Positions 1 to 64,000 of a DNA stretch of 64,000 nt are shown in pieces (the stretch's first letter is position 1; each line of letters begins with the position of its first letter). The notes under the pieces are model-generated. The model had not been told where the DNA came from and ran no database searches. It worked only from the letters and a program-made list of their open reading frames with translations. The DNA is from a virus: the IMG/VR virus record IMGVR_UViG_3300023296_000639, positions 62,001 to 126,000 of that record. One strand, written 5' to 3'. The position numbers and the translations under genes are program-made.

Positions 1-639
1 GATAGTGACATTCGTTTTAGCAAACTTCCCGGCAAAACAATCGGGACATATAATAAGTCTTCCCGTAATATTATCATCCAATATTCTGCTAAGAAAACAC
101 AGGAAGTAATCTATACAATCATTCACGAATATGGGCATAAATTCTGGTATGAGTATATGACCGATAAACATCATACCCATATCAAAAATATGTTTGAAAA
201 GATTAAAGGCGTTGAAAAATATAGCAATATTCACCAAAGCACACGTGATGAGTATATGGCAGGTATTATTCCACAACTTAAAGTAGGTCAAGAAGTGCAT
301 TATCTTGGCAGGAAACGAACATATAAGAGCAACTCCCCGTTTACTATTACAGCCGTATCTTCTGAACAGCTAGTTCTTAATGCTTTACACGGCGGCACAT
401 TAACGGGAACACCAGCGTTTATTCTTGGTGGAAAATGGAAAATAGAAGGTGTTGATATGAGTCCACCGAAAACCACTGACTACATCAATAAATCAGATTG
501 GTTTCCGACTAGTTATTCTCAGAAAGATCACGAAGAATGGTTCTGTGAAATATTTTCATTCTATGTAAATAACTCATTGGATGGTAAACCAAAAGAATGG
601 ATGGAAGGTCTTTTGACCCTTGGAGCAAAAAATGCGTGA
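1..639 (+). CDS. Putative zinc metallopeptidase (gluzincin-like), 5' end outside window
   Basis: The frame is open from base 1, so the gene begins upstream of the window. About 42 residues in, a HEYGH motif (nt 124-138) gives the HExxH zinc-binding helix of metallopeptidases. Near the C-terminus a segment with EEWFCEIFSFY (about nt 535-567) has the spacing and character of the helix that supplies the third, glutamate ligand in gluzincins. No signal peptide can be judged because the start is missing. The gene overlaps the next start codon (ATGCGTGA), so the two are translationally coupled. The class of peptidase is inferred from motifs only; the substrate is unknown, and a role on virion or host proteins is possible. 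Confidence 0.6.
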   Translation, partial: DSDIRFSKLPGKTIGTYNKSSRNIIIQYSAKKTQEVIYTIIHEYGHKFWYEYMTDKHHTHIKNMFEKIKGVEKYSNIHQSTRDEYMAGIIPQLKVGQEVHYLGRKRTYKSNSPFTITAVSSEQLVLNALHGGTLTGTPAFILGGKWKIEGVDMSPPKTTDYINKSDWFPTSYSQKDHEEWFCEIFSFYVNNSLDGKPKEWMEGLLTLGAKNA

Positions 640-2326
640 TATATTGAATAAAATAAAACTACTTGAAAATATTCTTATTGAATACTACGACTACAATAAT
701 GAAGTATTGATGAAACGAATGAACCGAGATAACTCATTCGGTATGTATAAAGATAAGATTGGCGAAGAAGGTGAAAACTGGACCGATTGGCTTGCTGAAC
801 AAGACCCAACGCAGAATAAAAAATACGTAAACTGGATGATTACCAGATACCTTAAAGGTGGTATTCAACGCCTCGAAGATATCCCATCAAAAATCACACC
901 AGCATTAACAATCTATGCTAAACTAGCTGTAAAGAAAAAGCTAAATCCAGAACACCGTGATATCAATCGATTTAAAAACTTAGATCAATTCGTTGACGCA
1001 GTTGCTTCCTATACCGAAACAGTAGCGTCGGACGTTCTTTCCAGTAAGAAGGAAAAGAAGGTTAGTATTGAACAGGAAATGTATGCCAGCGGTGATGCTG
1101 AACTTGTATTCAACGACAAAGAATATAAGATAATTATTCCACATTCGCATAAGGCAAGTTGCTATTTCGGTAAAAATACAAAATGGTGCACGACTGCGGC
1201 TGACAATGATAGTTATCACAACCAGTATAGCGCACAGGGACCAATGTATATCATTTTACATAAACCAACGAATTCAAGATGGCAATTCCATTTTGAATCA
1301 AAGCAATATATGGATGAACAGGATCATCAAATTCAGTTGGGAACCTTCTTCGAAGAACATCCAACAATCTTTGATGTATTTCAAGAACGTGATCTATTGC
1401 CACCAAGTTTTACTATTATTCGAGATATACGTAAAGAGGGCGGTGTTACGAAAGACAACCTTAATGTTCTTTACGATGCGCTACGTGATGAAGGTGTCGC
1501 ACCGCATAATTTTCAACAGATGGATAAATCAAGCACTGATACTCGTCAAGATATTATGATTGAAGATTTCAGTGATGTTGCTGATTTTGCAAATGATAAA
1601 CTTAATAGCGATCACCCGGTTCACACATTGATCAATATTATCGAAGACCCAGATATGCTGGGTGAACTAACTGATTTTGAACCAACCGATATTCCCGATG
1701 ATTATTATGCCAAAATGATTGAATTATTGGAACCATATTATCAGGACAAAATCTTTCAGGCGGCGGGTAATACAGACGACCCACAACGTGCATTTTGGAG
1801 ACTTGAAAGAGAAGGACATCGATACTATAATCTTATGATTGATTCTTTTGAAAAAGCATTCAAAATCGGCGAGGGAAGCCAAGATGAGATTATTAAAAAT
1901 CTAAAAGAACGTGCTGTTAAATATATACAATATACTGCTTTTAATCCATCCTCACTTCAAGTGAGGATTGTTAACTATGACAGTGAAATCCAACTTATTG
2001 TATCCGTTGACACGTTATTGGATGCACTTGAAGCAAGTGGGTCTGATTACGATGATGAGTTTGAAGGAAGGATTTACGACATCATTATGTTGGGTTGGGG
2101 ATATCAAGAAGAAGGTTACGATTATAGAGAAATGTTTGGTTCATATTCCAGTGAGCAACTTATCAATGATGAAGATGGGCAGGATAAATATCTTGAAACA
2201 TTAACTAATCAAGCAAGTGTTGATATGGCAAAAGCCCTTGATTATTTTGAGCGTGAGTTTAAAATGACCGAATCCAAAAAAACGGACAAACTCCTTCAAG
2301 ACATCACACGTTTATCCAAGATTTAA
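632..2326 (+). CDS. Large conserved phage protein of the 'WCT' family, paralogue of the 50827 gene
   Basis: 564 residues, function unknown. The start is set at ATG 632, preceded by GGAG (622-625) and overlapping the previous stop; a TTG at 620 is less likely. It aligns along its first half with the protein at 50827-52458: shared blocks include YVNWM, LKGGIQRLEDIP, HRDINRFK, ASCYFGKNTxWCTT and SRWQFHxxxKQYMDEQD, while the acidic C-terminal halves diverge. The N-terminus contains LLE and LIE steps followed by YYDY, matching LTE-YYNY in the paralogue, a possible prohead-protease cleavage signal. The conserved Cys-Trp-rich core suggests a folded domain, but no catalytic motif is recognised. Likely a packaged or virion-associated protein (inference). 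Confidence 0.75.
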   Translation: MRDILNKIKLLENILIEYYDYNNEVLMKRMNRDNSFGMYKDKIGEEGENWTDWLAEQDPTQNKKYVNWMITRYLKGGIQRLEDIPSKITPALTIYAKLAVKKKLNPEHRDINRFKNLDQFVDAVASYTETVASDVLSSKKEKKVSIEQEMYASGDAELVFNDKEYKIIIPHSHKASCYFGKNTKWCTTAADNDSYHNQYSAQGPMYIILHKPTNSRWQFHFESKQYMDEQDHQIQLGTFFEEHPTIFDVFQERDLLPPSFTIIRDIRKEGGVTKDNLNVLYDALRDEGVAPHNFQQMDKSSTDTRQDIMIEDFSDVADFANDKLNSDHPVHTLINIIEDPDMLGELTDFEPTDIPDDYYAKMIELLEPYYQDKIFQAAGNTDDPQRAFWRLEREGHRYYNLMIDSFEKAFKIGEGSQDEIIKNLKERAVKYIQYTAFNPSSLQVRIVNYDSEIQLIVSVDTLLDALEASGSDYDDEFEGRIYDIIMLGWGYQEEGYDYREMFGSYSSEQLINDEDGQDKYLETLTNQASVDMAKALDYFEREFKMTESKKTDKLLQDITRLSKI

Positions 2327-2327
2327 G

Positions 2328-2356
2328 TTGACTTGACTCCGCCAGTGTAGTATACT
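2328..2356 (+). promoter_or_regulatory. Sigma70-like promoter
   Basis: TTGACT (2328-2333), 17-bp spacer, TATACT (2351-2356), about 33 nt before the start codon at 2389. It begins a run of small coupled genes. Confidence 0.75.
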
Positions 2357-2388
2357 GGGTATTCAAAGCGTGGAATTTGGGAGTTAAT

Positions 2389-2598
2389 ATGGACAAACAA
2401 AAAGAACTCGACCATTATACTACCAAATTCGCAATGCATTCCGAAAGGGTGCGCCGTCTTGAAAAACTGCGTGAAACCGACCGTAGTTCATCCGCCAAGA
2501 AACGATTGGTTGATGAGAAAAAACTTAAACTTCACGCCAAAGAACGTATTGAACAACTAACGAAAGAACAAAATGGAACAAGTTATATTATACTTTGA
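2389..2598 (+). CDS. Small basic helical protein, unknown
   Basis: 69 residues. ATG 2389 is chosen over TTG 2377 because GGAG (2379-2382) sits at proper distance. The protein is rich in Lys, Arg and Glu with heptad-like spacing and is probably entirely alpha-helical. No family is recognised. It lies first after a strong sigma70-like promoter and overlaps the next gene, so it is probably early-expressed. Confidence 0.6.
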   Translation: MDKQKELDHYTTKFAMHSERVRRLEKLRETDRSSSAKKRLVDEKKLKLHAKERIEQLTKEQNGTSYIIL

Positions 2599-2878
2599 GC
2601 CAAACCCCGGCGTGTGTGTAAATCATACCCCTATGTTCAAACACTATGTTATGAACTGGCTAAGTGACCATCCCGTTGAGTTTGGCGGCTACATCGCAAT
2701 GAATGCACTTGCCAAAAAACATGACTCTAAGGAGCCTGTGTATCAGGTCATCTGTAATGACGCATATTATTTTGATGATCTATTGGAATACGTCAAGTAT
2801 GAACCACTAGAAGGCTATACTATCCACGTATATGCCAAAGAAGTAAATGAAAATCTAAGGAAAATAAATGAACATTGA
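2573..2878 (+). CDS. Small protein, unknown
   Basis: 101 residues, overlapping its upstream neighbour by 26 nt and its downstream neighbour (mazG-like) by 11 nt, the tight packing expected of a real phage gene. Mixed alpha/beta composition with several Tyr and acidic residues, no signal peptide or membrane segment. Family not recognised. Confidence 0.6.
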   Translation: MEQVILYFEPNPGVCVNHTPMFKHYVMNWLSDHPVEFGGYIAMNALAKKHDSKEPVYQVICNDAYYFDDLLEYVKYEPLEGYTIHVYAKEVNENLRKINEH

Positions 2879-3275
2879 TTTAAACAAATACAAAGACTTC
2901 GTAGATGAAGTCACTAGCGACGAAAGCAGCGATGCTGCCAAAATGATTAACACCATTCTCCGCCTACAAGCAGAATCTGGTGTAAAAATGTCAAACCTTC
3001 TTACGGCTGGTATTGGTATGTCAAGCGAAGGAGGTGAGTTCAACGAAATCATCAAGAAATGTATCTTCCAAGGCAAACCTATGGATGAAGATACCATATA
3101 TCACATGAAGCGAGAGCTAGGTGATGTCATTTGGTATTGGATGCAAGCGTGTATCGCATTGGGCGAAGACCCTAACGACATCATTAATATGAATGTAGAA
3201 AAACTTCAAGCACGGTATCCCGGCGGCGAGTTTAACCCATATTACAGTGAAAATCGCAAAGAGGGTGATATATAG
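2868..3275 (+). CDS. MazG-like nucleotide pyrophosphohydrolase
   Basis: 135 residues. Members of the MazG/all-alpha NTP pyrophosphatase superfamily hydrolyse (d)NTPs to NMP and pyrophosphate using Mg held by an E-x2-E ... E-x2-D signature. Here EGGEFNEIIKK (about residues 54-64) supplies the first acidic helix and ELGDVIWYWMQA (about 84-95) the second. Length fits a single-domain phage MazG. In phages these enzymes are linked to dNTP-pool control or to altering ppGpp signalling; which applies here cannot be told. It sits in a polycistronic early operon and ends 13 nt before a late-promoter box. Confidence 0.8.
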   Translation: MNIDLNKYKDFVDEVTSDESSDAAKMINTILRLQAESGVKMSNLLTAGIGMSSEGGEFNEIIKKCIFQGKPMDEDTIYHMKRELGDVIWYWMQACIALGEDPNDIINMNVEKLQARYPGGEFNPYYSENRKEGDI

Positions 3276-3276
3276 G

Positions 3277-3284
3277 CATAAATA
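3277..3284 (+). promoter_or_regulatory. T4-type late promoter box
   Basis: CATAAATA, one mismatch to the T4 late consensus TATAAATA, followed after only 4 nt by the ATG at 3289. The expected transcription start would fall at or next to the start codon, so the transcript may be leaderless. Confidence 0.55.
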
Positions 3285-3288
3285 CAGT

Positions 3289-3531
3289 ATGTCACATCCA
3301 CTAGTAAACAAACTAACCGATTTGAGCGACGAAGAACTTACTATGAAGCTTGGTGAGTTACATAGCAAATATGCGTATGCTTCACGTGCAAATCCCTATT
3401 TAGCATCACAAATCTATGCCCTTATTGACGACTACAATGCAGAAATGTTGCAGCGTCAAGCCGAACACGATAAAGAAATCGAAGAAGCATTGGGCACTGA
3501 TTTCTTTTCGGATAATGTTAACATTAAATGA
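3289..3531 (+). CDS. Small protein, unknown, possibly from a leaderless late transcript
   Basis: 80 residues. ATG 3289 follows a CATAAATA box by 4 nt and has no Shine-Dalgarno sequence of its own; a GTG further upstream (3247) inside mazG is less plausible. Acidic, helical protein with an 'LSDEELTMKLGEL' type repeat of charged and hydrophobic residues. Overlaps the next gene by 4 nt (ATGA). Function unknown. Confidence 0.6.
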   Translation: MSHPLVNKLTDLSDEELTMKLGELHSKYAYASRANPYLASQIYALIDDYNAEMLQRQAEHDKEIEEALGTDFFSDNVNIK

Positions 3532-4169
3532 CCAACATCATATGGAAGACTGATTTTCTAACAACATTGGCGTTAGAAGATGAACTCATACCTAATGGAT
3601 ACTCTTTAAAGATTGAACTTATTCCCAACACAAAACACGTTGAGGAACAGGCTATCGCATTAGAACGATTACGTGTATTTTGCGAAACTATTGTAAGCGG
3701 GAGTATTCTTAGTAGTTTTGAAAACAAAAACTTAGAAAAGCTGATGGAAACCTACGTAACAAACGTGATGTTTCTACCAGATGATCCATACGATCAGTTG
3801 TTTACGATCATACTTCATAGTAAACTATCGGCTATTCTTGAACAACGATGCTTTATTACGAATATGTCACTGTCCAGCACTATGGGAAACCTTGAATACG
3901 TATTCGATTCAGAAACATTCGAATATCCTGATATTCTTACTGAAGATATTTTACCGGGCAAGTGTGCTTGGTGGGGTAGACCCGACATATCCACGATGGA
4001 TATAATCATTGAAAAAGACGATGAACTATCAATCCATGACCAAGAGTTTAACTGGGAACATATTGGATTGACGTGGGACGGTGATAAAGAAAAAGAAGGC
4101 AAGATTATCGACGTAAAGAAGTTTAGACCAAAGATTGTAGAAGGAAAACCAAATGATACCGATGATTAA
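3528..4169 (+). CDS. Conserved phage protein, unknown
   Basis: 213 residues, starting in an ATGA overlap with the preceding gene. Acidic protein with mixed secondary structure; no recognised catalytic motif, no signal peptide. The tight coupling to neighbours on both sides (17-nt overlap downstream) supports a real gene in the same late operon. Confidence 0.6.
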   Translation: MTNIIWKTDFLTTLALEDELIPNGYSLKIELIPNTKHVEEQAIALERLRVFCETIVSGSILSSFENKNLEKLMETYVTNVMFLPDDPYDQLFTIILHSKLSAILEQRCFITNMSLSSTMGNLEYVFDSETFEYPDILTEDILPGKCAWWGRPDISTMDIIIEKDDELSIHDQEFNWEHIGLTWDGDKEKEGKIIDVKKFRPKIVEGKPNDTDD

Positions 4170-4350
4170 AATGCATAACGGTATGGGTATTAATAGTGTT
4201 TTTTGGGTAGATGAAAAAGACTACGATAAACACGTCCGCAATAGTTGTATTAATGCTACCTTATTTTATAGACAGCAAGAAGCCAAATATGCTATACTTA
4301 GAAGAGAACTAGAAAAAGAGTTAGTAGAACATAATGTTGACAGATTGTAA
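4153..4350 (+). CDS. Small protein, unknown
   Basis: 65 residues, overlapping the genes before and after it by 17 nt. The C-terminal half is a charged helix (ARR, EKEL type). No family recognised. Confidence 0.5.
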   Translation: MIPMIKMHNGMGINSVFWVDEKDYDKHVRNSCINATLFYRQQEAKYAILRRELEKELVEHNVDRL

Positions 4351-4843
4351 CGGTTTTGTATATTTTGACGAAGAAGATTTACTAAACGAGCTATACAAGA
4401 ATCCAGACTTAGACTTATCATTGTTTCAAACGGTTGATACGGTTATGTATCATTCATACCGTACGGCAGCAGAGGCACATTTTGAAGAGCCGTTATTGCA
4501 GCTTGGATCGTTAGAAGGCACCGAAAGTCACGATGATATAAATCGTCGTTGGCGAATGCCAGAAGAATATAAAGATATGGATATCGCCGAATGGGTATTG
4601 GGTCAATGTAAAACCGATGCCGAACTGCAACGATGTGCAGAAGAACTATTACTATTTCAAGAACGTGATATGTTTGGGTTATTACAATACCTAAAATATT
4701 TCGTAGATACGATGCGAAAAAATAAAATAGTATGGGGGGTTGGTCGTGGGTCAAGTGTAGCCAGTTACGTGTTATACTTAATCGGAACCCACAAAATCGA
4801 CAGCCTCTTTTACGAACTAGATATTAAGGAGTTTTTAAGATAA
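4334..4843 (+). CDS. Mini protein with a bacterial DNA polymerase III alpha-like motif
   Basis: 169 residues. The C-terminal part reads VWGVGRGSSVASYVLYLIG then IDSLFYELDIKEFL (about residues 133-169). This closely resembles the GRGS-AA-SL-AY-LGIT-IDPL-Y-L-F-RFL block of C-family (PolIII alpha, DnaE) polymerases, which lies near the palm and nucleotide-binding region. The rest of a DnaE polymerase (about 1100 residues: PHP, palm acidic triad, fingers) is absent, and this phage has its own B-family polymerase. So this is a domain fragment turned into a free-standing protein, not a polymerase. Role unknown; binding or interference with host DnaE is a speculation. Confidence 0.6.
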   Translation: MLTDCNGFVYFDEEDLLNELYKNPDLDLSLFQTVDTVMYHSYRTAAEAHFEEPLLQLGSLEGTESHDDINRRWRMPEEYKDMDIAEWVLGQCKTDAELQRCAEELLLFQERDMFGLLQYLKYFVDTMRKNKIVWGVGRGSSVASYVLYLIGTHKIDSLFYELDIKEFLR

Positions 4844-5118
4844 TGGGAAAAGAGTATAGAACAGCACAAGGCAAGGCATTAGATATGCAAAGCTTTGTAT
4901 TAAAAAACGAGAAAGTCCGAGCAGTTGGTAATGTCAGTGTGAATGCACGGGGCGATGAAATCGATTCGTCGGGTAATATTACTCGCACTCGTGATGAGAT
5001 TATGAAACAACATTACAAGAATACCGATAAATCGCAGACACCAAATCAGTTGACACCTGATGAAGATGTTGCTGCGCCAGCAGAAGAAGTAAAGGAAACG
5101 CCAAATGCCAGTGAATAA
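4843..5118 (+). CDS. Small conserved phage protein, unknown
   Basis: 91 residues, start overlapping the previous stop (TAATG), with AAGGAG about 11 nt upstream. The N-terminal half has a K-x-L-x-M ... NEKVRAVGN pattern; the C-terminal third is low-complexity, rich in Pro, Glu and Ala, and probably disordered. Neighbour of the GroES-like gene. Family function unknown. Confidence 0.6.
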   Translation: MGKEYRTAQGKALDMQSFVLKNEKVRAVGNVSVNARGDEIDSSGNITRTRDEIMKQHYKNTDKSQTPNQLTPDEDVAAPAEEVKETPNASE

Positions 5119-5473
5119 CACTATTGTACGTGGAACAATCACCCCGATTAAAAAGAATATCCTAATCTATGATATGAACTTTGGCGAACGCACTACTAAA
5201 GCTGGTCTTATTTTGATGGGCGATGATGGTAAGCAGCGTGGTATTCGTCCACGTTGGGGCAAGGTTTTAGCCGTTGGTCCAGAACAAGATTCTGTTGAGC
5301 CGGGACAATGGGTATTAGTAGCGCACGGGCGATGGTCACGTGGTATTCAGTATGAAGTTGATGGCAATATGCAAGAAGTTCGTATGGCAGACCCAGATGA
5401 TATTCTTGGTGTGCAAGACGATGTGCCCGATGATGCTTACGTTGCAAGCACCGATACGGCTACTGCGTATTAA
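5105..5473 (+). CDS. GroES-like co-chaperonin (gp31 analogue)
   Basis: 122 residues. The pattern TPIKKNILI ... GLILMGDDGK ... WGKVLAVGPEQ ... PGQWVLVAHGRWS ... EVRMADPDDILGV follows the GroES/Cpn10 beta-barrel: N-terminal strand, mobile-loop region (GERTTKAGLIL), G-x-V-x-AVGP strand, VxxGDxVL-like strand and the C-terminal DDILGV strand that closes the barrel. Family knowledge: T4 gp31 and related phage co-chaperonins replace GroES on GroEL so that the large major capsid protein can fold. The acidic C-terminal tail is extra. Assignment rests on pattern similarity, not on a search. Confidence 0.65.
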   Translation: MPVNNTIVRGTITPIKKNILIYDMNFGERTTKAGLILMGDDGKQRGIRPRWGKVLAVGPEQDSVEPGQWVLVAHGRWSRGIQYEVDGNMQEVRMADPDDILGVQDDVPDDAYVASTDTATAY

Positions 5474-6153
5474 AACTTAGGGCGGCGACCGTTATAGTTT
5501 TGTTGGATTTGTGCGAAGTCTTCATCGAAGTCCATAAGTTCAGTTTGGGTCCACTTTAATAGTTGTGACATATACTTTTTAAGTGTATCGGCAACACCTT
5601 CGTGAACGATACTTTCTTTCTTCATTTTGGGCTGTGTAATAGCACCGATCTTTCCCTTTTTGACTTTCTTTTCAAGCTTAGTATGTTTTTCTTTTAGTTT
5701 CAAAACTACTGGAATAAGGTCTTTGTCAAGAAGTTGAATAAGTTCACCCATAAACTTCTCGGTATCTAACACTTCTTCTTCGGTCGTCGATGCTTCTACA
5801 TCCTTGCCCATTTGAACAGTAAGGGATACTGTTTCAATAACACGGGTCAAAGCAGCATCTTCGGCGGCAAATAATAAGTCAAAGATAGGACGCATTTCTT
5901 CTTCTTTAACAAGTTCACGGCGTTTGGTGAACTCTTTGGTGGCACGATCCAGAACAAGATAACGCTTCGATAGTTTAGTTAGCTTTTCAGAAGTTGTGCC
6001 TTTTACCATTGCAGTAACTTTGGTGATATCACCAATGACTTTATCTGCTTTTGATTTACCCTCTTCTTTATAATCTATACTGGGGTCACGGGTGCCCGCT
6101 TCTTCGATATCATTGAAGCCTTCAAGCAGTGTTCTAAAGTCGTTAACTCTCAT
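5470..6153 (-). CDS. Putative internal head/core protein with capsid-targeting-like N-terminus
   Basis: 227 residues, strongly charged and helical with long coiled-coil-like stretches (Lys/Glu rich, residues 40-170). The N-terminus MRVNDFRTLLEGF carries an L-L-E step followed by Gly, like the capsid-targeting sequences that T4 gp21 protease cuts after (L/I)-x-E. The 33555 protein starts almost the same way (SFRSLVEN). Start at ATG 6153 has AGGAG upstream, and two copies of a late box (minus strand) precede it, so it is expressed late. Function inferred only from these features. Confidence 0.6.
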   Translation of the reverse strand: MRVNDFRTLLEGFNDIEEAGTRDPSIDYKEEGKSKADKVIGDITKVTAMVKGTTSEKLTKLSKRYLVLDRATKEFTKRRELVKEEEMRPIFDLLFAAEDAALTRVIETVSLTVQMGKDVEASTTEEEVLDTEKFMGELIQLLDKDLIPVVLKLKEKHTKLEKKVKKGKIGAITQPKMKKESIVHEGVADTLKKYMSQLLKWTQTELMDFDEDFAQIQQNYNGRRPKF

Positions 6154-6157
6154 TTGG

Positions 6158-6221
6158 TAAATCTCCTGTTATGGTATTTATCTTATATAAGATAAATCTC
6201 CTGTTATGGTATTTATCTTAT
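6158..6221 (-). promoter_or_regulatory. Tandemly duplicated late promoter plus ribosome-binding site
   Basis: A 29-bp sequence occurs twice (6158-6186 and 6193-6221, period 35). Read on the minus strand each copy holds GATAAATA (6182-6175 and 6217-6210) followed by AGGAG. Only the proximal copy is followed by a start codon (6153). The distal copy abuts the -35 box of the plus-strand clamp-loader promoter. Confidence 0.75.
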
Positions 6222-6249
6222 TGACAATAGTTTTAATATATCGTATAAT
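6221..6249 (+). promoter_or_regulatory. Strong sigma70-like promoter
   Basis: TTGACA (6221-6226), 17-bp spacer, TATAAT (6244-6249): a perfect consensus promoter upstream of the clamp-loader gene (start 6277). Confidence 0.85.
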
Positions 6250-6276
6250 AATGTACACACTTAATAGAGGTAATAA

Positions 6277-7191
6277 ATGCTCTGGACGGAAAAATACAGA
6301 CCGAAAACCGTAGACGACTATGTGTTTCACGGTGACGAACAAAAAGCACAAGTAAACGAATGGATTAAGAAAGGGGATATTCCACATATCCTATTCCACG
6401 GTCCACCGGGTACTGGCAAAACCACATTGGCAAAAGTTCTTATCAACGAACTAGATATTGATGAGTATGACGTAATGATGCTCAATGGTTCAAAAGAAGG
6501 TCGTAAAATCGATGAGTTCAATGCCAAACTTGATGGCTTTACACAAACGATGCCATTCGGTAACTTCAAGATTGTATTGATTGATGAGGCTGATTACCTA
6601 AACCTACATTCAGTCCAACCATCCCTACGAACCCCGATGGTTGAAAATACAAGTTGTCGTTTCATTCTGACGTGTAACTACGTGCACAAGATTATGCCAG
6701 CGATTCAAGATCGTTGTCAGGTTTTTAAGATTGAAAAACAAGATCATACCGAGTTTACCGCACGTGTTGCCGAAGTGTTAATCAATGAAGAAGTAGACTT
6801 TGACATTGACTTACTTGACAACTACGTAAAGGCAACGTATCCAAGTTTGCGTAAAGCATTGAACTTGGTCCAACAAAATACGATTGATGGCAAGTTGAAG
6901 ATTCCGACAGTTAGCGAAACAACGGTAGACATCAAGTTGGCGTTTGTTGAGTTGGTTAAGGATTCACGTTATCGTGAGGCAGTTAAGCTATTGTCGGATA
7001 ACATTCGCCAAGACGAGATTGAAGATATGTTCGTATGGTTTTATAACAACGTTAACCTGTTTGCTGAAACCGATGAACAATACTTTCGTGCAAACAAGAT
7101 TATTCGTGATGCTATCGTGGCTATTCCGAGTATCGCACACCCAGACATTCACGTTACCGCTACGGCTGGTGACTTATTAGGAATCAAATAA
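6277..7191 (+). CDS. 44: Sliding-clamp loader large subunit (T4 gp44-like)
   Basis: 304 residues, close to T4 gp44 (319). AAA+ ATPase of the RFC/clamp-loader class: N-terminal LWTEKYRP motif, Walker A GPPGTGKT (42-49), Walker B VLIDEAD (about 101-107), and sensor-like TCNY (about 130) followed by DRC where RFC proteins have SRC. It would load the sliding clamp (43685 gene) onto primer-template DNA for the polymerase. A perfect sigma70 promoter lies just upstream. A recognisable small loader subunit (gp62) is not seen next to it; the following 107-residue gene does not resemble it clearly. Confidence 0.9.
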   Translation: MLWTEKYRPKTVDDYVFHGDEQKAQVNEWIKKGDIPHILFHGPPGTGKTTLAKVLINELDIDEYDVMMLNGSKEGRKIDEFNAKLDGFTQTMPFGNFKIVLIDEADYLNLHSVQPSLRTPMVENTSCRFILTCNYVHKIMPAIQDRCQVFKIEKQDHTEFTARVAEVLINEEVDFDIDLLDNYVKATYPSLRKALNLVQQNTIDGKLKIPTVSETTVDIKLAFVELVKDSRYREAVKLLSDNIRQDEIEDMFVWFYNNVNLFAETDEQYFRANKIIRDAIVAIPSIAHPDIHVTATAGDLLGIK

Positions 7192-7201
7192 AGGAAATAA
7201 A

Positions 7202-7525
7202 ATGGCTAGAGTAAAAAACAGACACATCGTTGCATATTACGCATTAAAACCACGCAAAGGCGTTCCAACCCACATCAAAGGTTGGATGAATGATGATCGT
7301 AATATTCAGTGGGACGAAACAATGAAAATGACTGACGGTTTACGTAAACGTGACGAACTGGAAGCACAGGTTATTCTCGATGTTGACGAAAAACGGATCG
7401 TTAAAAACTGGAAAGCTAATGACGGTGAAAATGATTACGACAAGTTATACGACTACTATGCTCAAAACTACGAACACTATATCAATGATTATTTGCGGTT
7501 ATCTGATAAACAACGCTTGACATAA
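7202..7525 (+). CDS. Small basic protein, unknown
   Basis: 107 residues, 10 nt after the clamp loader with AAGGA (7192-7196) as ribosome-binding site. Lys/Arg-rich N-terminus and a Tyr-rich C-terminal segment (YDKLYDYYAQNYEHY). Position suggests co-expression with gp44, but it is shorter than gp62 (187 residues in T4) and shows no convincing similarity to it. Unknown. Confidence 0.6.
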   Translation: MARVKNRHIVAYYALKPRKGVPTHIKGWMNDDRNIQWDETMKMTDGLRKRDELEAQVILDVDEKRIVKNWKANDGENDYDKLYDYYAQNYEHYINDYLRLSDKQRLT

Positions 7526-7566
7526 CCTTGCGTTATACTACAGTTAAATCATAACGGAGCAATACA

Positions 7567-8334
7567 ATGAAAAAGCAGCCTTTACCACTTCGTGAAGTTT
7601 TAGCAGTAGCTGTCGCAGCAAGCGATGTTAACTCTTTTGAAAAGTTGGGATACGTTAAAGCAGCGTATCCAGTAAACCGCCGTATTTTTGATGGCACAGT
7701 TCAAACAGTAGCAGTGCCCGAAGGATATGACGGGGTGTATGATGGCGAACCATATGTATTCGCAAATAAAGACATCGTGAAAGAGTTTTTCGGACACAAA
7801 TCAGTTACGTACTGGAATAGCGAAAAGCATCATATTCCAAAACTTAATGTAACCGAAGAAACGTATGCCAAGGCTGACGAGATTATCAAGCACTTTCAGA
7901 AACTGATGTTCAGTGCACTCGGTGGTCAGTTAAATGATTACACGCAGTTGATTTATGATATCATTGATTCTGGCGAAGTTACGCCACGAAATATGGGTAT
8001 CGTCGCATCAATGCCTAGTTCATTTGAACGTGATGCTGTCAATAAGAAGCACCAAGAAGAAATCGACGAACTTGCACATACAAGTGAATATATCGGCGTG
8101 GTCGGTGACAAGATTGAGGTTGATATTAAAATCATCACCAGCAAGTTCATTGAGAAGTTTGGTTGCTATGTTTATAATGCTTCGACGGGCGAGAATGCTG
8201 TTACTTTCTGGTCGCAGAAGGCACCCGAAGTGTTCGGCGAAACATGTCGTATTAAGGGTAAAGTAAAGCGCACTAAGGTTAGCGATTACACCCGTGCCAA
8301 AGAAACAGAACTAAACTACGTCAAGGTGGTATAG
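7567..8334 (+). CDS. Conserved phage protein with possible C-terminal OB-like segment
   Basis: 255 residues, start supported by CGGAG (7555-7559). The C-terminal stretch ending GKVKRTKVSDYTRAKETELNYVKV (split here as 'GKVKRTKV' and 'ETELNYVKV') has the strand pattern often seen at the end of small nucleic-acid-binding beta-barrels. No enzyme motif is recognised. Upstream a TTGACA (7517) and a TATACT (7534) are present, but only 11 bp apart, so the promoter is uncertain. Confidence 0.6.
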   Translation: MKKQPLPLREVLAVAVAASDVNSFEKLGYVKAAYPVNRRIFDGTVQTVAVPEGYDGVYDGEPYVFANKDIVKEFFGHKSVTYWNSEKHHIPKLNVTEETYAKADEIIKHFQKLMFSALGGQLNDYTQLIYDIIDSGEVTPRNMGIVASMPSSFERDAVNKKHQEEIDELAHTSEYIGVVGDKIEVDIKIITSKFIEKFGCYVYNASTGENAVTFWSQKAPEVFGETCRIKGKVKRTKVSDYTRAKETELNYVKVV

Positions 8335-8407
8335 TAGGTCATTTTAGCTTGACAAACACCGCTGCATTTGGTAGTACATAGTAATGAGAAACAAGGAAAA
8401 AAACAAT

Positions 8408-8989
8408 ATGAACAAAACGATTTTGTGCGACTGTGATGGAGTTGTCGCAGACTGGGTTGGCGGCTTTGAAGAGTGGCTGAAAGAAACTCATGATCGTGAA
8501 CTTGAGCCAGAGTCAGAAGGTGTTTATAAAGTTGAATACCGTATTCCCGGCGTGACAAGCGTTGAAGGCGCTGCATTCGTTGAAGAGTTCAATCGTTCTG
8601 ATTACATTGGTCGCCTAGCACCATTTCGTGACGCACAAGAGTATGTTGCGAAGTTGCATAGCGAAGGCTTTGTGTTCCACGTAATCACCGCCATTGAAGA
8701 TACTCCTGAGATTTACGAGCGTCGGTTGAAGAATCTGACTGACCTGTATGGTTCAGCGATTAGTAAGCTGACATTGGTTGGTGATATACCAAACAAGATT
8801 CATCACTTGACCAAATACCGTGACACTGGACGTTTCTGGATTGAAGATTCAATCGGCAATGCAAAAGACGGTCACGAGTTGGGTCTAGAAACTATCTTGG
8901 TTAAGCACGGACACAGTGTAAACTTCACACACGACGACATTCACCCAATCGAAACGTGGGCAGAAATCTACGAAATCATTTCAGAGTAA
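8408..8989 (+). CDS. HAD-superfamily 5'(3')-deoxyribonucleotidase-like hydrolase
   Basis: 193 residues. HAD motif I is DCDGVVADW at the N-terminus (nucleophile Asp and acid/base Asp), motif II is VITA around residue 94, and motif III/IV is WIEDSIGNA ... GLETILV near residues 150-170. This order fits NT5C-type phage nucleotidases that dephosphorylate dNMPs. ATG 8408 is chosen over 8384 because AAGGAA lies at the right distance. The upstream TTGACA (8349-8354) has only a weak -10 partner. The gene is in an early-type cluster of nucleotide and DNA metabolism. Confidence 0.75.
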   Translation: MNKTILCDCDGVVADWVGGFEEWLKETHDRELEPESEGVYKVEYRIPGVTSVEGAAFVEEFNRSDYIGRLAPFRDAQEYVAKLHSEGFVFHVITAIEDTPEIYERRLKNLTDLYGSAISKLTLVGDIPNKIHHLTKYRDTGRFWIEDSIGNAKDGHELGLETILVKHGHSVNFTHDDIHPIETWAEIYEIISE

Positions 8990-9001
8990 GGAACATCACA
9001 C

Positions 9002-9130
9002 GTAAGCAAAGAAACCTTCCGTGAATATCAAGAAGAGTATGGCGGAACCCCGTGCTTTGATAGGAATGGTAACTATGCAGGATTTATGCCCGAACCGTTT
9101 GATAACACCGAACATCAAAATAATGATTGA
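9002..9130 (+). pseudogene. Mini-gene with GTA where the start codon should be
   Basis: After the HAD gene an AAGGA ribosome-binding site (8988-8992) is followed at normal distance by GTA (9002), then 41 codons beginning SKETFREYQEEYGG and ending before TGA 9128-9130. No ATG, GTG or TTG exists in frame ahead of the coding-like sequence. Either GTG became GTA (loss of the start), or a non-canonical start is used, or the base is wrong. Not a recognised family; Gly/Pro/acidic composition looks coding. Confidence 0.35.
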
Positions 9131-9154
9131 CAACGCCGACAATCCTGCTATACT
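9127..9154 (+). promoter_or_regulatory. Sigma70-like promoter
   Basis: TTGACA (9127-9132), 16-bp spacer, TATACT (9149-9154); upstream of the 9191 gene. It overlaps the stop codon of the mini-gene before it. Confidence 0.7.
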
Positions 9155-9190
9155 CCAAAAGTAAGTTGATTCAAACGGAGAGATTGAAAA

Positions 9191-9610
9191 ATGACCATCA
9201 AGACATTTAATCGTGGTAACCTAAACGCAGTTCGCAGTGACGTTATGGCAGCACTTGCTGAAGTTGGCGAAAAGCACGGCGTAGCATTTGACCTTGGCAA
9301 CATTCGCTTTGAAGATAAAGCATTCCGTGTCACAATGAACGCTAGTGTAACCGCAGTTCCCGACGAAAAAGAACAGTTTTGGGAAGCAATGTCCCAAAAC
9401 GCCGATGAAGCCGAACTGATTCGTGAAACTGCTTTTACGAACGTTCTGCCAGCATCGCTTCGTGGCCGACAGTTTGAAATCGGTGGTCGTATCTTTACAC
9501 TAGTCGGTGTTAAGAAATCCCGCTACAAGTATCCATTCTCAGGCGTCGGTCAACAAGGCGGTCGTTACAAGTTTACTGTTGATCAAGTCGTGAACGGCTT
9601 GATTGCTTAA
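9191..9610 (+). CDS. Conserved phage protein, unknown
   Basis: 139 residues behind CGGAG and a good sigma70 promoter. Small alpha/beta protein with a C-terminal segment FTLVGVKKSRYKYPF and a Gly-rich turn. Such early small proteins are common in large phages; function unknown. Confidence 0.65.
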   Translation: MTIKTFNRGNLNAVRSDVMAALAEVGEKHGVAFDLGNIRFEDKAFRVTMNASVTAVPDEKEQFWEAMSQNADEAELIRETAFTNVLPASLRGRQFEIGGRIFTLVGVKKSRYKYPFSGVGQQGGRYKFTVDQVVNGLIA

Positions 9611-9632
9611 CCCAATAAACGGAGATATTAAA

Positions 9633-9962
9633 ATGACTAAAGCACTCGTTGATGCACATTACGCAGCCAAGTTCGAAGCCGCCAAAGCGTCCAAAGAAGT
9701 TTATGACAAAACGGGCGATGCCTTTTATTGTGGTTTTGCTTGGGTATCAGTCAAACTTGATGGTCGCAACCGTAAGACTGCCGCAGCACTGGTTAAGATG
9801 GGTTTTCGCAAAAGCGTGTATCCCAAGCGGTATGATCTATGGAATCCCGGCGGACTTAATGTCCAAAATGTTGACATCAAAGAAGTTGGCGCAAAAGCAT
9901 ACGCTGCTAAGTTTGGCGAACTAACGGGACTTGATGTTTATGCTGATTCACGACTAGATTAA
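9633..9962 (+). CDS. Small protein, unknown
   Basis: 109 residues. ATG 9633 follows GGAG (9621-9624); TTG 9603 upstream is rejected. Ala-rich helical N-terminus (HYAAKFEAAKAS) and an aromatic-basic middle (FAWVSVKLDGRNRK). It closes the early operon that begins at the 9127 promoter. Unknown. Confidence 0.6.
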   Translation: MTKALVDAHYAAKFEAAKASKEVYDKTGDAFYCGFAWVSVKLDGRNRKTAAALVKMGFRKSVYPKRYDLWNPGGLNVQNVDIKEVGAKAYAAKFGELTGLDVYADSRLD

Positions 9963-10090
9963 GAATACCCGAACCTTACCCTTTTAGAAAATGGTTTACA
10001 CGAAGTCACATAAAAGATAACTTGCTATAGGTCAAAATCCACAAGTAAGGTCGGGCGTTGTTTGTATGGTGGGAAAGTTATCAATCGTGA
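9963..10090. other. Intergenic stretch, no gene seen
   Basis: Between two convergent transcription units. I see only very short open frames and no convincing RNA fold; a tRNA-like T-loop was examined and rejected. Confidence 0.4.
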
Positions 10091-10121
10091 AAAACCCCGG
10101 TTTGTTATGACCGGGGTTTTT
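10091..10121. terminator. Bidirectional intrinsic terminator
   Basis: Stem AAAACCCCGGT (10091-10101) and ACCGGGGTTTT (10110-10120) with an 8-nt loop; A-tract and T-tract on the two sides let it end transcription of both the plus-strand operon and the minus-strand phoH. Confidence 0.85.
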
Positions 10122-10131
10122 GCTATCGGAA

Positions 10132-10848
10132 TCAATCGTCGTTATAAATCCGCAATACTTCTCGTACTGCTTCACTTCGTTGTACGTCTGTTTTATCAAA
10201 CGATGAATGTGAAATAACATCAGACGAACGCTGTTGCATAAGTCCAATAAACTCAACCAAGCCGTTTTTTCTAATAATATCGGTTTGTGCCAAGTCGCCC
10301 GTTAGGACAAGTTTACTGTTTTCTCCAATGCGTGTTAGTAGCATTTTCATCTGGTTTTCAGTGGTATTTTGAACTTCGTCAGCGATGATGTATGAATTTC
10401 GAAATGTTCGTCCTCGCATCATAGCCAATGGTGAAATCTCAATGACATTTTCATTAACGTATGTTTCAATGCTTTTGGCAGAGTAATATTCTTCCAATAC
10501 ATCAAAAATAGGTCGTGTCCAAGGTGCCATCTTTGCATTTAGGTCACCCGGCAAGAAGCCATGTTTTTCGTCGTCAACGCCAACTGCTGGTCGTGTCACA
10601 ACGATCTTTTCTACTTTTCCTTCTTTGAACGCTTTAATCGCCGCCATCACAGCCAACAGGGTTTTACCTGTTCCAGCTGGTCCAGTAGCGAACACAATCA
10701 ATTTATCTTCATTTAGAAGATTGTCAATGTATTCTTCTTGATTCAGTGAACGTGGAATCATTTGAACGGATTGTTTCTTTTGAACGAATTCATTGAATTG
10801 AATGGTGTTGTCTTTTGGTGCTTTTTGTGCGCGTTTTCTTCTTGACAT
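10132..10848 (-). CDS. phoH: PhoH-like P-loop ATPase
   Basis: 238 residues. PhoH family NTPase core: Walker A GPAGTGKT (56-63), then VTRPAV, and the strongly diagnostic IIADEVQNTTENQMKMLLTR (about 143-162) containing Walker B, plus LTGD. PhoH-like genes are frequent in marine phages; the biochemical role (an RNA-helicase/nuclease-like activity has been suggested) is unsettled. It lacks the N-terminal PIN or KH extension of longer forms. GGAGAAG precedes the start. A long inverted repeat lies in its 5' leader, and a bidirectional terminator follows it. Confidence 0.85.
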   Translation of the reverse strand: MSRRKRAQKAPKDNTIQFNEFVQKKQSVQMIPRSLNQEEYIDNLLNEDKLIVFATGPAGTGKTLLAVMAAIKAFKEGKVEKIVVTRPAVGVDDEKHGFLPGDLNAKMAPWTRPIFDVLEEYYSAKSIETYVNENVIEISPLAMMRGRTFRNSYIIADEVQNTTENQMKMLLTRIGENSKLVLTGDLAQTDIIRKNGLVEFIGLMQQRSSDVISHSSFDKTDVQRSEAVREVLRIYNDD

Positions 10849-10882
10849 ATGTTTTCTTCTCCATTGTTATATGGTGACCCAG

Positions 10883-10926
10883 AAGGTAAACACTATGTGC
10901 TTTTATTGCGAAACCTCGTTTACCTT
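10883..10926 (-). other. Inverted repeat in the phoH leader
   Basis: AAGGTAAAC (10883-10891) and GTTTACCTT (10918-10926), 26-nt loop; one bulge lets the stem extend with CCA/TGG. It lies about 35-80 nt upstream of the phoH start on its transcribed strand and could form a hairpin or an operator. No function shown. Confidence 0.4.
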
Positions 10927-11002
10927 GGCTCACAATATTATTTACTTTAAAAAAATGTTTTAGAAGTAGGTATATTATAAATTTATATAAAAGATAAAAG
11001 GG

Positions 11003-11518
11003 CTATCTTTTCCATTCACAATACAATCTTTTTCCGTCTTGCTGAAAATCAACAACGTCATACCCAAATAATGCCGCAAAATGACGCAATAAATCTTCAC
11101 TCCATTCAAACACTTGTATGCCTTTGAAATCATCGTTTCCGTGATCGTGTTGTCCGGGATTGCAACGCCAGAAGATTCGGGCGGAGGTACTACATAATGC
11201 GTCGTCTACACATTTTATCTGATTTCGAATATCGGAATATGTACCGAAGTTTATGCTGCCGAGACAAAAAGCCACATCGAAATATTCTTTTGGCTTGAAA
11301 TCTTCAATAGCCACCACTTCATCAGCACCCACATCCGTGATATCTATGCCATACACATCTAGTTTTCCTTTAAATGGGTTGGTGCCGCAGCCAACATCCA
11401 ATACACGTTCGTGTCCAATCTTGTCAAGCAATGCCCAACCTGAATGCTCATATTGATCCAATGTCCTATCACGCTGTAACCACGTTGTTGAAAAATATTT
11501 TTTAAGTAATGTATGCAT
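11003..11518 (-). CDS. Class I SAM-dependent methyltransferase-like protein
   Basis: 171 residues. Motif I VLDVGCGTNPF (about residues 39-49) binds S-adenosylmethionine; GIDITD follows as the acidic motif II and a YFDVAFCLGSINF segment as motif IV. Compact size and the lack of a target-recognition domain suggest a small-molecule, glycan or protein substrate, which cannot be named. The start codon lies 5 nt from a perfect minus-strand TATAAATA box within an 18-bp palindrome shared with the divergent sulfotransferase gene, so it is probably a late, leaderless transcript. Confidence 0.75.
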   Translation of the reverse strand: MHTLLKKYFSTTWLQRDRTLDQYEHSGWALLDKIGHERVLDVGCGTNPFKGKLDVYGIDITDVGADEVVAIEDFKPKEYFDVAFCLGSINFGTYSDIRNQIKCVDDALCSTSARIFWRCNPGQHDHGNDDFKGIQVFEWSEDLLRHFAALFGYDVVDFQQDGKRLYCEWKR

Positions 11519-11533
11519 ATAAATATTTATATG
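11516..11533. promoter_or_regulatory. Palindromic divergent late promoter containing both start codons
   Basis: The 18-bp CATATAAATATTTATATG is a perfect palindrome. It contains TATAAATA on the plus strand (11518-11525) and on the minus strand (11531-11524). Its two ends are the start codons: CAT/ATG at 11516-11518 for the minus-strand gene and ATG at 11531-11533 for the plus-strand gene, each 5 nt from its late box. No Shine-Dalgarno is present on either side. Confidence 0.75.
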
Positions 11534-12070
11534 ATTTCATTATTACCAGAAAAAATCTTCTATACAGGTGCGCCGGGAAGCAAGTGGAGCGGTGTTGCCC
11601 AGAAGTTCGAGCAGAATCACGGATTTGATACATCGGACAGAACGCCATATAGGCAATACAGCCACGGCAAGTTCAGTGGTCATATAGGTGCATATTTCGG
11701 CACAGGTATGGAGTTTCCAGCCCTTGTAGATGATTGGATTTTAAAGAAGCCGTATTCGGACGAAGGTATTCCATTATTGAAGTCACACGAATGGGTATAT
11801 AAACTACCAGAGATTCAGCGAGTATTCCCCGATGATTGGATTGTCTTTGTGTGGCGAGATTCAGAACAATGTTTTGATTGGTGGAAACAAGCGGGTGGAT
11901 GGAATATTACATATCCGAACTACGATTGGTACGTTAACGACAAACTTATGTATGCACGTATCGAAGAACAGAATCAACTTATGCTGGATTTTGCGGCATT
12001 ACATAATCTAGCGTGGCATCAACAATCTCCAAAAACCGATGATGTATGGGTGGCAGTGTATAAGCCGTGA
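11531..12070 (+). CDS. Sulfotransferase-like protein
   Basis: 180 residues from ATG 11531 (an in-frame ATG at 11513 is too far upstream of the late promoter start). The N-terminal FYTGAPGSKWSGVAQ resembles the 5'-phosphosulfate loop of PAPS-dependent sulfotransferases, and IVFVWRDSEQCFDWW (about residues 103-117) resembles their 3'-phosphate-binding strand-helix with R-D-S. The protein is shorter than typical cellular enzymes. Sulfation of a glycan or surface structure is the family role; the substrate is unknown. First gene of a late operon with TctA (GTGA overlap). Confidence 0.55.
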   Translation: MISLLPEKIFYTGAPGSKWSGVAQKFEQNHGFDTSDRTPYRQYSHGKFSGHIGAYFGTGMEFPALVDDWILKKPYSDEGIPLLKSHEWVYKLPEIQRVFPDDWIVFVWRDSEQCFDWWKQAGGWNITYPNYDWYVNDKLMYARIEEQNQLMLDFAALHNLAWHQQSPKTDDVWVAVYKP

Positions 12071-13491
12071 TTATAGCAGCAGCATTAATAGCGGGTATTC
12101 TTTATGGATTTATAGTTGGTATCGTTCCAGCAGCGGGTGCGACCACAGGATTGGTTGCATTGTATGCAGTAATGCCGTTCTTATTGGCTGACCCATATGC
12201 GGGCGTGGTATTCTTAATGGCGGTGGTAGCGGCCTCAACAACCGCCGATAGTTTCACCAGTATCTTATTGGGTATTCCCGGTGCCAATAGTTCAGCAGCC
12301 ACGATGGTTGACGGATTTCCATTAGCACAACAGGGTCGGGCAAGTTATGCCATTTCTGCCGCCGTCACCACATCTACGGTCAACGGATTATTTTGGGGTT
12401 CTATCGTGTTCCTGTTACTTCCTATATACAGTCAAGTCATATTAATCTTTGGTATACCAGAACTATGGGCGTTCACTGTATTGGCATTGGCGACAGTGGG
12501 GTTTCTTTCAACAGACAAGCCACTATTGAGTATAATCGCCATTGGTGCTGGTATCTTCCTTGGATTAGTAGGGGTTGACCCAGCTACCAATGACCCCCGT
12601 TTCACAATGGGATGGTTCTATTTACAAGATGGTATCCAGTTGATTCCAGTGGTGGCAGGATTATTTGCGGTTCCCGAGTTGCTTGAAGGTTTTAAGAAAC
12701 GCCGTGCCACCACAACGGTTGCAAAACGTGAAACTATTGAAGGAATGAAGGCAGTATGGGATAACAAATGGTTATCGATGCGTGGTGGATTTATAGGTGC
12801 GCTTGTTGGATTATTGCCGGGTCTTGGCGGATCGGTCAGTGATTGGTTATCGTATTCACAGGCTGTTGCAAGTAACCCAAATGAAGAGTTTGGTAACGGC
12901 AACATCAAAGGCGTGATTGGACCTGAAGGCTCTAATAATGCACAAAAAGCTACCAGTATGATTCCGACTGTATTGTTCGGTATTCCCGGTGCACCATTCG
13001 CAGCGGTTCTAATGGGATTGTTTGCGTATCTTGGCATAGAGTTGGGTTCACCTGACCTTATGAATGACACACAGTTTTTTCAAAGTATGAGTATCGGTTT
13101 TCTTGCCGCCACCCTAATCGTTGGTATCATTTCATTAATATTCGTTAATACCGTATGCAAAATCACGAGTATTCCATACATATACTATTTTCCGTTGTTA
13201 TTGGTAATGATAGTATGGGCGTGTATGCAATACACGGGTGGATGGGAAGATTTTGCGGTGTTGGCATTCTTTAGTTTTTTTGGAGTGGGTATGAAAAGAT
13301 ATAAATATTCACGACCGGCGTTGTTGGTTGCATTTATTCTAGCAAGCAAAGTAGAAGCATTATCGATACAACTTACAACCCTATACGATTTCACTACCCT
13401 CATAGAAAGACCGCTGTTCTTGATTTTAATGGTTATAATCATTGCGGTGTTCGCATTTAGTTTCAAGAAAGGAAAAATCAAATATGCGTAA
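12067..13491 (+). CDS. tctA: TctA-like large membrane subunit of a tripartite tricarboxylate transporter
   Basis: 474 residues, about ten or more hydrophobic segments. It begins GILYGFIVGIVPAAGATTGL, and contains GIPGANSSAATMVDGFPLAQ (about 78-97), GLLPGLGGSVSDWLSYSQA (about 252-270) and PEGSNNAQKA (about 289-298): the duplicated Gly-Pro-rich signature of TctA. TctA is the ion-coupled permease of TTT systems that import citrate-like acids captured by a periplasmic TctC. GTG start overlaps the upstream stop. The usual small TctB membrane subunit is not found here. Expression with a late promoter is unusual for a metabolic transporter. Full length, no breaks. Confidence 0.9.
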   Translation: MIIAAALIAGILYGFIVGIVPAAGATTGLVALYAVMPFLLADPYAGVVFLMAVVAASTTADSFTSILLGIPGANSSAATMVDGFPLAQQGRASYAISAAVTTSTVNGLFWGSIVFLLLPIYSQVILIFGIPELWAFTVLALATVGFLSTDKPLLSIIAIGAGIFLGLVGVDPATNDPRFTMGWFYLQDGIQLIPVVAGLFAVPELLEGFKKRRATTTVAKRETIEGMKAVWDNKWLSMRGGFIGALVGLLPGLGGSVSDWLSYSQAVASNPNEEFGNGNIKGVIGPEGSNNAQKATSMIPTVLFGIPGAPFAAVLMGLFAYLGIELGSPDLMNDTQFFQSMSIGFLAATLIVGIISLIFVNTVCKITSIPYIYYFPLLLVMIVWACMQYTGGWEDFAVLAFFSFFGVGMKRYKYSRPALLVAFILASKVEALSIQLTTLYDFTTLIERPLFLILMVIIIAVFAFSFKKGKIKYA

Positions 13492-14524
13492 ATTTTTAGT
13501 AGCCTTATTTTTGGTGTTGGCTACACCAGTATCCGCCGATATCACATTCGTTGTGCCACAGAAACCCGGTGGCGGAACAAGTGTTTGGGCACAGATTGTT
13601 GCTACTGAACTTGAAAAGAAACTTGGCGAAAAGATTGTTATTCGCCACATTCCCGGTGCAAGAGACATTCCCGGCTTTAATAAGTTTCATAATGAGTTGC
13701 AGCACGATGATAATATGGTGATGATTTCACACGGCGGTAATGCTGTTAGTTTTCTACAAGAAGAAGTAGATTATAACTATGCTGATTATGATAGCATTGG
13801 TTCAATGAACTTGAATATTTTAGTAGCCAAGAGAGCGGATGCATCTGGCAAGATTAGATTCGCCGCAGGTTCTGGTATGGTTCCAGAAGCATTGGCTATG
13901 TCTATTTTGTTATGCGATGATGGCAAAGCACAAACATATGCATATTATGCTAAGTGTTTCAGTGACAATGTGGTATGGGTTAAAGGAATGAGTGGCGGCG
14001 AACGCAGACTAGCATTCCGCAGAGGCGAACTAACCGCAACTCGTGAAAATCCAGCAGCATTCAAGAAGCACGTTAATCCGATGATTGAATCGGGTGAAGC
14101 ATCATATTGGTTTGACCACGGTGTATTAGATACTGAATCGGGTAAACACACTACCGATCCAAACACTGGCAATACCAAAATAACTGCATTATCGTTAGAT
14201 ACACAATCAAGTGATTTTTATGCAGCATATAATCTAGTTACAAGCTTCCGTGATGGTTTACAGAAGGCATTGTGGGTGCGTAAGGGCAATCCTAATACTG
14301 AAAGATTGCGTCAGGCATTGACAGAAATGGCTAATGATCCAGAATCAGTAAAGATTATCCAATCTAAAGTTGGTGTATACGAATGGAAGATTGGCGAAGT
14401 GGGAAATGCACATCGTGACCGTATTATGAGCTTTGTAACAGAATCATCGTTGCGGGCATTGGTTAGATTTAATAGTGAAGTGCTTGGTTTAAGTAGTGTG
14501 TATAAGAAAGAACTTGTTGATTAA
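13484..14524 (+). CDS. tctC: TctC/Bug-type periplasmic tricarboxylate-binding protein
   Basis: 346 residues. ATG 13484 has AAGGAAA upstream and overlaps the tctA stop. The N-terminus MRKFLVALFLVLATPVSA is a classical Sec signal peptide with AxA-type cleavage before Asp19. The mature start ITFVVPQKPGGGTSVWAQ matches the ligand-loop beginning of TctC/Bug solute receptors (F-x-x-PxxPGGxxD), and a second half GLQKALWVRKGNPNTERLRQ fits domain closure. It should deliver a carboxylate or similar solute to the TctA permease in the inner membrane. Phage-encoded pair; substrate unknown. Confidence 0.85.
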   Translation: MRKFLVALFLVLATPVSADITFVVPQKPGGGTSVWAQIVATELEKKLGEKIVIRHIPGARDIPGFNKFHNELQHDDNMVMISHGGNAVSFLQEEVDYNYADYDSIGSMNLNILVAKRADASGKIRFAAGSGMVPEALAMSILLCDDGKAQTYAYYAKCFSDNVVWVKGMSGGERRLAFRRGELTATRENPAAFKKHVNPMIESGEASYWFDHGVLDTESGKHTTDPNTGNTKITALSLDTQSSDFYAAYNLVTSFRDGLQKALWVRKGNPNTERLRQALTEMANDPESVKIIQSKVGVYEWKIGEVGNAHRDRIMSFVTESSLRALVRFNSEVLGLSSVYKKELVD

Positions 14525-14682
14525 TGATACACGTTAGCTCACCGATTGGGGGATTAGACACCGATATTTTTGGGATGGTGGACTTCATTGTATCACACTT
14601 GATCTTTATCGTGAAGGTGAAATGGAAGATTATTTTCCCGAAAGAAAGTATTGAAAAGCATAAATACTTAAAACGAGGGTGA
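14524..14682 (+). CDS. Small protein with one hydrophobic segment, coupled to tctC
   Basis: 52 residues, starting in a TAATG overlap with tctC. Residues about 16-33 (FGMVDFIVSHLIFIVKV) could span a membrane. TctB, the missing TTT subunit, has four membrane helices and about 150 residues, so this is not a full TctB; a remnant or an unrelated small membrane protein is possible. A late box (14659-14666) lies inside its 3' end. Confidence 0.45.
   Translation: MIHVSSPIGGLDTDIFGMVDFIVSHLIFIVKVKWKIIFPKESIEKHKYLKRG
14659..14666 (+). promoter_or_regulatory. T4-type late promoter box
   Basis: CATAAATA 23 nt before the 14690 start codon, with an intervening GAGG as ribosome-binding site. Confidence 0.6.
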
Positions 14683-14689
14683 TCACCAA

Positions 14690-15229
14690 ATGGATTTAAA
14701 AAATGTAGTTGACAATACCCGAAATCTTTATATGACAGATAGTATACTGTCATCATTACTTGATTTCGAACGTGTTCTAGATAGTGTGGATATATATGCA
14801 TTCAAGCATTGGATTAAGGGCGAGCTAGTAGCTGGACCAGAAGTTGAGAAGTATTGGGTTACTTGTCAGTTTATGTATCCATACAAACTAATGCCCGATC
14901 CAGCCGCTTCAAGACGTTTGCTTGATTATAACTGCAAAGTGCATTTCCAAAAAACAGAGCTACAAACACCAGTTAAGGTAGAAACACCCGACGACTTTAA
15001 ACCCGGTACACAACTACCAAAACAACGCAGTGTGCCTATATGGTTGGTAACTATTCGTATGCCTAAAGACTTGATTGGCGATATTCGTCAAGGATTTATT
15101 GAGATTGAAGGTCAGAATATTAATATGGAAGATATCGATCAGGCTATGGAAGAAGATTTGGACGAAGAAGGTGCAGCAGAAGGCGGTATCGAAGATGCAG
15201 CCGACGAAGAATTAGGATTAGAGTTTTAA
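14690..15229 (+). CDS. Conserved phage protein, likely structural or assembly
   Basis: 179 residues behind a late box. N-terminal helix ending in LLDFERVLD, a central beta-rich part (YWVTCQFMYPY ... PIWLVTIRMP) and a C-terminal very acidic tail (E/D/A/G rich, residues 140-179). ATG of the next gene overlaps its stop (TAATG). Function not recognised; late expression beside lysis genes suggests a virion or assembly role. Confidence 0.6.
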   Translation: MDLKNVVDNTRNLYMTDSILSSLLDFERVLDSVDIYAFKHWIKGELVAGPEVEKYWVTCQFMYPYKLMPDPAASRRLLDYNCKVHFQKTELQTPVKVETPDDFKPGTQLPKQRSVPIWLVTIRMPKDLIGDIRQGFIEIEGQNINMEDIDQAMEEDLDEEGAAEGGIEDAADEELGLEF

Positions 15230-15846
15230 TGTATAGTTTTATCAATAAACCACTTAACGAAGGGTTAAAAGAACAGGAGCTACGTGATCTTATCCATGAT
15301 GAAATTCACATTGATGAGTTTCAAGCCAAAATGGGCGATGATGATCAGATTATTGTAGTTAGCTTCAAGGTAAAATATCGAGCAGCAGCAGCTGATCTAG
15401 AAAGCTTTCTTGAAAAAGGATATGACATCGTATTGGATGCAGAAGCTGGTAAAGCCGAGTTCCAAGATGGTTGGTATTTGGTATTTGTAGAGTTTGAACG
15501 CAGACTTACATTCCCAGAGCAACTTATGCTTATCCTTAAAGAATTAAAAAATATCAGTAACGTGGATAAATGGAAATTTCGTTATGGCGCATCACGTAAG
15601 CGTAATGTTCCAGAATGGGAGTTAACAGTTAATAACTTGAAACGCATTGTTCCGATGAGTCCACAAAAATATCGTGAAATACACACACAAGAAGAAGAAG
15701 AAACACTTGCGTTAGAAAGTATGTTAACAAACAGTAATATTAAGCGAACACCGTATAAGGATTTGACGAAAGAACAATACGAAATGCGTATGTCCGCAGG
15801 GCTTGCTGTAAATGGATTTAAGATTTTAGATAGGGGTAGACGATGA
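15229..15846 (+). CDS. Late protein with L-x-E N-terminus, unknown
   Basis: 205 residues. The N-terminus MYSFINKPLNEGLKEQE has an L-N-E followed by Gly, resembling a prohead-protease site. The middle carries repeated beta strands (IIVVSFKVKYR, WYLVFVEFERR) and the C-terminus is basic and helical. Coupled to both neighbours by TAATG and ATGA overlaps. Possibly a virion protein; family unknown. Confidence 0.6.
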   Translation: MYSFINKPLNEGLKEQELRDLIHDEIHIDEFQAKMGDDDQIIVVSFKVKYRAAAADLESFLEKGYDIVLDAEAGKAEFQDGWYLVFVEFERRLTFPEQLMLILKELKNISNVDKWKFRYGASRKRNVPEWELTVNNLKRIVPMSPQKYREIHTQEEEETLALESMLTNSNIKRTPYKDLTKEQYEMRMSAGLAVNGFKILDRGRR

Positions 15847-16523
15847 GTTTTTTCAGTTGGTTAAAAAATATATTTAAGACCGAGCAGAAAAGCGAACTTG
15901 AAGTTAACCGCAGTAAGGCACAAAAGAAAAAAGAAAAGGCAGTCGCCGTTCGTGAAAAACAACGCCAAAAAGCAATAACCCAACAAGAAGCCGATGAAAA
16001 AGCAGAGAAACAGGCAACCGTAGACGCAACGAAAGCATCTGCCGATATCGCTAAAGAACGCAAACAAACAATATCTACAGAAGACTTTATTGTTAAACTA
16101 CGTAGCGACTTAGAGCGTGACGAAGGTATTAAATATGAAATATATCTTGACCATCTTGGATATCCTACGTTCGGGATTGGTCACTTAGTTAAACCCAGTG
16201 ATCCAGAATACGGAAAACCAGTTGGCACACCAGTATCAAAAGAACGTTGCTACGACGCATTCAGAGAAGATATCCAAATATCCATCAATGATTGTCGCCA
16301 ACTATTCGCAGATTGGGATAACCTACCCGAAGAAGTTAGACTTATCACTGCAAATATGGCGTTTAATATGGGTAGAAATCGTTTGGGTAAGTTCCAACGA
16401 ACCATTGCTTTCATTGATAACGCAAAATGGATTAAAGCAGCAGATGAAATGGTTAACTCACGTTGGTATCGACAAGTAACCAATCGTGCAGAACGACTCG
16501 TAAAACGTATGCGAACCGTTTAA
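15843..16523 (+). CDS. T4-type lysozyme (endolysin) with coiled-coil N-terminal extension
   Basis: 226 residues. The C-terminal part is a glycoside hydrolase family 24 lysozyme: catalytic Glu in ERDEG, Asp in YLDHLGYP and Thr in PTFGIGH (about residues 97-117) reproduce the T4 lysozyme E11-D20-T26 triad spacing. NMAFNMG and SRWYRQVTNRAERL near the end match the helical lobe. The N-terminal about 75 residues begin with an amphipathic MSFFSWLKNIF and continue as a Lys/Glu/Ala-rich coiled coil; there is no typical signal peptide, so export probably needs the holin. Cuts peptidoglycan NAM-NAG bonds at lysis. Confidence 0.9.
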   Translation: MSFFSWLKNIFKTEQKSELEVNRSKAQKKKEKAVAVREKQRQKAITQQEADEKAEKQATVDATKASADIAKERKQTISTEDFIVKLRSDLERDEGIKYEIYLDHLGYPTFGIGHLVKPSDPEYGKPVGTPVSKERCYDAFREDIQISINDCRQLFADWDNLPEEVRLITANMAFNMGRNRLGKFQRTIAFIDNAKWIKAADEMVNSRWYRQVTNRAERLVKRMRTV

Positions 16524-16570
16524 CTAAGATAAATAATATACATATTAACTAAGATAAATAATATACATAT
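16521..16570 (+). repeat. Perfect 25-bp tandem repeat carrying two late promoter boxes
   Basis: Two identical adjacent copies (16521-16545, 16546-16570), each with GATAAATA (16528-16535 and 16553-16560). The first copy starts with the lysozyme stop codon. Followed by AGGAG and the holin start at 16590. It doubles the late promoter in front of the holin. Confidence 0.85.
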
Positions 16571-16589
16571 ATAACTAGGAGTTATCAAA

Positions 16590-16961
16590 ATGGAAACATC
16601 AGTAATCGATCTAAGTCCAGTTCTAACCATCCTACTACAATGCCTCGGCGGTGTTGTTCTAGCAGTTGGTAGTTGGGCATTATACAAAGTTCAGCAGAAG
16701 TTTGGACTAGAAAACGAAGACAAAATTCGTGAAGTAGTTATGGGCGCTATTGAGCGTGGCGTTACTTACGGCAAGCACAAAGCCGAAGAAGAACTTAAAG
16801 ATGCCGATTGGGCTAAAGTTGAAACAAAGAATGCATTGGTCGCTCACGCAGCATCATACGTTCTTACTAAGGTTCCTGACGCTGTTAAGAAGTTCAAGTT
16901 GTCTGAAGATCAGGTAAAAGAGTTGGTTCTTACTAAACTCGACGTGCCAGCTAAGAAGTAA
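16590..16961 (+). CDS. Holin, LLH-superfamily-like
   Basis: 123 residues with AGGAG upstream. One clear N-terminal membrane segment (LTILLQCLGGVVLAVGSWAL, about residues 10-29) followed by a charged cytoplasmic-type helix with KHKAEEEL and a Val/Ala/Lys-rich C-terminus. This one-helix layout (N-out, long soluble tail) fits phage holins of the LL-H type and the place between endolysin and spanins supports it. It would form the inner-membrane holes that release the lysozyme. Assignment is by topology and context. Confidence 0.6.
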   Translation: METSVIDLSPVLTILLQCLGGVVLAVGSWALYKVQQKFGLENEDKIREVVMGAIERGVTYGKHKAEEELKDADWAKVETKNALVAHAASYVLTKVPDAVKKFKLSEDQVKELVLTKLDVPAKK

Positions 16962-17200
16962 TGAACTTTTTAGCGAGCCTTGCTGGAAAACTATTTGACA
17001 GCCTTGTTGGTGGTGTTATCAAAGCTTGGGAATCAAGCAAGCGTGATGCTACTAATATTGAAAAAGGCGCAGATAAAGTAATAAAGGAGCAACTTAAAGA
17101 TGAAGTTGAACGAGCTAAAGAAGCTGGCGATATTGAGGACGATGTTCGTCGTCAGTCTGATGATGATCTCCTTGACAGCTTGCGTAACCGTAAAGGTTGA
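16961..17200 (+). CDS. Putative inner-membrane spanin (Rz-like)
   Basis: 79 residues, start overlapping the holin stop (TAATG). N-terminal hydrophobic/amphipathic segment (FLASLAGKLFDSLVGGVIKAW) then a highly charged helix ending DDDLLDSLRNRKG, as in i-spanin periplasmic coiled coils. The lipoprotein o-spanin gene is nested over its 3' half in another frame, the standard Rz/Rz1 arrangement. The membrane segment is weak, so the call is tentative. Confidence 0.55.
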   Translation: MNFLASLAGKLFDSLVGGVIKAWESSKRDATNIEKGADKVIKEQLKDEVERAKEAGDIEDDVRRQSDDDLLDSLRNRKG

Positions 17201-17372
17201 CGGAATTGTTTCGAATGGTTGCGTGTGGACAGACCCAATCAACCTATCCGAAGCAACTATTACAGCCTTAGAACCGGGTCTTCGTAAAGGCGACCGCAAC
17301 ATAAGGTTAGACCTTGAAGCGATAGACGCACATAACAAAAAATATGATGCGAACTGTCCATCAGAAAAATAA
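17100..17372 (+). CDS. Outer-membrane lipoprotein spanin (Rz1-like)
   Basis: 90 residues, overlapping the i-spanin gene by 101 nt in a different frame. The N-terminus has Lys residues, a hydrophobic core and a lipobox LTAC (Cys28). After it, CVWTDPINLSEATI ... IDAHNKKYDANC is the C-W-x-x-P-I ... HN motif common in phage Rz1-like proteins. AAGGAG (17083-17088) serves ATG 17100; ATG 17142 would still leave a short lipoprotein signal. With the i-spanin it would fuse inner and outer membranes in the last lysis step, implying a Gram-negative host. Confidence 0.75.
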   Translation: MKLNELKKLAILRTMFVVSLMMISLTACVTVKVDGIVSNGCVWTDPINLSEATITALEPGLRKGDRNIRLDLEAIDAHNKKYDANCPSEK

Positions 17373-17374
17373 CT

Positions 17375-17402
17375 AAAAGGGGGTGGACAAGCCTCCTTTT
17401 TT
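17375..17402 (+). terminator. Intrinsic terminator with a -35 box in its loop
   Basis: Stem AAAAGGGGG (17375-17383) and CCTCCTTTT (17392-17400) with one G-T pair, loop TGGACAAG, then a T-run. It ends the lysis operon 2 nt after the o-spanin stop. The loop contains TGGACA, the -35 of the next promoter. Confidence 0.8.
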
Positions 17403-17412
17403 ATTGTATAAT
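17384..17412 (+). promoter_or_regulatory. Sigma70-like promoter embedded in the terminator
   Basis: TGGACA (17384-17389) in the terminator loop, 17-bp spacer, TATAAT (17407-17412). The following ATG (17419) is only 6 nt past the -10, so the transcript would be leaderless. Confidence 0.6.
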
Positions 17413-17418
17413 ACTCCA

Positions 17419-17616
17419 ATGAATAAAAAGCTATTTTGGCCAGCTATGGCACGTGAAGAAACCCCCGACGATGTTAGGCGTGGGTGCATGACTTGTGTGC
17501 ATAATGCCTATTACCCAGCAGCTTGCAACCACCCAGATGTAACCCATGCGGGTATGAGTGTCTTGAGAATGATCGTATATTCTGGAAATGGCACAATGAA
17601 ACAGATGGGTAAATAG
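17419..17616 (+). CDS. Small cysteine-containing protein, unknown
   Basis: 65 residues. ATG 17419 is the first start after TATAAT (17407-17412) and lacks a Shine-Dalgarno. GCMTCVHNAYYPAACNHP (about residues 22-39) holds three Cys and two His, a possible zinc site. It precedes the dnaJ-clpA-clpP cluster by 3 nt and may set its translation. No family recognised. Confidence 0.55.
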   Translation: MNKKLFWPAMAREETPDDVRRGCMTCVHNAYYPAACNHPDVTHAGMSVLRMIVYSGNGTMKQMGK

Positions 17617-17619
17617 AAT

Positions 17620-18462
17620 ATGGACTATTATCAAGTTCTCGGGGTAGAAAAAAACGCTTCGGACAATACAATCAAACAAGCATACAAGACACTGGCTAAA
17701 AAGCATCATCCAGACTTGGGCGGTGATGAAAATCAGTTCAAACAAATCAGCGAAGCGTATGACACATTAAAGAACCCTGAGACACGACAGGCATATGATG
17801 CACGTTCACAGTTTGGTGGACGCCAACAAAACCGATTTGAAGAGTTCAGAAGTGGTAGAGGAATGGAAGATATTCTACGCCAAATGGAAGAACAAATGGC
17901 AGCAAGAGGCGGCGGGTTTCGTCCACGTCAAACAAAAAACCATAATCTGAACATTACACTAAATGTAACACTTGACGAACTTATAATGAATGAAACCGAT
18001 GTATCTGTTGAAAAGCATTTAAGCATCAGAATGAGTAATGGTGAACGTGAACTTGTAAAAGTCAACATTCCGCCTTATATTCAACATGGCGAAACACTTC
18101 ATATCGCTGGTCTTGGAGATAATGCCAATCCATCATTGACAAGGGGTGACTTGTATGTTACTATAATGCTTAGTCCTCATAAAACCTTTGAAAAGAAAGG
18201 GTTGGACTTGGTTTCTACTATGGTTATCGATAGTCTTGACGCCATTCTTGGGTGTGAAGAAATAATACAGACATTATCAGGAAAGAACTTGAAAGTGAAA
18301 ATCCCAGCAGGGACAGACAATGGACAAGTTCTGAATCTAAGAGATGAAGGTCTTCGTTTCCGAGAAAAGAAGGGAAGTATCTTTATCCAAGTGAGCGTTA
18401 AGACACCAAAAAATCTAACCCCTAAACAACTTGATTTTATCAAGAAAGCAAAATCGGAGTAA
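17620..18462 (+). CDS. dnaJ: DnaJ/CbpA-type J-domain co-chaperone
   Basis: 280 residues. N-terminal J domain (residues 3-62): DYYQVLGVEKNA, HPD at 30-32 for stimulating DnaK, and QISEAYDTLKNP. A Gly/Arg/Gln-rich linker (67-105) follows, then the two substrate-binding beta domains (ITLNVTLDEL ... VNIPPYIQHGETLHIAGLGD ... GDLYVTIMLSPH). The Cys-rich zinc finger of class I DnaJ is absent, so it is a class II (CbpA-like) protein. It should recruit host DnaK to phage or host clients. Adjacent ClpA and ClpP genes suggest a phage-controlled protein quality/degradation module. Confidence 0.9.
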   Translation: MDYYQVLGVEKNASDNTIKQAYKTLAKKHHPDLGGDENQFKQISEAYDTLKNPETRQAYDARSQFGGRQQNRFEEFRSGRGMEDILRQMEEQMAARGGGFRPRQTKNHNLNITLNVTLDELIMNETDVSVEKHLSIRMSNGERELVKVNIPPYIQHGETLHIAGLGDNANPSLTRGDLYVTIMLSPHKTFEKKGLDLVSTMVIDSLDAILGCEEIIQTLSGKNLKVKIPAGTDNGQVLNLRDEGLRFREKKGSIFIQVSVKTPKNLTPKQLDFIKKAKSE

Positions 18463-18465
18463 ACA

Positions 18466-20766
18466 ATGTTAGAAGAAAATCCAGATATCAACAAGATCAT
18501 TGATGCATCACAAGACTATGCAGCAAAACTAAAGCATCAATATGTTACACTTGAACACCTTTTGTTCGGGTTGATCAAAGACCGAGAGTTTTCAACCATT
18601 CTTGCAGAAGTCAAGGTTGACGTTGAAGGACTTCGTGATGAGTTAGTAACTTATATGCGGGATCGTCCAGAACTTATCAGTCGGCATACAGGCACACCAA
18701 AGCGAACACATGCCCTTGAGCGTGTATTTAACCGTGCCTATACACAAGTGTTGTTCAGTGGTCGAAGCCGTATGGATAGCATTGACCTATATTTGAGCAT
18801 CCTTGCCGAAACCAACTCACACGCCGCATATTATCTTCTTAAATATCTTCCTTCTAAAGACGATATCATGGAAATGTATCAGCCCAAGGACAAAAAGGGC
18901 GCAACAAATAAATCTAAAAAAATGAACGAAACCCAAGCGCAAGAGTTGCTTGAAGAATACTGTAGCAATCTTAACGAGATGGCAGATAACGGAAAGATTG
19001 ATCCCGTTATTGGACGTGATGCCGAACTTGATGATATTGCACAAGTTCTTGCAAGACGCACAAAGTCAAACGTGCTAATGGTCGGTGATCCCGGCGTTGG
19101 TAAGACTGCGATTGCAGAAGGATTGGCATTGAAAATCAACGAAGGCAAAGTGCCTGACTATCTTGTAGGATGGGCGGTGTGGAACCTTGATGTTGGGTCA
19201 TTGCTTGCAGGTTGTAAGTTCCGTGGTGAGTTTGAAGAGAAAATCAAAGAAACCATTGAAGCACTTGAAGCACGTGGCAAGTCAATCTTGTTTATCGACG
19301 AAGCGCACACGATGCGTGGTGCTGGCAATGCTGGCACTGGCGGCGGTCCAGATTTCGCCAATATGCTGAAGCCAGCACTTGGTCGTGGCGGAATCAAGGT
19401 TATTGCATCAACAACATGGGATGAATATACCACATCATTCGAAAAAGACCGTGCTATGATGCGGCGTTTCTATCGTTTGACCGTTGATGAACCAACGCCA
19501 GAAGTTGCCAAGGATATTGTTGCGGCGATTTCGGTATATATTCGTGAACATCATGGCGCAAAGGCTATCAAAAAGGATGCCATCGAAGCGGCGGTTGATT
19601 ATTCCGTTCGTTATCAAGCCGATAAGAAACTTCCCGACAAAGCGATTGATTTGATTGATGCGGCTTGTGCAAAGCAACGGTTGCTTGGTAATAAGAACTT
19701 CGTAATCAAGAAAGTTGATGTATTGACGGAGTTAGCCCGTGCAACGGGTGTTCCAATGAATACAATGGACGATAAAGAAAAGTCCGAGAACTTGCAAAAT
19801 ATTGAAATCAATATCAAAACCAATGTGTTCGGTCAAGATGATTCAGTTGATAAAGTTCTTGATAAAATCTTCGTGGCAAAGGCTGGATTGAAATCACACG
19901 ACAAGCCGATTGGTTCCTTTATGTTTATGGGTCCAACGGGTGTGGGTAAAACCGAGTTGGCGAAACAGCTGTCACGTGAACTTGCAATGAAACTGTTGCG
20001 ATATGATATGAGTGAATATCAAGAGAAACACGCCATTGCACGTTTCGTTGGTGCCCCTGCGGGTTACGTAGGTCACGACGATACACCGGGTCTTTTGATT
20101 AAAGACATCAAAGAAAATCCTAACGCTATCATTCTTTTTGACGAAGTTGAAAAGGCGCACCCTGATGTTCTAAACATCTTGTTGCAAATGATGGACGAAG
20201 GTTATGTCACCAGTGCCAAAGGTCAACGAGCAGATGCACGTAACTGTGTTATCATTTTGACATCAAACTTGGGTGCTGCGGCAAACGAGAAAAACAACAT
20301 CGGCTTCGGATTATCCGGTGCAGCGTTGCAGAAATCAGGTGAAGAAGATAAAGAGTATGAAGCATACTTTGCACCAGAATTCCGTAACCGTGTCGATGCT
20401 GTATGTAAATTCGGCAAGTTATCTAAAATGGCGATGAAAAAGATTGTCAATAAGTTCATGAATGATGTTAATGAACTTCTTAGTGAACGTGATATGAAAA
20501 TTCGTACCACGGATGAACTTGTAGAATACCTTGTAGATAGTGGCTTTGATCCAAAGACGGGTGCACGTCCATTGGCACGTATCATCGATCAAGAAATCAA
20601 AGTCCCGCTTGCCAAGAAGATGCTGTTCGAAAAACTTGACAAAGGTAGCATTATTGTGGTAAACTATAAGGATAAAGAGGTCACATTTGACTTCACAAAT
20701 CCCCTTCCAATTGAAAATTTAGAAAAAGAGGCCATTAATGACCAAGGTATTATCGAAATCGATTAA
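18466..20766 (+). CDS. clpA: ClpA-like AAA+ unfoldase
   Basis: 766 residues, the length of E. coli ClpA (758). N-terminal Clp_N-like helical repeat (1-140), linker, AAA-1 with Walker A GDPGVGKT (207-214), Walker B LFIDEAHT, then AAA-2 with Walker A GPTGVGKT (about 489-496) and ILFDEVEKAHPD, and a C-terminal Clp D2-small domain. No ClpB/Hsp104 middle coiled coil is present. NNIGFGLSG (about 609-617) sits where ClpA has the IGL/IGF loop that docks on ClpP. Together with the ClpP gene 1 kb downstream this could form a phage ClpAP protease. Starts 3 nt after dnaJ. Confidence 0.9.
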   Translation: MLEENPDINKIIDASQDYAAKLKHQYVTLEHLLFGLIKDREFSTILAEVKVDVEGLRDELVTYMRDRPELISRHTGTPKRTHALERVFNRAYTQVLFSGRSRMDSIDLYLSILAETNSHAAYYLLKYLPSKDDIMEMYQPKDKKGATNKSKKMNETQAQELLEEYCSNLNEMADNGKIDPVIGRDAELDDIAQVLARRTKSNVLMVGDPGVGKTAIAEGLALKINEGKVPDYLVGWAVWNLDVGSLLAGCKFRGEFEEKIKETIEALEARGKSILFIDEAHTMRGAGNAGTGGGPDFANMLKPALGRGGIKVIASTTWDEYTTSFEKDRAMMRRFYRLTVDEPTPEVAKDIVAAISVYIREHHGAKAIKKDAIEAAVDYSVRYQADKKLPDKAIDLIDAACAKQRLLGNKNFVIKKVDVLTELARATGVPMNTMDDKEKSENLQNIEINIKTNVFGQDDSVDKVLDKIFVAKAGLKSHDKPIGSFMFMGPTGVGKTELAKQLSRELAMKLLRYDMSEYQEKHAIARFVGAPAGYVGHDDTPGLLIKDIKENPNAIILFDEVEKAHPDVLNILLQMMDEGYVTSAKGQRADARNCVIILTSNLGAAANEKNNIGFGLSGAALQKSGEEDKEYEAYFAPEFRNRVDAVCKFGKLSKMAMKKIVNKFMNDVNELLSERDMKIRTTDELVEYLVDSGFDPKTGARPLARIIDQEIKVPLAKKMLFEKLDKGSIIVVNYKDKEVTFDFTNPLPIENLEKEAINDQGIIEID

Positions 20767-21466
20767 GAAAACATTGGACGATATCAATACTGTTAAAATC
20801 GTAGATTCACACAAGTATAGTGTGTCAGAACACGGAAAAATGTGGTTTAGTAAATTCAATACCCGTATTTCATTTCGTATTGATTCAGAATATGTTATCG
20901 ACGGGCGGCGTAGATACGGAACATATGACCATCTTGTGCATGAAGTCAAAACAATTGCTAGAGATATCTACACAACAGATGGTTGTAGATTCCGAGATGA
21001 TTATATCAGTATCAGCCTATTTGTAATACAGGGCGACGATAAACTTGAGTTACTGCTGGAAACGGTCAAGACATGGGCTGATAACTACGCAAAGAAAAAC
21101 CGTGGATACAAGCCGATTACTATCAATGATATTTCTCATACGATGGTAGAAGATCAACATCAAAGTGTGGTTATTCGCAAAGACACACTACCACATGGTG
21201 GCTATCGCTATAAGATGTATCTTTCTACCGACAGGGCAATGGACCGAGCAGACGATTTGGTGCGTCTTATTAAAACGGACGGGTATTTAACTAGCGACTA
21301 TACCATGGATAGATTATCATCCTCATCAGGGTATTTTTTTTATAATTCACAGCCATTCGTGTGGGCAAAAACCAAAAAAGATATGTTTGCAATGTCACTC
21401 GCAATGGGTGACGTAATTAAAAAAGTGGAGGAATATAGGTTAGAAAATGAAGACAACATTAGTTAA
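20738..21466 (+). CDS. Unknown protein between clpA and clpP
   Basis: 242 residues, overlapping clpA by 29 nt and the next gene by 20 nt. Mixed alpha/beta, slightly basic, with no recognised motif. Position inside the Clp operon makes an adaptor or substrate role conceivable, but nothing in the sequence shows it. Confidence 0.6.
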   Translation: MTKVLSKSIKKTLDDINTVKIVDSHKYSVSEHGKMWFSKFNTRISFRIDSEYVIDGRRRYGTYDHLVHEVKTIARDIYTTDGCRFRDDYISISLFVIQGDDKLELLLETVKTWADNYAKKNRGYKPITINDISHTMVEDQHQSVVIRKDTLPHGGYRYKMYLSTDRAMDRADDLVRLIKTDGYLTSDYTMDRLSSSSGYFFYNSQPFVWAKTKKDMFAMSLAMGDVIKKVEEYRLENEDNIS

Positions 21467-21773
21467 TAAATTTCGTGAGCTTGGTATTATTCAATACGAA
21501 ACAAAAGTTCATGCCACCGTTAATGCCAAAGGTATCGGATACGAGAAGGTTAGAATCAATAAAGAACTAGTCCTTCAACGAGTAGAAGACGCCGGGTGTT
21601 CCGGTATTAGCCCCCGTGATCCACATATTACCTATACTATTACGTATGGAGATATTCACAGGATTGACGGAATGAATATAGAACGATTAGCACAATCGTA
21701 TGATTTAAATATTGATGGCACACCACGTGCTGTCGGACTCAAACCGGGAAGGAAACCCAAAACAGATGTCTGA
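21447..21773 (+). CDS. Small basic protein, unknown
   Basis: 108 residues, coupled to neighbours on both sides by short overlaps. N-terminal alpha/beta part with VRINKELVLQRVED, C-terminal basic tail GLKPGRKPKTDV. No family recognised. Confidence 0.55.
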   Translation: MKTTLVNKFRELGIIQYETKVHATVNAKGIGYEKVRINKELVLQRVEDAGCSGISPRDPHITYTITYGDIHRIDGMNIERLAQSYDLNIDGTPRAVGLKPGRKPKTDV

Positions 21774-22320
21774 AGATAATAAAAATGAAAAGAAGTCACT
21801 AAACGATAACGGTATGTATCTTTTTATGACCGAAGTTACACAAGCGTCACTTAAACCAGTCATCGAATGGATTATTGAAGAAAATCTTCAAGCCAAGAAA
21901 AAGAAATATATCACACTTATTGTCAATTCACCCGGCGGCGACGTAAATGCTTGTTTTGCATTGATTGATACAATGAAGGGTTCTTCTATCCCTGTCCGCA
22001 CAGTCGGCATTGGCATGATCGCAAGTTGTGGCTTACTTATGTTCATGGCTGGTGAAAAAGGTCACCGTACTCTTACACCGAATACGTCTATCTTGTCACA
22101 TCAATATAGCGGGGGATCACGTGGTAAGGAACACGAACTATTTTCAGTAACAAAAGAGTTTAATCTTACAAGCAGACGATTATTAGATCATTACACTAAG
22201 TGCACTGGTTTATCAGAAAAGAAAGTTCGCAAGAAGTTGTTACCAGAATCCGATGTATGGCTTGATGCCGAAGAAGCATTGGCGCTTGGTATTTGCGACA
22301 AAATAAAGGAAACATATTAA
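21766..22320 (+). CDS. clpP: ClpP-like serine protease
   Basis: 184 residues from ATG 21766 (GGAAGGAA upstream). The ClpP fold is clear: ITLIVNSPGGDVNA (oxyanion-hole Gly-Gly), catalytic Ser87 in GMIASCGLLM, His112 in ILSHQYSGG and Asp163 in ESDVWLDAEEALALGICD. All three triad residues are present, so it should be active. With ClpA it would form a self-compartmentalised protease; ClpP alone could instead redirect host ClpA or ClpX, and it could also process the virion as in some phage head proteases. It is slightly short at the N-terminus relative to E. coli ClpP, without an obvious propeptide. Confidence 0.88.
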   Translation: MSEDNKNEKKSLNDNGMYLFMTEVTQASLKPVIEWIIEENLQAKKKKYITLIVNSPGGDVNACFALIDTMKGSSIPVRTVGIGMIASCGLLMFMAGEKGHRTLTPNTSILSHQYSGGSRGKEHELFSVTKEFNLTSRRLLDHYTKCTGLSEKKVRKKLLPESDVWLDAEEALALGICDKIKETY

Positions 22321-22724
22321 TGGTTAAAAAGAGTAAAAAAGACAGTGTAACCGCTGGCAATAAGGAAACCTTCGAAGAAACAAAGAAGCGTATTGAAACG
22401 TTGGGGCGTATCGAGCAGATCAAAGACAAAGAACTTGATATTCTTAAAGAAGGAAATGATGGTGAACTAAAGGATTATGAGCCAGACTTTATGCTTGTAT
22501 TCCGTGAAAAGGATGGCACGTGGTATTATGGCTCATCACGTATCCTTGATAACGATAACCACCAAATGAATGGTATGAAGGTTTACGAGGTCAAAGACTT
22601 TGACCGTACATTGGAAGACCTACGTGCCCGTCAAAAGTTTGACATTAGTTTACCGAATATGATTATTTGGAAAGACTATGATAACCAAGACGAGTTGGTT
22701 GGTTGGGCTGATCCGTACGCATAA
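22320..22724 (+). CDS. Conserved phage protein, unknown
   Basis: 134 residues; ATG 22320 overlaps the clpP stop and follows AAGGA. Lys-rich N-terminus with a helical segment, then a beta-rich C-terminal half (FMLVFREKDGTWYYGSS). The next gene (DHFR) begins in a TAATG overlap. Unknown. Confidence 0.6.
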   Translation: MVKKSKKDSVTAGNKETFEETKKRIETLGRIEQIKDKELDILKEGNDGELKDYEPDFMLVFREKDGTWYYGSSRILDNDNHQMNGMKVYEVKDFDRTLEDLRARQKFDISLPNMIIWKDYDNQDELVGWADPYA

Positions 22725-23257
22725 TGATTTCAGCAATCTTAGCCATTGATGAAAACGGGGCTATCGGTAACAAAGGTGCGTTACCGTGGCCCCGTAGTGA
22801 TCACGATATGAAATGGTTTCGCAACCTAACTAAAAATAACAATGTCGTTATGGGGCGAAAGACGTGGGATAGTTTGCCGAGCAAACCCCTGCCGAACCGT
22901 TTAAGTCTGATCGTTTCTAAAACTCTAACACAGCGTGATATTGGACGCAATGAAGCCTATGCGATGGTATTGGGGGATGATTGGAAAAATTTTGTTATTA
23001 ATCTACATCTACGCAACCAACTATCCATCCCGCCTGTTACATGTGACACGTTTATCATAGGCGGGGCTGAAATATATAGACAAACGTTTGATATATGTGA
23101 TAAAATATACCTAACGACATTTAAAGGTGTATTTGAAGCCGATACATATATTACCCATGATCTTGGTCTTCATATTGGTAACTTTGAATGCATTCAGCGA
23201 ATCGAACATCCAGAATGTAAAATGGAAGCGTGGGAACGTATACCAGATTATGAGTAG
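22724..23257 (+). CDS. Dihydrofolate reductase
   Basis: 177 residues. ISAILAIDENGAIGNKGALPWPRSDHDM... (N-terminal strand with the Met20-type loop, G-A-LPW-P), VVMGRKTWDSLP (NADPH-binding strand/helix) and FIIGGAEIYRQTFDICDKIYLT (GG dinucleotide turn) are diagnostic of DHFR. The enzyme regenerates tetrahydrofolate consumed by thymidylate synthase, encoded 1.2 kb downstream, as in T4 (frd next to td). Full length. ATG overlaps the preceding stop. Confidence 0.92.
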   Translation: MISAILAIDENGAIGNKGALPWPRSDHDMKWFRNLTKNNNVVMGRKTWDSLPSKPLPNRLSLIVSKTLTQRDIGRNEAYAMVLGDDWKNFVINLHLRNQLSIPPVTCDTFIIGGAEIYRQTFDICDKIYLTTFKGVFEADTYITHDLGLHIGNFECIQRIEHPECKMEAWERIPDYE

Positions 23258-23843
23258 AGAAAGTTTTGACGATACTTGGCTAACAGAAATGCCAGAGAAT
23301 ATAGGCGATTTTGAACTGTTTGATATGTTGGAATACCATATCAAAGATCGCCTAAAACATACCAGTAAAGTATCATTGGGCGATAATTGGTTCAAGATGG
23401 GTAATGAAGTGGTATCCTATTGGTATGAAAAAAATGGTGAAATATTATTAGCAGCAGAATTTGATGTGAAGCCACAATCATATGTTGTCAATTCGGTAGG
23501 AAAAAAATACAAGGGATCAATGCCCTATGCATCTGACCTATACAACCGTGTGTTGAAAGATACTCACAAATCTATTAGAATTATGAGTGATGTTCAATTA
23601 TCCAATGAGGGGTTTAGTATCTGGGAGAGATTGATAGATCAGGGACATTCAATATCCGTGTATAATAAAAACGAACCGGGTAGGTCATTTAAGATTTTAA
23701 ATAAAAATGATCTAAAAAAATATCATCAAGCGGATACAGATTTCCGTAAATATCAATTTATTATTTCGGAAAGCTCATATATAAACGAAACTGCTGCGGT
23801 ATTCGGCACCCGGCGTATGCGTGAATTAACTGGAAGAATATGA
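23250..23843 (+). CDS. Conserved phage protein, unknown
   Basis: 197 residues; ATG 23250 overlaps the DHFR stop by 8 nt. Segments SYVVNSVGKKYKGSMPYASDLY, NEGFSIWERLIDQGHSISVY and a C-terminal FGTRRMREL look like a compact alpha/beta fold related to acetyltransferase-type proteins, but I cannot assign a motif. Located in the folate-thymidylate operon. Confidence 0.55.
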   Translation: MSRESFDDTWLTEMPENIGDFELFDMLEYHIKDRLKHTSKVSLGDNWFKMGNEVVSYWYEKNGEILLAAEFDVKPQSYVVNSVGKKYKGSMPYASDLYNRVLKDTHKSIRIMSDVQLSNEGFSIWERLIDQGHSISVYNKNEPGRSFKILNKNDLKKYHQADTDFRKYQFIISESSYINETAAVFGTRRMRELTGRI

Positions 23844-23913
23844 ATGTGATTGGTATCCATATGTGTTCAAATGTAGCAAATGCAAACAGACTTATATGTA
23901 CGGATGGTCATAA
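23830..23913 (+). CDS. Possible mini zinc-ribbon protein, non-ATG start
   Basis: 27 codons from CTG 23830 to TAA 23911-23913, containing a C-x8-C-x2-C pattern (ECDWYPYVFKCSKCKQTY). Its stop overlaps the ATG of the HNH gene (TAATG), the coupling used throughout this genome. The only in-frame starts are CTG after an upstream stop, so either a rare start is used or the 5' end is decayed. Confidence 0.3.
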   Translation: MEEYECDWYPYVFKCSKCKQTYMYGWS

Positions 23914-24203
23914 TGTCACTGTTTGAAATCTGTCCATTATGTTGGCGTGTACTAGGAATAGTGAACATAGACGAGCATCACTTGATTCCTAAAACTTTCA
24001 AGGGTAAAGCAAAAGAACCATTACATAAAATATGTCACAGAAAGATACACGCAACCTTTACTGAACGAGAGTTACTAAAACATTATCATACTTGGGAAAG
24101 ACTTAGGGAACATGAGCAAATCCAGACTTTCGTGAAGTGGGTCCAAAAGAAAGACCCCAGCTACTATGACGGAAGCAAAGATTCAAACCGGAGAAGAAGA
24201 TGA
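23913..24203 (+). CDS. HNH endonuclease-like protein
   Basis: 96 residues from ATG 23913. CPLC near the N-terminus (zinc knuckle), then HHLIPKTFKGK and ICHRKIHATFTERELLKHYH, the H-H ... H-x3-H arrangement of small HNH nucleases; the C-terminus is basic (SNRRRR). These free-standing HNH proteins occur widely in phages as homing or recombination nucleases. It lies just upstream of the thymidylate synthase gene that carries an insert, but a link is only suggestive. Confidence 0.7.
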   Translation: MSLFEICPLCWRVLGIVNIDEHHLIPKTFKGKAKEPLHKICHRKIHATFTERELLKHYHTWERLREHEQIQTFVKWVQKKDPSYYDGSKDSNRRRR

Positions 24204-24204
24204 C

Positions 24205-24501
24205 ATGAAAATATTACCACGCTATAGAACAGATCAATGGACAAGAGGGGAAGATTTCCCCAACGAGCCGTTTGTGTTTGATGTGCGTAATTGGGACATC
24301 GCTCATACTATGTACCGAATGTTGATGACACCTAAGTTACAACAGGATCGCAATGTAGTCGCAGTATCCTTGCGTGGTATTCCAACCGCTAACGAACTTC
24401 GCTGGTGTGAAAGAGCCGCCAGAAAAGGTAACTTCAGAATAATATGGCTTAGTACAAAAATGAAAGAAACATCAGATGCAGAACTACCTAACAACACTTA
24501 A
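24205..24501 (+). CDS. Small conserved protein, paralogue of the 46087 gene
   Basis: 98 residues from ATG 24205 (GGAGAAG upstream; ATG 24166 less likely). It shares [18 protein letters not shown] and [12 protein letters not shown] with the 46087 protein, showing an internal duplication in this genome. No catalytic motif recognised. Overlaps thyA by 26 nt. Confidence 0.6.
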
Positions 24502-26128
24502 ACACATCATGGACAACGGCGTAGATCGTGGCGATAGAACGGGCACAGGCACACGCTCTGTATTCGCTCACCAGATGCGATTTGATTTGTCAGAAGGCTT
24601 TCCAGCCGTTACAACCAAGAAGCTGGCGTTCAAAGCTGTAAAGAGTGAACTGCTATGGTTCCTAGAAGGGTCTGGTGATGAAAGACGATTAGCTGAAATC
24701 AATGGCACTGAACGCACAATCTGGACTGCTAACGCTGAAGCTGACTATTGGAAACCCAAAGCAAAGTTCGAAGGCGACCTCCAAAAAGTATATGGCTACC
24801 AATGGCGAAAATGGTCAAAATATGATTCTTGGCGAGATTCTGTAACTCTAATAGAACAGGGCACTAAAATTGGTGACGATCAACCATTTTCCTTGGATTT
24901 TGATTTAGAACAAGTAGATTACACAGGTGGTGATGATTTTGTAGGAAAGATTTTTGATACAAATCAATCAGGGCAAATAAAAATTCTTAAAAAACTTGAT
25001 GTGAGAAATGGCAATTCGTATTACCGAGTTCAATTTTTAGAAGGTATCAACACCATCATAGACTGCTCTCGTCCTAACATTCGTTCAAAAACTGTAAAGA
25101 ACCCATATGCCATGACTGCGGCTGAAGGTGCTGGGTGTTATGGAGTAGTCGATAAACGATCAAAATATTTAACATCAGCATATAATATGTGGCTCAATAT
25201 GATGGAGCGGTGTCATGGTGAAAATACTGAGAAGACACTATTTTATAAACAACAAGGTATTTATGTGGATTCTAAGTGGAGATGTTTTAGTAATTTTTAC
25301 AGAGATATTCATGGTTTGGTTGGATTTGACAAATGGGTTATTAACCATTCAAAATATGAATTAGATAAAGATTATTTTGGTAATAAATTTTATGGAATAG
25401 AATCAACTATATTTCTACCTATGTGGTATAATCAATATATTTTACCTAAACATAATAATGATTTGATTATTGCGACCAATAAGAAATCTAATGAAGAATT
25501 CAAATTCACAACACCATCCTTGTTCTATAAACAAAAAGATATTAAAGATACTGATATGGTAAATAGAGCATTCCGTGAACAAAACGGCAATTCTATAAAT
25601 TGGTCATTTAGCAAAAAATCACCGCCAATCGGATATAAATGGAGACAGCAATTTTTTGTAGATCAAATCGCTGATGTCATTGAAAGCATTAAGAATGACC
25701 CTGACAGCCGTAGACATATCGTTACAGCGTATAATCCGGGAGAACTTCAAGATATGGCTCTACCACCGTGTCATATGATCTTTCAATTCTATGTGGCTAA
25801 TGGCAAACTATCATGCCATATGAACCAGCGTTCTTGTGACCTTTTTTTAGGCGTTCCATTCAATATCGCCAGTTATGCTTTACTTACACATATGATTGCT
25901 CAAGTATGCGGGCTTGATGTAGGTGAACTAATCCTGACATTAGGCGATGCTCACATTTATAGCAATCACTTCGATCAAGTCAATGAACAGCTATCACGAG
26001 AACCACAGGATTTACCAACGCTATGGTTGAACCCTGATATTAAAGATATTGATAGTTTCACAATGGATGATATCAAGCTTGAGAACTACAATCCACAGGA
26101 CACTATAAAAGCAAAGATGGCAGTGTGA
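24476..26128 (+). CDS. thyA: Thymidylate synthase interrupted in frame by a mobile-nuclease-like insert
   Basis: 550 residues, about double the normal length (E. coli ThyA 264). Residues 1-116 are the ThyA N-terminus ([46 protein letters not shown]). Residues about 395-550 are its C-terminus with catalytic Cys in [31 protein letters not shown] and [10 protein letters not shown]. Between them, about residues 117-394 (nt 24824-25657) are foreign: [24 protein letters not shown] and YELDKDYFG match the phage mobile HNH/AP2-type 'yrvW-x-M-x-RC' nuclease family, with NUMOD-like pieces. The insert is clearly AT-richer. No intein splice residues (no Cys/Ser1 block A, no HN-C/S/T end) are seen, so how active TS is made is unclear. 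Confidence 0.85.
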
Positions 26129-26388
26129 CCACCAAAGAAAAACAAGATTTTTGGAACGCATTAAGTGAACCGCAACCGATATCCGATGTATTTCTGGAAC
26201 TTGACCAACTGATATGTGATAAGAATATCAATCCCCATTATCATATGGATATGTGTAATTCAATGGTAGATTATATCAGGAATAAACACAATATCACGGT
26301 GACGATTGAAGAAACGTATGAACCAGAGCGGGATAAAAAACTTATCAGAATCAATTACAATGGATATTGGTATGAACGACGATATTAG
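26125..26388 (+). CDS. Small acidic protein, unknown
   Basis: 87 residues, GTG start overlapping the thyA stop. Helical N-terminal half with His/Met cluster ([10 protein letters not shown]), beta-rich C-terminus. Unknown. Confidence 0.5.
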
Positions 26389-26689
26389 TAAAGAAGATTT
26401 CATAGGAGTGTTATCCACCGATATTGGACAGTTTAAGCGCCATAAAATAATAAAAGAAATATGGGTGATTATACAGAGATATCCGAATGTACTGGAAAAT
26501 CCACACACACGCACAACACTAGAAAAAAATCTGGTTGATTATTATGGAATGAAAAATGTTACGTGCTATAGAGATTTTGAGGCACAAGGATACGTATTGA
26601 CATTTCAATGGGATTCACATCATATACCTTATTCTAAATTATGGATAAGCGAATATATAAATGATTATGAAATAAGTGATATACAATGA
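26372..26689 (+). CDS. Small protein, unknown
   Basis: 105 residues from ATG 26372, overlapping the previous gene by 17 nt. N-terminal acidic helix, then beta-rich, aromatic C-terminus. No motif recognised. Confidence 0.5.
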   Translation: MNDDISKEDFIGVLSTDIGQFKRHKIIKEIWVIIQRYPNVLENPHTRTTLEKNLVDYYGMKNVTCYRDFEAQGYVLTFQWDSHHIPYSKLWISEYINDYEISDIQ

Positions 26690-26868
26690 ACTATAATAAC
26701 AAACAATTTACAACAGCATTGATGGAATGCGAAGTAGATTTATTGCGTAAGCTATTAGTCATAGGTGTGGCGGGTATGCCCCCTGCTTCGTTGCATGAAT
26801 GGGCACTTGAGTATCTGTCCGAAGAGGAATTCGAAGATTTTTATTTAACATTCTTTGCCAGCAAATGA
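26686..26868 (+). CDS. Small helical protein, unknown
   Basis: 60 residues, ATGA overlap with previous gene. Contains a hydrophobic helix (DLLRKLLVIGVAGMP) and an acidic C-terminal helix. Unknown. Confidence 0.5.
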   Translation: MNYNNKQFTTALMECEVDLLRKLLVIGVAGMPPASLHEWALEYLSEEEFEDFYLTFFASK

Positions 26869-26874
26869 TAAATA
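26867..26874 (+). promoter_or_regulatory. T4-type late promoter box
   Basis: GATAAATA, 22 nt before the 26897 start codon, with AAGGAG between them. Starts the late operon of the 26.9-29 kb region. Confidence 0.65.
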
Positions 26875-26896
26875 CTATATTAAGGAGAGTTATCAG

Positions 26897-27064
26897 ATGG
26901 CTAAAATGAATGAAGAAATGGTTGTGATTAAAGTATCAGAACTAATTAAAGACGATGCTAACGCATCAGCAATTCTGACAGACGATATGCTAGAAGGCGT
27001 AGAAGCTGTAGTTCAAGAACTAGTAGGCGAAGGCAAACTAGTAGAAATCATTAAGGAAGTTTAA
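26897..27064 (+). CDS. Small acidic protein, unknown, late
   Basis: 55 residues; ATG 26897 follows AAGGAG. Acidic helical protein (EEMVVIKVSELIKDD, EAVVQELVGEGK). Stop overlaps the next start (TAATG). Unknown; late expression suggests a virion or assembly part. Confidence 0.6.
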   Translation: MAKMNEEMVVIKVSELIKDDANASAILTDDMLEGVEAVVQELVGEGKLVEIIKEV

Positions 27065-27435
27065 TGCCCGCAACATCACTAACCCTAATCCCGTCAATTT
27101 CACAGGGAACACCAAATGAAAACTTGAACTATGATGGTTCAAGTGCGTCGTTCCAAACCGATAAGGTTAAAGGCGATGGATATTATGGGTATGATGGAAT
27201 CCATACCGTGGCTTACTTTCCGAACCTATTTATTGGCACTATTAAAATGCAAGGTTCATTGGCAACAACGCCAACATCGACTGATTGGTTTGATATAGAT
27301 GGCACAACAATGACCAATGCGGTTGCTGGTTCAGTCGCCGTTACATACAACTTCACTGGAAACTTTGTTTATCTTAGAGCGGCTGTTTCTGGATTTTCTG
27401 AAGGAAGTATAACGAAAGTACAACTGAACTATTAA
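27064..27435 (+). CDS. Putative virion protein, beta-sandwich type
   Basis: 123 residues, Ser/Thr/Gly-rich with alternating strands (TIKMQGSLATTPTSTDWFDI, NFVYLRAAVSGFSEGSITKV). The composition and the repeated strand-turn pattern fit small phage head-decoration or tail-associated jelly-roll proteins. Late promoter upstream. Exact place in the virion is not deducible. Confidence 0.55.
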   Translation: MPATSLTLIPSISQGTPNENLNYDGSSASFQTDKVKGDGYYGYDGIHTVAYFPNLFIGTIKMQGSLATTPTSTDWFDIDGTTMTNAVAGSVAVTYNFTGNFVYLRAAVSGFSEGSITKVQLNY

Positions 27436-28652
27436 TGATAAATTTCGTTTATGACTTTAAAAACGAACAAACCTATCTCCCAAATCTTGTAAAAGATACC
27501 ACCCTTGTACCTAAATCAACCGAGTGGTATGATCTAGCACTAAAAACCCCATTCTCACAAGAAAACCGTCTAGTAAAATATATGCGATTGGATAATGCTC
27601 CGCATCGTGAAATGCTATCGACCGAATTGCCATTAGACCAAATCGGGCATTATATGGTAAATCTAAATTTCTTCGATATCGACATAGACTACTTTGAATT
27701 GATGGAAAAAAGATCAAGGAAGATGTTACGCAACAAACGCCTCGTATTTGTATTCTATTATAGTGAAGGCGATTGGCTTGATGACGGCATTGCCGACCAT
27801 ATAAATGATCTTTGTATTAGGCATAATATAAGCCGTGAGTATGTAAAATTTGTTTGTGCCAACGCATTAGCACCGACATATGGGAACTCATTTGTGTACT
27901 TTCCCGACGACGAGTTATATTATCGTTATCTACATATACATAAAAAAGATTATGTAACCGAAGTCAATATGCAGCCACGCAGTAAGAAGTTTACATTCTT
28001 GAATAGAATAGACAAACCGTGGCGCAAAGCGTTTGCTGCATCATTATGGCAACACGGTCTGCAAAATGACAGTTATTTTAGTTACCAAGATAAACAATAT
28101 ACAACCAGCCACGATCCTTTTGATATTCGTGACGATGATCCTATGGAATGGTGTGATTACTGGAATGACGTGGACAGACTGGTTGCACAGTTTGATTTAT
28201 ACACGCCGTTATCGTGCGATGATATGACCGATGATGAACACAACAATCATAGCATCATTCATAAACCTTTCTTCGATGACGCATATTGGAATTTTGTTAC
28301 CGAGACACACTATACCGACGATACTATTTTTCTGACAGAAAAGACATTTAAATGTATATTAAACCTACAGCCGTTTGTGATTATTGGTAATCCCGGCAGT
28401 TTAATGGTTTTACATGATTTAGGATACAAGACATTCGACGACTATATATTCGAAGATTATGATAGTGTAGAAAATGGTGAAAAGCGGATGCATAGTTGTT
28501 TTACCGAGTGTTATAAACTGGCTACATATGATGATAATGCACATCGTAAGGTTATGCGTGAATTGAAGCCGTTACTTGAATACAATCAACGAGTTTTTCT
28601 TGCATCGAAATTGGGGCGTATAAATACCTTAGTTAAAGAATTACAGGTATAA
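27435..28652 (+). CDS. Putative glycosyltransferase-like protein
   Basis: 405 residues. The C-terminal region TEKTFKCILNLQPFVIIGN ... LHDLGYKTFDDYIFEDYD (about residues 300-345) resembles the nucleotide-sugar-binding end of GT10/GT-B type enzymes (TEK ... PFIxxG pattern) that appear in many marine phages. N-terminal half is a Rossmann-like mix of strands and helices (RLVFVFYYSEGD). It may modify phage or host glycans; with the late operon, a virion glycan is possible. Family guess by motif only. Confidence 0.5.
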   Translation: MINFVYDFKNEQTYLPNLVKDTTLVPKSTEWYDLALKTPFSQENRLVKYMRLDNAPHREMLSTELPLDQIGHYMVNLNFFDIDIDYFELMEKRSRKMLRNKRLVFVFYYSEGDWLDDGIADHINDLCIRHNISREYVKFVCANALAPTYGNSFVYFPDDELYYRYLHIHKKDYVTEVNMQPRSKKFTFLNRIDKPWRKAFAASLWQHGLQNDSYFSYQDKQYTTSHDPFDIRDDDPMEWCDYWNDVDRLVAQFDLYTPLSCDDMTDDEHNNHSIIHKPFFDDAYWNFVTETHYTDDTIFLTEKTFKCILNLQPFVIIGNPGSLMVLHDLGYKTFDDYIFEDYDSVENGEKRMHSCFTECYKLATYDDNAHRKVMRELKPLLEYNQRVFLASKLGRINTLVKELQV

Positions 28653-28656
28653 ATTT

Positions 28657-29088
28657 ATGGAAAAACTAAGTTTTGCGATTACGCTGGCGTCCACTGGTAC
28701 GCCGTATGCACTAGTACACATTAACGATAGATTGATAGATGATTCGATTATCCACGAAGAGAAGATTATCACATTTGAAGTAGAATGCGGCGAAGAAAAC
28801 AAATTAAATATTGAGTTGGGTAATAAGAAAGAATCCGATGTTGTTCTTGATGACGAGGGTAATGTAATCAAAGATCAACTATTGCATATTAAAAAAATAG
28901 AAATAGATGAGATTGATATCACCAATCTTTGTCGGTTTAAATCCAAATATATTCCGTCAGATAGATGGTATGCTGAAAATCATCCCGATACACCCGTATT
29001 ACGCAATCATATGGACCTTGGATGGAATGGCGTATGGTTTATCGAGTTTAATACACCATTTTATATATTTTTGCTAGAAAATATGTAA
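28657..29088 (+). CDS. Beta-rich protein, unknown, late
   Basis: 143 residues. N-terminal FAITLASTGTPYALVHINDRLIDD and FEVECGEENKLNIELGNK look like strands of a carbohydrate-binding-like sandwich; the C-terminus is aromatic (WNGVWFIEFNTPFYIFLL). The start follows TATAAATT by 1-2 nt, within the previous stop. The 32868 protein has a loosely similar strand pattern. Unknown. Confidence 0.5.
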   Translation: MEKLSFAITLASTGTPYALVHINDRLIDDSIIHEEKIITFEVECGEENKLNIELGNKKESDVVLDDEGNVIKDQLLHIKKIEIDEIDITNLCRFKSKYIPSDRWYAENHPDTPVLRNHMDLGWNGVWFIEFNTPFYIFLLENM

Positions 29089-29100
29089 TACGCTAATAGT

Positions 29101-29108
29101 GATAAATA
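29101..29108 (+). promoter_or_regulatory. T4-type late promoter box
   Basis: GATAAATA, 20 nt before ATG 29129, AGGA between. Opens the operon of putative internal head proteins. Confidence 0.65.
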
Positions 29109-29128
29109 CATTAAATAGGATTTTCATT

Positions 29129-29476
29129 ATGTTTTTAACAGATATTAGCGCACCCGAACACGAAACACTAATTAAAGAATGCAACGAACTACTCGAAGGC
29201 ATTAAACTAGGCGGTCCCGACATTAAGGATCAGCCACGTTCATCGTCACCACCAGATGAAATGAGATTTTCACGCCGCGGCAGAGCTATCTATCCCGGCA
29301 AAACTGGAATCGTGCAAAGTGCTAGCGAATATATCCAACGTGCCAGCGAAATCCTTGATAAAATGAACAATCCTTCTATCAAGCAAGGGCATTTCGAAGC
29401 AGAAGTGTATGACAAGGTTATCACACAGTTACGTGCTATTCGTGACAAACTAGCAACATATAAGGCACAAGCATAA
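29129..29476 (+). CDS. Small late protein, unknown
   Basis: 116 residues from ATG 29129. Helical with an internal Pro/Ser/Arg-rich stretch (DQPRSSSPPDEMRFSRRGRA) and NECNELLEGIKLGG near the N-terminus. TAATG coupling to the large internal-protein gene. Unknown. Confidence 0.55.
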   Translation: MFLTDISAPEHETLIKECNELLEGIKLGGPDIKDQPRSSSPPDEMRFSRRGRAIYPGKTGIVQSASEYIQRASEILDKMNNPSIKQGHFEAEVYDKVITQLRAIRDKLATYKAQA

Positions 29477-32400
29477 TGAGTTATCTAACCGAAGTAACAA
29501 TGTCGGATTTACAAGGATTGGATCAAGCACTTGATCGTCTTTGGTCTAAACTAGGCATCGATGTAGTATTCACAAAACACTTCGCTGACCGTTTTAACCG
29601 TCCTGAACATAAATCAAAGCCAGTAACACAAAAAGAAGTATATGATTTATTCGTAAAAATTCAAAGCAAACACGGCAACAAGATAAAGCATCTTGGTACT
29701 GATATGGAAGCAGTTATGACTGATCTATCAAATGATTTGAATGTTCCTTTCGTTATCCTTGACAATCCACGACACGACCGCAACCCTGATGCACCTCGTT
29801 TTCAGTTGGTTACCAAAACGATGATGAAGAAGAAAGCATTCAAGCCAACTGGTATCATTAAAAAACAGTTCAAAGTTGAAAATAAGAATCTATCTGAAAA
29901 GAAAAAAGAAGATAAAAAAGGCGGTAACGACGAAATCAACCTATCTAACTTTGACCCGAGCATCTATCCATTTATCAAAAAAGCATTATATCGCTTTCCT
30001 ACCGCACATAATGAGATTGAGGCATTGGCTAAACTTGTTCAAGCCTTAGATTCAAAAGTAGGTGATGGTGCCAAGGAGATGGGCGATATTGAAACCGATT
30101 TAGGCAGTAATGATGATATCACTATGTCAAACCAACGTATTCTTACAGATATTTTGGATAGACTCGAATCGCTGGAACAAACCGTACACACAGAGCAACC
30201 TATTACGACAGAAGGATATGGTTTTGTACACGAAGTTGCAATGAATACCATTACTAAAGGTAAGTTCAATGATTCACTGGTATTGACACTAAATGCCGCC
30301 GAATTTGCGGAGAGTGTTGAAGAAGAAAATATGGAACTCATCGGCAAGGTAGCCAGCTTAAATATTGAGTTTTGGTTATGTGAAGAAATTGAAGAAGTCC
30401 AAATATTTCAACGTGGCGACGATGACAGTCGCACACAAAAAGGTATGCTTAGTTATTGGAAGACAGACGCAGGTTATACTATGGCGGATATGTCAATCCA
30501 CGAGAGTATCCAAGGATACAACGTTGGTTTCCGTTTGTATACGTGGTTGATGAAAAGCCTTGGTTGGACGATTATATCCGATGAAACGCAATCTGAAGGT
30601 GCCATCAAACTATGGAAAAAGATTGTTGCACATCCTAACGTGGTTGCGTGGGGTGAGATTAGTGGCTACAGTGACGGACCAATGCCACTGCATTATGACG
30701 CAGAAGACGATGAGATTGAAGGACCATTGGACACACACCAACCACACTACAATGATTCATTCAGCAAAGAAAAGGAAGACCAATCCGAAAAGTTAAGAAA
30801 GGCTTGGACGGACGGTAAGTTATCCGATGACCGGTATCACAAAGCGATGGCAAAACTTGGCACAGAGTATGCAGATGATATTGAAGGCGAGGCACTTTCG
30901 GGTGATTTGCTTATCTATGCTATGTGGGGTGATAAAAAAACAAACGAATCATTTAGTTTAAAGAAAGCGATTGCTTTAAAAGAATTAAAAATCATTAAAC
31001 CGACAGATACCCGTTGGGATATTCCACGTAACAAAATGCCACAAGTAAGCAGCGATGATATGCCAGAGCTAGTTAAATGGCTCGAAGATCGTGGCGTTTC
31101 ATTCCGTAACAAAAGCGTCGATACCAAATCATTGAAACCCACACAAGGTGAGTTTGATGACGAAAAGATTGAAAAAAGTATTAAGCGTGGTATTTCAACA
31201 AAGCCATTATTGGTAAGTGCTGACAACTATATTGCTGACGGACATCATCGTTGGTTAGCAGCATACAACGTCGGTCAACCTATTAACATCACACAGACAA
31301 GCATCGACATCGAAGAATTGATGGGCTATCTACGCAAGTTTCCGAAGACATTCTACAAAGAACTTGAAGAAGGCGTAGGACGTATTACTGATTACAACAC
31401 TACCGACGATGTTGGTAAGGATGAGACACGAGTGCAGGGAAAAAAGTTCGGATTTGACGTTGACAGTGATGGCTACCCGCCATTGTTAAGTGGTGGGAAT
31501 CGTCGTCGCAAGTTATCGTCAAAAGAGAACACCGAAGCAGCATACAACCTTGGTATTGCAGAAGGATACGATTTCCTGAATGATGAAACCAAGATAAACG
31601 AAAGCCCAGTGTCTAAGTATTGGATTCATCCAGCCAGCAAGAAGATTATTGAGCTAGCCAGCGAAGGTGAACATCATACACAGGATGCTTTATTAAAACC
31701 ACAAAAATATGGTGTGAGCTTTAAAGAGCTTGGCGATAATTACACGCCTACCAGTAAGTATTATGATATTCCCGTTGCTATGATTATGTATGCAAATGGT
31801 TGGGTGCGTTTCAGTTCTGAAAGTGGTAACGGATACTTCACTAGCGACGATAATATGAAGCTAGCAAAAGCATTAGCACTTATTACTGACAATAACATTC
31901 ATATCAAAGTTGCTACTATGGAAAATGAAGCAACAGGGAAGAATGTTAACCTTGATACAAACGCTGCAATGCGTGAATTCAAGAGAACAGGTAAAAAACC
32001 AGTGTCCAAGATGGCAGCATTCCGTGAAAGTCAGTTGAAAGATGATGAAACTTTGGAACTACCTGACATCGACGTTGGCGACGAACTTATGGTTGGGAAG
32101 TTCAAGAACCGCAAGGCTACTGTCAAAGGCTTTAAGAAAGACAAACACCAGCAGCCGATAGCGAAAACCGATAAAGGCGACCAGCAAATATTCAAAGGTC
32201 GTGTAAAGAAATTAATGCCCGAGACACAGTTGAATGAAATTGAAAGTCCAGTCAAAACTGTTATTCTATATAAGTTGTTTAAAACTGATGCCAGCGGAAA
32301 GATTTATCCACTGTATATCGATGCTAAAACACCTGTTCCAGTAGGTAAATGGTTACCAGCAAAAATCGGCGAAATGACACCTACCGGCGGTAAAGTGAAA

Positions 32401-32871
32401 TCTTCACTTGGACCATTGGCTATGCGCCCCGGTTGGCACGGTGGTAATCTACCTATAGCAACACACATTGGCGGAAAGAGTGGCGGCGCTTCGCAAACAA
32501 AACCAGATTATCGTCTTGAAAACCAAGTATGGGCAGAAGTATTATTTGCGAATGATGTAGATTGGCAGGATGAGGCTAACAAAAGAGCAGATCGTAATAA
32601 AAAGGGCGATATTGTTCCAAGAACTGCCCACATCACCGATCAGGTTCCGCAGGGCGGTCATTACAGATACAAAACCAATGCCAATATGACAGGGGAATGG
32701 CTAATCGGTGGTGAAATGAAAGTTGTCAAGGTTTTATCCCACGAAGAAGTTTTAGCCATTAACTCCGCTGCCGGTGTTGCAGATTTGCCACGATTTGACG
32801 AATTGCCTATGGAAAAACAAAATCAGATTACTGCACGTATTGAAGCCAAAAGAGCAAAGACCGCTAAATGA
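29476..32871 (+). CDS. Large multidomain protein: RNase-like, GNAT-like and ParB-like domains
   Basis: 1131 residues. MSYLTEV at the start contains L-T-E, a possible capsid-targeting cleavage site. Residues about 30-100 (FTKHFADRFNRPEHKSKP ... VTQKEVYDLF ... VPFVILDN) resemble phage barnase/RelE-like (PBECR) nuclease domains. About 330-395 (GYNVGFRLYTWLMKSLGWTI, SDETQSEGAIKLWKKI) resemble a GNAT acetyltransferase end. About 480-610, with KPLLVSADNYIADGHHRW, is a ParB/Srx-like nuclease or NTPase motif (DGHHR). About 710-800 (SKYWIHPASKKII ... ANGWVRF) is a domain shared with the 35451 protein. A basic C-terminal region follows. It fits an ejected or packaged effector (inference). Confidence 0.65.
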   Translation: MSYLTEVTMSDLQGLDQALDRLWSKLGIDVVFTKHFADRFNRPEHKSKPVTQKEVYDLFVKIQSKHGNKIKHLGTDMEAVMTDLSNDLNVPFVILDNPRHDRNPDAPRFQLVTKTMMKKKAFKPTGIIKKQFKVENKNLSEKKKEDKKGGNDEINLSNFDPSIYPFIKKALYRFPTAHNEIEALAKLVQALDSKVGDGAKEMGDIETDLGSNDDITMSNQRILTDILDRLESLEQTVHTEQPITTEGYGFVHEVAMNTITKGKFNDSLVLTLNAAEFAESVEEENMELIGKVASLNIEFWLCEEIEEVQIFQRGDDDSRTQKGMLSYWKTDAGYTMADMSIHESIQGYNVGFRLYTWLMKSLGWTIISDETQSEGAIKLWKKIVAHPNVVAWGEISGYSDGPMPLHYDAEDDEIEGPLDTHQPHYNDSFSKEKEDQSEKLRKAWTDGKLSDDRYHKAMAKLGTEYADDIEGEALSGDLLIYAMWGDKKTNESFSLKKAIALKELKIIKPTDTRWDIPRNKMPQVSSDDMPELVKWLEDRGVSFRNKSVDTKSLKPTQGEFDDEKIEKSIKRGISTKPLLVSADNYIADGHHRWLAAYNVGQPINITQTSIDIEELMGYLRKFPKTFYKELEEGVGRITDYNTTDDVGKDETRVQGKKFGFDVDSDGYPPLLSGGNRRRKLSSKENTEAAYNLGIAEGYDFLNDETKINESPVSKYWIHPASKKIIELASEGEHHTQDALLKPQKYGVSFKELGDNYTPTSKYYDIPVAMIMYANGWVRFSSESGNGYFTSDDNMKLAKALALITDNNIHIKVATMENEATGKNVNLDTNAAMREFKRTGKKPVSKMAAFRESQLKDDETLELPDIDVGDELMVGKFKNRKATVKGFKKDKHQQPIAKTDKGDQQIFKGRVKKLMPETQLNEIESPVKTVILYKLFKTDASGKIYPLYIDAKTPVPVGKWLPAKIGEMTPTGGKVKSSLGPLAMRPGWHGGNLPIATHIGGKSGGASQTKPDYRLENQVWAEVLFANDVDWQDEANKRADRNKKGDIVPRTAHITDQVPQGGHYRYKTNANMTGEWLIGGEMKVVKVLSHEEVLAINSAAGVADLPRFDELPMEKQNQITARIEAKRAKTAK

Positions 32872-33143
32872 TTAAACTAGAGATTGATTTATATGCGGAT
32901 ATTCAACGTGATAGTATTCCATATCGGATATATGTTAACGACGAACTAATGACAGAACGAGACTATGTGTGGGATAATAAAGAACAATATATAACTGAAG
33001 TGGTGCCGTTATTTCTTGGCGAAGGTGTGCATACTATTAACGTCGAGAATTTATATCCAAAGAATGGTTCACTAAAGATAAATACGATAAGGGTTGATGG
33101 TAAAACCACTACCTTATTCAACGGACGGGAGTTTAAGCTATGA
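32868..33143 (+). CDS. Small beta-rich protein, unknown
   Basis: 91 residues, ATGA overlaps on both sides. Strand-rich (IPYRIYVNDELMTERDYVW, GVHTINVENLYP) like a carbohydrate-binding sandwich module without catalytic residues. Possibly a virion accessory protein; unknown. Confidence 0.5.
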   Translation: MIKLEIDLYADIQRDSIPYRIYVNDELMTERDYVWDNKEQYITEVVPLFLGEGVHTINVENLYPKNGSLKINTIRVDGKTTTLFNGREFKL

Positions 33144-33562
33144 AGATCAAGGATATTATGGAAATGACAAGTAGTGGAAGTGTAGCTTCCGTTGCAATGC
33201 CATTGGGTAAAACTAATCGTCGTGGTGACCAAGGCGTTTATCGCAAAAAAACCGACGAAGCATATCCTGATAACTTTAGTGGGATACCATCCGACAACGA
33301 GCCAAGCGAACGTGAAAAAAATGAAGTACATAGCGAACTAGTATATCTTGCAAAACAAGGTGTTAGAGAGTTTATGAAAATGGGTCGCCTTTCAACTGAG
33401 CTTGATCCAAGAAATGCACAAGAGTTTAAAGCAGCCGTTGAACATATCGTTGATAATAACGTATACGCTGAAATGAACTCCCGTTACGAAGGTTGGTATG
33501 AATGGGAAGAAATGGAACATGTTGTTGAAAAGATTCTTGTAAAGGCAATGAAAAATGGATAA
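33140..33562 (+). CDS. Putative internal head protein, small
   Basis: 140 residues. The N-terminus MKIKDIMEMTSSGSVASVAM has I-M-E followed by a Ser/Gly/Ala-rich stretch, similar to capsid-targeting sequences cut by T4-type prohead protease. The rest is an acidic helical domain. ATGA overlap with the previous gene and 8-nt overlap with the next. Function unknown; grouped with core proteins by context. Confidence 0.55.
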   Translation: MKIKDIMEMTSSGSVASVAMPLGKTNRRGDQGVYRKKTDEAYPDNFSGIPSDNEPSEREKNEVHSELVYLAKQGVREFMKMGRLSTELDPRNAQEFKAAVEHIVDNNVYAEMNSRYEGWYEWEEMEHVVEKILVKAMKNG

Positions 33563-35411
33563 TAGTTTTAGAAGTCTTGTAGAAAATATTCAACGATTAG
33601 ATGAAAATGCACCCGCCGATCAAGTCAAGGGTAAAGAAAAAGCTAAGAAGTCAAAGAACGGCGAACATCCTTTCAAGGATCGTTTGGTCGGAGAAGGATG
33701 GAATGATGAAGTTGAAGCTGGCGGGCATGACGAGTTTATGTTTGATGGTGAACTTGTAACAGTTGTTGGCGGTCCAAAAATGTTTGGTGACGAAAAAGGA
33801 CTACAAATATATTCAAAGAGAGATAACGACACACGTTGGGTTAATATCAAAGTGTTGAAGAAAAGTGTTGAAGAAGATTATGGATTCCTATCGCAGTATG
33901 TAGCAGAAGACGAGTTAGAAGAAGATATTGTTACACAAATGAAACGTGAAATGGGCGACTATATGAAGACAGCAGAATCTGACGAAGATGCCAAACCAAA
34001 GCAATTCAATCGTGGTATCAAAGGTCAATCACGTGATGTTCAAAAGAAAGGCACTAAGAAAGTGACCGATCCCGATGGACCACTATTTGATGATGTTGAT
34101 GAAGGTTTATCCGCAAGTCAAAACCGTGATCGCCTTATGAAAATAATGAAAAAGAATGCACCGAACGCATTTAAAAAGCCTAAAGAAGAGCCTAAAAAGA
34201 AAACAGAATCTAAAGGGCGACCATCCCCATCTATGCGTAAAAAATCAAGAGATTTTGGCAATGATAGACCGTCACCTAAAACTAATCACATTAAAATGAC
34301 AATGCCAGACCAAAACGGGGCGTATATCGGGAAAGATAAATGGGTTTCGCCAGAAGAAGTTGACGAATACCTTAATAAAGGATGGAAGAGATACGATAGT
34401 GTCCAAACATCAAAATGGGAAAAAACCACAGAAAATGATGATCCATGCTGGGATTCACATAAGCAAATAGGAATGAAGAAAAAGAACGGCAAAAAAGTTC
34501 CTAACTGTGTTCCAGAGTCCGAAGAAGAAGCTGATGCCCAACTAGATAGCCCACAAGATGTAATGGGTGGCAAAACACCAACAGCAAAAGAGATTGCTGA
34601 AAAGCATGGCGTTGATATTACTTCAATCGTTAAGCAGTTGGTTAAAGGTCGTAAGATTGAAAAAGAACACACAGATGATGCAAAAGTAGCAGACGAGATT
34701 GCCCGTGACCACCTAGCTGAACTACCAGATTATTATGATCGTTTAGATAAGATGGAAGAAGGCGAGGGAATCGATGAAGCAAAACAGGCAGTTGCTGGTG
34801 GAAAAGTGCAAAAGTATATAACAGGATTCGGACTTACACTAAAAGGTGAGAAATATGATGAAGTTGATTTTGAACTTCAAAATATTGATAACAATTCTGG
34901 AATGGTTACACTCAAAGTTCTTCCTCGCAACGGACATCCATCAAATGATTTACACGGCGAACAAATAAAAGTTCCTTTCAAATTAATGAGAAGAGGTCCA
35001 TTTATGGCAACCGATGTTACCAAGAATACGATGGGCGAAGGTATTATGGATAAAGCCAAAGATATGATGGGGTGGGATGAAACTGATGCTGAAGCACGGG
35101 ATAGCAAAAACACTGACAGTGCATATAAGAAGCGCCGTGGTCAAAAAGCAAAACACCGTGAACTGAAACCAGACGAAAAAATGGGTGCATTAATGGACAG
35201 CGATGATCACGAAATATCAATGGCACATTCGCAACTATCCGCCATTATTGAACACGCACAGGAACTTGAAAAACTCATTATGAAGCTAGACGACGATGAT
35301 AACCTACAATCATGGGTTCAATCCAAGTTGACAACAGCAAATGATTACTTGTCGAAAGTATATCATCATATGGAACACAAAACCGAGCATCCTTCCGAGG
35401 ACGACAAATAA
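33555..35411 (+). CDS. Prohead core/internal protein with DUF5661-like segment
   Basis: 618 residues, very charged and largely disordered. The N-terminus SFRSLVENIQ is almost identical in pattern to DFRTLLEGF of the 6153 protein (L-x-E site). Recognisable blocks: DPCWDSHKQIGMKKKNGK then VPNCVPE (about 294-320), common in T4-like core proteins; TAKEIAEKHGVDITSIVKQL ... EIARDHLAELPDYYDRLDKMEE (about 345-400), like DUF5661; and a C-terminal helical domain AHSQLSAIIEHAQELEKLIM ... WVQSKLTTANDYLSKVYHHM (about 560-605). It probably fills or scaffolds the head before packaging. Confidence 0.7.
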   Translation: MDNSFRSLVENIQRLDENAPADQVKGKEKAKKSKNGEHPFKDRLVGEGWNDEVEAGGHDEFMFDGELVTVVGGPKMFGDEKGLQIYSKRDNDTRWVNIKVLKKSVEEDYGFLSQYVAEDELEEDIVTQMKREMGDYMKTAESDEDAKPKQFNRGIKGQSRDVQKKGTKKVTDPDGPLFDDVDEGLSASQNRDRLMKIMKKNAPNAFKKPKEEPKKKTESKGRPSPSMRKKSRDFGNDRPSPKTNHIKMTMPDQNGAYIGKDKWVSPEEVDEYLNKGWKRYDSVQTSKWEKTTENDDPCWDSHKQIGMKKKNGKKVPNCVPESEEEADAQLDSPQDVMGGKTPTAKEIAEKHGVDITSIVKQLVKGRKIEKEHTDDAKVADEIARDHLAELPDYYDRLDKMEEGEGIDEAKQAVAGGKVQKYITGFGLTLKGEKYDEVDFELQNIDNNSGMVTLKVLPRNGHPSNDLHGEQIKVPFKLMRRGPFMATDVTKNTMGEGIMDKAKDMMGWDETDAEARDSKNTDSAYKKRRGQKAKHRELKPDEKMGALMDSDDHEISMAHSQLSAIIEHAQELEKLIMKLDDDDNLQSWVQSKLTTANDYLSKVYHHMEHKTEHPSEDDK

Positions 35412-35412
35412 G

Positions 35413-35441
35413 TTGACTTTAACCTACGTTTAATATATAGT
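35413..35441 (+). promoter_or_regulatory. Sigma70-like promoter
   Basis: TTGACT (35413-35418), 17-bp spacer, TATAGT (35436-35441), with ATG 9 nt further on (35451), so the leader is very short. Confidence 0.65.
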
Positions 35442-35450
35442 GGATAGATT

Positions 35451-36506
35451 ATGAGATTAAATGAAATAGCAAACCCAAACTTAGCGCCGGGAATGGCATA
35501 CTGGATTTCACCACGTGGTGAGATATTGGATATTGCTGGTCAAATGCATATTCAGACAGTTATTGAACGTCCTGAGAAGTTCGGGCTAACCAAGGAATAT
35601 ATTGATAAACTTTACGCCGACTTTGATGAGCCTATGGGCACTGAGGGCAAAGCACGTGAACAAATCATTTTGGCACTTGTCAAAAGGGGGTGGATTAGAA
35701 CTCGATTATATCGCAAACAGTATTTCTGGGCAATGAATATCAATCGTATGACTAACGTTACGTATGATAATATAATTAAATGGGCAAAGTATCATACCGA
35801 ACGTACCGATATCGGCAAACAGGCTGGTAACTTCGCTGATGTTAAACTTTCTAAGGGCGATGAAGCAGAAACAAAAGATATCGGTCAACTTATCAAGATT
35901 GCAGATGGTCAGCTAAAAGAAGCATTTATCATTGAAGACGATGGCGGTGAACTTATTACGTTAAGTGTGGTTGAATCAGTTCATGACATGATTGGCGAAT
36001 CGTCACTTGGTCGTATTTTCCAGCATCTTGATAACCCAAATCGTCCCGTAGCGTTTATTACTGCGTTCCGTGGCGGACAGGAAAATCGTCACGAAAATCT
36101 ACGCCGTAACCGCCAACTTGCTGGACAAGTAAAGAAAGCCGGGTATGGATATACGTTTATCGACGGCGGCTGGATTGAAAATCAAGGCACACCCGAAGAA
36201 CAAAAAGTTGAAGAAGATACCGTATTCATCGTCGGAAACGAGAATGATAGTGGTAATCTTAAAGGTCTTGTTAAGAAACTTATGGTACAGTATGATCAAG
36301 ATGGTGTTCTATTCAAACCCGCTGGTGGCAATGAAGTTCATTTGTTATTGAATAGCGGCGAGAACATCAACCTTGGAAAGTTCACGATGGGTACTGCCGA
36401 AGAAGGATATTCACGTATCCGTGGGCGGGAATTCCATTTTGAAAGCACAAGGGAACCACGTAAGAACTGGATTTCCAACATTGCAGCAGCAAAAGGTGTA
36501 AAATGA
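35451..36506 (+). CDS. Two-domain phage protein, possible internal or effector protein
   Basis: 351 residues. N-terminal MRLNEIAN has an L-N-E step. Residues about 15-95 (AYWISPRGEILDIAG ... GWIRTR) share a domain with the C-terminal third of the 29476 protein. The C-terminal half (AFITAFRGG ... NRQLAGQVKKAGYGYTFIDG ... WIENQG ... VEEDTVFIVG) resembles DUF3293-like domains. Very short leader behind a sigma70 promoter. Function unknown. Confidence 0.6.
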   Translation: MRLNEIANPNLAPGMAYWISPRGEILDIAGQMHIQTVIERPEKFGLTKEYIDKLYADFDEPMGTEGKAREQIILALVKRGWIRTRLYRKQYFWAMNINRMTNVTYDNIIKWAKYHTERTDIGKQAGNFADVKLSKGDEAETKDIGQLIKIADGQLKEAFIIEDDGGELITLSVVESVHDMIGESSLGRIFQHLDNPNRPVAFITAFRGGQENRHENLRRNRQLAGQVKKAGYGYTFIDGGWIENQGTPEEQKVEEDTVFIVGNENDSGNLKGLVKKLMVQYDQDGVLFKPAGGNEVHLLLNSGENINLGKFTMGTAEEGYSRIRGREFHFESTREPRKNWISNIAAAKGVK

Positions 36507-36709
36507 AAATATTACCATCAAGTGTTAACATTAACCTTGACAGCCGTGGTGCGGCGATGGCTTATGAAAATCGTAGTCGTAGTGCAATGGCACGTGAATA
36601 TGAATTGGCAAGCATAGAAAAACGCCAATCATATGATGAAACCTACGGTCCAACAGACGTAAGTTCCATCAATGTGACTCGTGGTTTAAAAATTAATATC
36701 TTAGTTTAA
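36503..36709 (+). CDS. Small basic protein, unknown
   Basis: 68 residues, ATGA overlap with the previous gene. Arg/Ser/Ala-rich helical middle (YENRSRSAMAREYELASIEK). It ends 4 nt into a convergent minus-strand gene. Unknown. Confidence 0.5.
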   Translation: MKILPSSVNINLDSRGAAMAYENRSRSAMAREYELASIEKRQSYDETYGPTDVSSINVTRGLKINILV

Positions 36710-37020
36710 TTGTTAGGTATATTCTCTACCATTGCTAGTACCCGCTCATACGCTTGAATACGTGTGGGTGCAGGGAATATTTCACCTTGTGCTGCTTCAA
36801 GCATATCAATCAACTGCTTTGTCGGAAGGCTTTGATAGAATAGCTCTTTTTCACGGCGTTCTTCCGCACGTGCTTCACGGCGTTCCTGTTGTTTTTCATA
36901 CTCAGACTTTTGTTCTTTTTCTTCTTCAGTCTGCGTAACTTCCTCGACAACTTGTGTTACTTTGGGTAATTGTCCGTTGTCCGTGGACAAAGGACGCCCC
37001 GTAATTGTTAGATCATCCAT
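36706..37020 (-). CDS. Charged coiled-coil protein, unknown
   Basis: 104 residues. Central Glu/Arg/Lys-rich helix (about 35-62), then LPTKQLIDMLEAAQGEIFPA. AGGAG lies before the start and just after the flagellin terminator, so some read-through from flagellin is needed or it has its own promoter (none clear). Unknown; neighbour of flagellin. Confidence 0.55.
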   Translation of the reverse strand: MDDLTITGRPLSTDNGQLPKVTQVVEEVTQTEEEKEQKSEYEKQQERREARAEERREKELFYQSLPTKQLIDMLEAAQGEIFPAPTRIQAYERVLAMVENIPNN

Positions 37021-37039
37021 TTTTATCTCCTAAAAAATA

Positions 37040-37060
37040 GTGGGGGAATTTCACCCCCAC
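37040..37060 (-). terminator. Intrinsic terminator after flagellin
   Basis: Minus strand: GTGGGGG, 7-nt loop, CCCCCAC, followed by a T-run. It separates flagellin from the 36706 gene. Confidence 0.8.
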
Positions 37061-37070
37061 CCATTATCCC

Positions 37071-37903
37071 TTATCTAAAAAGACTAAGGATTGCTTGTTC
37101 AGATTGAACAGCAAGACTCAACGAGTTGTTAGCTAGTGCTTGGCGTGTCTGAAGAGCTAGCAAGTTAGCTGATTCTTCGTTTAGGTCTGCGTTGACCAAG
37201 TTACCAGCGCCTTCTTTGAGGCTGTTAATCATATTAGCTGTGAACTCTTCACGTGACTGAATCAACGCTGCATTTGTACCAAGCGTCTTAGCTGATGTAC
37301 GAACAGTTGACAATGCTGCATCAATCTTTGCGATATCAACATCAATGGCGGTCGTACCAGTTGCTATGGTGGCGTTTTCCCAATCACCAGCGTCGGTTAC
37401 TGCAAGACCAACTTGATCAGAAGCAATACCCGCAACCGTCAATGTTGTTGTGGTTTCGTTTAGCTTCACGGTCAAGCTATCTGGCGTAGCTTTCAGTAGT
37501 CCAACACCATTGAATGTAGCGTCTGCACTGGTGTTGTTGATCTGGTCAAGAATACCATCATATTGTGCTGAGAATGTAGTACGTTCTGCCACGCTTGAAG
37601 ATGCTTTAGCAGATTCAGCAACAGCTTTTGCTTGCTTTAGCAGACCTTCAATGGACTCTAGAGCATCAGTAGCTGTTTGTACAGTAACGATGTTGTTTGC
37701 TAGGTTTTCTTTTACCGTCAATAGATCGGATGCCGACTGCTTAAACCACGTGCAATAAAGAATGATGATGGATTATCAATAACATTGTTGACTTTCTTTC
37801 CTGACGAAAGGCGTCCTTGTGTCATTTCTAAGAGGTTAGTTGTATTTTGTAGTGAGTTTAGGTTACTGCGAATACTCGCAGATAGAGTTACTTCGTTTGA
37901 CAT
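37071..37903 (-). pseudogene. Flagellin, alphaproteobacterial type, with a one-base frameshift
   Basis: The N-terminal reading frame (37903 down to about 37735) gives LSASIRSNLNSLQNTTNLLE, QGRLSSGKKVN and NPSSFFIARGLSSR: the conserved D0/D1 helix of flagellin. The second frame (from about 37735 to 37071) gives SDLLTVKENLANNIVTVQTA and ends with LVNADLNEESANLLALQTRQ and SLSLAVQSEQAILSLFR, the C-terminal D1/D0 helix. The frames join if one G is restored at CGG(G)CATCC near 37733. Joined length is about 277 residues, a short flagellin. A late box (37991-37984) and AAGGAG precede it. Either it is broken or the assembly lost a base. Roles could be mimicry, decoration or recombination cargo (speculation). 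Confidence 0.8.
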
Positions 37904-37983
37904 TTATATTCTCCTTCTGGATATATGTCTATGTGGCGCTTTCCATTCTTGGAGAGCGTAATGAAACATTCTTGCTTCATTTA

Positions 37984-37991
37984 TATTTATC
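37984..37991 (-). promoter_or_regulatory. T4-type late promoter box for flagellin
   Basis: GATAAATA on the minus strand, about 80 nt before the flagellin start, with further A/T-rich sequence and AAGGAG. It places flagellin under phage late control. Confidence 0.6.
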
Positions 37992-38043
37992 ATTATACGT
38001 GATAAGTATATATTTGTCTATATCTTTTTTTAAAAGAAATATA

Positions 38044-38072
38044 TTGATACAGGGTGCATATGCTGCTATAAT
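38044..38072 (+). promoter_or_regulatory. Sigma70-like promoter
   Basis: TTGATA (38044-38049), 17-bp spacer, TATAAT (38067-38072); leads the dsbA-like gene and the polymerase locus. Confidence 0.75.
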
Positions 38073-38095
38073 GGGTAATCATTTAAGGAGATAAT

Positions 38096-38359
38096 ATGAC
38101 TGCTAATAACCGAGTGTTCTCGTCGGAAGAAACAACTAAACTAGACCATCTTATGCGTGAAGGTGTACAAACCCTGCAAGAAGTAGAAGATTTAACAGAA
38201 GGTCTAAACGATACCGTTAAGGCTATCGCTGAAGAACTACAAATCAAACCAGCCGTTTTAAAGAAAGCGATTAAAACCGCACAAAAAGATGATTTCCAAA
38301 ACAAATCGGAAGATCACGACTTGCTCGAAACTATATTGGCTTCAGTAAAACGCATTTAA
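38096..38359 (+). CDS. DsbA-like dsDNA-binding protein
   Basis: 87 residues, the size of T4 DsbA (89). Helical; LMREGVQTLQEVEDLTEGL then DTVKAIAEELQIKPAVLKKA is the pattern seen in the small dsDNA-binding late-transcription proteins of T4-like phages. It may bind late promoters or modulate transcription. AAGGAG upstream and a sigma70 promoter. Assignment by remembered family pattern, not by search. Confidence 0.6.
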   Translation: MTANNRVFSSEETTKLDHLMREGVQTLQEVEDLTEGLNDTVKAIAEELQIKPAVLKKAIKTAQKDDFQNKSEDHDLLETILASVKRI

Positions 38360-38637
38360 TGATTAAAAATATATGGGCGTTTTGGGTAGAAACGTGGCAC
38401 GACAATAAGCCATTGTTTTGGTGTGAAGCCGTTGCCACAATAGTAAGCGTTATTGCCAGTTTCTTACTGGCGTTTCTAACCCCAACACCACCATTGCTAA
38501 TCATCTTTATCTGCTATCTTGTGGGTAGTGTGCTATTAATGGCAGCAATGTATATGAGAAAAAGCTCGTGGATGTTTGTTCTTATGGGATGGTATTCCTT
38601 AATGAACATCGTGGGCTTATTGAATGCAGCATTTTAG
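38359..38637 (+). CDS. Small integral membrane protein
   Basis: 92 residues with about three hydrophobic segments (AVATIVSVIASFLLAFL, LLIIFICYLVGSVLLMAAMY, FVLMGWYSLMNIVGLL). WxExxxT-type start (FWVETW ... WCEAVATI) recalls PnuC-like fragments but is too short for a full transporter. Coupled to dsbA-like (TAATG) and to the polymerase gene. Function unknown. Confidence 0.6.
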   Translation: MIKNIWAFWVETWHDNKPLFWCEAVATIVSVIASFLLAFLTPTPPLLIIFICYLVGSVLLMAAMYMRKSSWMFVLMGWYSLMNIVGLLNAAF

Positions 38638-38646
38638 GAGTGAATA

Positions 38647-40290
38647 TTGAGTTACGTTGACGCAATCTACGATAAACGAAATAACGTTGTTAAGGTAGTT
38701 GAAAGACTGAATGGTAAACGAATAGTAACCGAACATCCGTGTAAATGGACGTTTTATTATGACGATCCAGCTGGAAAGTATAATACTATTTTTCGTAATC
38801 CTGTTTCCAAATTCGAATCTGATAGTAAAAAGGAATTTCATCGTGAGTTGAAAAGTCGTAGTCAGACACGTGTATGGGAAAGTGATATAAATATTGTTAA
38901 TAAGACACTTGAACGTCACTATATTGGGCAGATGTCGCCCAAGCTAAACGTGTGCTTCTTCGATATTGAGGTTGACTTTTCGCCTACGCTTGGTTTTGCG
39001 CCACCCGATGACCCGTTCAATAAAGTAACGGCTATCTCATTATATTGTTCGTGGATGGATGAAATGGTTACGTTAGCTATTCCACCAAATACACTGACGC
39101 TTGAAGAAGCCGAGGCAATGATGGATTTCCCCAACACATACCTATTCAGTAACGAAGGGGATATGATTGAAACGTTCCTTGACTTAATCCAAGAAGCCGA
39201 TGTGCTTACGGGTTGGAACAGTGAAGGCTACGATATTCCGTATATGGTTAACCGAACGGCACGGGTTCTTAGTAAGAATGACACACGCCGTTTCTGTTTA
39301 CTTGACCAACTCCCAAAAGAACGTGAATACGAAAAATATGGCAAGATGCAAAAGACGTATGATTTACGTGGACGTATTCACTTGGATAGCCTATCATTGT
39401 ATCAGCAATATACCTATCACGAAATGCATTCGTATTCGTTGGATACCATTTCTGAATATGAACTAGGTGCCCGTAAAATCCAATACGCAGGATCGCTAGA
39501 TAAGTTATACAATGACGACTTTTATAAGTTCATTGAATACAACCGTCAGGATACTTTGCTATTAAAGCAACTTGATGATAAGCTACAGTTTATTGATCTA
39601 TGCAATGAAATCGCACACGATAATACAGTGCTTATTGCGGCAGCTATGGGTGCCGTTGGTGTTACTGACCAAGCCCTTATCAACTATGCGCATTCACTTG
39701 ATATGGTTGTGCCTAATAAGGTTCATTATGGCGACGACGAAGATCACCGTGCGGCTGGTGCTTATGTGGCGCATCCGAAGAAAGGCACACATAAATGGGT
39801 AGGTGCTATCGATATTAACTCACTATATCCATCGGCTATTCGTGCATTGAATATGAGTCCCGAGACATTTGTAGCACAGTTATTGCCTACACATACACGT
39901 CCGCTTATTGAAAAACGAATGGCTGAAGGCAAGTCGTTTGCAGGAGCATGGGAAGGGTTATTTGGTACACTTGAATATTCCTTTATGGATGATAAAGATG
40001 ATACCACACCACTCAAAGTACAATGGGCAGATGGCAAGCAAACCACACATACTGGCAAGGAAATTAACGATATTATTTTCCATGGTGGTGAAAAATGGGT
40101 AGTAAGCGGTAACGGCACAGTATTTGAGTATAATAAGCAAGGCATCATTCCCGGCATACTTGAAAAATGGTACGCAGAACGCCAAGAACTACAAGCCAAG
40201 AAGAAGGCAGCGGCGGTTATTGATGATTCTACCATAGAAGTACCTAATGATATTATGTCTAAACTTGGAAAGGATTTGATAGACGACTAA
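38647..40290 (+). CDS. 43A: DNA polymerase family B, N-terminal part (exonuclease and motif A)
   Basis: 547 residues from TTG 38647, supported by AGGAG (38636-38640). 3'-5' exonuclease: Exo I FFDIEVDF (Asp106, Glu108), Exo II GWNSEGYDIPY, Exo III YNRQDTLLL. Polymerase motif A is AIDINSLYPSAI (about 387-398). The chain then stops after KLGKDLIDD, before motif B. Motif B and motif C are encoded by the separate downstream genes. Split gp43 genes exist in some T4-like phages; here 338 nt with a non-polymerase remnant separate the parts. The pieces must assemble into one enzyme. Confidence 0.9.
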   Translation: MSYVDAIYDKRNNVVKVVERLNGKRIVTEHPCKWTFYYDDPAGKYNTIFRNPVSKFESDSKKEFHRELKSRSQTRVWESDINIVNKTLERHYIGQMSPKLNVCFFDIEVDFSPTLGFAPPDDPFNKVTAISLYCSWMDEMVTLAIPPNTLTLEEAEAMMDFPNTYLFSNEGDMIETFLDLIQEADVLTGWNSEGYDIPYMVNRTARVLSKNDTRRFCLLDQLPKEREYEKYGKMQKTYDLRGRIHLDSLSLYQQYTYHEMHSYSLDTISEYELGARKIQYAGSLDKLYNDDFYKFIEYNRQDTLLLKQLDDKLQFIDLCNEIAHDNTVLIAAAMGAVGVTDQALINYAHSLDMVVPNKVHYGDDEDHRAAGAYVAHPKKGTHKWVGAIDINSLYPSAIRALNMSPETFVAQLLPTHTRPLIEKRMAEGKSFAGAWEGLFGTLEYSFMDDKDDTTPLKVQWADGKQTTHTGKEINDIIFHGGEKWVVSGNGTVFEYNKQGIIPGILEKWYAERQELQAKKKAAAVIDDSTIEVPNDIMSKLGKDLIDD

Positions 40291-40312
40291 TCTCGTCTTT
40301 TGTCCTAAATAA

Positions 40313-40669
40313 ACCAAACAATATGAGTTTCTAAAAGAGAATGAAGTTGAAAGTCACCATTACCGTTATGACGGGCATTCTGTTAAAAATATAAAGTGCT
40401 ATAAGTATAAAGATTATATTGCTATTGGCGGCAAAAATATGATATCATTATTACAAGAGAATCAAATAGATATTCCAAGAAAATACGTGGATGATATAGA
40501 AATGTCTTTTCCTAAACCTCATCACAATATGCGTGAAGATAGGAAAAACTTTTTCGGTGAATATCACGGGAAATGCCTAAAAGATTTAGGTGTTGCCAAA
40601 TATAAACTCACAGAGATAGGAGAATTGAATGGATTTAGTCTCTACAATCCAAGACCTCATCAGCAATAA
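40313..40669 (+). pseudogene. Open-frame remnant between polymerase halves
   Basis: The frame is open from after TAA 40310-40312 to TAA 40667-40669, 118 codons, but the first ATG is at codon 43 (40439). The amino-acid content (QYEFLKENEVESHHYRY, KYKDYIAIGGKNMISLL) looks coding. It overlaps the second polymerase gene by 41 nt and provides its ribosome-binding site. It is most likely the 3' end of a gene brought in with the break, possibly a mobile nuclease, but I do not recognise the family. Confidence 0.45.
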
Positions 40670-41582
40670 CGAAACTGAAAAGTTAGAACAAGTGATGAGA
40701 GAAAACGATTTGGTTGTAAGAAACGGCAAGATTGAAAACAAAGATAGGGGTGCAGTAGCATTCCGGGATAAGCGGCAGTTGGTCAAAAAGATCAACTTGA
40801 ATTCGTAAATATTGCGACTTTATATAGTAATATATAATGAAAAACTCCTCTAACTGCGGGGAACTCTCACCGAGACAATCCGCAGCCAAGCCCGTAAGGG
40901 AAGGTTCAACGACTATGCGAAAGCAGTAGTATCAAGTGATACGAAACGGGGAGCAACCTTCAAGGTTGGTGATATAGTCTAATCTGTATGGCGACATACA
41001 GCAGTTCATGAGAGAACGCACATAAACTAACGACTTATGTGGAATATAAATGTGTATGGTGCTGTATTGAATAAGCATTGTCGTTTCTACGTCTTTGATA
41101 TCGGACAGTCAACCACACTAACTGGTCGGTGTATTGCAAAGCATATGTCAGCATACGTGAATCAATCACTGGCGGGTGAATACGATCATACTGGAAAAAG
41201 TATTGTGTATGGCGACACAGACTCAGAATTTGCCGAAACCATACACAAGACCAATTGGGGTGAGCTTACCGTAGAAGAATTGTTCAACCGAGGGCAGCGT
41301 TATTGGAATGATGCCAAGGATGATACAAAGGAATATAGTGCTAACGATGATTTGAAGGTTCTTTCGTATAACCCGGAAGAAGGCAAAGCGTATTACGGGC
41401 ACATCAATTATATCTACAGGCATAAGGTATCTAAAGAACAATGGGAAATTGAGGATCAATATGGTAATACCATTCGTGTAACTGGCGATCACTCAGTTAT
41501 GGTTGAGAGAGATGGCGTATTGATGGAAATAAAACCACGAGATATATTGAAGGATGATTTACTTATTACTACTACTGAATAA
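40629..41582 (+). CDS. 43B: DNA polymerase family B, middle part with motif B, interrupted by intron and ending in N-intein
   Basis: ATG 40629 has AGGAG (40618-40622). Exon 1 (40629-40806) ends KRQLVKKINLNS; exon 2 (41053-41582) continues (L)YGAVLNKHCRFY. Joining exon U (40806) to TG (41053) makes a Leu codon and restores motif B Kx3NSLYG exactly. Exon 2 reaches motif C YGDTD, then runs into a split-intein N-half (from Ser at 41223) and stops at 41582. Mature extein contribution is 116 codons (40629-40806 plus 41053-41222). So the gene needs RNA splicing and then protein trans-splicing. Confidence 0.85.
40807..41052 (+). ncRNA. Group I self-splicing intron in polymerase motif B
   Basis: 246 nt, no open frame inside. 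The 5' exon ends UCGU and pairs with GCGA in the intron (P1 with terminal U-G at the splice site). Conserved core pieces: GGGGAACTC (P element), CCGCAGCCAAGCCC (Q), GTTCAACGACTA (R, near 40904-40915) and GATATAGTC (S, 40971-40979). CGACTAT pairs with ATAGTC as P7. P9 is CTGTATG-GCGA-CATACAG (40984-41001). The intron ends in G at 41052. It resembles the T4 td/nrd subgroup IA introns. The removed intron leaves motif B in frame. Confidence 0.9.
41223..41582 (+). other. Split intein, N-terminal half, inserted at YGDTD|S
   Basis: 119 residues from Ser1 (nt 41223). It follows polymerase motif C YGDTD. Block A-like start SEFAETIHKTN ... ELTVEELF, block B TGDHSVMV (T-x2-H, about 41484-41507), then a C-terminal KPRDILKDDLLITTTE and stop. 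No endonuclease domain. Length fits the N-halves of natural split inteins. Confidence 0.85.
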
Positions 41583-41701
41583 GGTCTTCATCATATGCTA
41601 CCAATAATGGATACGAGGTATTTGTTATCTGGGAAAATGATTGGTATCACGACCAATATACTATTATACAACGAGTAAAGGAATGGCGGAATGGAAGTTA
41701 A
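41582..41701 (+). pseudogene. Homing-endonuclease C-terminal scar between the intein halves
   Basis: 39 codons in another frame: YATNNGYEVFVIWENDWYHD then QYTIIQRVKEWRNGS, stop TAA 41699-41701. The Gly-Tyr-x-Val-x-VIWE-x-D/E-W pattern is the C-terminal end of the Vsr-like (EDxHD) homing endonucleases described between halves of 'fractured' split-intein genes. The rest of the nuclease is missing. It overlaps the C-intein start by 11 nt. Confidence 0.7.
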
Positions 41702-41822
41702 AAAAGCTAAAGTAAAATCTGTCAAACAGTTAGACAACTTTGATGATGAATATGTCTATGACATAGGCATGAAGAATGAAGAGCATCCATGGTTCTTCGG
41801 CAACAACATTCTCGTTCATAAC
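41691..41822 (+). other. Split intein, C-terminal half
   Basis: 44 residues. Block F EYVYDIGMKNEEHPWFF and block G GNNILVHN, ending His-Asn, with Ser as the +1 extein residue (SVYFSMWP). Own ATG and GGAATGGCGGA-type ribosome-binding site. Length matches the C-halves of natural split inteins such as gp41 and NrdJ types. Confidence 0.88.
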
Positions 41823-42680
41823 AGCGTGTATTTTTCAATGTGGCCAGTTATCGAAGATGCGGTTAATAATGGTGAAATGGAATGGTCGAAAAAAATCTGC
41901 ACCGAAGTATACGATCAGGTGTCGGAAGCCGTAAATGAATCGTTTCCTCCGTTTATGAAGAAAGCATTTAACTGTCCGCAACATATGGGCGAAATCATTG
42001 AAGGTGGCCGAGAACTTATCGCAACAAAAGGATTGTTCATAAAGAAGAAGCGGTATGGTCTTATGATTTATGACGACGAAGGAACACGCCGTGATGTTGA
42101 TGGCAAAGAGGGCAAAGTCAAAGCTATGGGCTTGGACTTGAAGCGTTCGGATACGCCGGGGTATATGCAAGAATTTCTTATGGAAATCCTTATCGATGTG
42201 TTAACAGACAAAGAAGAAGATGAAATCATTGGTAAGATTTTTGACTTCAAAAAAGAGTTTGTAGAACGTCCGCCTTGGGAAAAAGGTACGCCAAAACGTG
42301 TGAACAACCTTACCAAGTACACCAAGATGTATGAAAATAAGGGCATGAAAGGCGTAATGATTCCCGGTCACGTATCGGCAGCTATTCATTGGAATAAGTT
42401 AAAAAAGTTCTATTCTGATAACTATTCAATGGATATTCAAGACGGTCAAAAGACTATTGTGTGTAAGTTAAAGAATAATCCGCTTGGATATACGAGCATC
42501 GGGTATCCGATTGATGAACCACATATTCCAGACTGGTTTAAGGATTTGCCGTTTGATAACGAGTTAATGCTTGCAACTATTGTGGATCAAAAAATTAAAA
42601 ACTTGCTTGGTGTTATGAAGTGGGATTTGGATACTAAAACAGACGTTACTTCGACTTTTAATACACTATTTGATGTATAG
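41691..42680 (+). CDS. 43C: DNA polymerase family B, C-terminal part fused to C-intein
   Basis: 329 residues: C-intein (1-44) then 285 residues of polymerase. Directly after HN comes SVYFSMWPVIED, the continuation of motif C (YGDTDS-VYF). Later IKKKRYGLMIYDDEG is the KKRY motif of family B polymerases, and the thumb follows to FNTLFDV. Trans-splicing with the N-half (41223-41582) would give the intact palm-thumb. Without splicing the catalytic aspartates of motif C are separated from the rest, so activity depends on the intein. Confidence 0.88.
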   Translation: MEVKKAKVKSVKQLDNFDDEYVYDIGMKNEEHPWFFGNNILVHNSVYFSMWPVIEDAVNNGEMEWSKKICTEVYDQVSEAVNESFPPFMKKAFNCPQHMGEIIEGGRELIATKGLFIKKKRYGLMIYDDEGTRRDVDGKEGKVKAMGLDLKRSDTPGYMQEFLMEILIDVLTDKEEDEIIGKIFDFKKEFVERPPWEKGTPKRVNNLTKYTKMYENKGMKGVMIPGHVSAAIHWNKLKKFYSDNYSMDIQDGQKTIVCKLKNNPLGYTSIGYPIDEPHIPDWFKDLPFDNELMLATIVDQKIKNLLGVMKWDLDTKTDVTSTFNTLFDV

Positions 42681-42691
42681 TAATATACACA

Positions 42692-42699
42692 CATAAATA
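42692..42699 (+). promoter_or_regulatory. T4-type late promoter box
   Basis: CATAAATA, 5 nt before ATG 42705. Predicts a leaderless late transcript; no Shine-Dalgarno present. Confidence 0.6.
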
Positions 42700-42704
42700 G
42701 GTAT

Positions 42705-43622
42705 ATGGATGCTAACAAATATTGGGATTTAGTTAAGAAATACGATGAATTTAAACGGATTGACTATGCACCGTTATCGGAAACGTTGAGTAGTTATTCC
42801 AGTATCGCATCCACTATTCGAAATGGTGAAGATTTAGCCAAAGACTTACTTGAAATGCAACATATCATTGGTCGCAGAACAGTAAAAAAATTAGATAAGA
42901 AATTTCAAGAAGAAATACGAAAATATGAGATAGAGTTTATTCAGCAAAGTTATCGTTATTATGATAGCGAAATGAAGTTTGACGACTATGCACATATCAA
43001 CCAATATTACACAGATTTGCATTTACCCGTTGCTGCAAAAGAAATAATAGAAGGAAAAATAAATCTTGCTATCAAATGGCAGTATCCCGGTATGGAATTA
43101 AGTCCCGGCATAAATCATTTTACGGATAAATTGGTGGGGCTTGATCCTTTGTATATCGTTGATAAGCATTCTGAGTCTCTTATTAATACGAAAAACAAGT
43201 TCAACGATGCGTATCAGCGACGATTGCGCACATATCACGCCCACGGCGACGTGGACTTTAGATCATTGCCAGTTGGGCAAATGGGTCTTATTTTTAGTTT
43301 TGGATTTTTCGAAAGATTGCCGCTTGATGTTATTAAAATATACTTAACCGAATTTAAAAAACTTCTTCGACCTGATGGACGAGTTATTATGAGCTATAAT
43401 AATTGTTTGCTGAAATCGAGTCTTGATAACACTATCTTTAAAAAATATAGATTATTCAATACACGTGATTACATTGAGCCTTTGGTTTATGGGCTAGGAT
43501 TTGATAATATTAGTACAACTGATATTGAACCAAATATATCCATATTGGAATTCACGCAGCCCGGAGAATTTTACACACAACGTGCTGGTCAAACTCTTGG
43601 AAATATCAAAAAAACATATTGA
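42705..43622 (+). CDS. Methyltransferase-like protein, probably leaderless late
   Basis: 305 residues. N-terminal about 150 residues are helical. The C-terminal half reads GLIFSFGFFERLPLDVIKIY ... LLRPDGRVIMSYNNC ... YIEPLVYGLGFDNI, the usual motif-IV-to-VI course of class I SAM methyltransferases (LxPGGxxxxS). A clean motif I (GxGxG) is not evident, although PLYIVDKHSE may be the acidic loop. Substrate unknown. The ATG follows a late box directly. Confidence 0.5.
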   Translation: MDANKYWDLVKKYDEFKRIDYAPLSETLSSYSSIASTIRNGEDLAKDLLEMQHIIGRRTVKKLDKKFQEEIRKYEIEFIQQSYRYYDSEMKFDDYAHINQYYTDLHLPVAAKEIIEGKINLAIKWQYPGMELSPGINHFTDKLVGLDPLYIVDKHSESLINTKNKFNDAYQRRLRTYHAHGDVDFRSLPVGQMGLIFSFGFFERLPLDVIKIYLTEFKKLLRPDGRVIMSYNNCLLKSSLDNTIFKKYRLFNTRDYIEPLVYGLGFDNISTTDIEPNISILEFTQPGEFYTQRAGQTLGNIKKTY

Positions 43623-43648
43623 TTTTACTATCCGCAGTTTGATATAAT
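43619..43648 (+). promoter_or_regulatory. Sigma70-like promoter
   Basis: TTGATT (43619-43624), 18-bp spacer, TATAAT (43643-43648); upstream of the sliding clamp gene (43685), with GGAG before the start. Confidence 0.65.
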
Positions 43649-43684
43649 ATATTATAAACAAATGACAAATTACATGGAGTTTAA

Positions 43685-44413
43685 ATGAAAGACGCATTAC
43701 TTGATATCGTCCAACATACAACTGGATTGGGTTTTATTGACCTAGTAAAAGTTGTTGGCGACGTAGACCAAACAGCAGTAAATGGAATGGCAGACGACCG
43801 TTCTGTAGTAGTTGAAGCAAAGTTCAATTCCCCAGTGACCGAGTTCAGTGGCACATTTGGGATGCCGAACCTAAAAAAGCTTCAAACACTTCTAAACATC
43901 CCGGTATATGCCGAAGATGCAAAGCTTGAGTTATCCACGCAGGATCGCAATGGCGAAAATGTTCCAGTTGGTATTCACTTCGAAAACTCTACTGGTGACT
44001 TCAAGAACGACTATCGTTTTATGACTATGGACGTTATTAACGAAAGGCTGAAGAGCGTAAAGTTCCGAGGCGCAAACTGGAACGTAGAGTTCAAACCCAG
44101 CGCAGCCGCTATCCAGCGGTTTAAATACCAAATCCAAGCAAACAGTGACGAAGAAAGCTTTATCGCTAAAACGGAAGACGGCGATCTTGTTTTCTATTTT
44201 GGCGACCACTCAACACACGCCGGTAACTTTGTATTCCAGCCAAGCATTGAAGGCAAATTAGCACGTGCTTGGAAATGGCCAGTGGCACAAACATTGGCTA
44301 TCCTAAATCTAAACGGCGACATCACCATGAAATTCAGCGATGATGGTGCCGCACAAATCACTGTTGATAGCGGCCTTGCTATTTATGAATACATCTTACC
44401 AGCTAAACAATAG
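43685..44413 (+). CDS. 45: Sliding clamp (T4 gp45-like)
   Basis: 242 residues (T4 gp45 is 228). Two repeated halves of alternating strands, with SSxxL-type edge strands and a C-terminal GLAIYEYILPAKQ that fits the clamp end. It resembles T4-like clamps in FGMPNLKKLQTLLN and FVFQPSIEGKLARAWKWP. It tethers the polymerase and, in T4, also activates late promoters with gp33 and gp55; the late boxes here imply the same use. Sigma70 promoter upstream. Confidence 0.82.
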   Translation: MKDALLDIVQHTTGLGFIDLVKVVGDVDQTAVNGMADDRSVVVEAKFNSPVTEFSGTFGMPNLKKLQTLLNIPVYAEDAKLELSTQDRNGENVPVGIHFENSTGDFKNDYRFMTMDVINERLKSVKFRGANWNVEFKPSAAAIQRFKYQIQANSDEESFIAKTEDGDLVFYFGDHSTHAGNFVFQPSIEGKLARAWKWPVAQTLAILNLNGDITMKFSDDGAAQITVDSGLAIYEYILPAKQ

Positions 44414-44422
44414 GATATAAAA

Positions 44423-44638
44423 ATGAAAAACGAAGTAACTAAAATCTATAACGACCTCGACACATTCCGTGATTTCTGCCGAGAAGAAGGATTCGTCTTT
44501 CGAGAAGGTGATCTCTATAATCAAAAAACTTATTGGGGTCTTATGGATCGTCGTAATAATCGTGGATTGATTATTGACAACCAATGGGAAAAGGGTGCGA
44601 AGATTTTCCGTCGCCCCATTCATCACAGGAACAAATAA
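44423..44638 (+). CDS. Small basic protein, unknown
   Basis: 71 residues, 9 nt after the clamp stop. Arg/Tyr/Phe-rich (FRDFCREEGFVFREGDLYN, MDRRNNRGLIID) with no motif recognised. Followed directly by the next gene. Confidence 0.5.
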   Translation: MKNEVTKIYNDLDTFRDFCREEGFVFREGDLYNQKTYWGLMDRRNNRGLIIDNQWEKGAKIFRRPIHHRNK

Positions 44639-44639
44639 A

Positions 44640-44900
44640 ATGGACCTAACTGCCCTCCCTTATACATACCATGCTCGGGTTGATAGTATCACCTATAGAC
44701 CATCGAGAACCGGACAACCGGGCGGCGCATTAAACGCCAACTGGTCTACCGTTGATGCCATCGCCATCGTGTGTGCTAAGGCCGGAAATCTCGGCCTGAA
44801 ATATGGTGAAGATTTCTGGTGGGAAGGGACAGGAAGTGATATACTCCACTTTCGTTTCAAAGATGAAAAATACATTATGATGTTAGGATTATCAATATGA
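44640..44900 (+). CDS. Small protein, unknown
   Basis: 86 residues from ATG 44640, one base after the preceding stop. Alpha/beta with GQPGGALNANWSTVDAIAIV. ATGA overlap with the next gene. Unknown. Confidence 0.5.
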   Translation: MDLTALPYTYHARVDSITYRPSRTGQPGGALNANWSTVDAIAIVCAKAGNLGLKYGEDFWWEGTGSDILHFRFKDEKYIMMLGLSI

Positions 44901-45655
44901 AGATAATTGTTGCTAGTGGTGGGTTTGATCCTTTGCACAGTGGGCATATTGCTTACCTAAATGAAGCAAGCAAACTGGGAGATAAACTATTAGTCGGCGT
45001 AAACTCCGATCCATGGTTGGCGCGTAAAAAAGGACGGGCTTTTATGCCTTACGATGAACGTGCAGAAATTATTAACAATATTAAATCTGTTGATTTAGTA
45101 TATGGGTTTGACGATTCGGACGGTTCGGCATGTGAACTACTTCGTGATATTCAACAAGAGTATCCAAGTGATGAAATCATCTTTGCCAATGGCGGCGATA
45201 GAACATCCACAAACATTCCCGAGATGAACGTGCTTGGGGGTCGAATTAAATGTATATTCGGCGTCGGTGGCAATGATAAAAAGAACAGCAGTTCTACTAT
45301 TCTCAAAGGATGGGATAAACAATATAAAGATACCCGATGGGGATATTGGGAAGTTCTTGACAATGAGTTCACACAGGCCAAGATGAAGAAACTTGTTGTA
45401 AAGCCCGGTGGTTGTTTGTCTTATCAAAGACATCAACATCGCAACGAACATTGGTTTGTCGTTGATGGTAAGGGTAAGGTCATTACTAGAAAAGATATGA
45501 CAGAAACTATCAATAGATTGACGAGGTTTGATATGATTCAAATCCCGCAAATGTCTTGGCATCAACTTATCAACGATAGCCGAGATGAAGATTTGGTAAT
45601 CTACGAAATACAATACGGCGAAAAGTGCGTTGAAGAGGATATTGAAAGTGAATAA
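44897..45655 (+). CDS. Cytidylyltransferase-like / ManC-type cupin fusion
   Basis: 252 residues. N-terminal half: ASGGFDPLHSGHIAYLNEA, with HxGH nucleotide-binding motif of the nucleotidyltransferase (TagD/HldE-C) family, then VNSDPWLARKKG. C-terminal half from about 150: WGYWEVLD ... KLVVKPGGCLSYQRHQHRNE then HWFVVDGKGKV ... MSWHQLIND ... IYEIQYG, the type II phosphomannose-isomerase/ManC cupin, with metal-site residues QRHQHRNEHW. Fusion of a nucleotidyltransferase to this cupin is unusual. Near the GDP-mannose dehydratase, it suggests nucleotide-sugar synthesis, but the exact reaction is unknown. Confidence 0.8.
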   Translation: MKIIVASGGFDPLHSGHIAYLNEASKLGDKLLVGVNSDPWLARKKGRAFMPYDERAEIINNIKSVDLVYGFDDSDGSACELLRDIQQEYPSDEIIFANGGDRTSTNIPEMNVLGGRIKCIFGVGGNDKKNSSSTILKGWDKQYKDTRWGYWEVLDNEFTQAKMKKLVVKPGGCLSYQRHQHRNEHWFVVDGKGKVITRKDMTETINRLTRFDMIQIPQMSWHQLINDSRDEDLVIYEIQYGEKCVEEDIESE

Positions 45656-45659
45656 ACAA

Positions 45660-45992
45660 ATGAAACGAGTTATAATCGAAAGCCCATATGCGGCAGATAC
45701 CAAAGAAGGCATTGCTGCCAATGTGGCATATGCCCGAAAAGCAGTAAGAGATAGTCTAAATCGTGATGAAGCGCCTATTGCCAGTCACTTGCTTTACACT
45801 CAAGAAGGTATTTTGCGTGACGAGATTCCAGAAGAAAGAATGTGGGGCATAAATGCCGGACTAGCTTGGCGTGAAGCATCGTCAGGAACAGTAGTTTATC
45901 AAGATCGTGGTATCACATCAGGAATGCAATATGGCATTGATAAGGCCGAGGACTCCGGTAAGCCAGTAGAATACAGGAACATTGAAGAATGA
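45660..45992 (+). CDS. Nucleoside 2-deoxyribosyltransferase-like / DUF7768-like protein
   Basis: 110 residues. VIIESPYAADTKEGIAANVA ... YARKAVRDSLNRDEAPIASH ... LLYTQEGILRD ... GLAWREASSGTVVYQDRGIT then SGMQYGI is the conserved small phage/bacterial family with a Rossmann-like fold resembling deoxyribosyltransferases. Catalytic residues are not certain. ATG 45660 lies just after the previous gene. Confidence 0.6.
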   Translation: MKRVIIESPYAADTKEGIAANVAYARKAVRDSLNRDEAPIASHLLYTQEGILRDEIPEERMWGINAGLAWREASSGTVVYQDRGITSGMQYGIDKAEDSGKPVEYRNIEE

Positions 45993-46090
45993 TTGCAGCA
46001 ATATTTTTAGCGATAATCACAACCGCAGTTGGTTGGTATGTTGTTAGGTTATTGAATAAGGTTGCCGAACGACTTGATAAAGAAGAATGA
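45989..46090 (+). CDS. Single-pass membrane mini-protein
   Basis: 33 residues: AAIFLAIITTAVGWYVVRLL spans a membrane, followed by a charged helix NKVAERLDKEE. ATG overlaps the previous stop and its stop overlaps the next ATG (ATGA), which strongly suggests translation. Unknown. Confidence 0.6.
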   Translation: MIAAIFLAIITTAVGWYVVRLLNKVAERLDKEE

Positions 46091-46374
46091 CAGTTTTAAA
46101 GAGATATCGCACCACGGATTGGGTAAATGGTGCTGATTTTCCAGATGAACCATTCGTGTTTGATGTTCGCAACTGGGACATCGCGAACACAATGCAACAC
46201 ATGCTACTGACGCCCAAAATACAGAACTGTGAAAATCTAGTGGCCGTTACTCTTCGTTGTTTGCCTGTAATGGAAGAACTATATCGATGTGAGCGAGCGG
46301 CCCGCAAAGGAAACTTTCGCATACTCTGGATGAAATCCAAACTACAAGAAACATCTATGGAGAACATAAAATGA
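46087..46374 (+). CDS. Small conserved protein, paralogue of the 24205 gene
   Basis: 95 residues. Shares [19 protein letters not shown] and [13 protein letters not shown] with the 24205 protein. No motif recognised. It overlaps genes on both sides by 4 nt. Confidence 0.6.
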   Translation: MTVLKRYRTTDWVNGADFPDEPFVFDVRNWDIANTMQHMLLTPKIQNCENLVAVTLRCLPVMEELYRCERAARKGNFRILWMKSKLQETSMENIK

Positions 46375-46547
46375 AAACACTAGAAGAGGCAGCAATCGCC
46401 TTATATATGGCTGGACGATGGGAACTCCCACACGATAGACTTGATCCCACTAAAAATGATATTGATCAAGCAAAGTTATGGGAAGATTTACGCGATGCAC
46501 TGGACCTTCCAGAAGGTACGGCAACGGATGCGGGAGTTGGTAAATGA
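46371..46547 (+). CDS. Small acidic protein, unknown
   Basis: 58 residues; ATG in ATGA overlap with the previous stop. Helical, acidic (DQAKLWEDLRDALDLPEG). Unknown, but codon pattern and coupling support a gene. Confidence 0.55.
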   Translation: MKTLEEAAIALYMAGRWELPHDRLDPTKNDIDQAKLWEDLRDALDLPEGTATDAGVGK

Positions 46548-46618
46548 CGAAAGAAAAGATATTTATTGAATTGATGGAAGCACAAATAAAGGATTATAAA
46601 TGGCAAAAACTGCCCTGA
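46544..46618 (+). CDS. Possible mini-peptide upstream of gmd
   Basis: 24 residues ([20 protein letters not shown]), ATGA overlap with the previous gene, and it overlaps the gmd start by 19 nt. May only be a coupling leader. Confidence 0.3.
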
Positions 46619-47631
46619 TAACAGGATGCACTGGACAAGACGGATCATATTTAGCAGAATTATTGCTCGCCAAAGGGTACATGGTTCACGGTATTCGTCG
46701 CCGTTCAGCGACTGACAACACAAACAATATTAAACATATACTGGGTCACGAGCGATTGAATCTTCATTACGCTGATCTTACCGATGCAGCAGCGATCTTG
46801 GGTGTTTTAAAAGCAACTCGCCCAGATGAAATCTATAATCTTGCCGCACAATCGCATGTACGTGTATCGTTTGATATTCCAGTACAGACCTGCGATATCA
46901 ATGCCCTTGGAACAATGCGCATCCTCGAAGGTATGCGACACCTGAATATGTTTGAGACAACACGATTCTATCAGGCATCAACCTCAGAACTCTATGGTGA
47001 AGTGAAGGCTGTTCCGCAAGATGAGAACACACCATTCCATCCTCGCTCACCATATGGTGTATCAAAGTTGTATGCATATTGGGCAGTAAAAAACTACAAA
47101 GAATCATACAATCTATTTGGATGTAATGGAATTTTATTCAATCACGAAAGCCCGAGGCGAGGTGATGATTTTGTAACAAAGAAGATTACCAATCACGTAT
47201 GCGCTTACAGGGATGTCATTTTGAACCCAGAAAATACAAATGTAACAATGGATGTATTAGAACTTGGTAATATTGATGCGAAGCGTGACTGGGGGCATGC
47301 CAAGGATTATGTTGAAGGTATGTGGCGAATGCTGCAACAAGATAAACCCGATGATTATGTTCTGGCTACGGGCGAAACAAAAACAGTCCGTGAACTTGTA
47401 GAAGTTGCATTCAGTCACAAAGATATGGATATTAATTGGGAAGGCGAAGGCGTAAAGGAAGTTGGATTCAGCAACGACGGCGAAGTTCTTGTAAGAATCA
47501 ATCCTGAGTTCTATCGCCCTGCCGAAGTTGATTTACTTATCGGTGACCCTACAAAGGCTGAAACCGTTCTTGGGTGGAAGCGTCAATATGATTTTGAAGC
47601 ATTAGTAAAGGATATGATGAATGGCTATTAA
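46600..47631 (+). CDS. gmd: GDP-mannose 4,6-dehydratase
   Basis: 343 residues. Short-chain dehydrogenase fold: N-terminal [18 protein letters not shown] (NAD(P)-binding Gly motif), [12 protein letters not shown] (GMD-specific RR-S), catalytic STSELYGEV and [11 protein letters not shown] (Tyr-x3-Lys), and [16 protein letters not shown]. The enzyme makes GDP-4-keto-6-deoxymannose, the precursor of fucose, rhamnose or perosamine units. The ManC-type cupin gene lies 1 kb upstream. It could feed modification of host LPS or phage glycans. Full length. Confidence 0.93.
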
Positions 47632-47998
47632 AAATAAATCAGATTATTGGGGCACTCGTGGACTGGGCACTGCGGCGAGCGATTGGACAAATACTTACAC
47701 AACAACTAGTAGTAATGCTTACTCAGGCACCATTACAATAGATAATATTCAACCAAGCGACAAGACCGCAATGATTAACGGTGACTTGGATGTAACGGGC
47801 GATATTAAAGTAGATGGTGAAAAACTATCTGACAAACTATCACGCATTGAACACGAACTAAGCCTACCGGACGTGATTAAGGATCATCCAGAACGCAGAC
47901 GTAAACATGCCACACTGCAAAAAATCTACGATGAATATATGCGTGAAGAAGAAAAACTTAAAATGTGGGAACGGTTAAAAGGCGAACGTGACGATTAA
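47621..47998 (+). CDS. Putative virion-associated protein, unknown
   Basis: 125 residues. Thr/Ser/Gly-rich N-terminus with [18 protein letters not shown], a beta-helix-like repeat common in tail-fibre or baseplate proteins, then a charged helical C-terminus. Overlaps gmd by 11 nt. Role unproven. Confidence 0.5.
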
Positions 47999-48448
47999 GT
48001 GTCAATGACGATTATATCATCGCCCTTGGACATAGTAGTATAACCGTCTTCACTTTTTACATCCCAGTTAGAATCATCTGAATGGGATGTTCCGCCAATG
48101 ATGCCAAGATTTCCATCTGATAGTTTTTCAACCACACTAGGGTCAAATCGCATTGTGCCCGATGTTTCAGTTCACCATCACTGATGAACTAACTGCTAAT
48201 TAACGATACTTAGCGAAGTATCTGACTTTAGATGCTACGTATGTTGATGGCACATGTGCGTGACTATCTAGAAGCTATTGGATTAGTTTCATCATCATTC
48301 AACTCATATACACGATCATCGTCATTCGTGTCAATCGTTCAACAGTAACCCGAACGTCTTCATATAACCGATTACGCCAGATGAACCTATTGCCCCGATT
48401 ACACCAGAGCCAGAAGTCATCGTTTTAGGTGATTTAGAAAGGGTTGAT
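47995..48448 (-). pseudogene. Decayed downstream part of the FecR-like gene
   Basis: 454 nt with no intact gene. Minus-strand fragments look like former coding: 48153-47995 gives 52 codons (VVEKLSDGNLGIIGG ... DDIIVIDT), and around 48380-48350 a collagen-like GVIGAIGSSGVIG. Frames are broken by stops and shifts. It is read as the rotted 3' part of the adhesin-like gene beside it. Confidence 0.5.
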
Positions 48449-49217
48449 TTAAAATGAAAAATTGTCGTGCAGTTGATTTAAGATTGTAGTGAATTCACCA
48501 GTTTCAATGATAGTCACGGTTGGCACATTGTCTGATTCTGGTGCAATGTCTTGTGCAGTAGTAGGGATTTCTTCAACACCTGCATCGGTAGTAAAATCAT
48601 TTAATGCCTCGATATCTTCGTCCAACACTTGCATCGATTCTTCTAAGTATGATAATGCTTTGCCGTAAGCATCTACTATTTGTGCATCTGTGAAAACAAC
48701 CATATTACCAATATCATCCGTATTAACAATAACAGTATTATTCTTTTGATTAATAACAAGCAACTCGCCGCTTACTGCCTCAACGATAATCTCGCCGACG
48801 AACCCGCCAGCTTCTTCCATAAGGGAAACTTGTGTTCCATTATCATCAACGATTATACCGATTTGTGTTCCTCGAATACCGATAGTGGCAACAGGCGTGG
48901 TTAGTGTCATAGCATCAGGGTCTGTTTTTGCGATAGAGCCACTAACATGTAGCAATGCCTGTCAAAACCGACAAGCCCATAGAACCTTCCTGTGTCGCAG
49001 GGTCATAAATCATTTCGTCAATAACCATTGCGCCATCACTACCCATAGCAAATGCACTACCATCTTCGAAAATCATTGAAATATTACCAGACGATCCTGT
49101 ATTGATTTCGTCACCTTGAAAAATATTGTCGCCTTCTGATAATAGTATTTGCGTACCGTCAGCCTTTGTGACGGTTACATTACCTTCTAGAATATCTACT
49201 TTACCTATTGCTTTCAT
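48449..49217 (-). pseudogene. FecR-domain/adhesin-like protein, frameshifted
   Basis: Start ATG 49217 with AGGAG and a late box (49244-49237) upstream. The first frame gives GKVDILEGNVTVTKADGTQI ... LSEGDNIFQGDEINTGSSGN ... MGLSVLTG and stops. The second frame starts near 48955 and gives HVSGSIAKTDPDAMTLTTPV, ATIGIRGTQIGI: together the FecR-type domain of large surface adhesins. The frames need an extra-base correction at GGCATTGCTACATG near 48955. The C-terminal part is acidic. Function in a phage unclear; probably non-functional or an assembly error. Confidence 0.7.
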
Positions 49218-49223
49218 TTTTGT

Positions 49224-49252
49224 TTGACTCCTACTGTATTTATGTGTATGAT
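49224..49252 (+). promoter_or_regulatory. Sigma70-like promoter overlapping a minus-strand late box
   Basis: TTGACT (49224-49229), 17-bp spacer, TATGAT (49247-49252). The minus late box CATAAATA (49244-49237) lies in the spacer. ATG 49260 is 7 nt past the -10. Confidence 0.6.
49237..49244 (-). promoter_or_regulatory. T4-type late promoter box
   Basis: CATAAATA on the minus strand, upstream of the FecR-like gene, followed by AGGAG. Confidence 0.6.
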
Positions 49253-49259
49253 AATCGTT

Positions 49260-49634
49260 ATGAATGAAAAACAAGGGTTTTGGAAATCATTGAATTGGGA
49301 TGATGCGGTATTTAATGACGCATTAAACAATAGTATGTTTGATTATGATGATCCATTTCTTTCAGTCACCCGTAACGTGACTAGCACCGAAGAAGACTTG
49401 ACAGGGGAAATCAACGATATATTTGTATTTTCGGGTTTGCCAAAAACAGTAGTAGATATAGATATTGACGAATATATAGACGACTATCATGAAGAATATG
49501 ACTACGAAATTTGCATTACAATGAATAAAGCTTCCATTAAAGAAATGTATTTTACGCATCCGAGTAACAATATTACCGAGTTTATCAAGGAACTTGAACA
49601 CATGGTTCGGAAGGCATTCGATAATATCACTTGA
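49260..49634 (+). CDS. Small acidic protein, unknown, probably leaderless early
   Basis: 124 residues from ATG 49260, 7 nt after TATGAT. Very acidic, Asp/Tyr rich (VVDIDIDEYIDDYHEEYDYE). No motif recognised. The leader seems absent. Confidence 0.55.
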   Translation: MNEKQGFWKSLNWDDAVFNDALNNSMFDYDDPFLSVTRNVTSTEEDLTGEINDIFVFSGLPKTVVDIDIDEYIDDYHEEYDYEICITMNKASIKEMYFTHPSNNITEFIKELEHMVRKAFDNIT

Positions 49635-49657
49635 CATTGTTTGTCATTTCGTATAAT
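49631..49657 (+). promoter_or_regulatory. Sigma70-like promoter, short spacer
   Basis: TTGACA (49631-49636), 15-bp spacer, TATAAT (49652-49657), upstream of the 49694 gene, which also has AGGAG. Confidence 0.55.
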
Positions 49658-49693
49658 ATCTATTTGTAAGTTGATGAAACAGGAGTTACCAAA

Positions 49694-50041
49694 ATGAAGT
49701 TCAAGCTTTTTCAGATTCAGTTGACCGACGCAGAAGTTGCAAAAATCAATGCCGCTGGCGATCACAGTGCTGTTCCAAAGCAAGCAGCACGCATGGCACT
49801 TATGTTTGGTGATCATACAGTATCAGCCGCAGCCACAGCAATCGCCAAAGGGTTTTACACCCACGTTTCAAATATTACAGCCAATGATTTAGACGGCGTT
49901 TTTGAAGTTGGTAACATCGGTCCAGAAGAAAACATCGAGCGTTTTGGTCCAATGAGCAGCGTAAGCGTTGGCGATTTAATCGAAGACGAAGACGGAAATC
50001 GAGTCGTAGTAGCATCATTTGGTTTTAAAGAGGTAGCATAA
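49694..50041 (+). CDS. Small early protein, unknown
   Basis: 115 residues. Alternating strand and helix with KFKLFQIQLTDAEVAKINAA and a C-terminal VGDLIEDEDGNRVVVASFGF that resembles a small beta-barrel end. TAATG coupling to the next gene. Unknown. Confidence 0.6.
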   Translation: MKFKLFQIQLTDAEVAKINAAGDHSAVPKQAARMALMFGDHTVSAAATAIAKGFYTHVSNITANDLDGVFEVGNIGPEENIERFGPMSSVSVGDLIEDEDGNRVVVASFGFKEVA

Positions 50042-50256
50042 TGACATTCCAAGAATTGAGAGCAGAGTTCAGTCGGCTGGACAATATAGGTGTTCCCCGA
50101 TATGTCATTCGTGCCAAGACAGGATCGGGCGGGACACTCACGCTGTTTACTTATCGTGGTTCACCAGAAGATGGTATTGCAAAAGCCAAAAGTGAAGCAG
50201 CCGCATTCGGTCAAACCGACCTTTACGATTTCACTGCGGAGAAAGCCAGTGCGTGA
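50041..50256 (+). CDS. Small protein, unknown
   Basis: 71 residues. Start overlaps the previous stop. Beta strand TLTLFTYRGS and helix AKAKSEAAAFGQ. Unknown. Confidence 0.5.
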   Translation: MTFQELRAEFSRLDNIGVPRYVIRAKTGSGGTLTLFTYRGSPEDGIAKAKSEAAAFGQTDLYDFTAEKASA

Positions 50257-50416
50257 TCCAGAACGTATTACTGAAGTTCTTGAAGAACTCGAACGAGTGT
50301 GGCGCAAGAACCCTGACTGGCGATTAGGTCAAGTTATTGGCAACGTCATCCGTCCAAGCAATGATCCGTTTTATATCGAAGACGACAAAATGCTCGCAAG
50401 GCTTAAAAAGTTATGA
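50249..50416 (+). CDS. Small protein with RDPERI motif
   Basis: 55 residues from GTG 50249 (GGAG 50238-50241), overlapping the previous gene by 8 nt. RDPERITEVLEELERVWRKN then PDWRLGQVIGN is a recurring small bacterial/phage family (DUF1040-like), usually of unknown role. Overlaps the next gene by 4 nt. Confidence 0.55.
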   Translation: MRDPERITEVLEELERVWRKNPDWRLGQVIGNVIRPSNDPFYIEDDKMLARLKKL

Positions 50417-50733
50417 AAGAACAATACACACTGGTTGAGCATTCTGGACTTAGCGGTGCGGTAGAATGGATAGGCATTACCGCCAACGAAGCTACTCGTG
50501 TTGAAAAAGCGGGAGGGATTATGTTCGAAACATACCACGCCGCAGAAACCGCCGAATACGCTGCCAACTATCCAGACGATGATGAAATGGATGGTTTTTC
50601 CTTATATCCGACAGCCAAAGGAACATTTTCAACTAAGAAGTTGCGAGGTTTGCGAATCTATATTCCACGTGAACCTACCAAGGAAGAGTTTTGGGGGCAA
50701 ATGAACGGAACTCGAAAGAAAGCAGTTCTATAA
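50413..50733 (+). CDS. Small protein, unknown
   Basis: 106 residues, alpha/beta, with Ala/Glu-rich helix AAETAEYAANYPDDDEM. It ends the early operon just before an intrinsic terminator (50782-50805). Unknown. Confidence 0.55.
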   Translation: MKEQYTLVEHSGLSGAVEWIGITANEATRVEKAGGIMFETYHAAETAEYAANYPDDDEMDGFSLYPTAKGTFSTKKLRGLRIYIPREPTKEEFWGQMNGTRKKAVL

Positions 50734-50781
50734 GGGGTGGTCACCAAATAGACCCACGTGGTGTCACGGTTAGCCCACACG

Positions 50782-50810
50782 AAACCCCGACATATGTCGG
50801 GGTTTTTGTT
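50782..50810 (+). terminator. Intrinsic terminator
   Basis: AAACCCCGACATATGTCGGG-type palindrome (50782-50803) with a T-rich tail. Ends the 49.7-50.7 kb operon. Confidence 0.85.
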
Positions 50811-50814
50811 TTTT

Positions 50815-50822
50815 GATAAATA
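50815..50822 (+). promoter_or_regulatory. T4-type late promoter box
   Basis: GATAAATA, 4 nt before ATG 50827; predicts a leaderless late transcript. It lies just after the terminator. Confidence 0.6.
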
Positions 50823-50826
50823 ACAT

Positions 50827-52458
50827 ATGAGAGCAAAACAGTTTTTAACCGAATATTATAACTATGATATTGAAAAGATGCAAAGCCGTCTTCTTCAAGA
50901 TAATTCTGCCGAACATTACGCAGACGAGTTTAGCAACTATTATAACTTTGCTAACCAATTGCCCGAATGGCTATCCCAATATGACCCAACACAGAATAAC
51001 AAGTACGTGAACTGGATGCTGGTAAAGTATCTCAAAGGCGGTATTCAACGTCTAGAAGATATTCCAGCAAAGATCGCCGATGCATTGGAATTATATTCTC
51101 GCTTGGCATTGAAAAAGAAGCTTGAGCCATTACATCGTGACATCAACCGTTTCAAAGGAACGAATGATTTACTTGATGTGTATGATTTTTACAAAGAGAA
51201 ATATGCTGATCAAGAGGATGATATTTCGGCGTCTAAGCAAGATAAAGCTAAGAGCATTGAACAGGAAATGATTGACAATAAGGAAGTTCATATTCTTCAT
51301 AACGATGCTGAATACAAAGTAGTCATTCCAGTTACCCATCGTGCAAGTTGTTACTTTGGTAAGAATACTCGTTGGTGTACCACTTCTGAAAACTCACCAA
51401 TGTATCACGATATGTATTCCAAAGATGGTCCGTTGGTTGTTATTCTACACAAACCATCTAACTCACGCTGGCAGTTCCACTATCCAACAAAACAGTATAT
51501 GGATGAACAAGACAGTCAAATAAACCTACAAGACTTCTTTGTAGAACACCCAAAAATGGTGAAACTGTTTATGAAGATGGGTCAAAAAGATGAAAGCGGT
51601 ATGGTTGAATCTCTTGGTGATGGGTTAGTATTGTTATTCGGCTCAGTGGTTGCAAGAGAAACAGGTGAATTAGTTAATTTATCTGATCTAAGTGATATAG
51701 CACCAGAAGCATTGCCAAAAATTATCAATGCGAAGATTGCCGAAACAGGCTACGACATCTTAGATATTCGTGATGGTAATGTTATTATTAATAAATGGAA
51801 AGATATTACTGAGTTTGCAAGTGAGTTGCAAGATATTACGGGTGAATGGCACGGCAGAGATAACCCTTCAATTTTTTGGGGATTGAAGGAGCTTGAAGAA
51901 CCGGAAATGGCTGATTTCCACGATTCAGACGTGGATGGTTTCTTTGCCTACCATACAAATCCTAAACTTGATAAAGTTATGGAAAAAGCAATGAAAGCTG
52001 AGTTAGATAATCTTGGTGTAGAATATGAAGAAGATGAATCTAATTCTGGTCTATATGATATTCTCCAATCAGAAGCAAGTTGGGATAGTGAAGTATTCTT
52101 GGCAATTAATAATGGTATCCGTTATGGGGAAGAGACTGGTCGCTATAAGGAACTATCATCAGATGTATGGAGTGCTATTGATGAAGTTGCTACGTCATAC
52201 GGTGGTCACGTTATATTCTATGGTGGCCAACCAGCATTTGACACCGAAGTATTCCTTGTTGCGCCATTGAACGACTTTATGCAAGAAATGAATTCTGAAT
52301 ATTTTGAAGAAAACTTGGGATACAGTGGATGGCTCAATGAAGAATTCCTTGAACGTGGCGCTGGTTTTGTCGAACAACCAAGATATGGATGGTCTGGTTT
52401 TGATGAAGACTCTGCCAATCAGCATATTATGTCAGAACTTGGAGCCTACGCAAAATAA
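50827..52458 (+). CDS. Large 'WCT' family protein, paralogue of the 632 gene
   Basis: 543 residues. Shares with the 632 protein YVNWM-LV-YLKGGIQRLED, RASCYFGKNTRWCTTSE and SRWQFH-Y-KQYMDEQD, and a diverging acidic C-terminal half. N-terminus MRAKQFLTEYYNYD has F-L-T-E followed by YY, matching LIEYYDY in the paralogue and the L-x-E capsid-targeting pattern. No Shine-Dalgarno; the ATG follows a late box. Likely a late, virion-associated protein of unknown activity. Confidence 0.75.
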   Translation: MRAKQFLTEYYNYDIEKMQSRLLQDNSAEHYADEFSNYYNFANQLPEWLSQYDPTQNNKYVNWMLVKYLKGGIQRLEDIPAKIADALELYSRLALKKKLEPLHRDINRFKGTNDLLDVYDFYKEKYADQEDDISASKQDKAKSIEQEMIDNKEVHILHNDAEYKVVIPVTHRASCYFGKNTRWCTTSENSPMYHDMYSKDGPLVVILHKPSNSRWQFHYPTKQYMDEQDSQINLQDFFVEHPKMVKLFMKMGQKDESGMVESLGDGLVLLFGSVVARETGELVNLSDLSDIAPEALPKIINAKIAETGYDILDIRDGNVIINKWKDITEFASELQDITGEWHGRDNPSIFWGLKELEEPEMADFHDSDVDGFFAYHTNPKLDKVMEKAMKAELDNLGVEYEEDESNSGLYDILQSEASWDSEVFLAINNGIRYGEETGRYKELSSDVWSAIDEVATSYGGHVIFYGGQPAFDTEVFLVAPLNDFMQEMNSEYFEENLGYSGWLNEEFLERGAGFVEQPRYGWSGFDEDSANQHIMSELGAYAK

Positions 52459-52460
52459 AC

Positions 52461-52489
52461 TTGACATAACCCCCCTACTAGCGTATAAT
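52461..52489 (+). promoter_or_regulatory. Strong sigma70-like promoter
   Basis: TTGACA (52461-52466), 17-bp spacer, TATAAT (52484-52489). It opens the early operon of small genes from 52518. Confidence 0.8.
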
Positions 52490-52517
52490 ATAATGATATA
52501 TACCTATAGGAGTTAAT

Positions 52518-52799
52518 ATGCCACGACACTTTATTGTTGAAGTAAACCAAGATAATATCCGCATTGACGAAATGACCGAAGAAGGCAAGTATATTGATAC
52601 TTACCACAATACGGACGTAACTCGATTCATTGCACAAAATAACGTACAATCAAAATCTACAAAAACCAAACCACGTACAAAGTTTAAAAAACTAGATATC
52701 ACTATATCAGATGAAGCTATCCTTGAAACATACTTGCTGGTGGTAGAACAACACACAGATGGTACAGTAACCGATATTCATTATGACACTGAAATTTGA
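52518..52799 (+). CDS. Small early protein, unknown
   Basis: 93 residues behind AGGAG. Mixed charges, a Thr/Lys-rich middle (SKSTKTKPRTKFKKL). Overlaps the next small gene by 17 nt. Unknown. Confidence 0.55.
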   Translation: MPRHFIVEVNQDNIRIDEMTEEGKYIDTYHNTDVTRFIAQNNVQSKSTKTKPRTKFKKLDITISDEAILETYLLVVEQHTDGTVTDIHYDTEI

Positions 52800-52899
52800 A
52801 CTGATTGATTTTGCAAAAGCCAAGGCTCGTATCCTGCGTGAACGTGCCATTAAGCGTAGCAAGAATATAGTCGCATTTCCAAAGAAGCCAAAGAAATGA
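52783..52899 (+). CDS. Small basic protein
   Basis: 38 residues, ATG 52783. Arg/Lys/Ala-rich helix (DFAKAKARILRERAIKRSKN) and a basic tail FPKKPKK; could bind nucleic acid (inference). Overlaps its neighbour. Confidence 0.5.
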   Translation: MTLKFELIDFAKAKARILRERAIKRSKNIVAFPKKPKK

Positions 52900-52924
52900 T
52901 TAAACAAATGAAAAAGGAATTGTT

Positions 52925-53233
52925 ATGATTACGTTAAAAGCATACCTGATGGCGCTAAGTAGAATTGTATCCGCTGAATTTTTTATGTTTTTCGGATTAG
53001 TATTAATGATAGTCGCACTTGGGTTGGAAGCCATTGGGCACGATTTGTATATGTTGTGGGTGGTATGGATATCCGTGGCGTTTCTGTCAGGATCAGCTCT
53101 ACACTTTTTATTTCAGGAAATTATAAACCCGATAAAAGTAAAATGGCAGCTGGCGGCTGAAAAAATACGCACGGAACTCATTGAAGATGAAAAGTACGGC
53201 GGCAAGAAGAAGCACAATTTTGGGAAACAATAA
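52925..53233 (+). CDS. Two-helix membrane protein, unknown
   Basis: 102 residues, AAGGAATTG upstream. Two hydrophobic segments (EFFMFFGLVLMIVALGLEAI, LYMLWVVWISVAFLSGSAL) and a basic C-terminal tail (KYGGKKKHNFGKQ). Unknown. Confidence 0.6.
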   Translation: MITLKAYLMALSRIVSAEFFMFFGLVLMIVALGLEAIGHDLYMLWVVWISVAFLSGSALHFLFQEIINPIKVKWQLAAEKIRTELIEDEKYGGKKKHNFGKQ

Positions 53234-53245
53234 AGGATCAAGAAA

Positions 53246-53389
53246 ATGATTAAACGTATATGGTTAGCATTGCTCGGCAATAAGTTCGCCCGTGCACGTC
53301 TGTTTAGCAGTAAACGACACACACCACATATTCCACCATCCGCTGTCGATGATGAAACTGTTGATAAATTACGAAAGGCTGGATTGTGA
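53246..53389 (+). CDS. Small basic protein
   Basis: 47 residues; ATG 53246 with AAGGA upstream. Hydrophobic-basic N-terminus (IKRIWLALLGNKFARARLFS) followed by His/Pro-rich part. Unknown. Confidence 0.5.
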   Translation: MIKRIWLALLGNKFARARLFSSKRHTPHIPPSAVDDETVDKLRKAGL

Positions 53390-53391
53390 TA

Positions 53392-53420
53392 TTGCTATTT
53401 GCCCGAACTAATGCTATAAT
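53392..53420 (+). promoter_or_regulatory. Sigma70-like promoter
   Basis: TTGCTA (53392-53397), 17-bp spacer, TATAAT (53415-53420), upstream of the 53454 gene. Confidence 0.6.
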
Positions 53421-53453
53421 GGTATATTAAAACAAATGAAAATGGAGAATACA

Positions 53454-53645
53454 ATGAAACTAAGCGATAAATTAAACAAAGTAGACGAACAGTTCACAAT
53501 CAATATGTACGATAATGGCTTCATGGTTGAAGTATGTGGTCGTGATAACGCTGATGAATGGACAAGCGCAAAGATTATGTGTAACACCGAAGATGAAGTT
53601 GTTGCACTCGTCAAAGAAGCCTGTTCAATGGGACGAACCACCTAA
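53454..53645 (+). CDS. Small early protein, unknown
   Basis: 63 residues from ATG 53454 (GGAG upstream). Acidic with NMYDNGFMVEVCGRDNADEW. Ends where the next gene begins. Unknown. Confidence 0.55.
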   Translation: MKLSDKLNKVDEQFTINMYDNGFMVEVCGRDNADEWTSAKIMCNTEDEVVALVKEACSMGRTT

Positions 53646-54278
53646 ATGGAACCCACCGAAGTTCTCAAGATATGGAACTACAAAGCTGGATATCAAGTCA
53701 GAACAGAAATACACGATGGTTCAGCATATGGATGCAGTGATACGATGATGAGAGTAGCATACTCCACCGATGGCGCTTATATCGGGGATTCTGTTTCAGC
53801 ATATCGAAAAGCTAAACGATTTGGTATCCAGCAATGGGAAAAATCTGCCGACGATCATAATGTATGTAGTATTGGCTTTAGCCCACGTGACCAAAAATGG
53901 TATGGATGGTCACATAGAGCTATTTACGGTTTCGGCATTGGTTCGGATTGTAAAAAAGGTGACTGTGGGTATATCCCCGAAGATGGTGAAGATTATCTTG
54001 ATGAAATGATTGCGTGGTGGACTGACGAATACTGCGAAAAAATATGGGGCGAACACGGAACACACCAACAGGAATACTACGACTATATTGAAGTCCCTTG
54101 CTCAAAAAAAGGTATGGGAGCGTATGCGCCTGATCCAGAATCAAAAACTCTTGGTGAAATAGAACACGGCGTATGGGTGCATTCATTATACAACGATAAA
54201 GTGCCAAACGAAAAACTACGTGGGACAACAAAAAGTAATTTTTCACCGTATCCAGATTTTGGCAAAGGTGATCAGTAG
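53646..54278 (+). CDS. Conserved phage protein, unknown
   Basis: 210 residues, starting at the base after the preceding stop. WYGWSHRAIYGFGIGSDCKK with several Cys and Trp is a segment known from other phage proteins without function. Aromatic, Cys-containing; no signal peptide. TGATG-type coupling (GTG) to the next gene. Unknown. Confidence 0.6.
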   Translation: MEPTEVLKIWNYKAGYQVRTEIHDGSAYGCSDTMMRVAYSTDGAYIGDSVSAYRKAKRFGIQQWEKSADDHNVCSIGFSPRDQKWYGWSHRAIYGFGIGSDCKKGDCGYIPEDGEDYLDEMIAWWTDEYCEKIWGEHGTHQQEYYDYIEVPCSKKGMGAYAPDPESKTLGEIEHGVWVHSLYNDKVPNEKLRGTTKSNFSPYPDFGKGDQ

Positions 54279-54697
54279 TGCCTCTTTTTGATGATACTAA
54301 GGATGAATATAAGTTGCTGTTTGGTTGGGTTCTGAATACGCACGGAGTTACACGTACAGTAATACTTACGAAAAAGTATGCTATCAAATTACCTGCTTTA
54401 CACTACGGTTGGAAAAACACACTGTGGGGTCTTCTAGCTAACATGCAGGAAGCCTCATTCTCTAGTCTTGTAAAAGAAAGTGAAGGCAAGTTATGCCCTG
54501 TGTTATTCAATATTCCGGGGGGCTGGATGACCATTCAACCCCGATGCGAGCCTATGGAATTTCAGGAGTTCCTTGAATTTTACTCCGAGTTAAAAAATTG
54601 GAAACAGCTAGACAATTTCGATATACCCTGTGAAGACAAACATGATAGTTTCGGTAGACTAAACGGAAAAATTGTTTGTTTTGACTACGGCACTTAA
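54278..54697 (+). CDS. Degenerate protein kinase-like protein
   Basis: 139 residues, GTG start. RTVILTKKYAIKLPA has the VAIK-like strand of kinases; KHDSFGRLNGKIVCFDYGT at the C-terminus resembles the HGD-x-x-x-N ... DYG catalytic/metal segment of kinase-like (APH-type) folds, with His-Asp-x-x-Phe in place of the usual motif. Small for a kinase. A phage protein-kinase-like effector is possible but unproven. Confidence 0.4.
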   Translation: MPLFDDTKDEYKLLFGWVLNTHGVTRTVILTKKYAIKLPALHYGWKNTLWGLLANMQEASFSSLVKESEGKLCPVLFNIPGGWMTIQPRCEPMEFQEFLEFYSELKNWKQLDNFDIPCEDKHDSFGRLNGKIVCFDYGT

Positions 54698-54710
54698 CCG
54701 GAGAAATACT

Positions 54711-55125
54711 GTGGCAACTAATACCCTTAAGCGAGAAGCTGTTACCCCACGTAGCCCTATTTGGTATAGTGTACAGGAACTCTTGCACAACCATTTAGGT
54801 AATCAACCAAACCTACGTCCTCATACGTTGATACGAAATATCGACAATTTGGATAGTCTCGATTCCCTTGAAATACCCCTTGGCAATCGAAGCTGAGTAC
54901 GGTATAAACGTCAGTGACGATGAATTTGAAAGCTGCTCCACGCTCGAAGATTTAGTAGGTCACCAACGGCACAGGATTTTGCCCGTTTATTGTGAACGCC
55001 GTCGTTTAATATCCTTGGTTTTACTTATCTTATGTCTATATGTTATTTATGTTTTTTATGTTTTTATTGACATTTGGTTAAAAAACCTGTATAATAAAGC
55101 TATAAACAATAACAATTGGAGTTAA
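54711..55125 (+). pseudogene. Acyl carrier protein-like gene with +1 frameshift
   Basis: GTG 54711 with GGAG (54700-54703). The first frame gives YSVQELLHNHL ... LIRNIDNLDSLDSLEIP and stops at about 54896. The second frame continues AIEAEYGINVSDDEFESCS then TLEDLVG. Joined they give the ACP helix with the phosphopantetheine Ser in DSLDSLE. Skipping one C in the CCCC at 54876-54879 joins the frames. After EDLVG the second frame runs on to 55125 in AT-rich promoter sequence. Either assembly error, decay or a programmed +1 shift at CCC-C. Confidence 0.55.
55067..55095 (+). promoter_or_regulatory. Strong sigma70-like promoter
   Basis: TTGACA (55067-55072), 17-bp spacer, TATAAT (55090-55095), upstream of dCMP deaminase. 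Confidence 0.8.
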
Positions 55126-55126
55126 T

Positions 55127-55684
55127 ATGACAAATAATGTAGAACGGCCAGACTGGTCGAGGTACTATATTTCGATGTGCTACTTGGCTGCGTCAAGATC
55201 AACAGACGAATCAACACACGCTGGCGCAGTTATTGTCCGTCCTGATAATAGTGTCGTGTCTACAGGATACAACGGACCTATTCGTGGAATGGACATAGAT
55301 GACGTTCCCCAAACTCGCCCAGAGAAGTATTTCTATATGGAACACGGCGAGAGGAACGCTATATACAACGCTGCAAAGAATCAAGGCGGTCTGGATGGAT
55401 GTAGGCTTTACGTGAACTTCCTGCCGTGTGCTGACTGCGCAAGGGCCATCGTACAAGCTGGCATCACAGAAGTTATTGTTCACGTAGAAGGTCAAGCAGC
55501 ATTTGAAGAAGCTAATGGAAACACTGGTGGTGAATGGGATGCTTCACAGCAAGCTACGATGAAGATTTTTGAAACAACGGATGGATATGGTCCTACAAAA
55601 ATAATATCAAGTATCCTTCGTTGGTGGTCTGGTGAACTTCATACACCAACAGGATTTTTCAGAGGAAAGGAGTTTAACTTATGA
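55127..55684 (+). CDS. cd: dCMP deaminase
   Basis: 185 residues, GGAG upstream. Zinc-dependent deaminase: HGERNA (His73, Glu75 proton shuttle) and PCADC (Cys101, Cys104). HAGAVIVRPDN and GYNGP in the N-terminal half are typical of the dCMP deaminase family. It converts dCMP to dUMP for thymidylate synthase. Strong sigma70 promoter upstream. A C-terminal extension (about residues 150-185) is longer than minimal deaminases. Confidence 0.9.
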   Translation: MTNNVERPDWSRYYISMCYLAASRSTDESTHAGAVIVRPDNSVVSTGYNGPIRGMDIDDVPQTRPEKYFYMEHGERNAIYNAAKNQGGLDGCRLYVNFLPCADCARAIVQAGITEVIVHVEGQAAFEEANGNTGGEWDASQQATMKIFETTDGYGPTKIISSILRWWSGELHTPTGFFRGKEFNL

Positions 55685-55932
55685 ACAAGTTAGATGATTA
55701 TATTTCAGATGCTATCAGTGATTTCTTGTATTACGACAGGGAAGAAGATGAAGACCTACCTGCTGGGGAAATTGAGCGCATGATTGAAGATGGCGAAGTA
55801 ACAGTGGATCAAATTACTGAAATGTTCAAAAAACATTTAGAAGAAGGATTAGGTTCGTTCACTGGCAATGAATGCTCTTTTGAAATCACGTATATGACCA
55901 ACCGCAATACGCTATGTCCAGTGTGGCATTAA
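55681..55932 (+). CDS. Small acidic protein, unknown
   Basis: 83 residues, ATGA overlap with dCMP deaminase. Acidic, helical (EEDEDLPAGEIERMIEDGEV). Unknown. Confidence 0.55.
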   Translation: MNKLDDYISDAISDFLYYDREEDEDLPAGEIERMIEDGEVTVDQITEMFKKHLEEGLGSFTGNECSFEITYMTNRNTLCPVWH

Positions 55933-55975
55933 GCCAAGATCACGTTGTATTGAGTATTAGAAAAAAGGATTAAAA

Positions 55976-56314
55976 ATGTTCGGACTATTTAAAAAGAAAA
56001 AGGTTGACCCGTCCAAATCAGAAAAAGAAATCGCCACCGAAAAAGGCGAAATATATTTCAAAGTATTACAGTTTGATTTTGAGCCAGAAAATCCATCCGA
56101 AGGTTCATTTGAACTCGATTGGAATATCTTTGCTGTTCAGAAACTGCGTGAAATGGGATACCCCGGTCAAAGCGACGAAGACGTTATCGATAACTATTTC
56201 ACATACGTTTGTCGCAATATTGCGTTACAACAGTATGAAAATGAAATGGGCGATCCGTCAAATCGTTTACCAAAACGTGTTGACTTGGGCGATGGGCGAG
56301 CCGAGTATAAATGA
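55976..56314 (+). CDS. Small protein, unknown
   Basis: 112 residues. Lys-rich N-terminus (FGLFKKKKVDPSKSEKE), then alpha/beta with GYPGQSDEDVIDNYFTYVC. ATGA overlap with the SGNH gene. Unknown. Confidence 0.55.
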   Translation: MFGLFKKKKVDPSKSEKEIATEKGEIYFKVLQFDFEPENPSEGSFELDWNIFAVQKLREMGYPGQSDEDVIDNYFTYVCRNIALQQYENEMGDPSNRLPKRVDLGDGRAEYK

Positions 56315-57000
56315 TTCTCGTAACAAACGGCGATAGTCATACGGCTGGTGCAGAACTATACGATGATTATTGTTTTGCTAATGATGATCCAGACTATGTA
56401 GTGTTTGGTCGAAAACCACACCCATCATGTTTAATGAAGTCGTTCGGTGAAAAGATTGCCAATATGCACGACATTGAACACGTATCATTCGCCGAGTCAG
56501 CATCGTCAAATCAACGCATAATTCGCACAACGCCATGGAAGTATCTATCGGAGCAACCATCATTTTTATTAGTTGGTTGGTCAACGTGGGAACGTGAAGA
56601 ATGGGAGTTAGGCGAGGAATATTATCAGCTTACTGCATCAGGAGCTGATGATGTTCCCGAAGGATATAAAGAACGATACAAGGATTGGGTTCGGGCACAA
56701 ACACCTGAAATGATTCAAAATAAAATGTATGATTGGAATGACCGAATCTACCAATTTCATCTGCGTCTAAAAGACGAGAAGATTAAGCATTTATTCTTTA
56801 ACGCTATCAACCCGCTCGAAGTAGGTGATTACGAACACGATTTTGGTGACAGCTATTTCCACCCATATGAAAAACAATACACGATGTGTCAGTATCTAAA
56901 AAATAGCAAACATAACCCAAATAAAAACAACCATTATAACGAAATAGCACACGCCGATTGGGCGAACGTGTTGTATGAAAAAATAAGATTTAAATTATAA
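56311..57000 (+). CDS. SGNH/GDSL-type hydrolase-like protein
   Basis: 229 residues. Block I GDSHTAG at the N-terminus (nucleophile Ser), an ESASSNQRI segment with the conserved Asn region, and a C-terminal HYNEIAHADWANVLYE that supplies a His as in SGNH esterases (DxxH). Marine phages often carry such genes, with roles in esterase or glycan editing. Catalytic Asp before the His is not perfectly clear. Substrate unknown. Confidence 0.6.
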   Translation: MILVTNGDSHTAGAELYDDYCFANDDPDYVVFGRKPHPSCLMKSFGEKIANMHDIEHVSFAESASSNQRIIRTTPWKYLSEQPSFLLVGWSTWEREEWELGEEYYQLTASGADDVPEGYKERYKDWVRAQTPEMIQNKMYDWNDRIYQFHLRLKDEKIKHLFFNAINPLEVGDYEHDFGDSYFHPYEKQYTMCQYLKNSKHNPNKNNHYNEIAHADWANVLYEKIRFKL

Positions 57001-57004
57001 AATA

Positions 57005-57033
57005 TTGACATCAATAACTATATGATGTAAAGT
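57005..57033 (+). promoter_or_regulatory. Weak sigma70-like promoter
   Basis: TTGACA (57005-57010), 17-bp spacer, TAAAGT (57028-57033); the -10 is poor. Confidence 0.4.
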
Positions 57034-57056
57034 AGTATATAAAAGGATTACACACA

Positions 57057-58124
57057 TTGGCAAAATATCTATTAGTTGATACACTGAATACTTTCTATCG
57101 GGCGCGCCATATGGCACCTCGCCGCTCAGATGCTTGGACAAAGATTGGCTTTGCACTGCACATCACTCTAAGCATCGTCAATAAATCGTTCCAGAAGGAA
57201 GGTGCGGATCACGTTGTTTTCTGCACCGAAGGGCGTAGTTGGCGTAAAGAAGTATACGAACCATATAAAAAGAATCGTCAGGTATTACGTGACAAGAAAA
57301 CCGTTGCCGAAACCGAAGAAGATGAAGAATTCTTTGAAGCATACAAAGAGTTTCTTGATTACATTCGAGAGAAATCCAACTGCACCTTATTGCATTGTGA
57401 TATCGCAGAAGCCGACGACTTGATTGCACGATGGATCGCACAGCACCCAGATGATGAAAACGTCATTTTGAGTAGTGATAGTGACTTCGTTCAGTTAATC
57501 AATCCCAACACACACATCTATAACGGCATCAACAACCACTTGATTACTACCGAGGGTTATTTTGACGATAACGGACATCGTGTGAAGCAAACTATAAAAG
57601 CACGTGATGCTGGTGGCAATCTTATCAAAGAAGAAAAGATGGTTGGCGGCAAGATGAAAAAAGTTCAGGTTATGACCAAAGAAGAGAAACCTGCACCTGA
57701 TGTAAAATGGGCGTTATTTGAAAAATGTATGCGTGGCGATACAAGCGATAACATTTTCAGTGCATATCCCGGTGTTCGCACAAAGGGTAGTTCTAAAAGC
57801 ATCGGTCTTGAAGAAGCATTTGCCGATATGGATAACCGTGGTTTTAAGTGGAATAATATGATGTTGCAACGTTGGACAGATCACAATGATGTAGAACATC
57901 GAGTGCTTGACGACTACAACCGCAACGTAGAGTTGGTCGATCTTACGGCGCAACCGGAAAGCATCAAAGAATACATTGATGAAAGCATTGCATCACAACT
58001 ACAAGCAAAGAATGTACCACACGCTGGTCGGGAGTTTCTTCGTTTCTGTGGTAAATATGATTTGAATAAACTTGCCGATTTTACGAAACAATATACACAA
58101 TGGCTTGGAAAGAATTACGAATAA
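57057..58124 (+). CDS. rnh: 5'-3' exonuclease / RNase H of FEN type
   Basis: 355 residues from TTG 57057, AAAGGA upstream. FEN-family 5' nuclease: LVDTLNTFYRAR (acidic cluster I), IAEADDLIARWI (cluster II), SSDSDFVQLI, and RGDTSDNIFSAYPGVRTKG, the helix-hairpin DNA-binding step. T4 RNase H has 305 residues and the same layout; it removes RNA primers and trims lagging-strand ends. The central region has an insert (about 165-225). Probably acts with gp32 and polymerase. Confidence 0.85.
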   Translation: MAKYLLVDTLNTFYRARHMAPRRSDAWTKIGFALHITLSIVNKSFQKEGADHVVFCTEGRSWRKEVYEPYKKNRQVLRDKKTVAETEEDEEFFEAYKEFLDYIREKSNCTLLHCDIAEADDLIARWIAQHPDDENVILSSDSDFVQLINPNTHIYNGINNHLITTEGYFDDNGHRVKQTIKARDAGGNLIKEEKMVGGKMKKVQVMTKEEKPAPDVKWALFEKCMRGDTSDNIFSAYPGVRTKGSSKSIGLEEAFADMDNRGFKWNNMMLQRWTDHNDVEHRVLDDYNRNVELVDLTAQPESIKEYIDESIASQLQAKNVPHAGREFLRFCGKYDLNKLADFTKQYTQWLGKNYE

Positions 58125-58126
58125 TA

Positions 58127-58155
58127 TTGCAATTGTCGATAAATAGGTATATAAT
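58127..58155 (+). promoter_or_regulatory. Overlapping sigma70-like and late promoter
   Basis: TTGCAA (58127-58132), 17-bp spacer, TATAAT (58150-58155); a late box GATAAATA (58138-58145) sits in the spacer. It precedes the release-factor gene. Confidence 0.55.
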
Positions 58156-58185
58156 GTGTATTAATATTAACAGGGGAGAAAAGTA

Positions 58186-58884
58186 ATGAAGAAAATTATA
58201 GAAATACGCTCCGCAGAAGGTGGGGCAGATAGCCAAATGTTTGTTGGCGATTTAGCCAACGCATACCAGAAATATTTCAATCGTGTAGGTTGAAGTAATC
58301 GCATCGTTCGGGAAAGACCCAGTGATGCGGGGTACTACGAAATTGCCATTGAAGTTGAAGGCAAAAATCTCCAAAAATTAGAAAATGAAACAGGTGGACA
58401 TCGTATTCAACGAGTTCCACCAACGGAAAAGCGTGGGCGGGTTCATACCTCTACGGTAACTGTTGCTGTTCTTGATACTAATGTTAAAACTGATTCGAAG
58501 TATGATTTACTTGACGAACAACATTTCTACGTTGAGTGGTTTAGTGGAACTGGGGCTGGTGGTCAACATAGAAATAAAACTCAAAATAGTTGCAGACTAT
58601 ATCATTTGCCTACAGGATTGGTTGAAAGCCGACAAGGTAGGAAGCGTGATAATAACTTAAAGGATGCCAAGTCAGCATTACTCGAAATATTAAAGAATGC
58701 GAAAAATGGACAAATACAATCCACCAATTCATCTATTAGAAAATCGCAGTTAGGTGCTGGGTGTAGGGGGGATAAAACATTTACTATTAGATTTCAAGAT
58801 GATCAAGCCATTTGTCATGCCAATGGAAAAACAACTACATCCAAAAAGTATATGAAAGGGTTTATGGATGAGTTGTGGTCATAA
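58186..58884 (+). CDS. RF1-type peptide chain release factor with in-frame UGA codon 36
   Basis: 232 codons. GGGGAG upstream. After IEIRSAEGGADSQMF and ANAYQKYFNRVG comes UGA (58291-58293), then the same frame continues SNRIVRERPSDAGYYEIAIE, GGHRIQRVPPTEKRGRVHTS and GTGAGGQHRNKT, with GGQ (125-127) for peptide release. The PPT at 78-80 is the P-x-T stop-codon motif of RF1, which reads UAA and UAG. The UGA falls where E. coli RF1 has Trp (AEARRW). The rest is intact. Domain 1 is missing, as in short RF-like proteins. Expression would need UGA read-through, most likely as Trp. This may be regulation, a nonsense mutation or an error. Confidence 0.8.
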
Positions 58885-58889
58885 ATATA

Positions 58890-58919
58890 TTGAGTTGTCA
58901 CGCACAAAAATGGTATAAT
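58890..58919 (+). promoter_or_regulatory. Sigma70-like promoter
   Basis: TTGAGT (58890-58895), 18-bp spacer, TATAAT (58914-58919), upstream of the 58947 gene. Confidence 0.55.
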
Positions 58920-58946
58920 ATATAATAATAGTAAAAGGAAAAAAAT

Positions 58947-59399
58947 ATGATCAAAGCGACACCATTACTTAAAAACAAACTATGGGTATTAGAACAAGAC
59001 GGTCAAAAAATCGGTGCACTACAACTTTCTGAAGATGGATATACAGTCATTCGTGAAGAAAAGAAAGAAAAGTTCTTTACGCCCGAAGAGTTGGCACAGC
59101 ATTATGCTATCACATACGAAAAAGCAAGACCAAAAAGTAAGAAGCAAAAAGTCCTGTATGATTTTCCAACAAACACAACACCGCATAACGAACTATATGA
59201 TGTGCAGCACAGTGTTCCTATCTTTACAAAAGGTGAAAAGTCAAAGTCATTTTATTGTGCTGGTTATTTCATTGTTAACAGTATTGGTAACGTTTGGGAA
59301 AAGATTCATTGCCCAAAGCTATTGATAGTTCAGCGTTATCCCCACTTGGGTCCATTTAAGACCAAGGAAGAAATGAATGCAGCCTACAAAAATATCTAA
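58947..59399 (+). CDS. Conserved phage protein, unknown
   Basis: 150 residues. DFPTNTTPHNELYDVQH, KSKSFYCAGYFIVN and CPKLLIVQRYPHLGPFKT are blocks known from other T4-like marine phages but without function. Cys/Tyr-rich C-terminus. Overlaps the next gene by 23 nt. Confidence 0.6.
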   Translation: MIKATPLLKNKLWVLEQDGQKIGALQLSEDGYTVIREEKKEKFFTPEELAQHYAITYEKARPKSKKQKVLYDFPTNTTPHNELYDVQHSVPIFTKGEKSKSFYCAGYFIVNSIGNVWEKIHCPKLLIVQRYPHLGPFKTKEEMNAAYKNI

Positions 59400-59565
59400 G
59401 AAAATATTTATCGAAGGATTAAGCGGAACGTTCGAAAAGAAATGCAGCAACTGTAAATGGGAATACCCCATGGGAAAATACGAAACTGGATGTAATCGCA
59501 AAAACAAATATAAAAATCATTGTAGTGTATCAGCACCAAATGCTTGGAAATGGAACGGAAAATGA
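59377..59565 (+). CDS. Small Cys-rich protein
   Basis: 62 residues. CSNCKWEYPMGKYETGC (C-x2-C ... C) plus a later Cys can bind zinc. Basic. Unknown. Confidence 0.5.
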   Translation: MQPTKISKKIFIEGLSGTFEKKCSNCKWEYPMGKYETGCNRKNKYKNHCSVSAPNAWKWNGK

Positions 59566-59789
59566 ATAAACCTAACCTTATAAATATTGATAGAATCAAA
59601 AAGAAAATCCGTAACCTTAATAAACCAAATATGACACTAACCGCCGCCGAACTAAAAGCAGTGGATGCTGATATTGACCAGTTAATGCAATATACCATCG
59701 AACTACAAACAAAGGTTATCGATTTGCAAAATAGTAAGCAAAATGTGTCACAGATTGAAATTGGTGGCGGAGACTTCTTCGGAAAATAA
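59562..59789 (+). CDS. Small helical protein, unknown
   Basis: 75 residues from ATG 59562. Basic helix then acidic helical C-terminus with IEIGGGDFFGK. Unknown; next gene has a late box. Confidence 0.5.
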   Translation: MNKPNLINIDRIKKKIRNLNKPNMTLTAAELKAVDADIDQLMQYTIELQTKVIDLQNSKQNVSQIEIGGGDFFGK

Positions 59790-59798
59790 TTTTTCTAG

Positions 59799-59806
59799 GA
59801 TAAATA
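59799..59806 (+). promoter_or_regulatory. T4-type late promoter box
   Basis: GATAAATA upstream of the 59837 gene, which has TAGGA ahead of its start. Confidence 0.6.
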
Positions 59807-59836
59807 CATTATATATGTATATTACTAGGAATTTTA

Positions 59837-60130
59837 ATGGCACGACCTAAACCAAAAGTCCTTTCCGAGATTGCGGATAAGGAAGAATACAAAGTTGATC
59901 AAGTTCTCAGAAGCGAGGCTATCTGGGCTATTTTGTATCAAGGCAACCTGATCAATCTAAAATCATCTTCAATGACCAAGAATGGTCTTATCCACAAGTA
60001 TAAGAAAGTAAGTTTTTCTAACAGTGGACACGCTATTAATCTAGCCAAAAAATTAAACAAACAATTCAAATCAACTGAGTTTACAGTGGTTAAACTCACT
60101 GCTGGCGAAACAGTATATGACGAAGGATGA
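59837..60130 (+). CDS. Small conserved phage protein, unknown
   Basis: 97 residues, late box and AGGA upstream. MARPKPKVLSEIADKEEYK, LRSEAIWAILYQGN-type start is common among T4-like marine phages. Basic, alpha/beta. Overlaps the next gene by 14 nt. Unknown. Confidence 0.6.
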   Translation: MARPKPKVLSEIADKEEYKVDQVLRSEAIWAILYQGNLINLKSSSMTKNGLIHKYKKVSFSNSGHAINLAKKLNKQFKSTEFTVVKLTAGETVYDEG

Positions 60131-60473
60131 ATACAATAATGTATTTAAAGCCGCTTTGTCAGAAAACGGAAGCCAAGTCGATCCACACGATATATGGTTG
60201 AATCCACGCCGTGGACTAAGATTAACCCACTTTGGTTTTCACACTCTCAGAAATGACATAGGATTAGACCCAACATTCTTTGTTTTGGACGACGATTGGA
60301 GTCAAAACAAAATGATGCTCTCATTGGAAAAATATATGCCGAGTCCATACTTCTTGTTATCTTCATATCAAGAGGTAGCTATCTTTTCCGGTAAAGTTGC
60401 AATGTCAATCGGATTAATCGGGTCGGTTGAACAATACACAAAAAATATTGAAAATCATAAAAATAACCATTGA
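60117..60473 (+). CDS. Small late protein, unknown
   Basis: 118 residues, overlapping the previous gene. GLRLTHFGFHTLRNDIG and an alpha/beta pattern; no motif recognised. Confidence 0.55.
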   Translation: MTKDEYNNVFKAALSENGSQVDPHDIWLNPRRGLRLTHFGFHTLRNDIGLDPTFFVLDDDWSQNKMMLSLEKYMPSPYFLLSSYQEVAIFSGKVAMSIGLIGSVEQYTKNIENHKNNH

Positions 60474-60497
60474 CTATATCCTATAAGTAGGTATAAT
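60470..60497 (+). promoter_or_regulatory. Sigma70-like promoter
   Basis: TTGACT (60470-60475), 16-bp spacer, TATAAT (60492-60497), upstream of the 60534 gene with GAGG. Confidence 0.65.
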
Positions 60498-60533
60498 CCT
60501 CTTAGAGTTAATCAACAGAGAGGAAATGCCCAA

Positions 60534-60860
60534 ATGAGTTTTGCCCCAAATTCCACTTACTTTGATATCGGCGATGGTTCAATCCTTGGCTATTTCATTG
60601 AAAAAGAAACAGGCAATCTTTTTGAGTTCTCTGAGAATCCTGACTTGGTTATGTTCCCGCTGGCACACGGCGGGCGCAACACTGATTATCCTCACATGGT
60701 ATGGGTTACCACGCCAGTTGAAGGTATTGACTGTGGATATCGCCAAGCCAAAGTTCTAAACACTGTTATTCACATTGTCACCGACGAACGAGCCGATGGT
60801 TCCGCAGTTGTTGAACGATGGGAAATAAAAAAATTGACGAAATACGAAAAAACCACTTGA
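60534..60860 (+). CDS. Small early protein, unknown
   Basis: 108 residues, GAGGAAAT upstream. Beta-rich (FEFSENPDLVMFPLAHGG, VIHIVTDERADGSAVVERWE). Single gene between two promoters. Unknown. Confidence 0.55.
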   Translation: MSFAPNSTYFDIGDGSILGYFIEKETGNLFEFSENPDLVMFPLAHGGRNTDYPHMVWVTTPVEGIDCGYRQAKVLNTVIHIVTDERADGSAVVERWEIKKLTKYEKTT

Positions 60861-60885
60861 CTTAACCGAACGTTTCGGCTATAGT
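60857..60885 (+). promoter_or_regulatory. Sigma70-like promoter
   Basis: TTGACT (60857-60862), 17-bp spacer, TATAGT (60880-60885); drives the MoxR gene at 60938. Confidence 0.75.
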
Positions 60886-60937
60886 CTGATTATTGAAACA
60901 CAGCAAATCAAACCAAACCTACACAGGAGTATATTAA

Positions 60938-62074
60938 ATGTCCGCTGTTGAAGCACGAAGTGTTACCCTCGCTCAAGCCGAGCGTCTTGTTAAAAAAGCT
61001 TTCACGTCTAAGCGTCGTGGTAAAGCTGCACCAAAAGTCCCTATGCTTTGGGGTCAGCCCGGTGTTGGTAAATCCGAACTTATTGAAGGTATCGCCGCAA
61101 GCGGTGCGCTTGGTAACTGCAAAGTTATCGACATTCGCCTTCCACTGATGGAGCCTACCGATATTCGTGGTATTCCATACTTCCACCCAACTGAACAGAC
61201 AATGAAATGGGCACCTTCTGAAGAATTCCCTTCTGAAGAAACAGCCGCCGAATACGATCACATGATCTTGTTCTTGGACGAACTTTCCGCTGCCCCGCAG
61301 TCAGTTCAAGCCGCAGCATATCAGCTGATGTTGAACCGCCGTGTTGGTACATACGTCTTGCCTGATAACGTGTTCGTGGTCGCCGCTGGTAACCGTGAAG
61401 GCGATGGTTCAGTGTCCTACAAGATGCCACAGGCACTACGTAACCGTATGATGCACTTCGAAATCCGAGTTGACTTTAACTCTTGGTTCGATTGGGCGAT
61501 TGATGCGGGCATCAATGCCGAGGTTCTGGCTTACCTGTCCAATGCAAAAGGTGACTTGAACAAGTTCAACGCCCGTTCAGCAGAACGTGCATATGCAACC
61601 CCACGGTCTTGGACCTTCGTTTCCGACATTATGGAAGACGCTGGCGAGAGTTCTGAAGGTGACCTGATGGAACTTGTTGCGGGAACAGTTGGCGAAGGTA
61701 CGGCACAATCGTTCATCGCTTACCGTGCAATCGGTAAAGACTTGCCAACACCAGCAGATATCCTGTCTGGTAAAGCCACCGAACTCAAGAATAAAGAAGC
61801 GTCAGCTGCTTACTTCCTGATGTTCAACCTTTGCGAAGAACTTCGGGGTGTGTCTGAAGACAAATCAGTTAAAGCCAAAAAGTTCCACGAAATGGTAAAC
61901 AACGGTCTGGTGTTTATGATGAAGAACTTCACCAAGGATATGACCGTGATGGGTGCACGAACAATGTTGTTCACCTACAAACTCCCAATCAGCCCTGCCG
62001 TGTTGGACTGCTTTGACGAGTTGTATGAAAAGTTGGGCAAGTCAGTCGCCAAGGCGATGCGTCTGGAAAAGTAA
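60938..62074 (+). CDS. MoxR-type AAA+ ATPase
   Basis: 378 residues, AGGAG upstream. Walker A GQPGVGKS (39-46), Walker B ILFLDELSAAP (about 109-119) and DIRGIPYFHP, RRVGTYVLPDN, VVAAGNREGDGSV as in MoxR/RavA proteins. These hexameric ATPases usually act with VWA-domain partners on chaperone or maturation tasks; no VWA gene lies within the window, the 3' side being cut at 64 kb. T4-like marine phages often carry related 'CobS'-like ATPases. Terminator follows. Confidence 0.85.
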   Translation: MSAVEARSVTLAQAERLVKKAFTSKRRGKAAPKVPMLWGQPGVGKSELIEGIAASGALGNCKVIDIRLPLMEPTDIRGIPYFHPTEQTMKWAPSEEFPSEETAAEYDHMILFLDELSAAPQSVQAAAYQLMLNRRVGTYVLPDNVFVVAAGNREGDGSVSYKMPQALRNRMMHFEIRVDFNSWFDWAIDAGINAEVLAYLSNAKGDLNKFNARSAERAYATPRSWTFVSDIMEDAGESSEGDLMELVAGTVGEGTAQSFIAYRAIGKDLPTPADILSGKATELKNKEASAAYFLMFNLCEELRGVSEDKSVKAKKFHEMVNNGLVFMMKNFTKDMTVMGARTMLFTYKLPISPAVLDCFDELYEKLGKSVAKAMRLEK

Positions 62075-62090
62075 TCAACAGCGACAAACT

Positions 62091-62120
62091 GGGGCGGGGG
62101 AAATCCCCCCGTCACTTTTT
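62091..62120 (+). terminator. Intrinsic terminator
   Basis: GC-rich hairpin GCGGGGG-AAAT-CCCCCCG with a T-run, between the MoxR gene and the small genes that follow. Confidence 0.75.
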
Positions 62121-62137
62121 CAAATGGAACCTTGACA

Positions 62138-62254
62138 ATGAATGATAAACCTCTTAATATAAACGAACTGATTAATGGCTACGGTTTTATCGAACTTGAT
62201 ACCGATAGCTTTTGGAATACAACCGAAGAGGATGAAGACTATGAGCAAGACTAA
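62138..62254 (+). CDS. Small acidic protein
   Basis: 38 residues from ATG 62138; GGA upstream. Acidic (DTDSFWNTTEEDEDYEQD at the end). It overlaps the start of the next gene by 14 nt. A TTGACA (62132) ends just before its ATG, with no good -10. Unknown. Confidence 0.5.
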   Translation: MNDKPLNINELINGYGFIELDTDSFWNTTEEDEDYEQD

Positions 62255-62846
62255 ATCAACCGAAGAAGTTGCCGATGATATCCGCAACAAAGTCAAAGAT
62301 CACGTGACGCAAGCAACGCAATCAAATGACGAAGACGAGCGTGAGCCTCGTTTCAAAATCGCAATCACGGTATTAAATCCAGAAATGCTTCAAGAAGGTG
62401 CCGAAACGGAAATGACCCAAACCGCACCAGACGAAGAAGGTGTCAAAAGTCTTTTACAGTCACTGAATAGTTATCGTGCCCGTGGTATTGATATTGAAAC
62501 CGATATCGAAGATATGGAAGGCAATAAGTTTGAGCCTTGGGATTTTGGAATGCCAAAGCCAAGTGCATATCAGCGCCGTATCGCCAAAGCAATCGGCAAA
62601 GCAATGGATAACCCAAGCCGTGATACATTCGAAACCCTATGCGAGATTATGGCTTCTAAGCAGTGGCAGACGTGGGATATCATCGAGTCGCTAGACGAAG
62701 TGTTTGGTGAATGGAATGCCGATACTGGCACAATGGATAAGGCCGTTTATGATTTCAGCGACGAGAAAGTTGAAACGGCAATGACCAAAGACAAACTTTC
62801 CAAAGAAGAGTTCTTGGAAGGTCTTTCGCAGAAGGTGAACAACTAA
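62241..62846 (+). CDS. Acidic protein, unknown
   Basis: 201 residues from ATG 62241, GAGG upstream; an upstream in-frame ATG at 62175 lies inside the small gene. Acidic and helical with repeated EEV/EED stretches. It follows the MoxR gene, so a partner is possible but no VWA motif is seen. TAATG coupling to the next gene. Unknown. Confidence 0.55.
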   Translation: MSKTKSTEEVADDIRNKVKDHVTQATQSNDEDEREPRFKIAITVLNPEMLQEGAETEMTQTAPDEEGVKSLLQSLNSYRARGIDIETDIEDMEGNKFEPWDFGMPKPSAYQRRIAKAIGKAMDNPSRDTFETLCEIMASKQWQTWDIIESLDEVFGEWNADTGTMDKAVYDFSDEKVETAMTKDKLSKEEFLEGLSQKVNN

Positions 62847-63043
62847 TGGCAAGTTCTATTATGTTACATTGGCAAGAACGACTTGACCGTGATTTGGTTG
62901 GTCGTGCTGAAGAGATTATGAACGATCTTGAACACGGCGTCATTGATGAAGACGAAGCATATGAAGAACTTATGTGCAACGAACTCACATGTGACGAAGC
63001 CGAAGACGCCGTTAATCAAGCTGTTTCTTGGAGGGATTCCTGA
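62846..63043 (+). CDS. Small acidic protein, unknown
   Basis: 65 residues, start overlapping the previous stop. Acidic helix EEIMNDLEHGVIDEDEAYEE then CNELTCDEAEDAV. Unknown. Confidence 0.5.
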   Translation: MASSIMLHWQERLDRDLVGRAEEIMNDLEHGVIDEDEAYEELMCNELTCDEAEDAVNQAVSWRDS

Positions 63044-63363
63044 TGCGAGAGAATCGTCGTAAAGTAACAATCCGTGAAGATGCCACTGGCATTTACTTTA
63101 ACGCCATGGGAGTTACGTGGCGTCCTGATCCTTGGTTCAAAAAGGATAGTGCATTTTGCAATGAAGCAAGAGAGTTTCGGAAAAGCCATGGCGGTATAGT
63201 CGAAGGGTCATATACCCCTGACTATCCAAATACGGGCGACAAAATCTTTGCTGAACCCGATCCAGCCAAAGGCTCTTCGATGGTCGAAGTTCCAATATTG
63301 ATCAATGGTGATGAAGGTTATAGCACCAATAACTGGTCAGATGAAACACTAAAGGATATTTGA
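63043..63363 (+). CDS. Small protein, unknown
   Basis: 106 residues from ATG 63043, GGAGGGATT upstream. Basic N-terminus (RENRRKVTIREDATGIYF) and acidic C-terminus. Unknown. Confidence 0.5.
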   Translation: MRENRRKVTIREDATGIYFNAMGVTWRPDPWFKKDSAFCNEAREFRKSHGGIVEGSYTPDYPNTGDKIFAEPDPAKGSSMVEVPILINGDEGYSTNNWSDETLKDI

Positions 63364-63365
63364 AT

Positions 63366-63635
63366 ATGTTGATGCCGTATGAAGAGTTTGTCCAGTTGAT
63401 GGTGGACCGTGGCTTTGGCTACTCGTTTACCGATCACGATGGTAAACTACAGCTTGAGTTGGAATACCTGATGGTGTTGGCGCACGAAGATCACTACGAG
63501 TTATTCGTAACCCAAACCGCTGGTGACACCTATCTCATTAAAAAGTTGACGCAATCACTGAACGATATTGACGGTGTTGTAATTAACCAAACCCCTGCGG
63601 AACCTTTCACTCTTGAAGACGAATGGACTTTATGA
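63366..63635 (+). CDS. Small protein, unknown
   Basis: 89 residues from ATG 63366. Beta/alpha with FGYSFTDHDGKLQLELEYLM and an acidic C-terminus. TGATG coupling to the next gene. Unknown. Confidence 0.5.
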   Translation: MLMPYEEFVQLMVDRGFGYSFTDHDGKLQLELEYLMVLAHEDHYELFVTQTAGDTYLIKKLTQSLNDIDGVVINQTPAEPFTLEDEWTL

Positions 63636-63999
63636 TGGACTTATCACTTTTTGACGTTTACCTGATTATGCAAGCCGATACTTTCAATGAGGGTATCACT
63701 GTATTATTGGTAATATTTGCCGCAGGAACGGTTGGTTCATTAATGCTTATGGGATTAGCGTCGTTCGATACAGATAATCCAGTTAAAAACCCGTGGGGTA
63801 CGCGACCAGCGTGGTTGATTGCAGTGGGGGTTTTCATTCTATTGAATATTACCTTCCCATCAACCAAAACATCCAGATTTCCAAAGACCTTGCCAATAAC
63901 GAGAACGTGCAAGAAATCGGCGGACTTGCTAACGACGCCCTTAAAAAGCTTCTGAAAGAATACATTGAAGAAGATAAATCAAACGAAGGAAACAAATAA
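63632..63999 (+). pseudogene. Two-helix membrane protein, frameshifted near its 3' end
   Basis: Start ATG 63632. First frame: membrane segments GITVLLVIFAAGTVGSLMLM and AWLIAVGVFILLNIT, then FPSTK followed by unrelated residues to 63955. The other frame continues NIQISKDLANNENVQEIGGL then ANDALKKLLKEYIEEDKSNE to a stop at 63997-63999, a typical charged end. The two join if one A is added at the AAAA run of ACCAAAACATCC near 63870. The gene family seems to have a membrane anchor plus a soluble helix. Assembly error is possible. Confidence 0.55.
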
Positions 64000-64000
64000 T

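What the first reader, a model, noticed from the sequence alone, without database searches (positions are those of the whole stretch)
40291..42680. Natural split intein in the DNA polymerase catalytic motif YGDTD|S
The middle polymerase gene ends in an intein N-half that starts at the Ser after YGDTD (41223), contains block B TGDHSVMV, and stops at 41582. A separate gene starts at 41691 with a 44-residue C-half (blocks F and G, ending HN) directly followed by Ser and the rest of motif C (SVYFSM). The two halves are encoded in order on the same strand, so the polymerase can only be complete after protein trans-splicing. Split inteins between halves of phage replication genes are known as 'fractured genes' for gp41, NrdJ, IMPDH and TerL; I do not know of this one in a B-family polymerase active site and cannot check it here.
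Basis: partly seen in the sequence, partly recalled or inferred. Interest (0 to 1): 0.92.

Follow-up and report, generated by a model that had tools for sequence, protein, structure and literature searches.

The report
Split intein in a phage polymerase
A phage DNA polymerase gene is cut into pieces by a split intein at its catalytic site, a group I intron and a further gene break; the split intein is real, but it belongs to a widespread family that has already been studied in the laboratory.

Summary
In detail: motif C is encoded as YGDTD + 119-residue N-intein (41223-41579, stop) and, 108 bases on, a 44-residue C-intein ending HN + SVYFSM (41691). A profile of 72 relatives finds these two halves and nothing else in six frames. 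Two other IMG/VR contigs carry the same split.

The novelty claim does not hold. Split inteins in PolB motif C are annotated in Aeromonas phages Aes508/Aes516 and Tenacibaculum PTm1, published for Pseudomonas phage MIJ3, and characterised, with a crystal structure, as Aes123 PolB1. IMG/VR holds dozens.

Three additions. (1) Trans-splicing does not complete the polymerase: it is also broken into 43A and 43B, and a group I intron interrupts motif B. (2) The gap holds the tail of a decayed Vsr-like homing endonuclease; 13 of 20 short-gap split entries (two are this phage) hold one. (3) In three other contigs two inteins stand in motif C separated by only Thr-Asp; split and contiguous forms change at least 12 times on a tree of 73. 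Splicing itself is inferred, not tested.

The parts
38647..40290 (+). 43A: exonuclease domain and motif A (DINSLYPS) part of a T4 gp43-type PolB, 547 aa, TTG start
   Evidence: PF03104 1.1e-21, PF00136 9.4e-11; PHROG 262 2.5e-114; 66% identical to the uninterrupted polymerase of L017
40291..40628 (+). Insert splitting 43A from 43B; holds an open frame running to 40669 (113 aa read), no clear family
   Evidence: absent from the uninterrupted relatives aligned; weak PHROG 4210 hit E 0.0032; a close-relative scan of viral contigs found only two contigs of the same phage
40629..40806 (+). 43B1 exon 1, start of the middle polymerase gene behind AGGAG
40807..41052 (+). Group I intron in motif B; splice sites modelled so that NSL/YGA is restored
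   Evidence: RF00028 105.8 bits at 40789-41001; splice model; similar DNA in 487 phage records
41053..41222 (+). 43B1 exon 2, up to YGDTD of motif C (N-extein)
41223..41582 (+). N-intein, 119 aa, Ser1, no cysteine, block B TGDH, His67 aligned with His68 (block X) of the Aes508 intein; stop included
41585..41701 (+). Remnant of the C-terminal end of a Vsr-like homing endonuclease, in a frame other than the intein's; overlaps the C-half start
   Evidence: profile of 31 relatives' endonucleases matched at model positions 291-324 of 326, E 6.6e-10; 0 of 2000 shuffles reach the score against the PTm1 and Aes508 enzymes, 6 of 2000 against L025's, 410 of 2000 against PA5oct's Hef-like one
41678..41682 (+). 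AAGGA, likely ribosome-binding site of the C-half gene, 8 nt before ATG, inside the endonuclease remnant
41691..41822 (+). C-intein, 44 aa, blocks F and G, ends VHN, no cysteine
41823..42680 (+). 43B2 C-extein: Ser+1, rest of motif C (SVYFSM) to the end of the polymerase, 285 aa
   Evidence: PHROG 1918 4.4e-50; 75% identical to L017

Best explanation
This is a naturally split, cysteine-free class 1 intein of the Aes123 PolB1 type in the catalytic motif C (YGDTD^S) of a T4 gp43-type DNA polymerase. Shown by sequence: the two halves, the intact catalytic residues, the group I intron, the 43A/43B break and the decayed Vsr-like endonuclease tail between the halves. Inferred: the intron is removed from the RNA; 43B1 and 43B2 are translated separately, the C-half from a ribosome-binding site left in the endonuclease tail; the halves associate and splice in trans through Ser1, Asn163 and Ser+1, restoring YGDTDS; the 401-residue 43B then pairs non-covalently with 43A. 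The intein was once mobile by an endonuclease gene between its halves and, having lost it, now persists as a split intein that cannot home on its own.
For: Complementary profile hits; intein residues Ser1, TxxH, block X His, penultimate His, Asn, Ser+1 present and no Cys; best solved relative is 9HTH, 3.2e-13, named in PMC13014065 as the Aes123 PolB1 structure (passages). Same layout (43A / group I intron + N-intein / C-intein) annotated in Aes516 and Aes508. Relative L017 has a continuous polymerase that skips all three interruptions. Exteins and intein halves keep protein-level constraint (pN 0.11-0.28 against pS 0.74-0.91), the endonuclease remnant does not (pN 0.38, pS 0.36, only 38 codons). 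No PolA match and no second PolB in the 141,891-base record. Endonuclease remnant.
Against: No expression or splicing data. The native Aes123 split intein spliced to only about 30% (PMC11923092 abstract), so efficiency cannot be assumed. N- and C-halves share a reading frame, which leaves readthrough of two stops formally open. The record is a linear fragment, so another polymerase could lie elsewhere. Intron splice sites are modelled, not mapped. The assemblies that confirm the split may not be fully independent.
Confidence: 0.9

Rival explanations
1. The stops are read through or are sequence errors, and the intein is really contiguous, splicing in cis.
For: N- and C-halves are in one frame, with two in-frame stops; contiguous relatives exist: 16 of 86 intein entries with both halves.
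Against: Two other contigs carry the same stretch; the gap's coding signal is in another frame and matches an endonuclease tail; an AAGGA precedes the C-half ATG; 70 of 86 entries are split.
Confidence: 0.04
2. The intein is dead and the polymerase gene is broken; the phage replicates with another polymerase.
For: Several interruptions in one gene; the intein's endonuclease is decayed.
Against: All splicing residues kept; strong protein-level constraint on exteins and intein halves, though much of that divergence may predate the split; no other DNA polymerase of family A or B found in the record.
Confidence: 0.04
3. The halves assemble and work without splicing, as non-covalent subunits.
For: 43A/43B of Aeromonas phage 25 co-purify and are active (PMC2988022, passages).
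Against: Here 119 foreign residues would sit directly behind the catalytic Asp of motif C; relatives splice in vitro.
Confidence: 0.02

Closest known systems
gp43 of Aeromonas phages Aes508 (NC_019543) and Aes516 (JN377905); Aes123 PolB1 intein (PDB 9HTH)
   Same: 43A/43B break, group I intron near motif B, split intein in motif C before Ser, Ser1/Ser+1, cysteine-free, halves of 120 and 39 aa; Aes516 also keeps only the endonuclease tail, fused in frame to its N-half
   Different: 33% identity to the Aes508 intein; the intron sits a few codons further 5' here (NSL/YGA against after NSLYGA); Aes508 keeps the endonuclease gene between the halves and has another homing endonuclease between 43A and 43B
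Split PolB intein of Pseudomonas phages MIJ3 / PA5oct
   Same: YGDTD^S, split, cysteine-free, 48% identical intein (PA5oct); reported for MIJ3
   Different: intact endonuclease gene between the halves (called Hef-like or HNH); no 43A/43B break in PA5oct
Tenacibaculum phage PTm1 split polymerase
   Same: polymerase in separate pieces, split intein in motif C
   Different: gene annotated as VSR endonuclease between the halves; YADTD; 35% identical
Salicola phage SCTP-2 PolB mini-intein
   Same: 51% identical intein
   Different: contiguous, and two residues upstream (YGD^TDS)
IMG/VR contig 3300020198_000887 (L023), second intein
   Same: nearest relative found: N-half 60%, C-half 77%, split, endonuclease tail in the gap
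   Different: stands behind another intein, Thr-Asp between them
Nanoarchaeum equitans PolB split intein (recalled, no call)
   Same: natural split intein in a B-family polymerase
   Different: archaeal; not compared here

Membership tests
Aes123 PolB1-type cysteine-less split inteins | Insertion in PolB motif C between Asp and Ser | tested here: met
   YGDTD / SVYFSM
Aes123 PolB1-type cysteine-less split inteins | Ser1, Ser+1, no Cys, block X His | tested here: met
   alignment; His67 aligns with His68 of Aes508; role of His68 from PMC13014065 passages
Aes123 PolB1-type cysteine-less split inteins | Split at the endonuclease position, about 120 + 39 aa | tested here: met
   119 + 44 aa
Aes123 PolB1-type cysteine-less split inteins | Protein trans-splicing activity | not testable with these tools
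   needs co-expression
Fractured genes (split intein around a free-standing endonuclease gene; definition recalled, Dassa et al. 2009 not held) | Intein halves on separate genes, same strand, in order | tested here: met
Fractured genes (split intein around a free-standing endonuclease gene; definition recalled, Dassa et al. 2009 not held) | Intact endonuclease gene between the halves | tested here: not met
   only the last ~38 codons remain
T4 gp43-type DNA polymerase split as 43A/43B | PolB exonuclease and polymerase motifs, break before motif B | tested here: met
   the best solved matches, about 900 aa long and titled DNA polymerase, include 1clq and 3kd1 (that these are RB69 gp43 is recalled); break between QELQAKKKAA and DKRQLVKKINLNS; that this is the fingers region is recalled
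Group I introns | Rfam Intron_gpI covariance match above gathering score | tested here: met
   105.8 bits, cut-off 50

The most novel reading that the evidence does not exclude
Motif C of phage PolB is a double intein hot spot. Two neighbouring sites, YGD^TD and YGDTD^S, are each invaded by related inteins that travel as split halves around a Vsr-like endonuclease, lose it from the 5' side while keeping its tail, and repeatedly re-fuse into contiguous mini-inteins. In three contigs both sites are occupied at once, so the extein between two inteins is the dipeptide Thr-Asp, which carries a catalytic aspartate. The window is a late stage: still split, endonuclease almost gone.
Probability: 0.7. 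Interest if true: 0.6.

Novelty: new member of a known kind. Interest (0 to 1): 0.4.

Why it matters
The window adds a cysteine-free split intein to a family already used for protein ligation, and a polymerase interrupted in three places like that of Aeromonas phages. The wider series is more useful: related inteins at one active site show an intact endonuclease, graded remnants and contiguous forms, so how split inteins arise, decay and re-fuse can be tested on one gene. The Thr-Asp double inteins ask whether two inteins can splice around a two-residue extein.

Tried and rejected
The insert 40291-40628 was searched in Pfam, NCBIfam, PHROGs, phages and viral contigs without a convincing family. 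A search with the 43B1 head gave E of 2 or more in the 10 of 68 records listed. The idea that endonuclease tails are kept for the C-half's ribosome-binding site has moderate support only: 21 of 56 split loci (7 of the 56 had no start codon found; this phage is in twice; near-duplicates partly left in) against 108 of 1,605 ATGs of the window's + strand; several remnant loci lack such a site. Of 20 short-gap split entries (this phage twice, L162 and L169 near-identical), six show no endonuclease remnant and one an N-terminal piece. The grouping of 49 of 50 long-gap ORFs with Vsr-like enzymes is by single linkage and takes in a 584-aa ORF; Pfam gave weak restriction-endonuclease-like or no hits to three of the enzymes. 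Genome contigs gave five weak, distant hits not followed up. Rows left out: 97 loci were scored and repeat loci of contigs already seen were not; 4 of the 97 held a C-half only and gave no entry; 10 entries had the N-half only and were counted neither as split nor as contiguous. The first dN/dS script failed and was mended. No structure prediction was run: the sequence match to 9HTH made it unnecessary.

Not in print, as far as searched: no paper on Thr-Asp double inteins was seen (39 papers hold one of the terms, 15 listed; 1 paper; 5 papers). Dassa et al. 2009 is not held.

Full report
What is there. The window is bases 62001-126000 of a 141,891-base virus record. A T4 gp43-type B-family polymerase lies at 38647-42680 in three pieces. 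43A (547 aa) holds the exonuclease and motif A. 43B1 starts at ATG 40629 behind AGGAG, is interrupted by a group I intron (Rfam RF00028, 105.8 bits; modelled 40807-41052) and runs to YGDTD. The frame goes on as a 119-residue N-intein and stops at 41580. 43B2 starts at 41691 with a 44-residue C-intein ending VHN, then SVYFSM and the rest of the polymerase.

Is it more than chance. A profile of 72 related inteins, none from this phage, hits two of 1,378 six-frame segments of the window, covering profile positions 3-114 and 115-157; all others have E above 3. Best solved match of the joined halves is 9HTH, E 3.2e-13. Contig L010 (230 kb) differs at one base in 10,987 and L009 at none over 38701-44740. 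The window's record and L010's contig hold the locus at the same contig coordinates, so those two may not be independent. N- and C-halves are in one frame with two stops between them; I keep readthrough as a weak rival.

Empty sites. L017, a phage with 66-75% identical polymerase, has one uninterrupted frame of 887 aa that skips the 43A/43B insert, the intron and the intein. Of the best 80 polymerase loci kept from IMG/VR (more matched than were kept), 2 are this phage, 1 has a contiguous intein at YGD^TDS, and 77 are uninterrupted at motif C; one of these 77 (L071) is cut before 43A. The interruptions were thus gained in this lineage or lost around it.

The gap between the halves. The frame 41585-41698 reads SSSYATNNGYEVFVIWENDWYHDQYTIIQRVKEWRNGS. 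It aligns with the last residues of the Vsr-like endonucleases of PTm1 and Aes508 (no shuffle in 2,000 reaches either score; against L025's enzyme 6 of 2,000; against the Hef-like enzyme of PA5oct 410 of 2,000, that is, no match). A profile of 31 such enzymes matches it at positions 291-324 of 326. Among 20 split entries with gaps under 400 bases (this phage counted twice), 13 hold such a tail, always reaching model position 324-325 and starting anywhere from 241 to 303; one holds an N-terminal piece; six hold nothing recognisable; the best of 92 reverse-strand control segments has E 0.35. All 50 long gaps (over 700 bases) were read for their longest frame, and 49 of these link by blastp, single linkage, to Vsr-like enzymes. 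So deletions seem to eat the endonuclease from its 5' side and spare its end, which in this phage and in Aes508 overlaps the start of the C-half. Aes516 shows the same in another way: its N-half ORF ends in the tail of the enzyme. Whether the ribosome-binding site is the reason is open.

Selection. Against L017, exteins show pN 0.14-0.21 with pS 0.74-0.89; against L023, the intein halves show pN 0.28 and 0.11 with pS 0.88 and 0.91. The endonuclease remnant shows pN 0.38 and pS 0.36 over 38 codons, as expected without protein-level constraint, though the sample is small. The record has no PolA match and no second PolB.

How it likely works. RNA splicing removes the intron; the two halves are translated separately, meet, and splice in trans through Ser1, Asn163 and Ser+1, restoring YGDTDS. 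That yields 43B (401 aa), which must still pair with 43A. For Aeromonas phage 25, 43A and 43B co-purify and are active (PMC2988022, passages). All of this is inference from relatives. The Aes123 PolB1 intein splices in vitro at an ultra-fast rate but, in native form, to about 30% because its N-half aggregates (PMC11923092, abstract and passages).

What is known. [quoted passage not shown] CP21, LCGC14 and GOM-OPS-1 PolB split inteins were tested too, their exact site not being given in the passages I saw (PMC12707363). Aes508 and Aes516 even share the 43A/43B break and a group I intron near motif B; that intron lies a few codons downstream of the window's, which suggests separate insertions. 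The finding is therefore a new member of a known kind.

What is less ordinary, outside the window. Of 97 loci scored, 86 intein entries have both halves: 70 split, 16 contiguous (near-duplicates included). They use two sites two residues apart, YGD^TDS and YGDTD^S. On a tree of 73 distinct inteins (60 split, 13 contiguous) the site changes at least 3 times and split/contiguous at least 12 times; pairs such as L118 (contiguous) and L123 (split, endonuclease ORF present), or L178 and L184, lie very close together on that tree, so conversion is recent. I read it as repeated re-fusion after endonuclease loss; the tree is a quick one, with open forks, and does not fix direction. In three contigs both sites are filled: L110 as one frame with two contiguous inteins; L023 with a contiguous first and a split second intein (with endonuclease tail); L120 with a split first intein around a 295-aa ORF and a contiguous second one. 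In each the extein between them is Thr-Asp. Each rests on one contig. I saw no report of this, which does not show there is none. Related work on neighbouring inteins concerns haloarchaeal MCM (PMC10643990, abstract and passages).

A second fractured gene. The same record, outside the window at C1:28956-31418, encodes a UDP-glucose/GDP-mannose dehydrogenase cut, by the look of it, by a split intein at its catalytic cysteine motif (GGA / C...HN / CHPRD; motif recalled), with a 271-aa ORF between the halves. Pfam supports the dehydrogenase and the N-half; the C-half ORF gave no Pfam family and rests on its reading and on a weak genome-search match spanning stops.

Verdict. Observation confirmed; a real split intein with 0.9 confidence; not new in kind. 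Interest 0.4, carried mostly by the three-fold interruption, the endonuclease remnant and the series of relatives.

Noticed in passing
L023:3524-4610 (also L109), L110:4515-5492, L120:4992-6878: Two inteins in one polymerase motif C with only the two extein residues Thr-Asp between them (YGD / intein 1 / TD / intein 2 / S), in three contigs from three metagenomes, in three combinations of split and contiguous forms.
   Followed up: partly
G000:C1:28956-31418 (L233:703-3165), outside the window: A likely second fractured gene in the same record: nucleotide-sugar dehydrogenase with an N-intein half at its catalytic Cys motif, a 271-aa ORF weakly similar to phage endonuclease I (below Pfam's cut-off), then an ORF starting with what reads as a C-intein half, which Pfam did not recognise.
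   Followed up: partly
contig of L010 (G001):C1:221657-222184: A further Pfam intein match (32.8 bits, below cut-off), in a 984-aa open frame, in the longer contig of the same phage.
   Followed up: no
L118 against L123; L178 against L184: Neighbours on the intein tree of which one is contiguous and the other split around an endonuclease ORF: recent conversion between the two states.
   Followed up: partly
window 37071-37903, - strand: A phage-borne flagellin read in two overlapping frames: Flagellin_N (61 aa, below Pfam's cut-off) and Flagellin_C (216 aa) parts.
   Followed up: no
window 40281-40300: By eye, no call: a six-base inverted repeat followed by a short T run at the stop of 43A, terminator-like.
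   Followed up: no
window 40291-40669: Insert between 43A and 43B with a 113-aa open frame of no clear family; 43A and 43B1 both carry extra ends there compared with uninterrupted relatives.
   Followed up: partly
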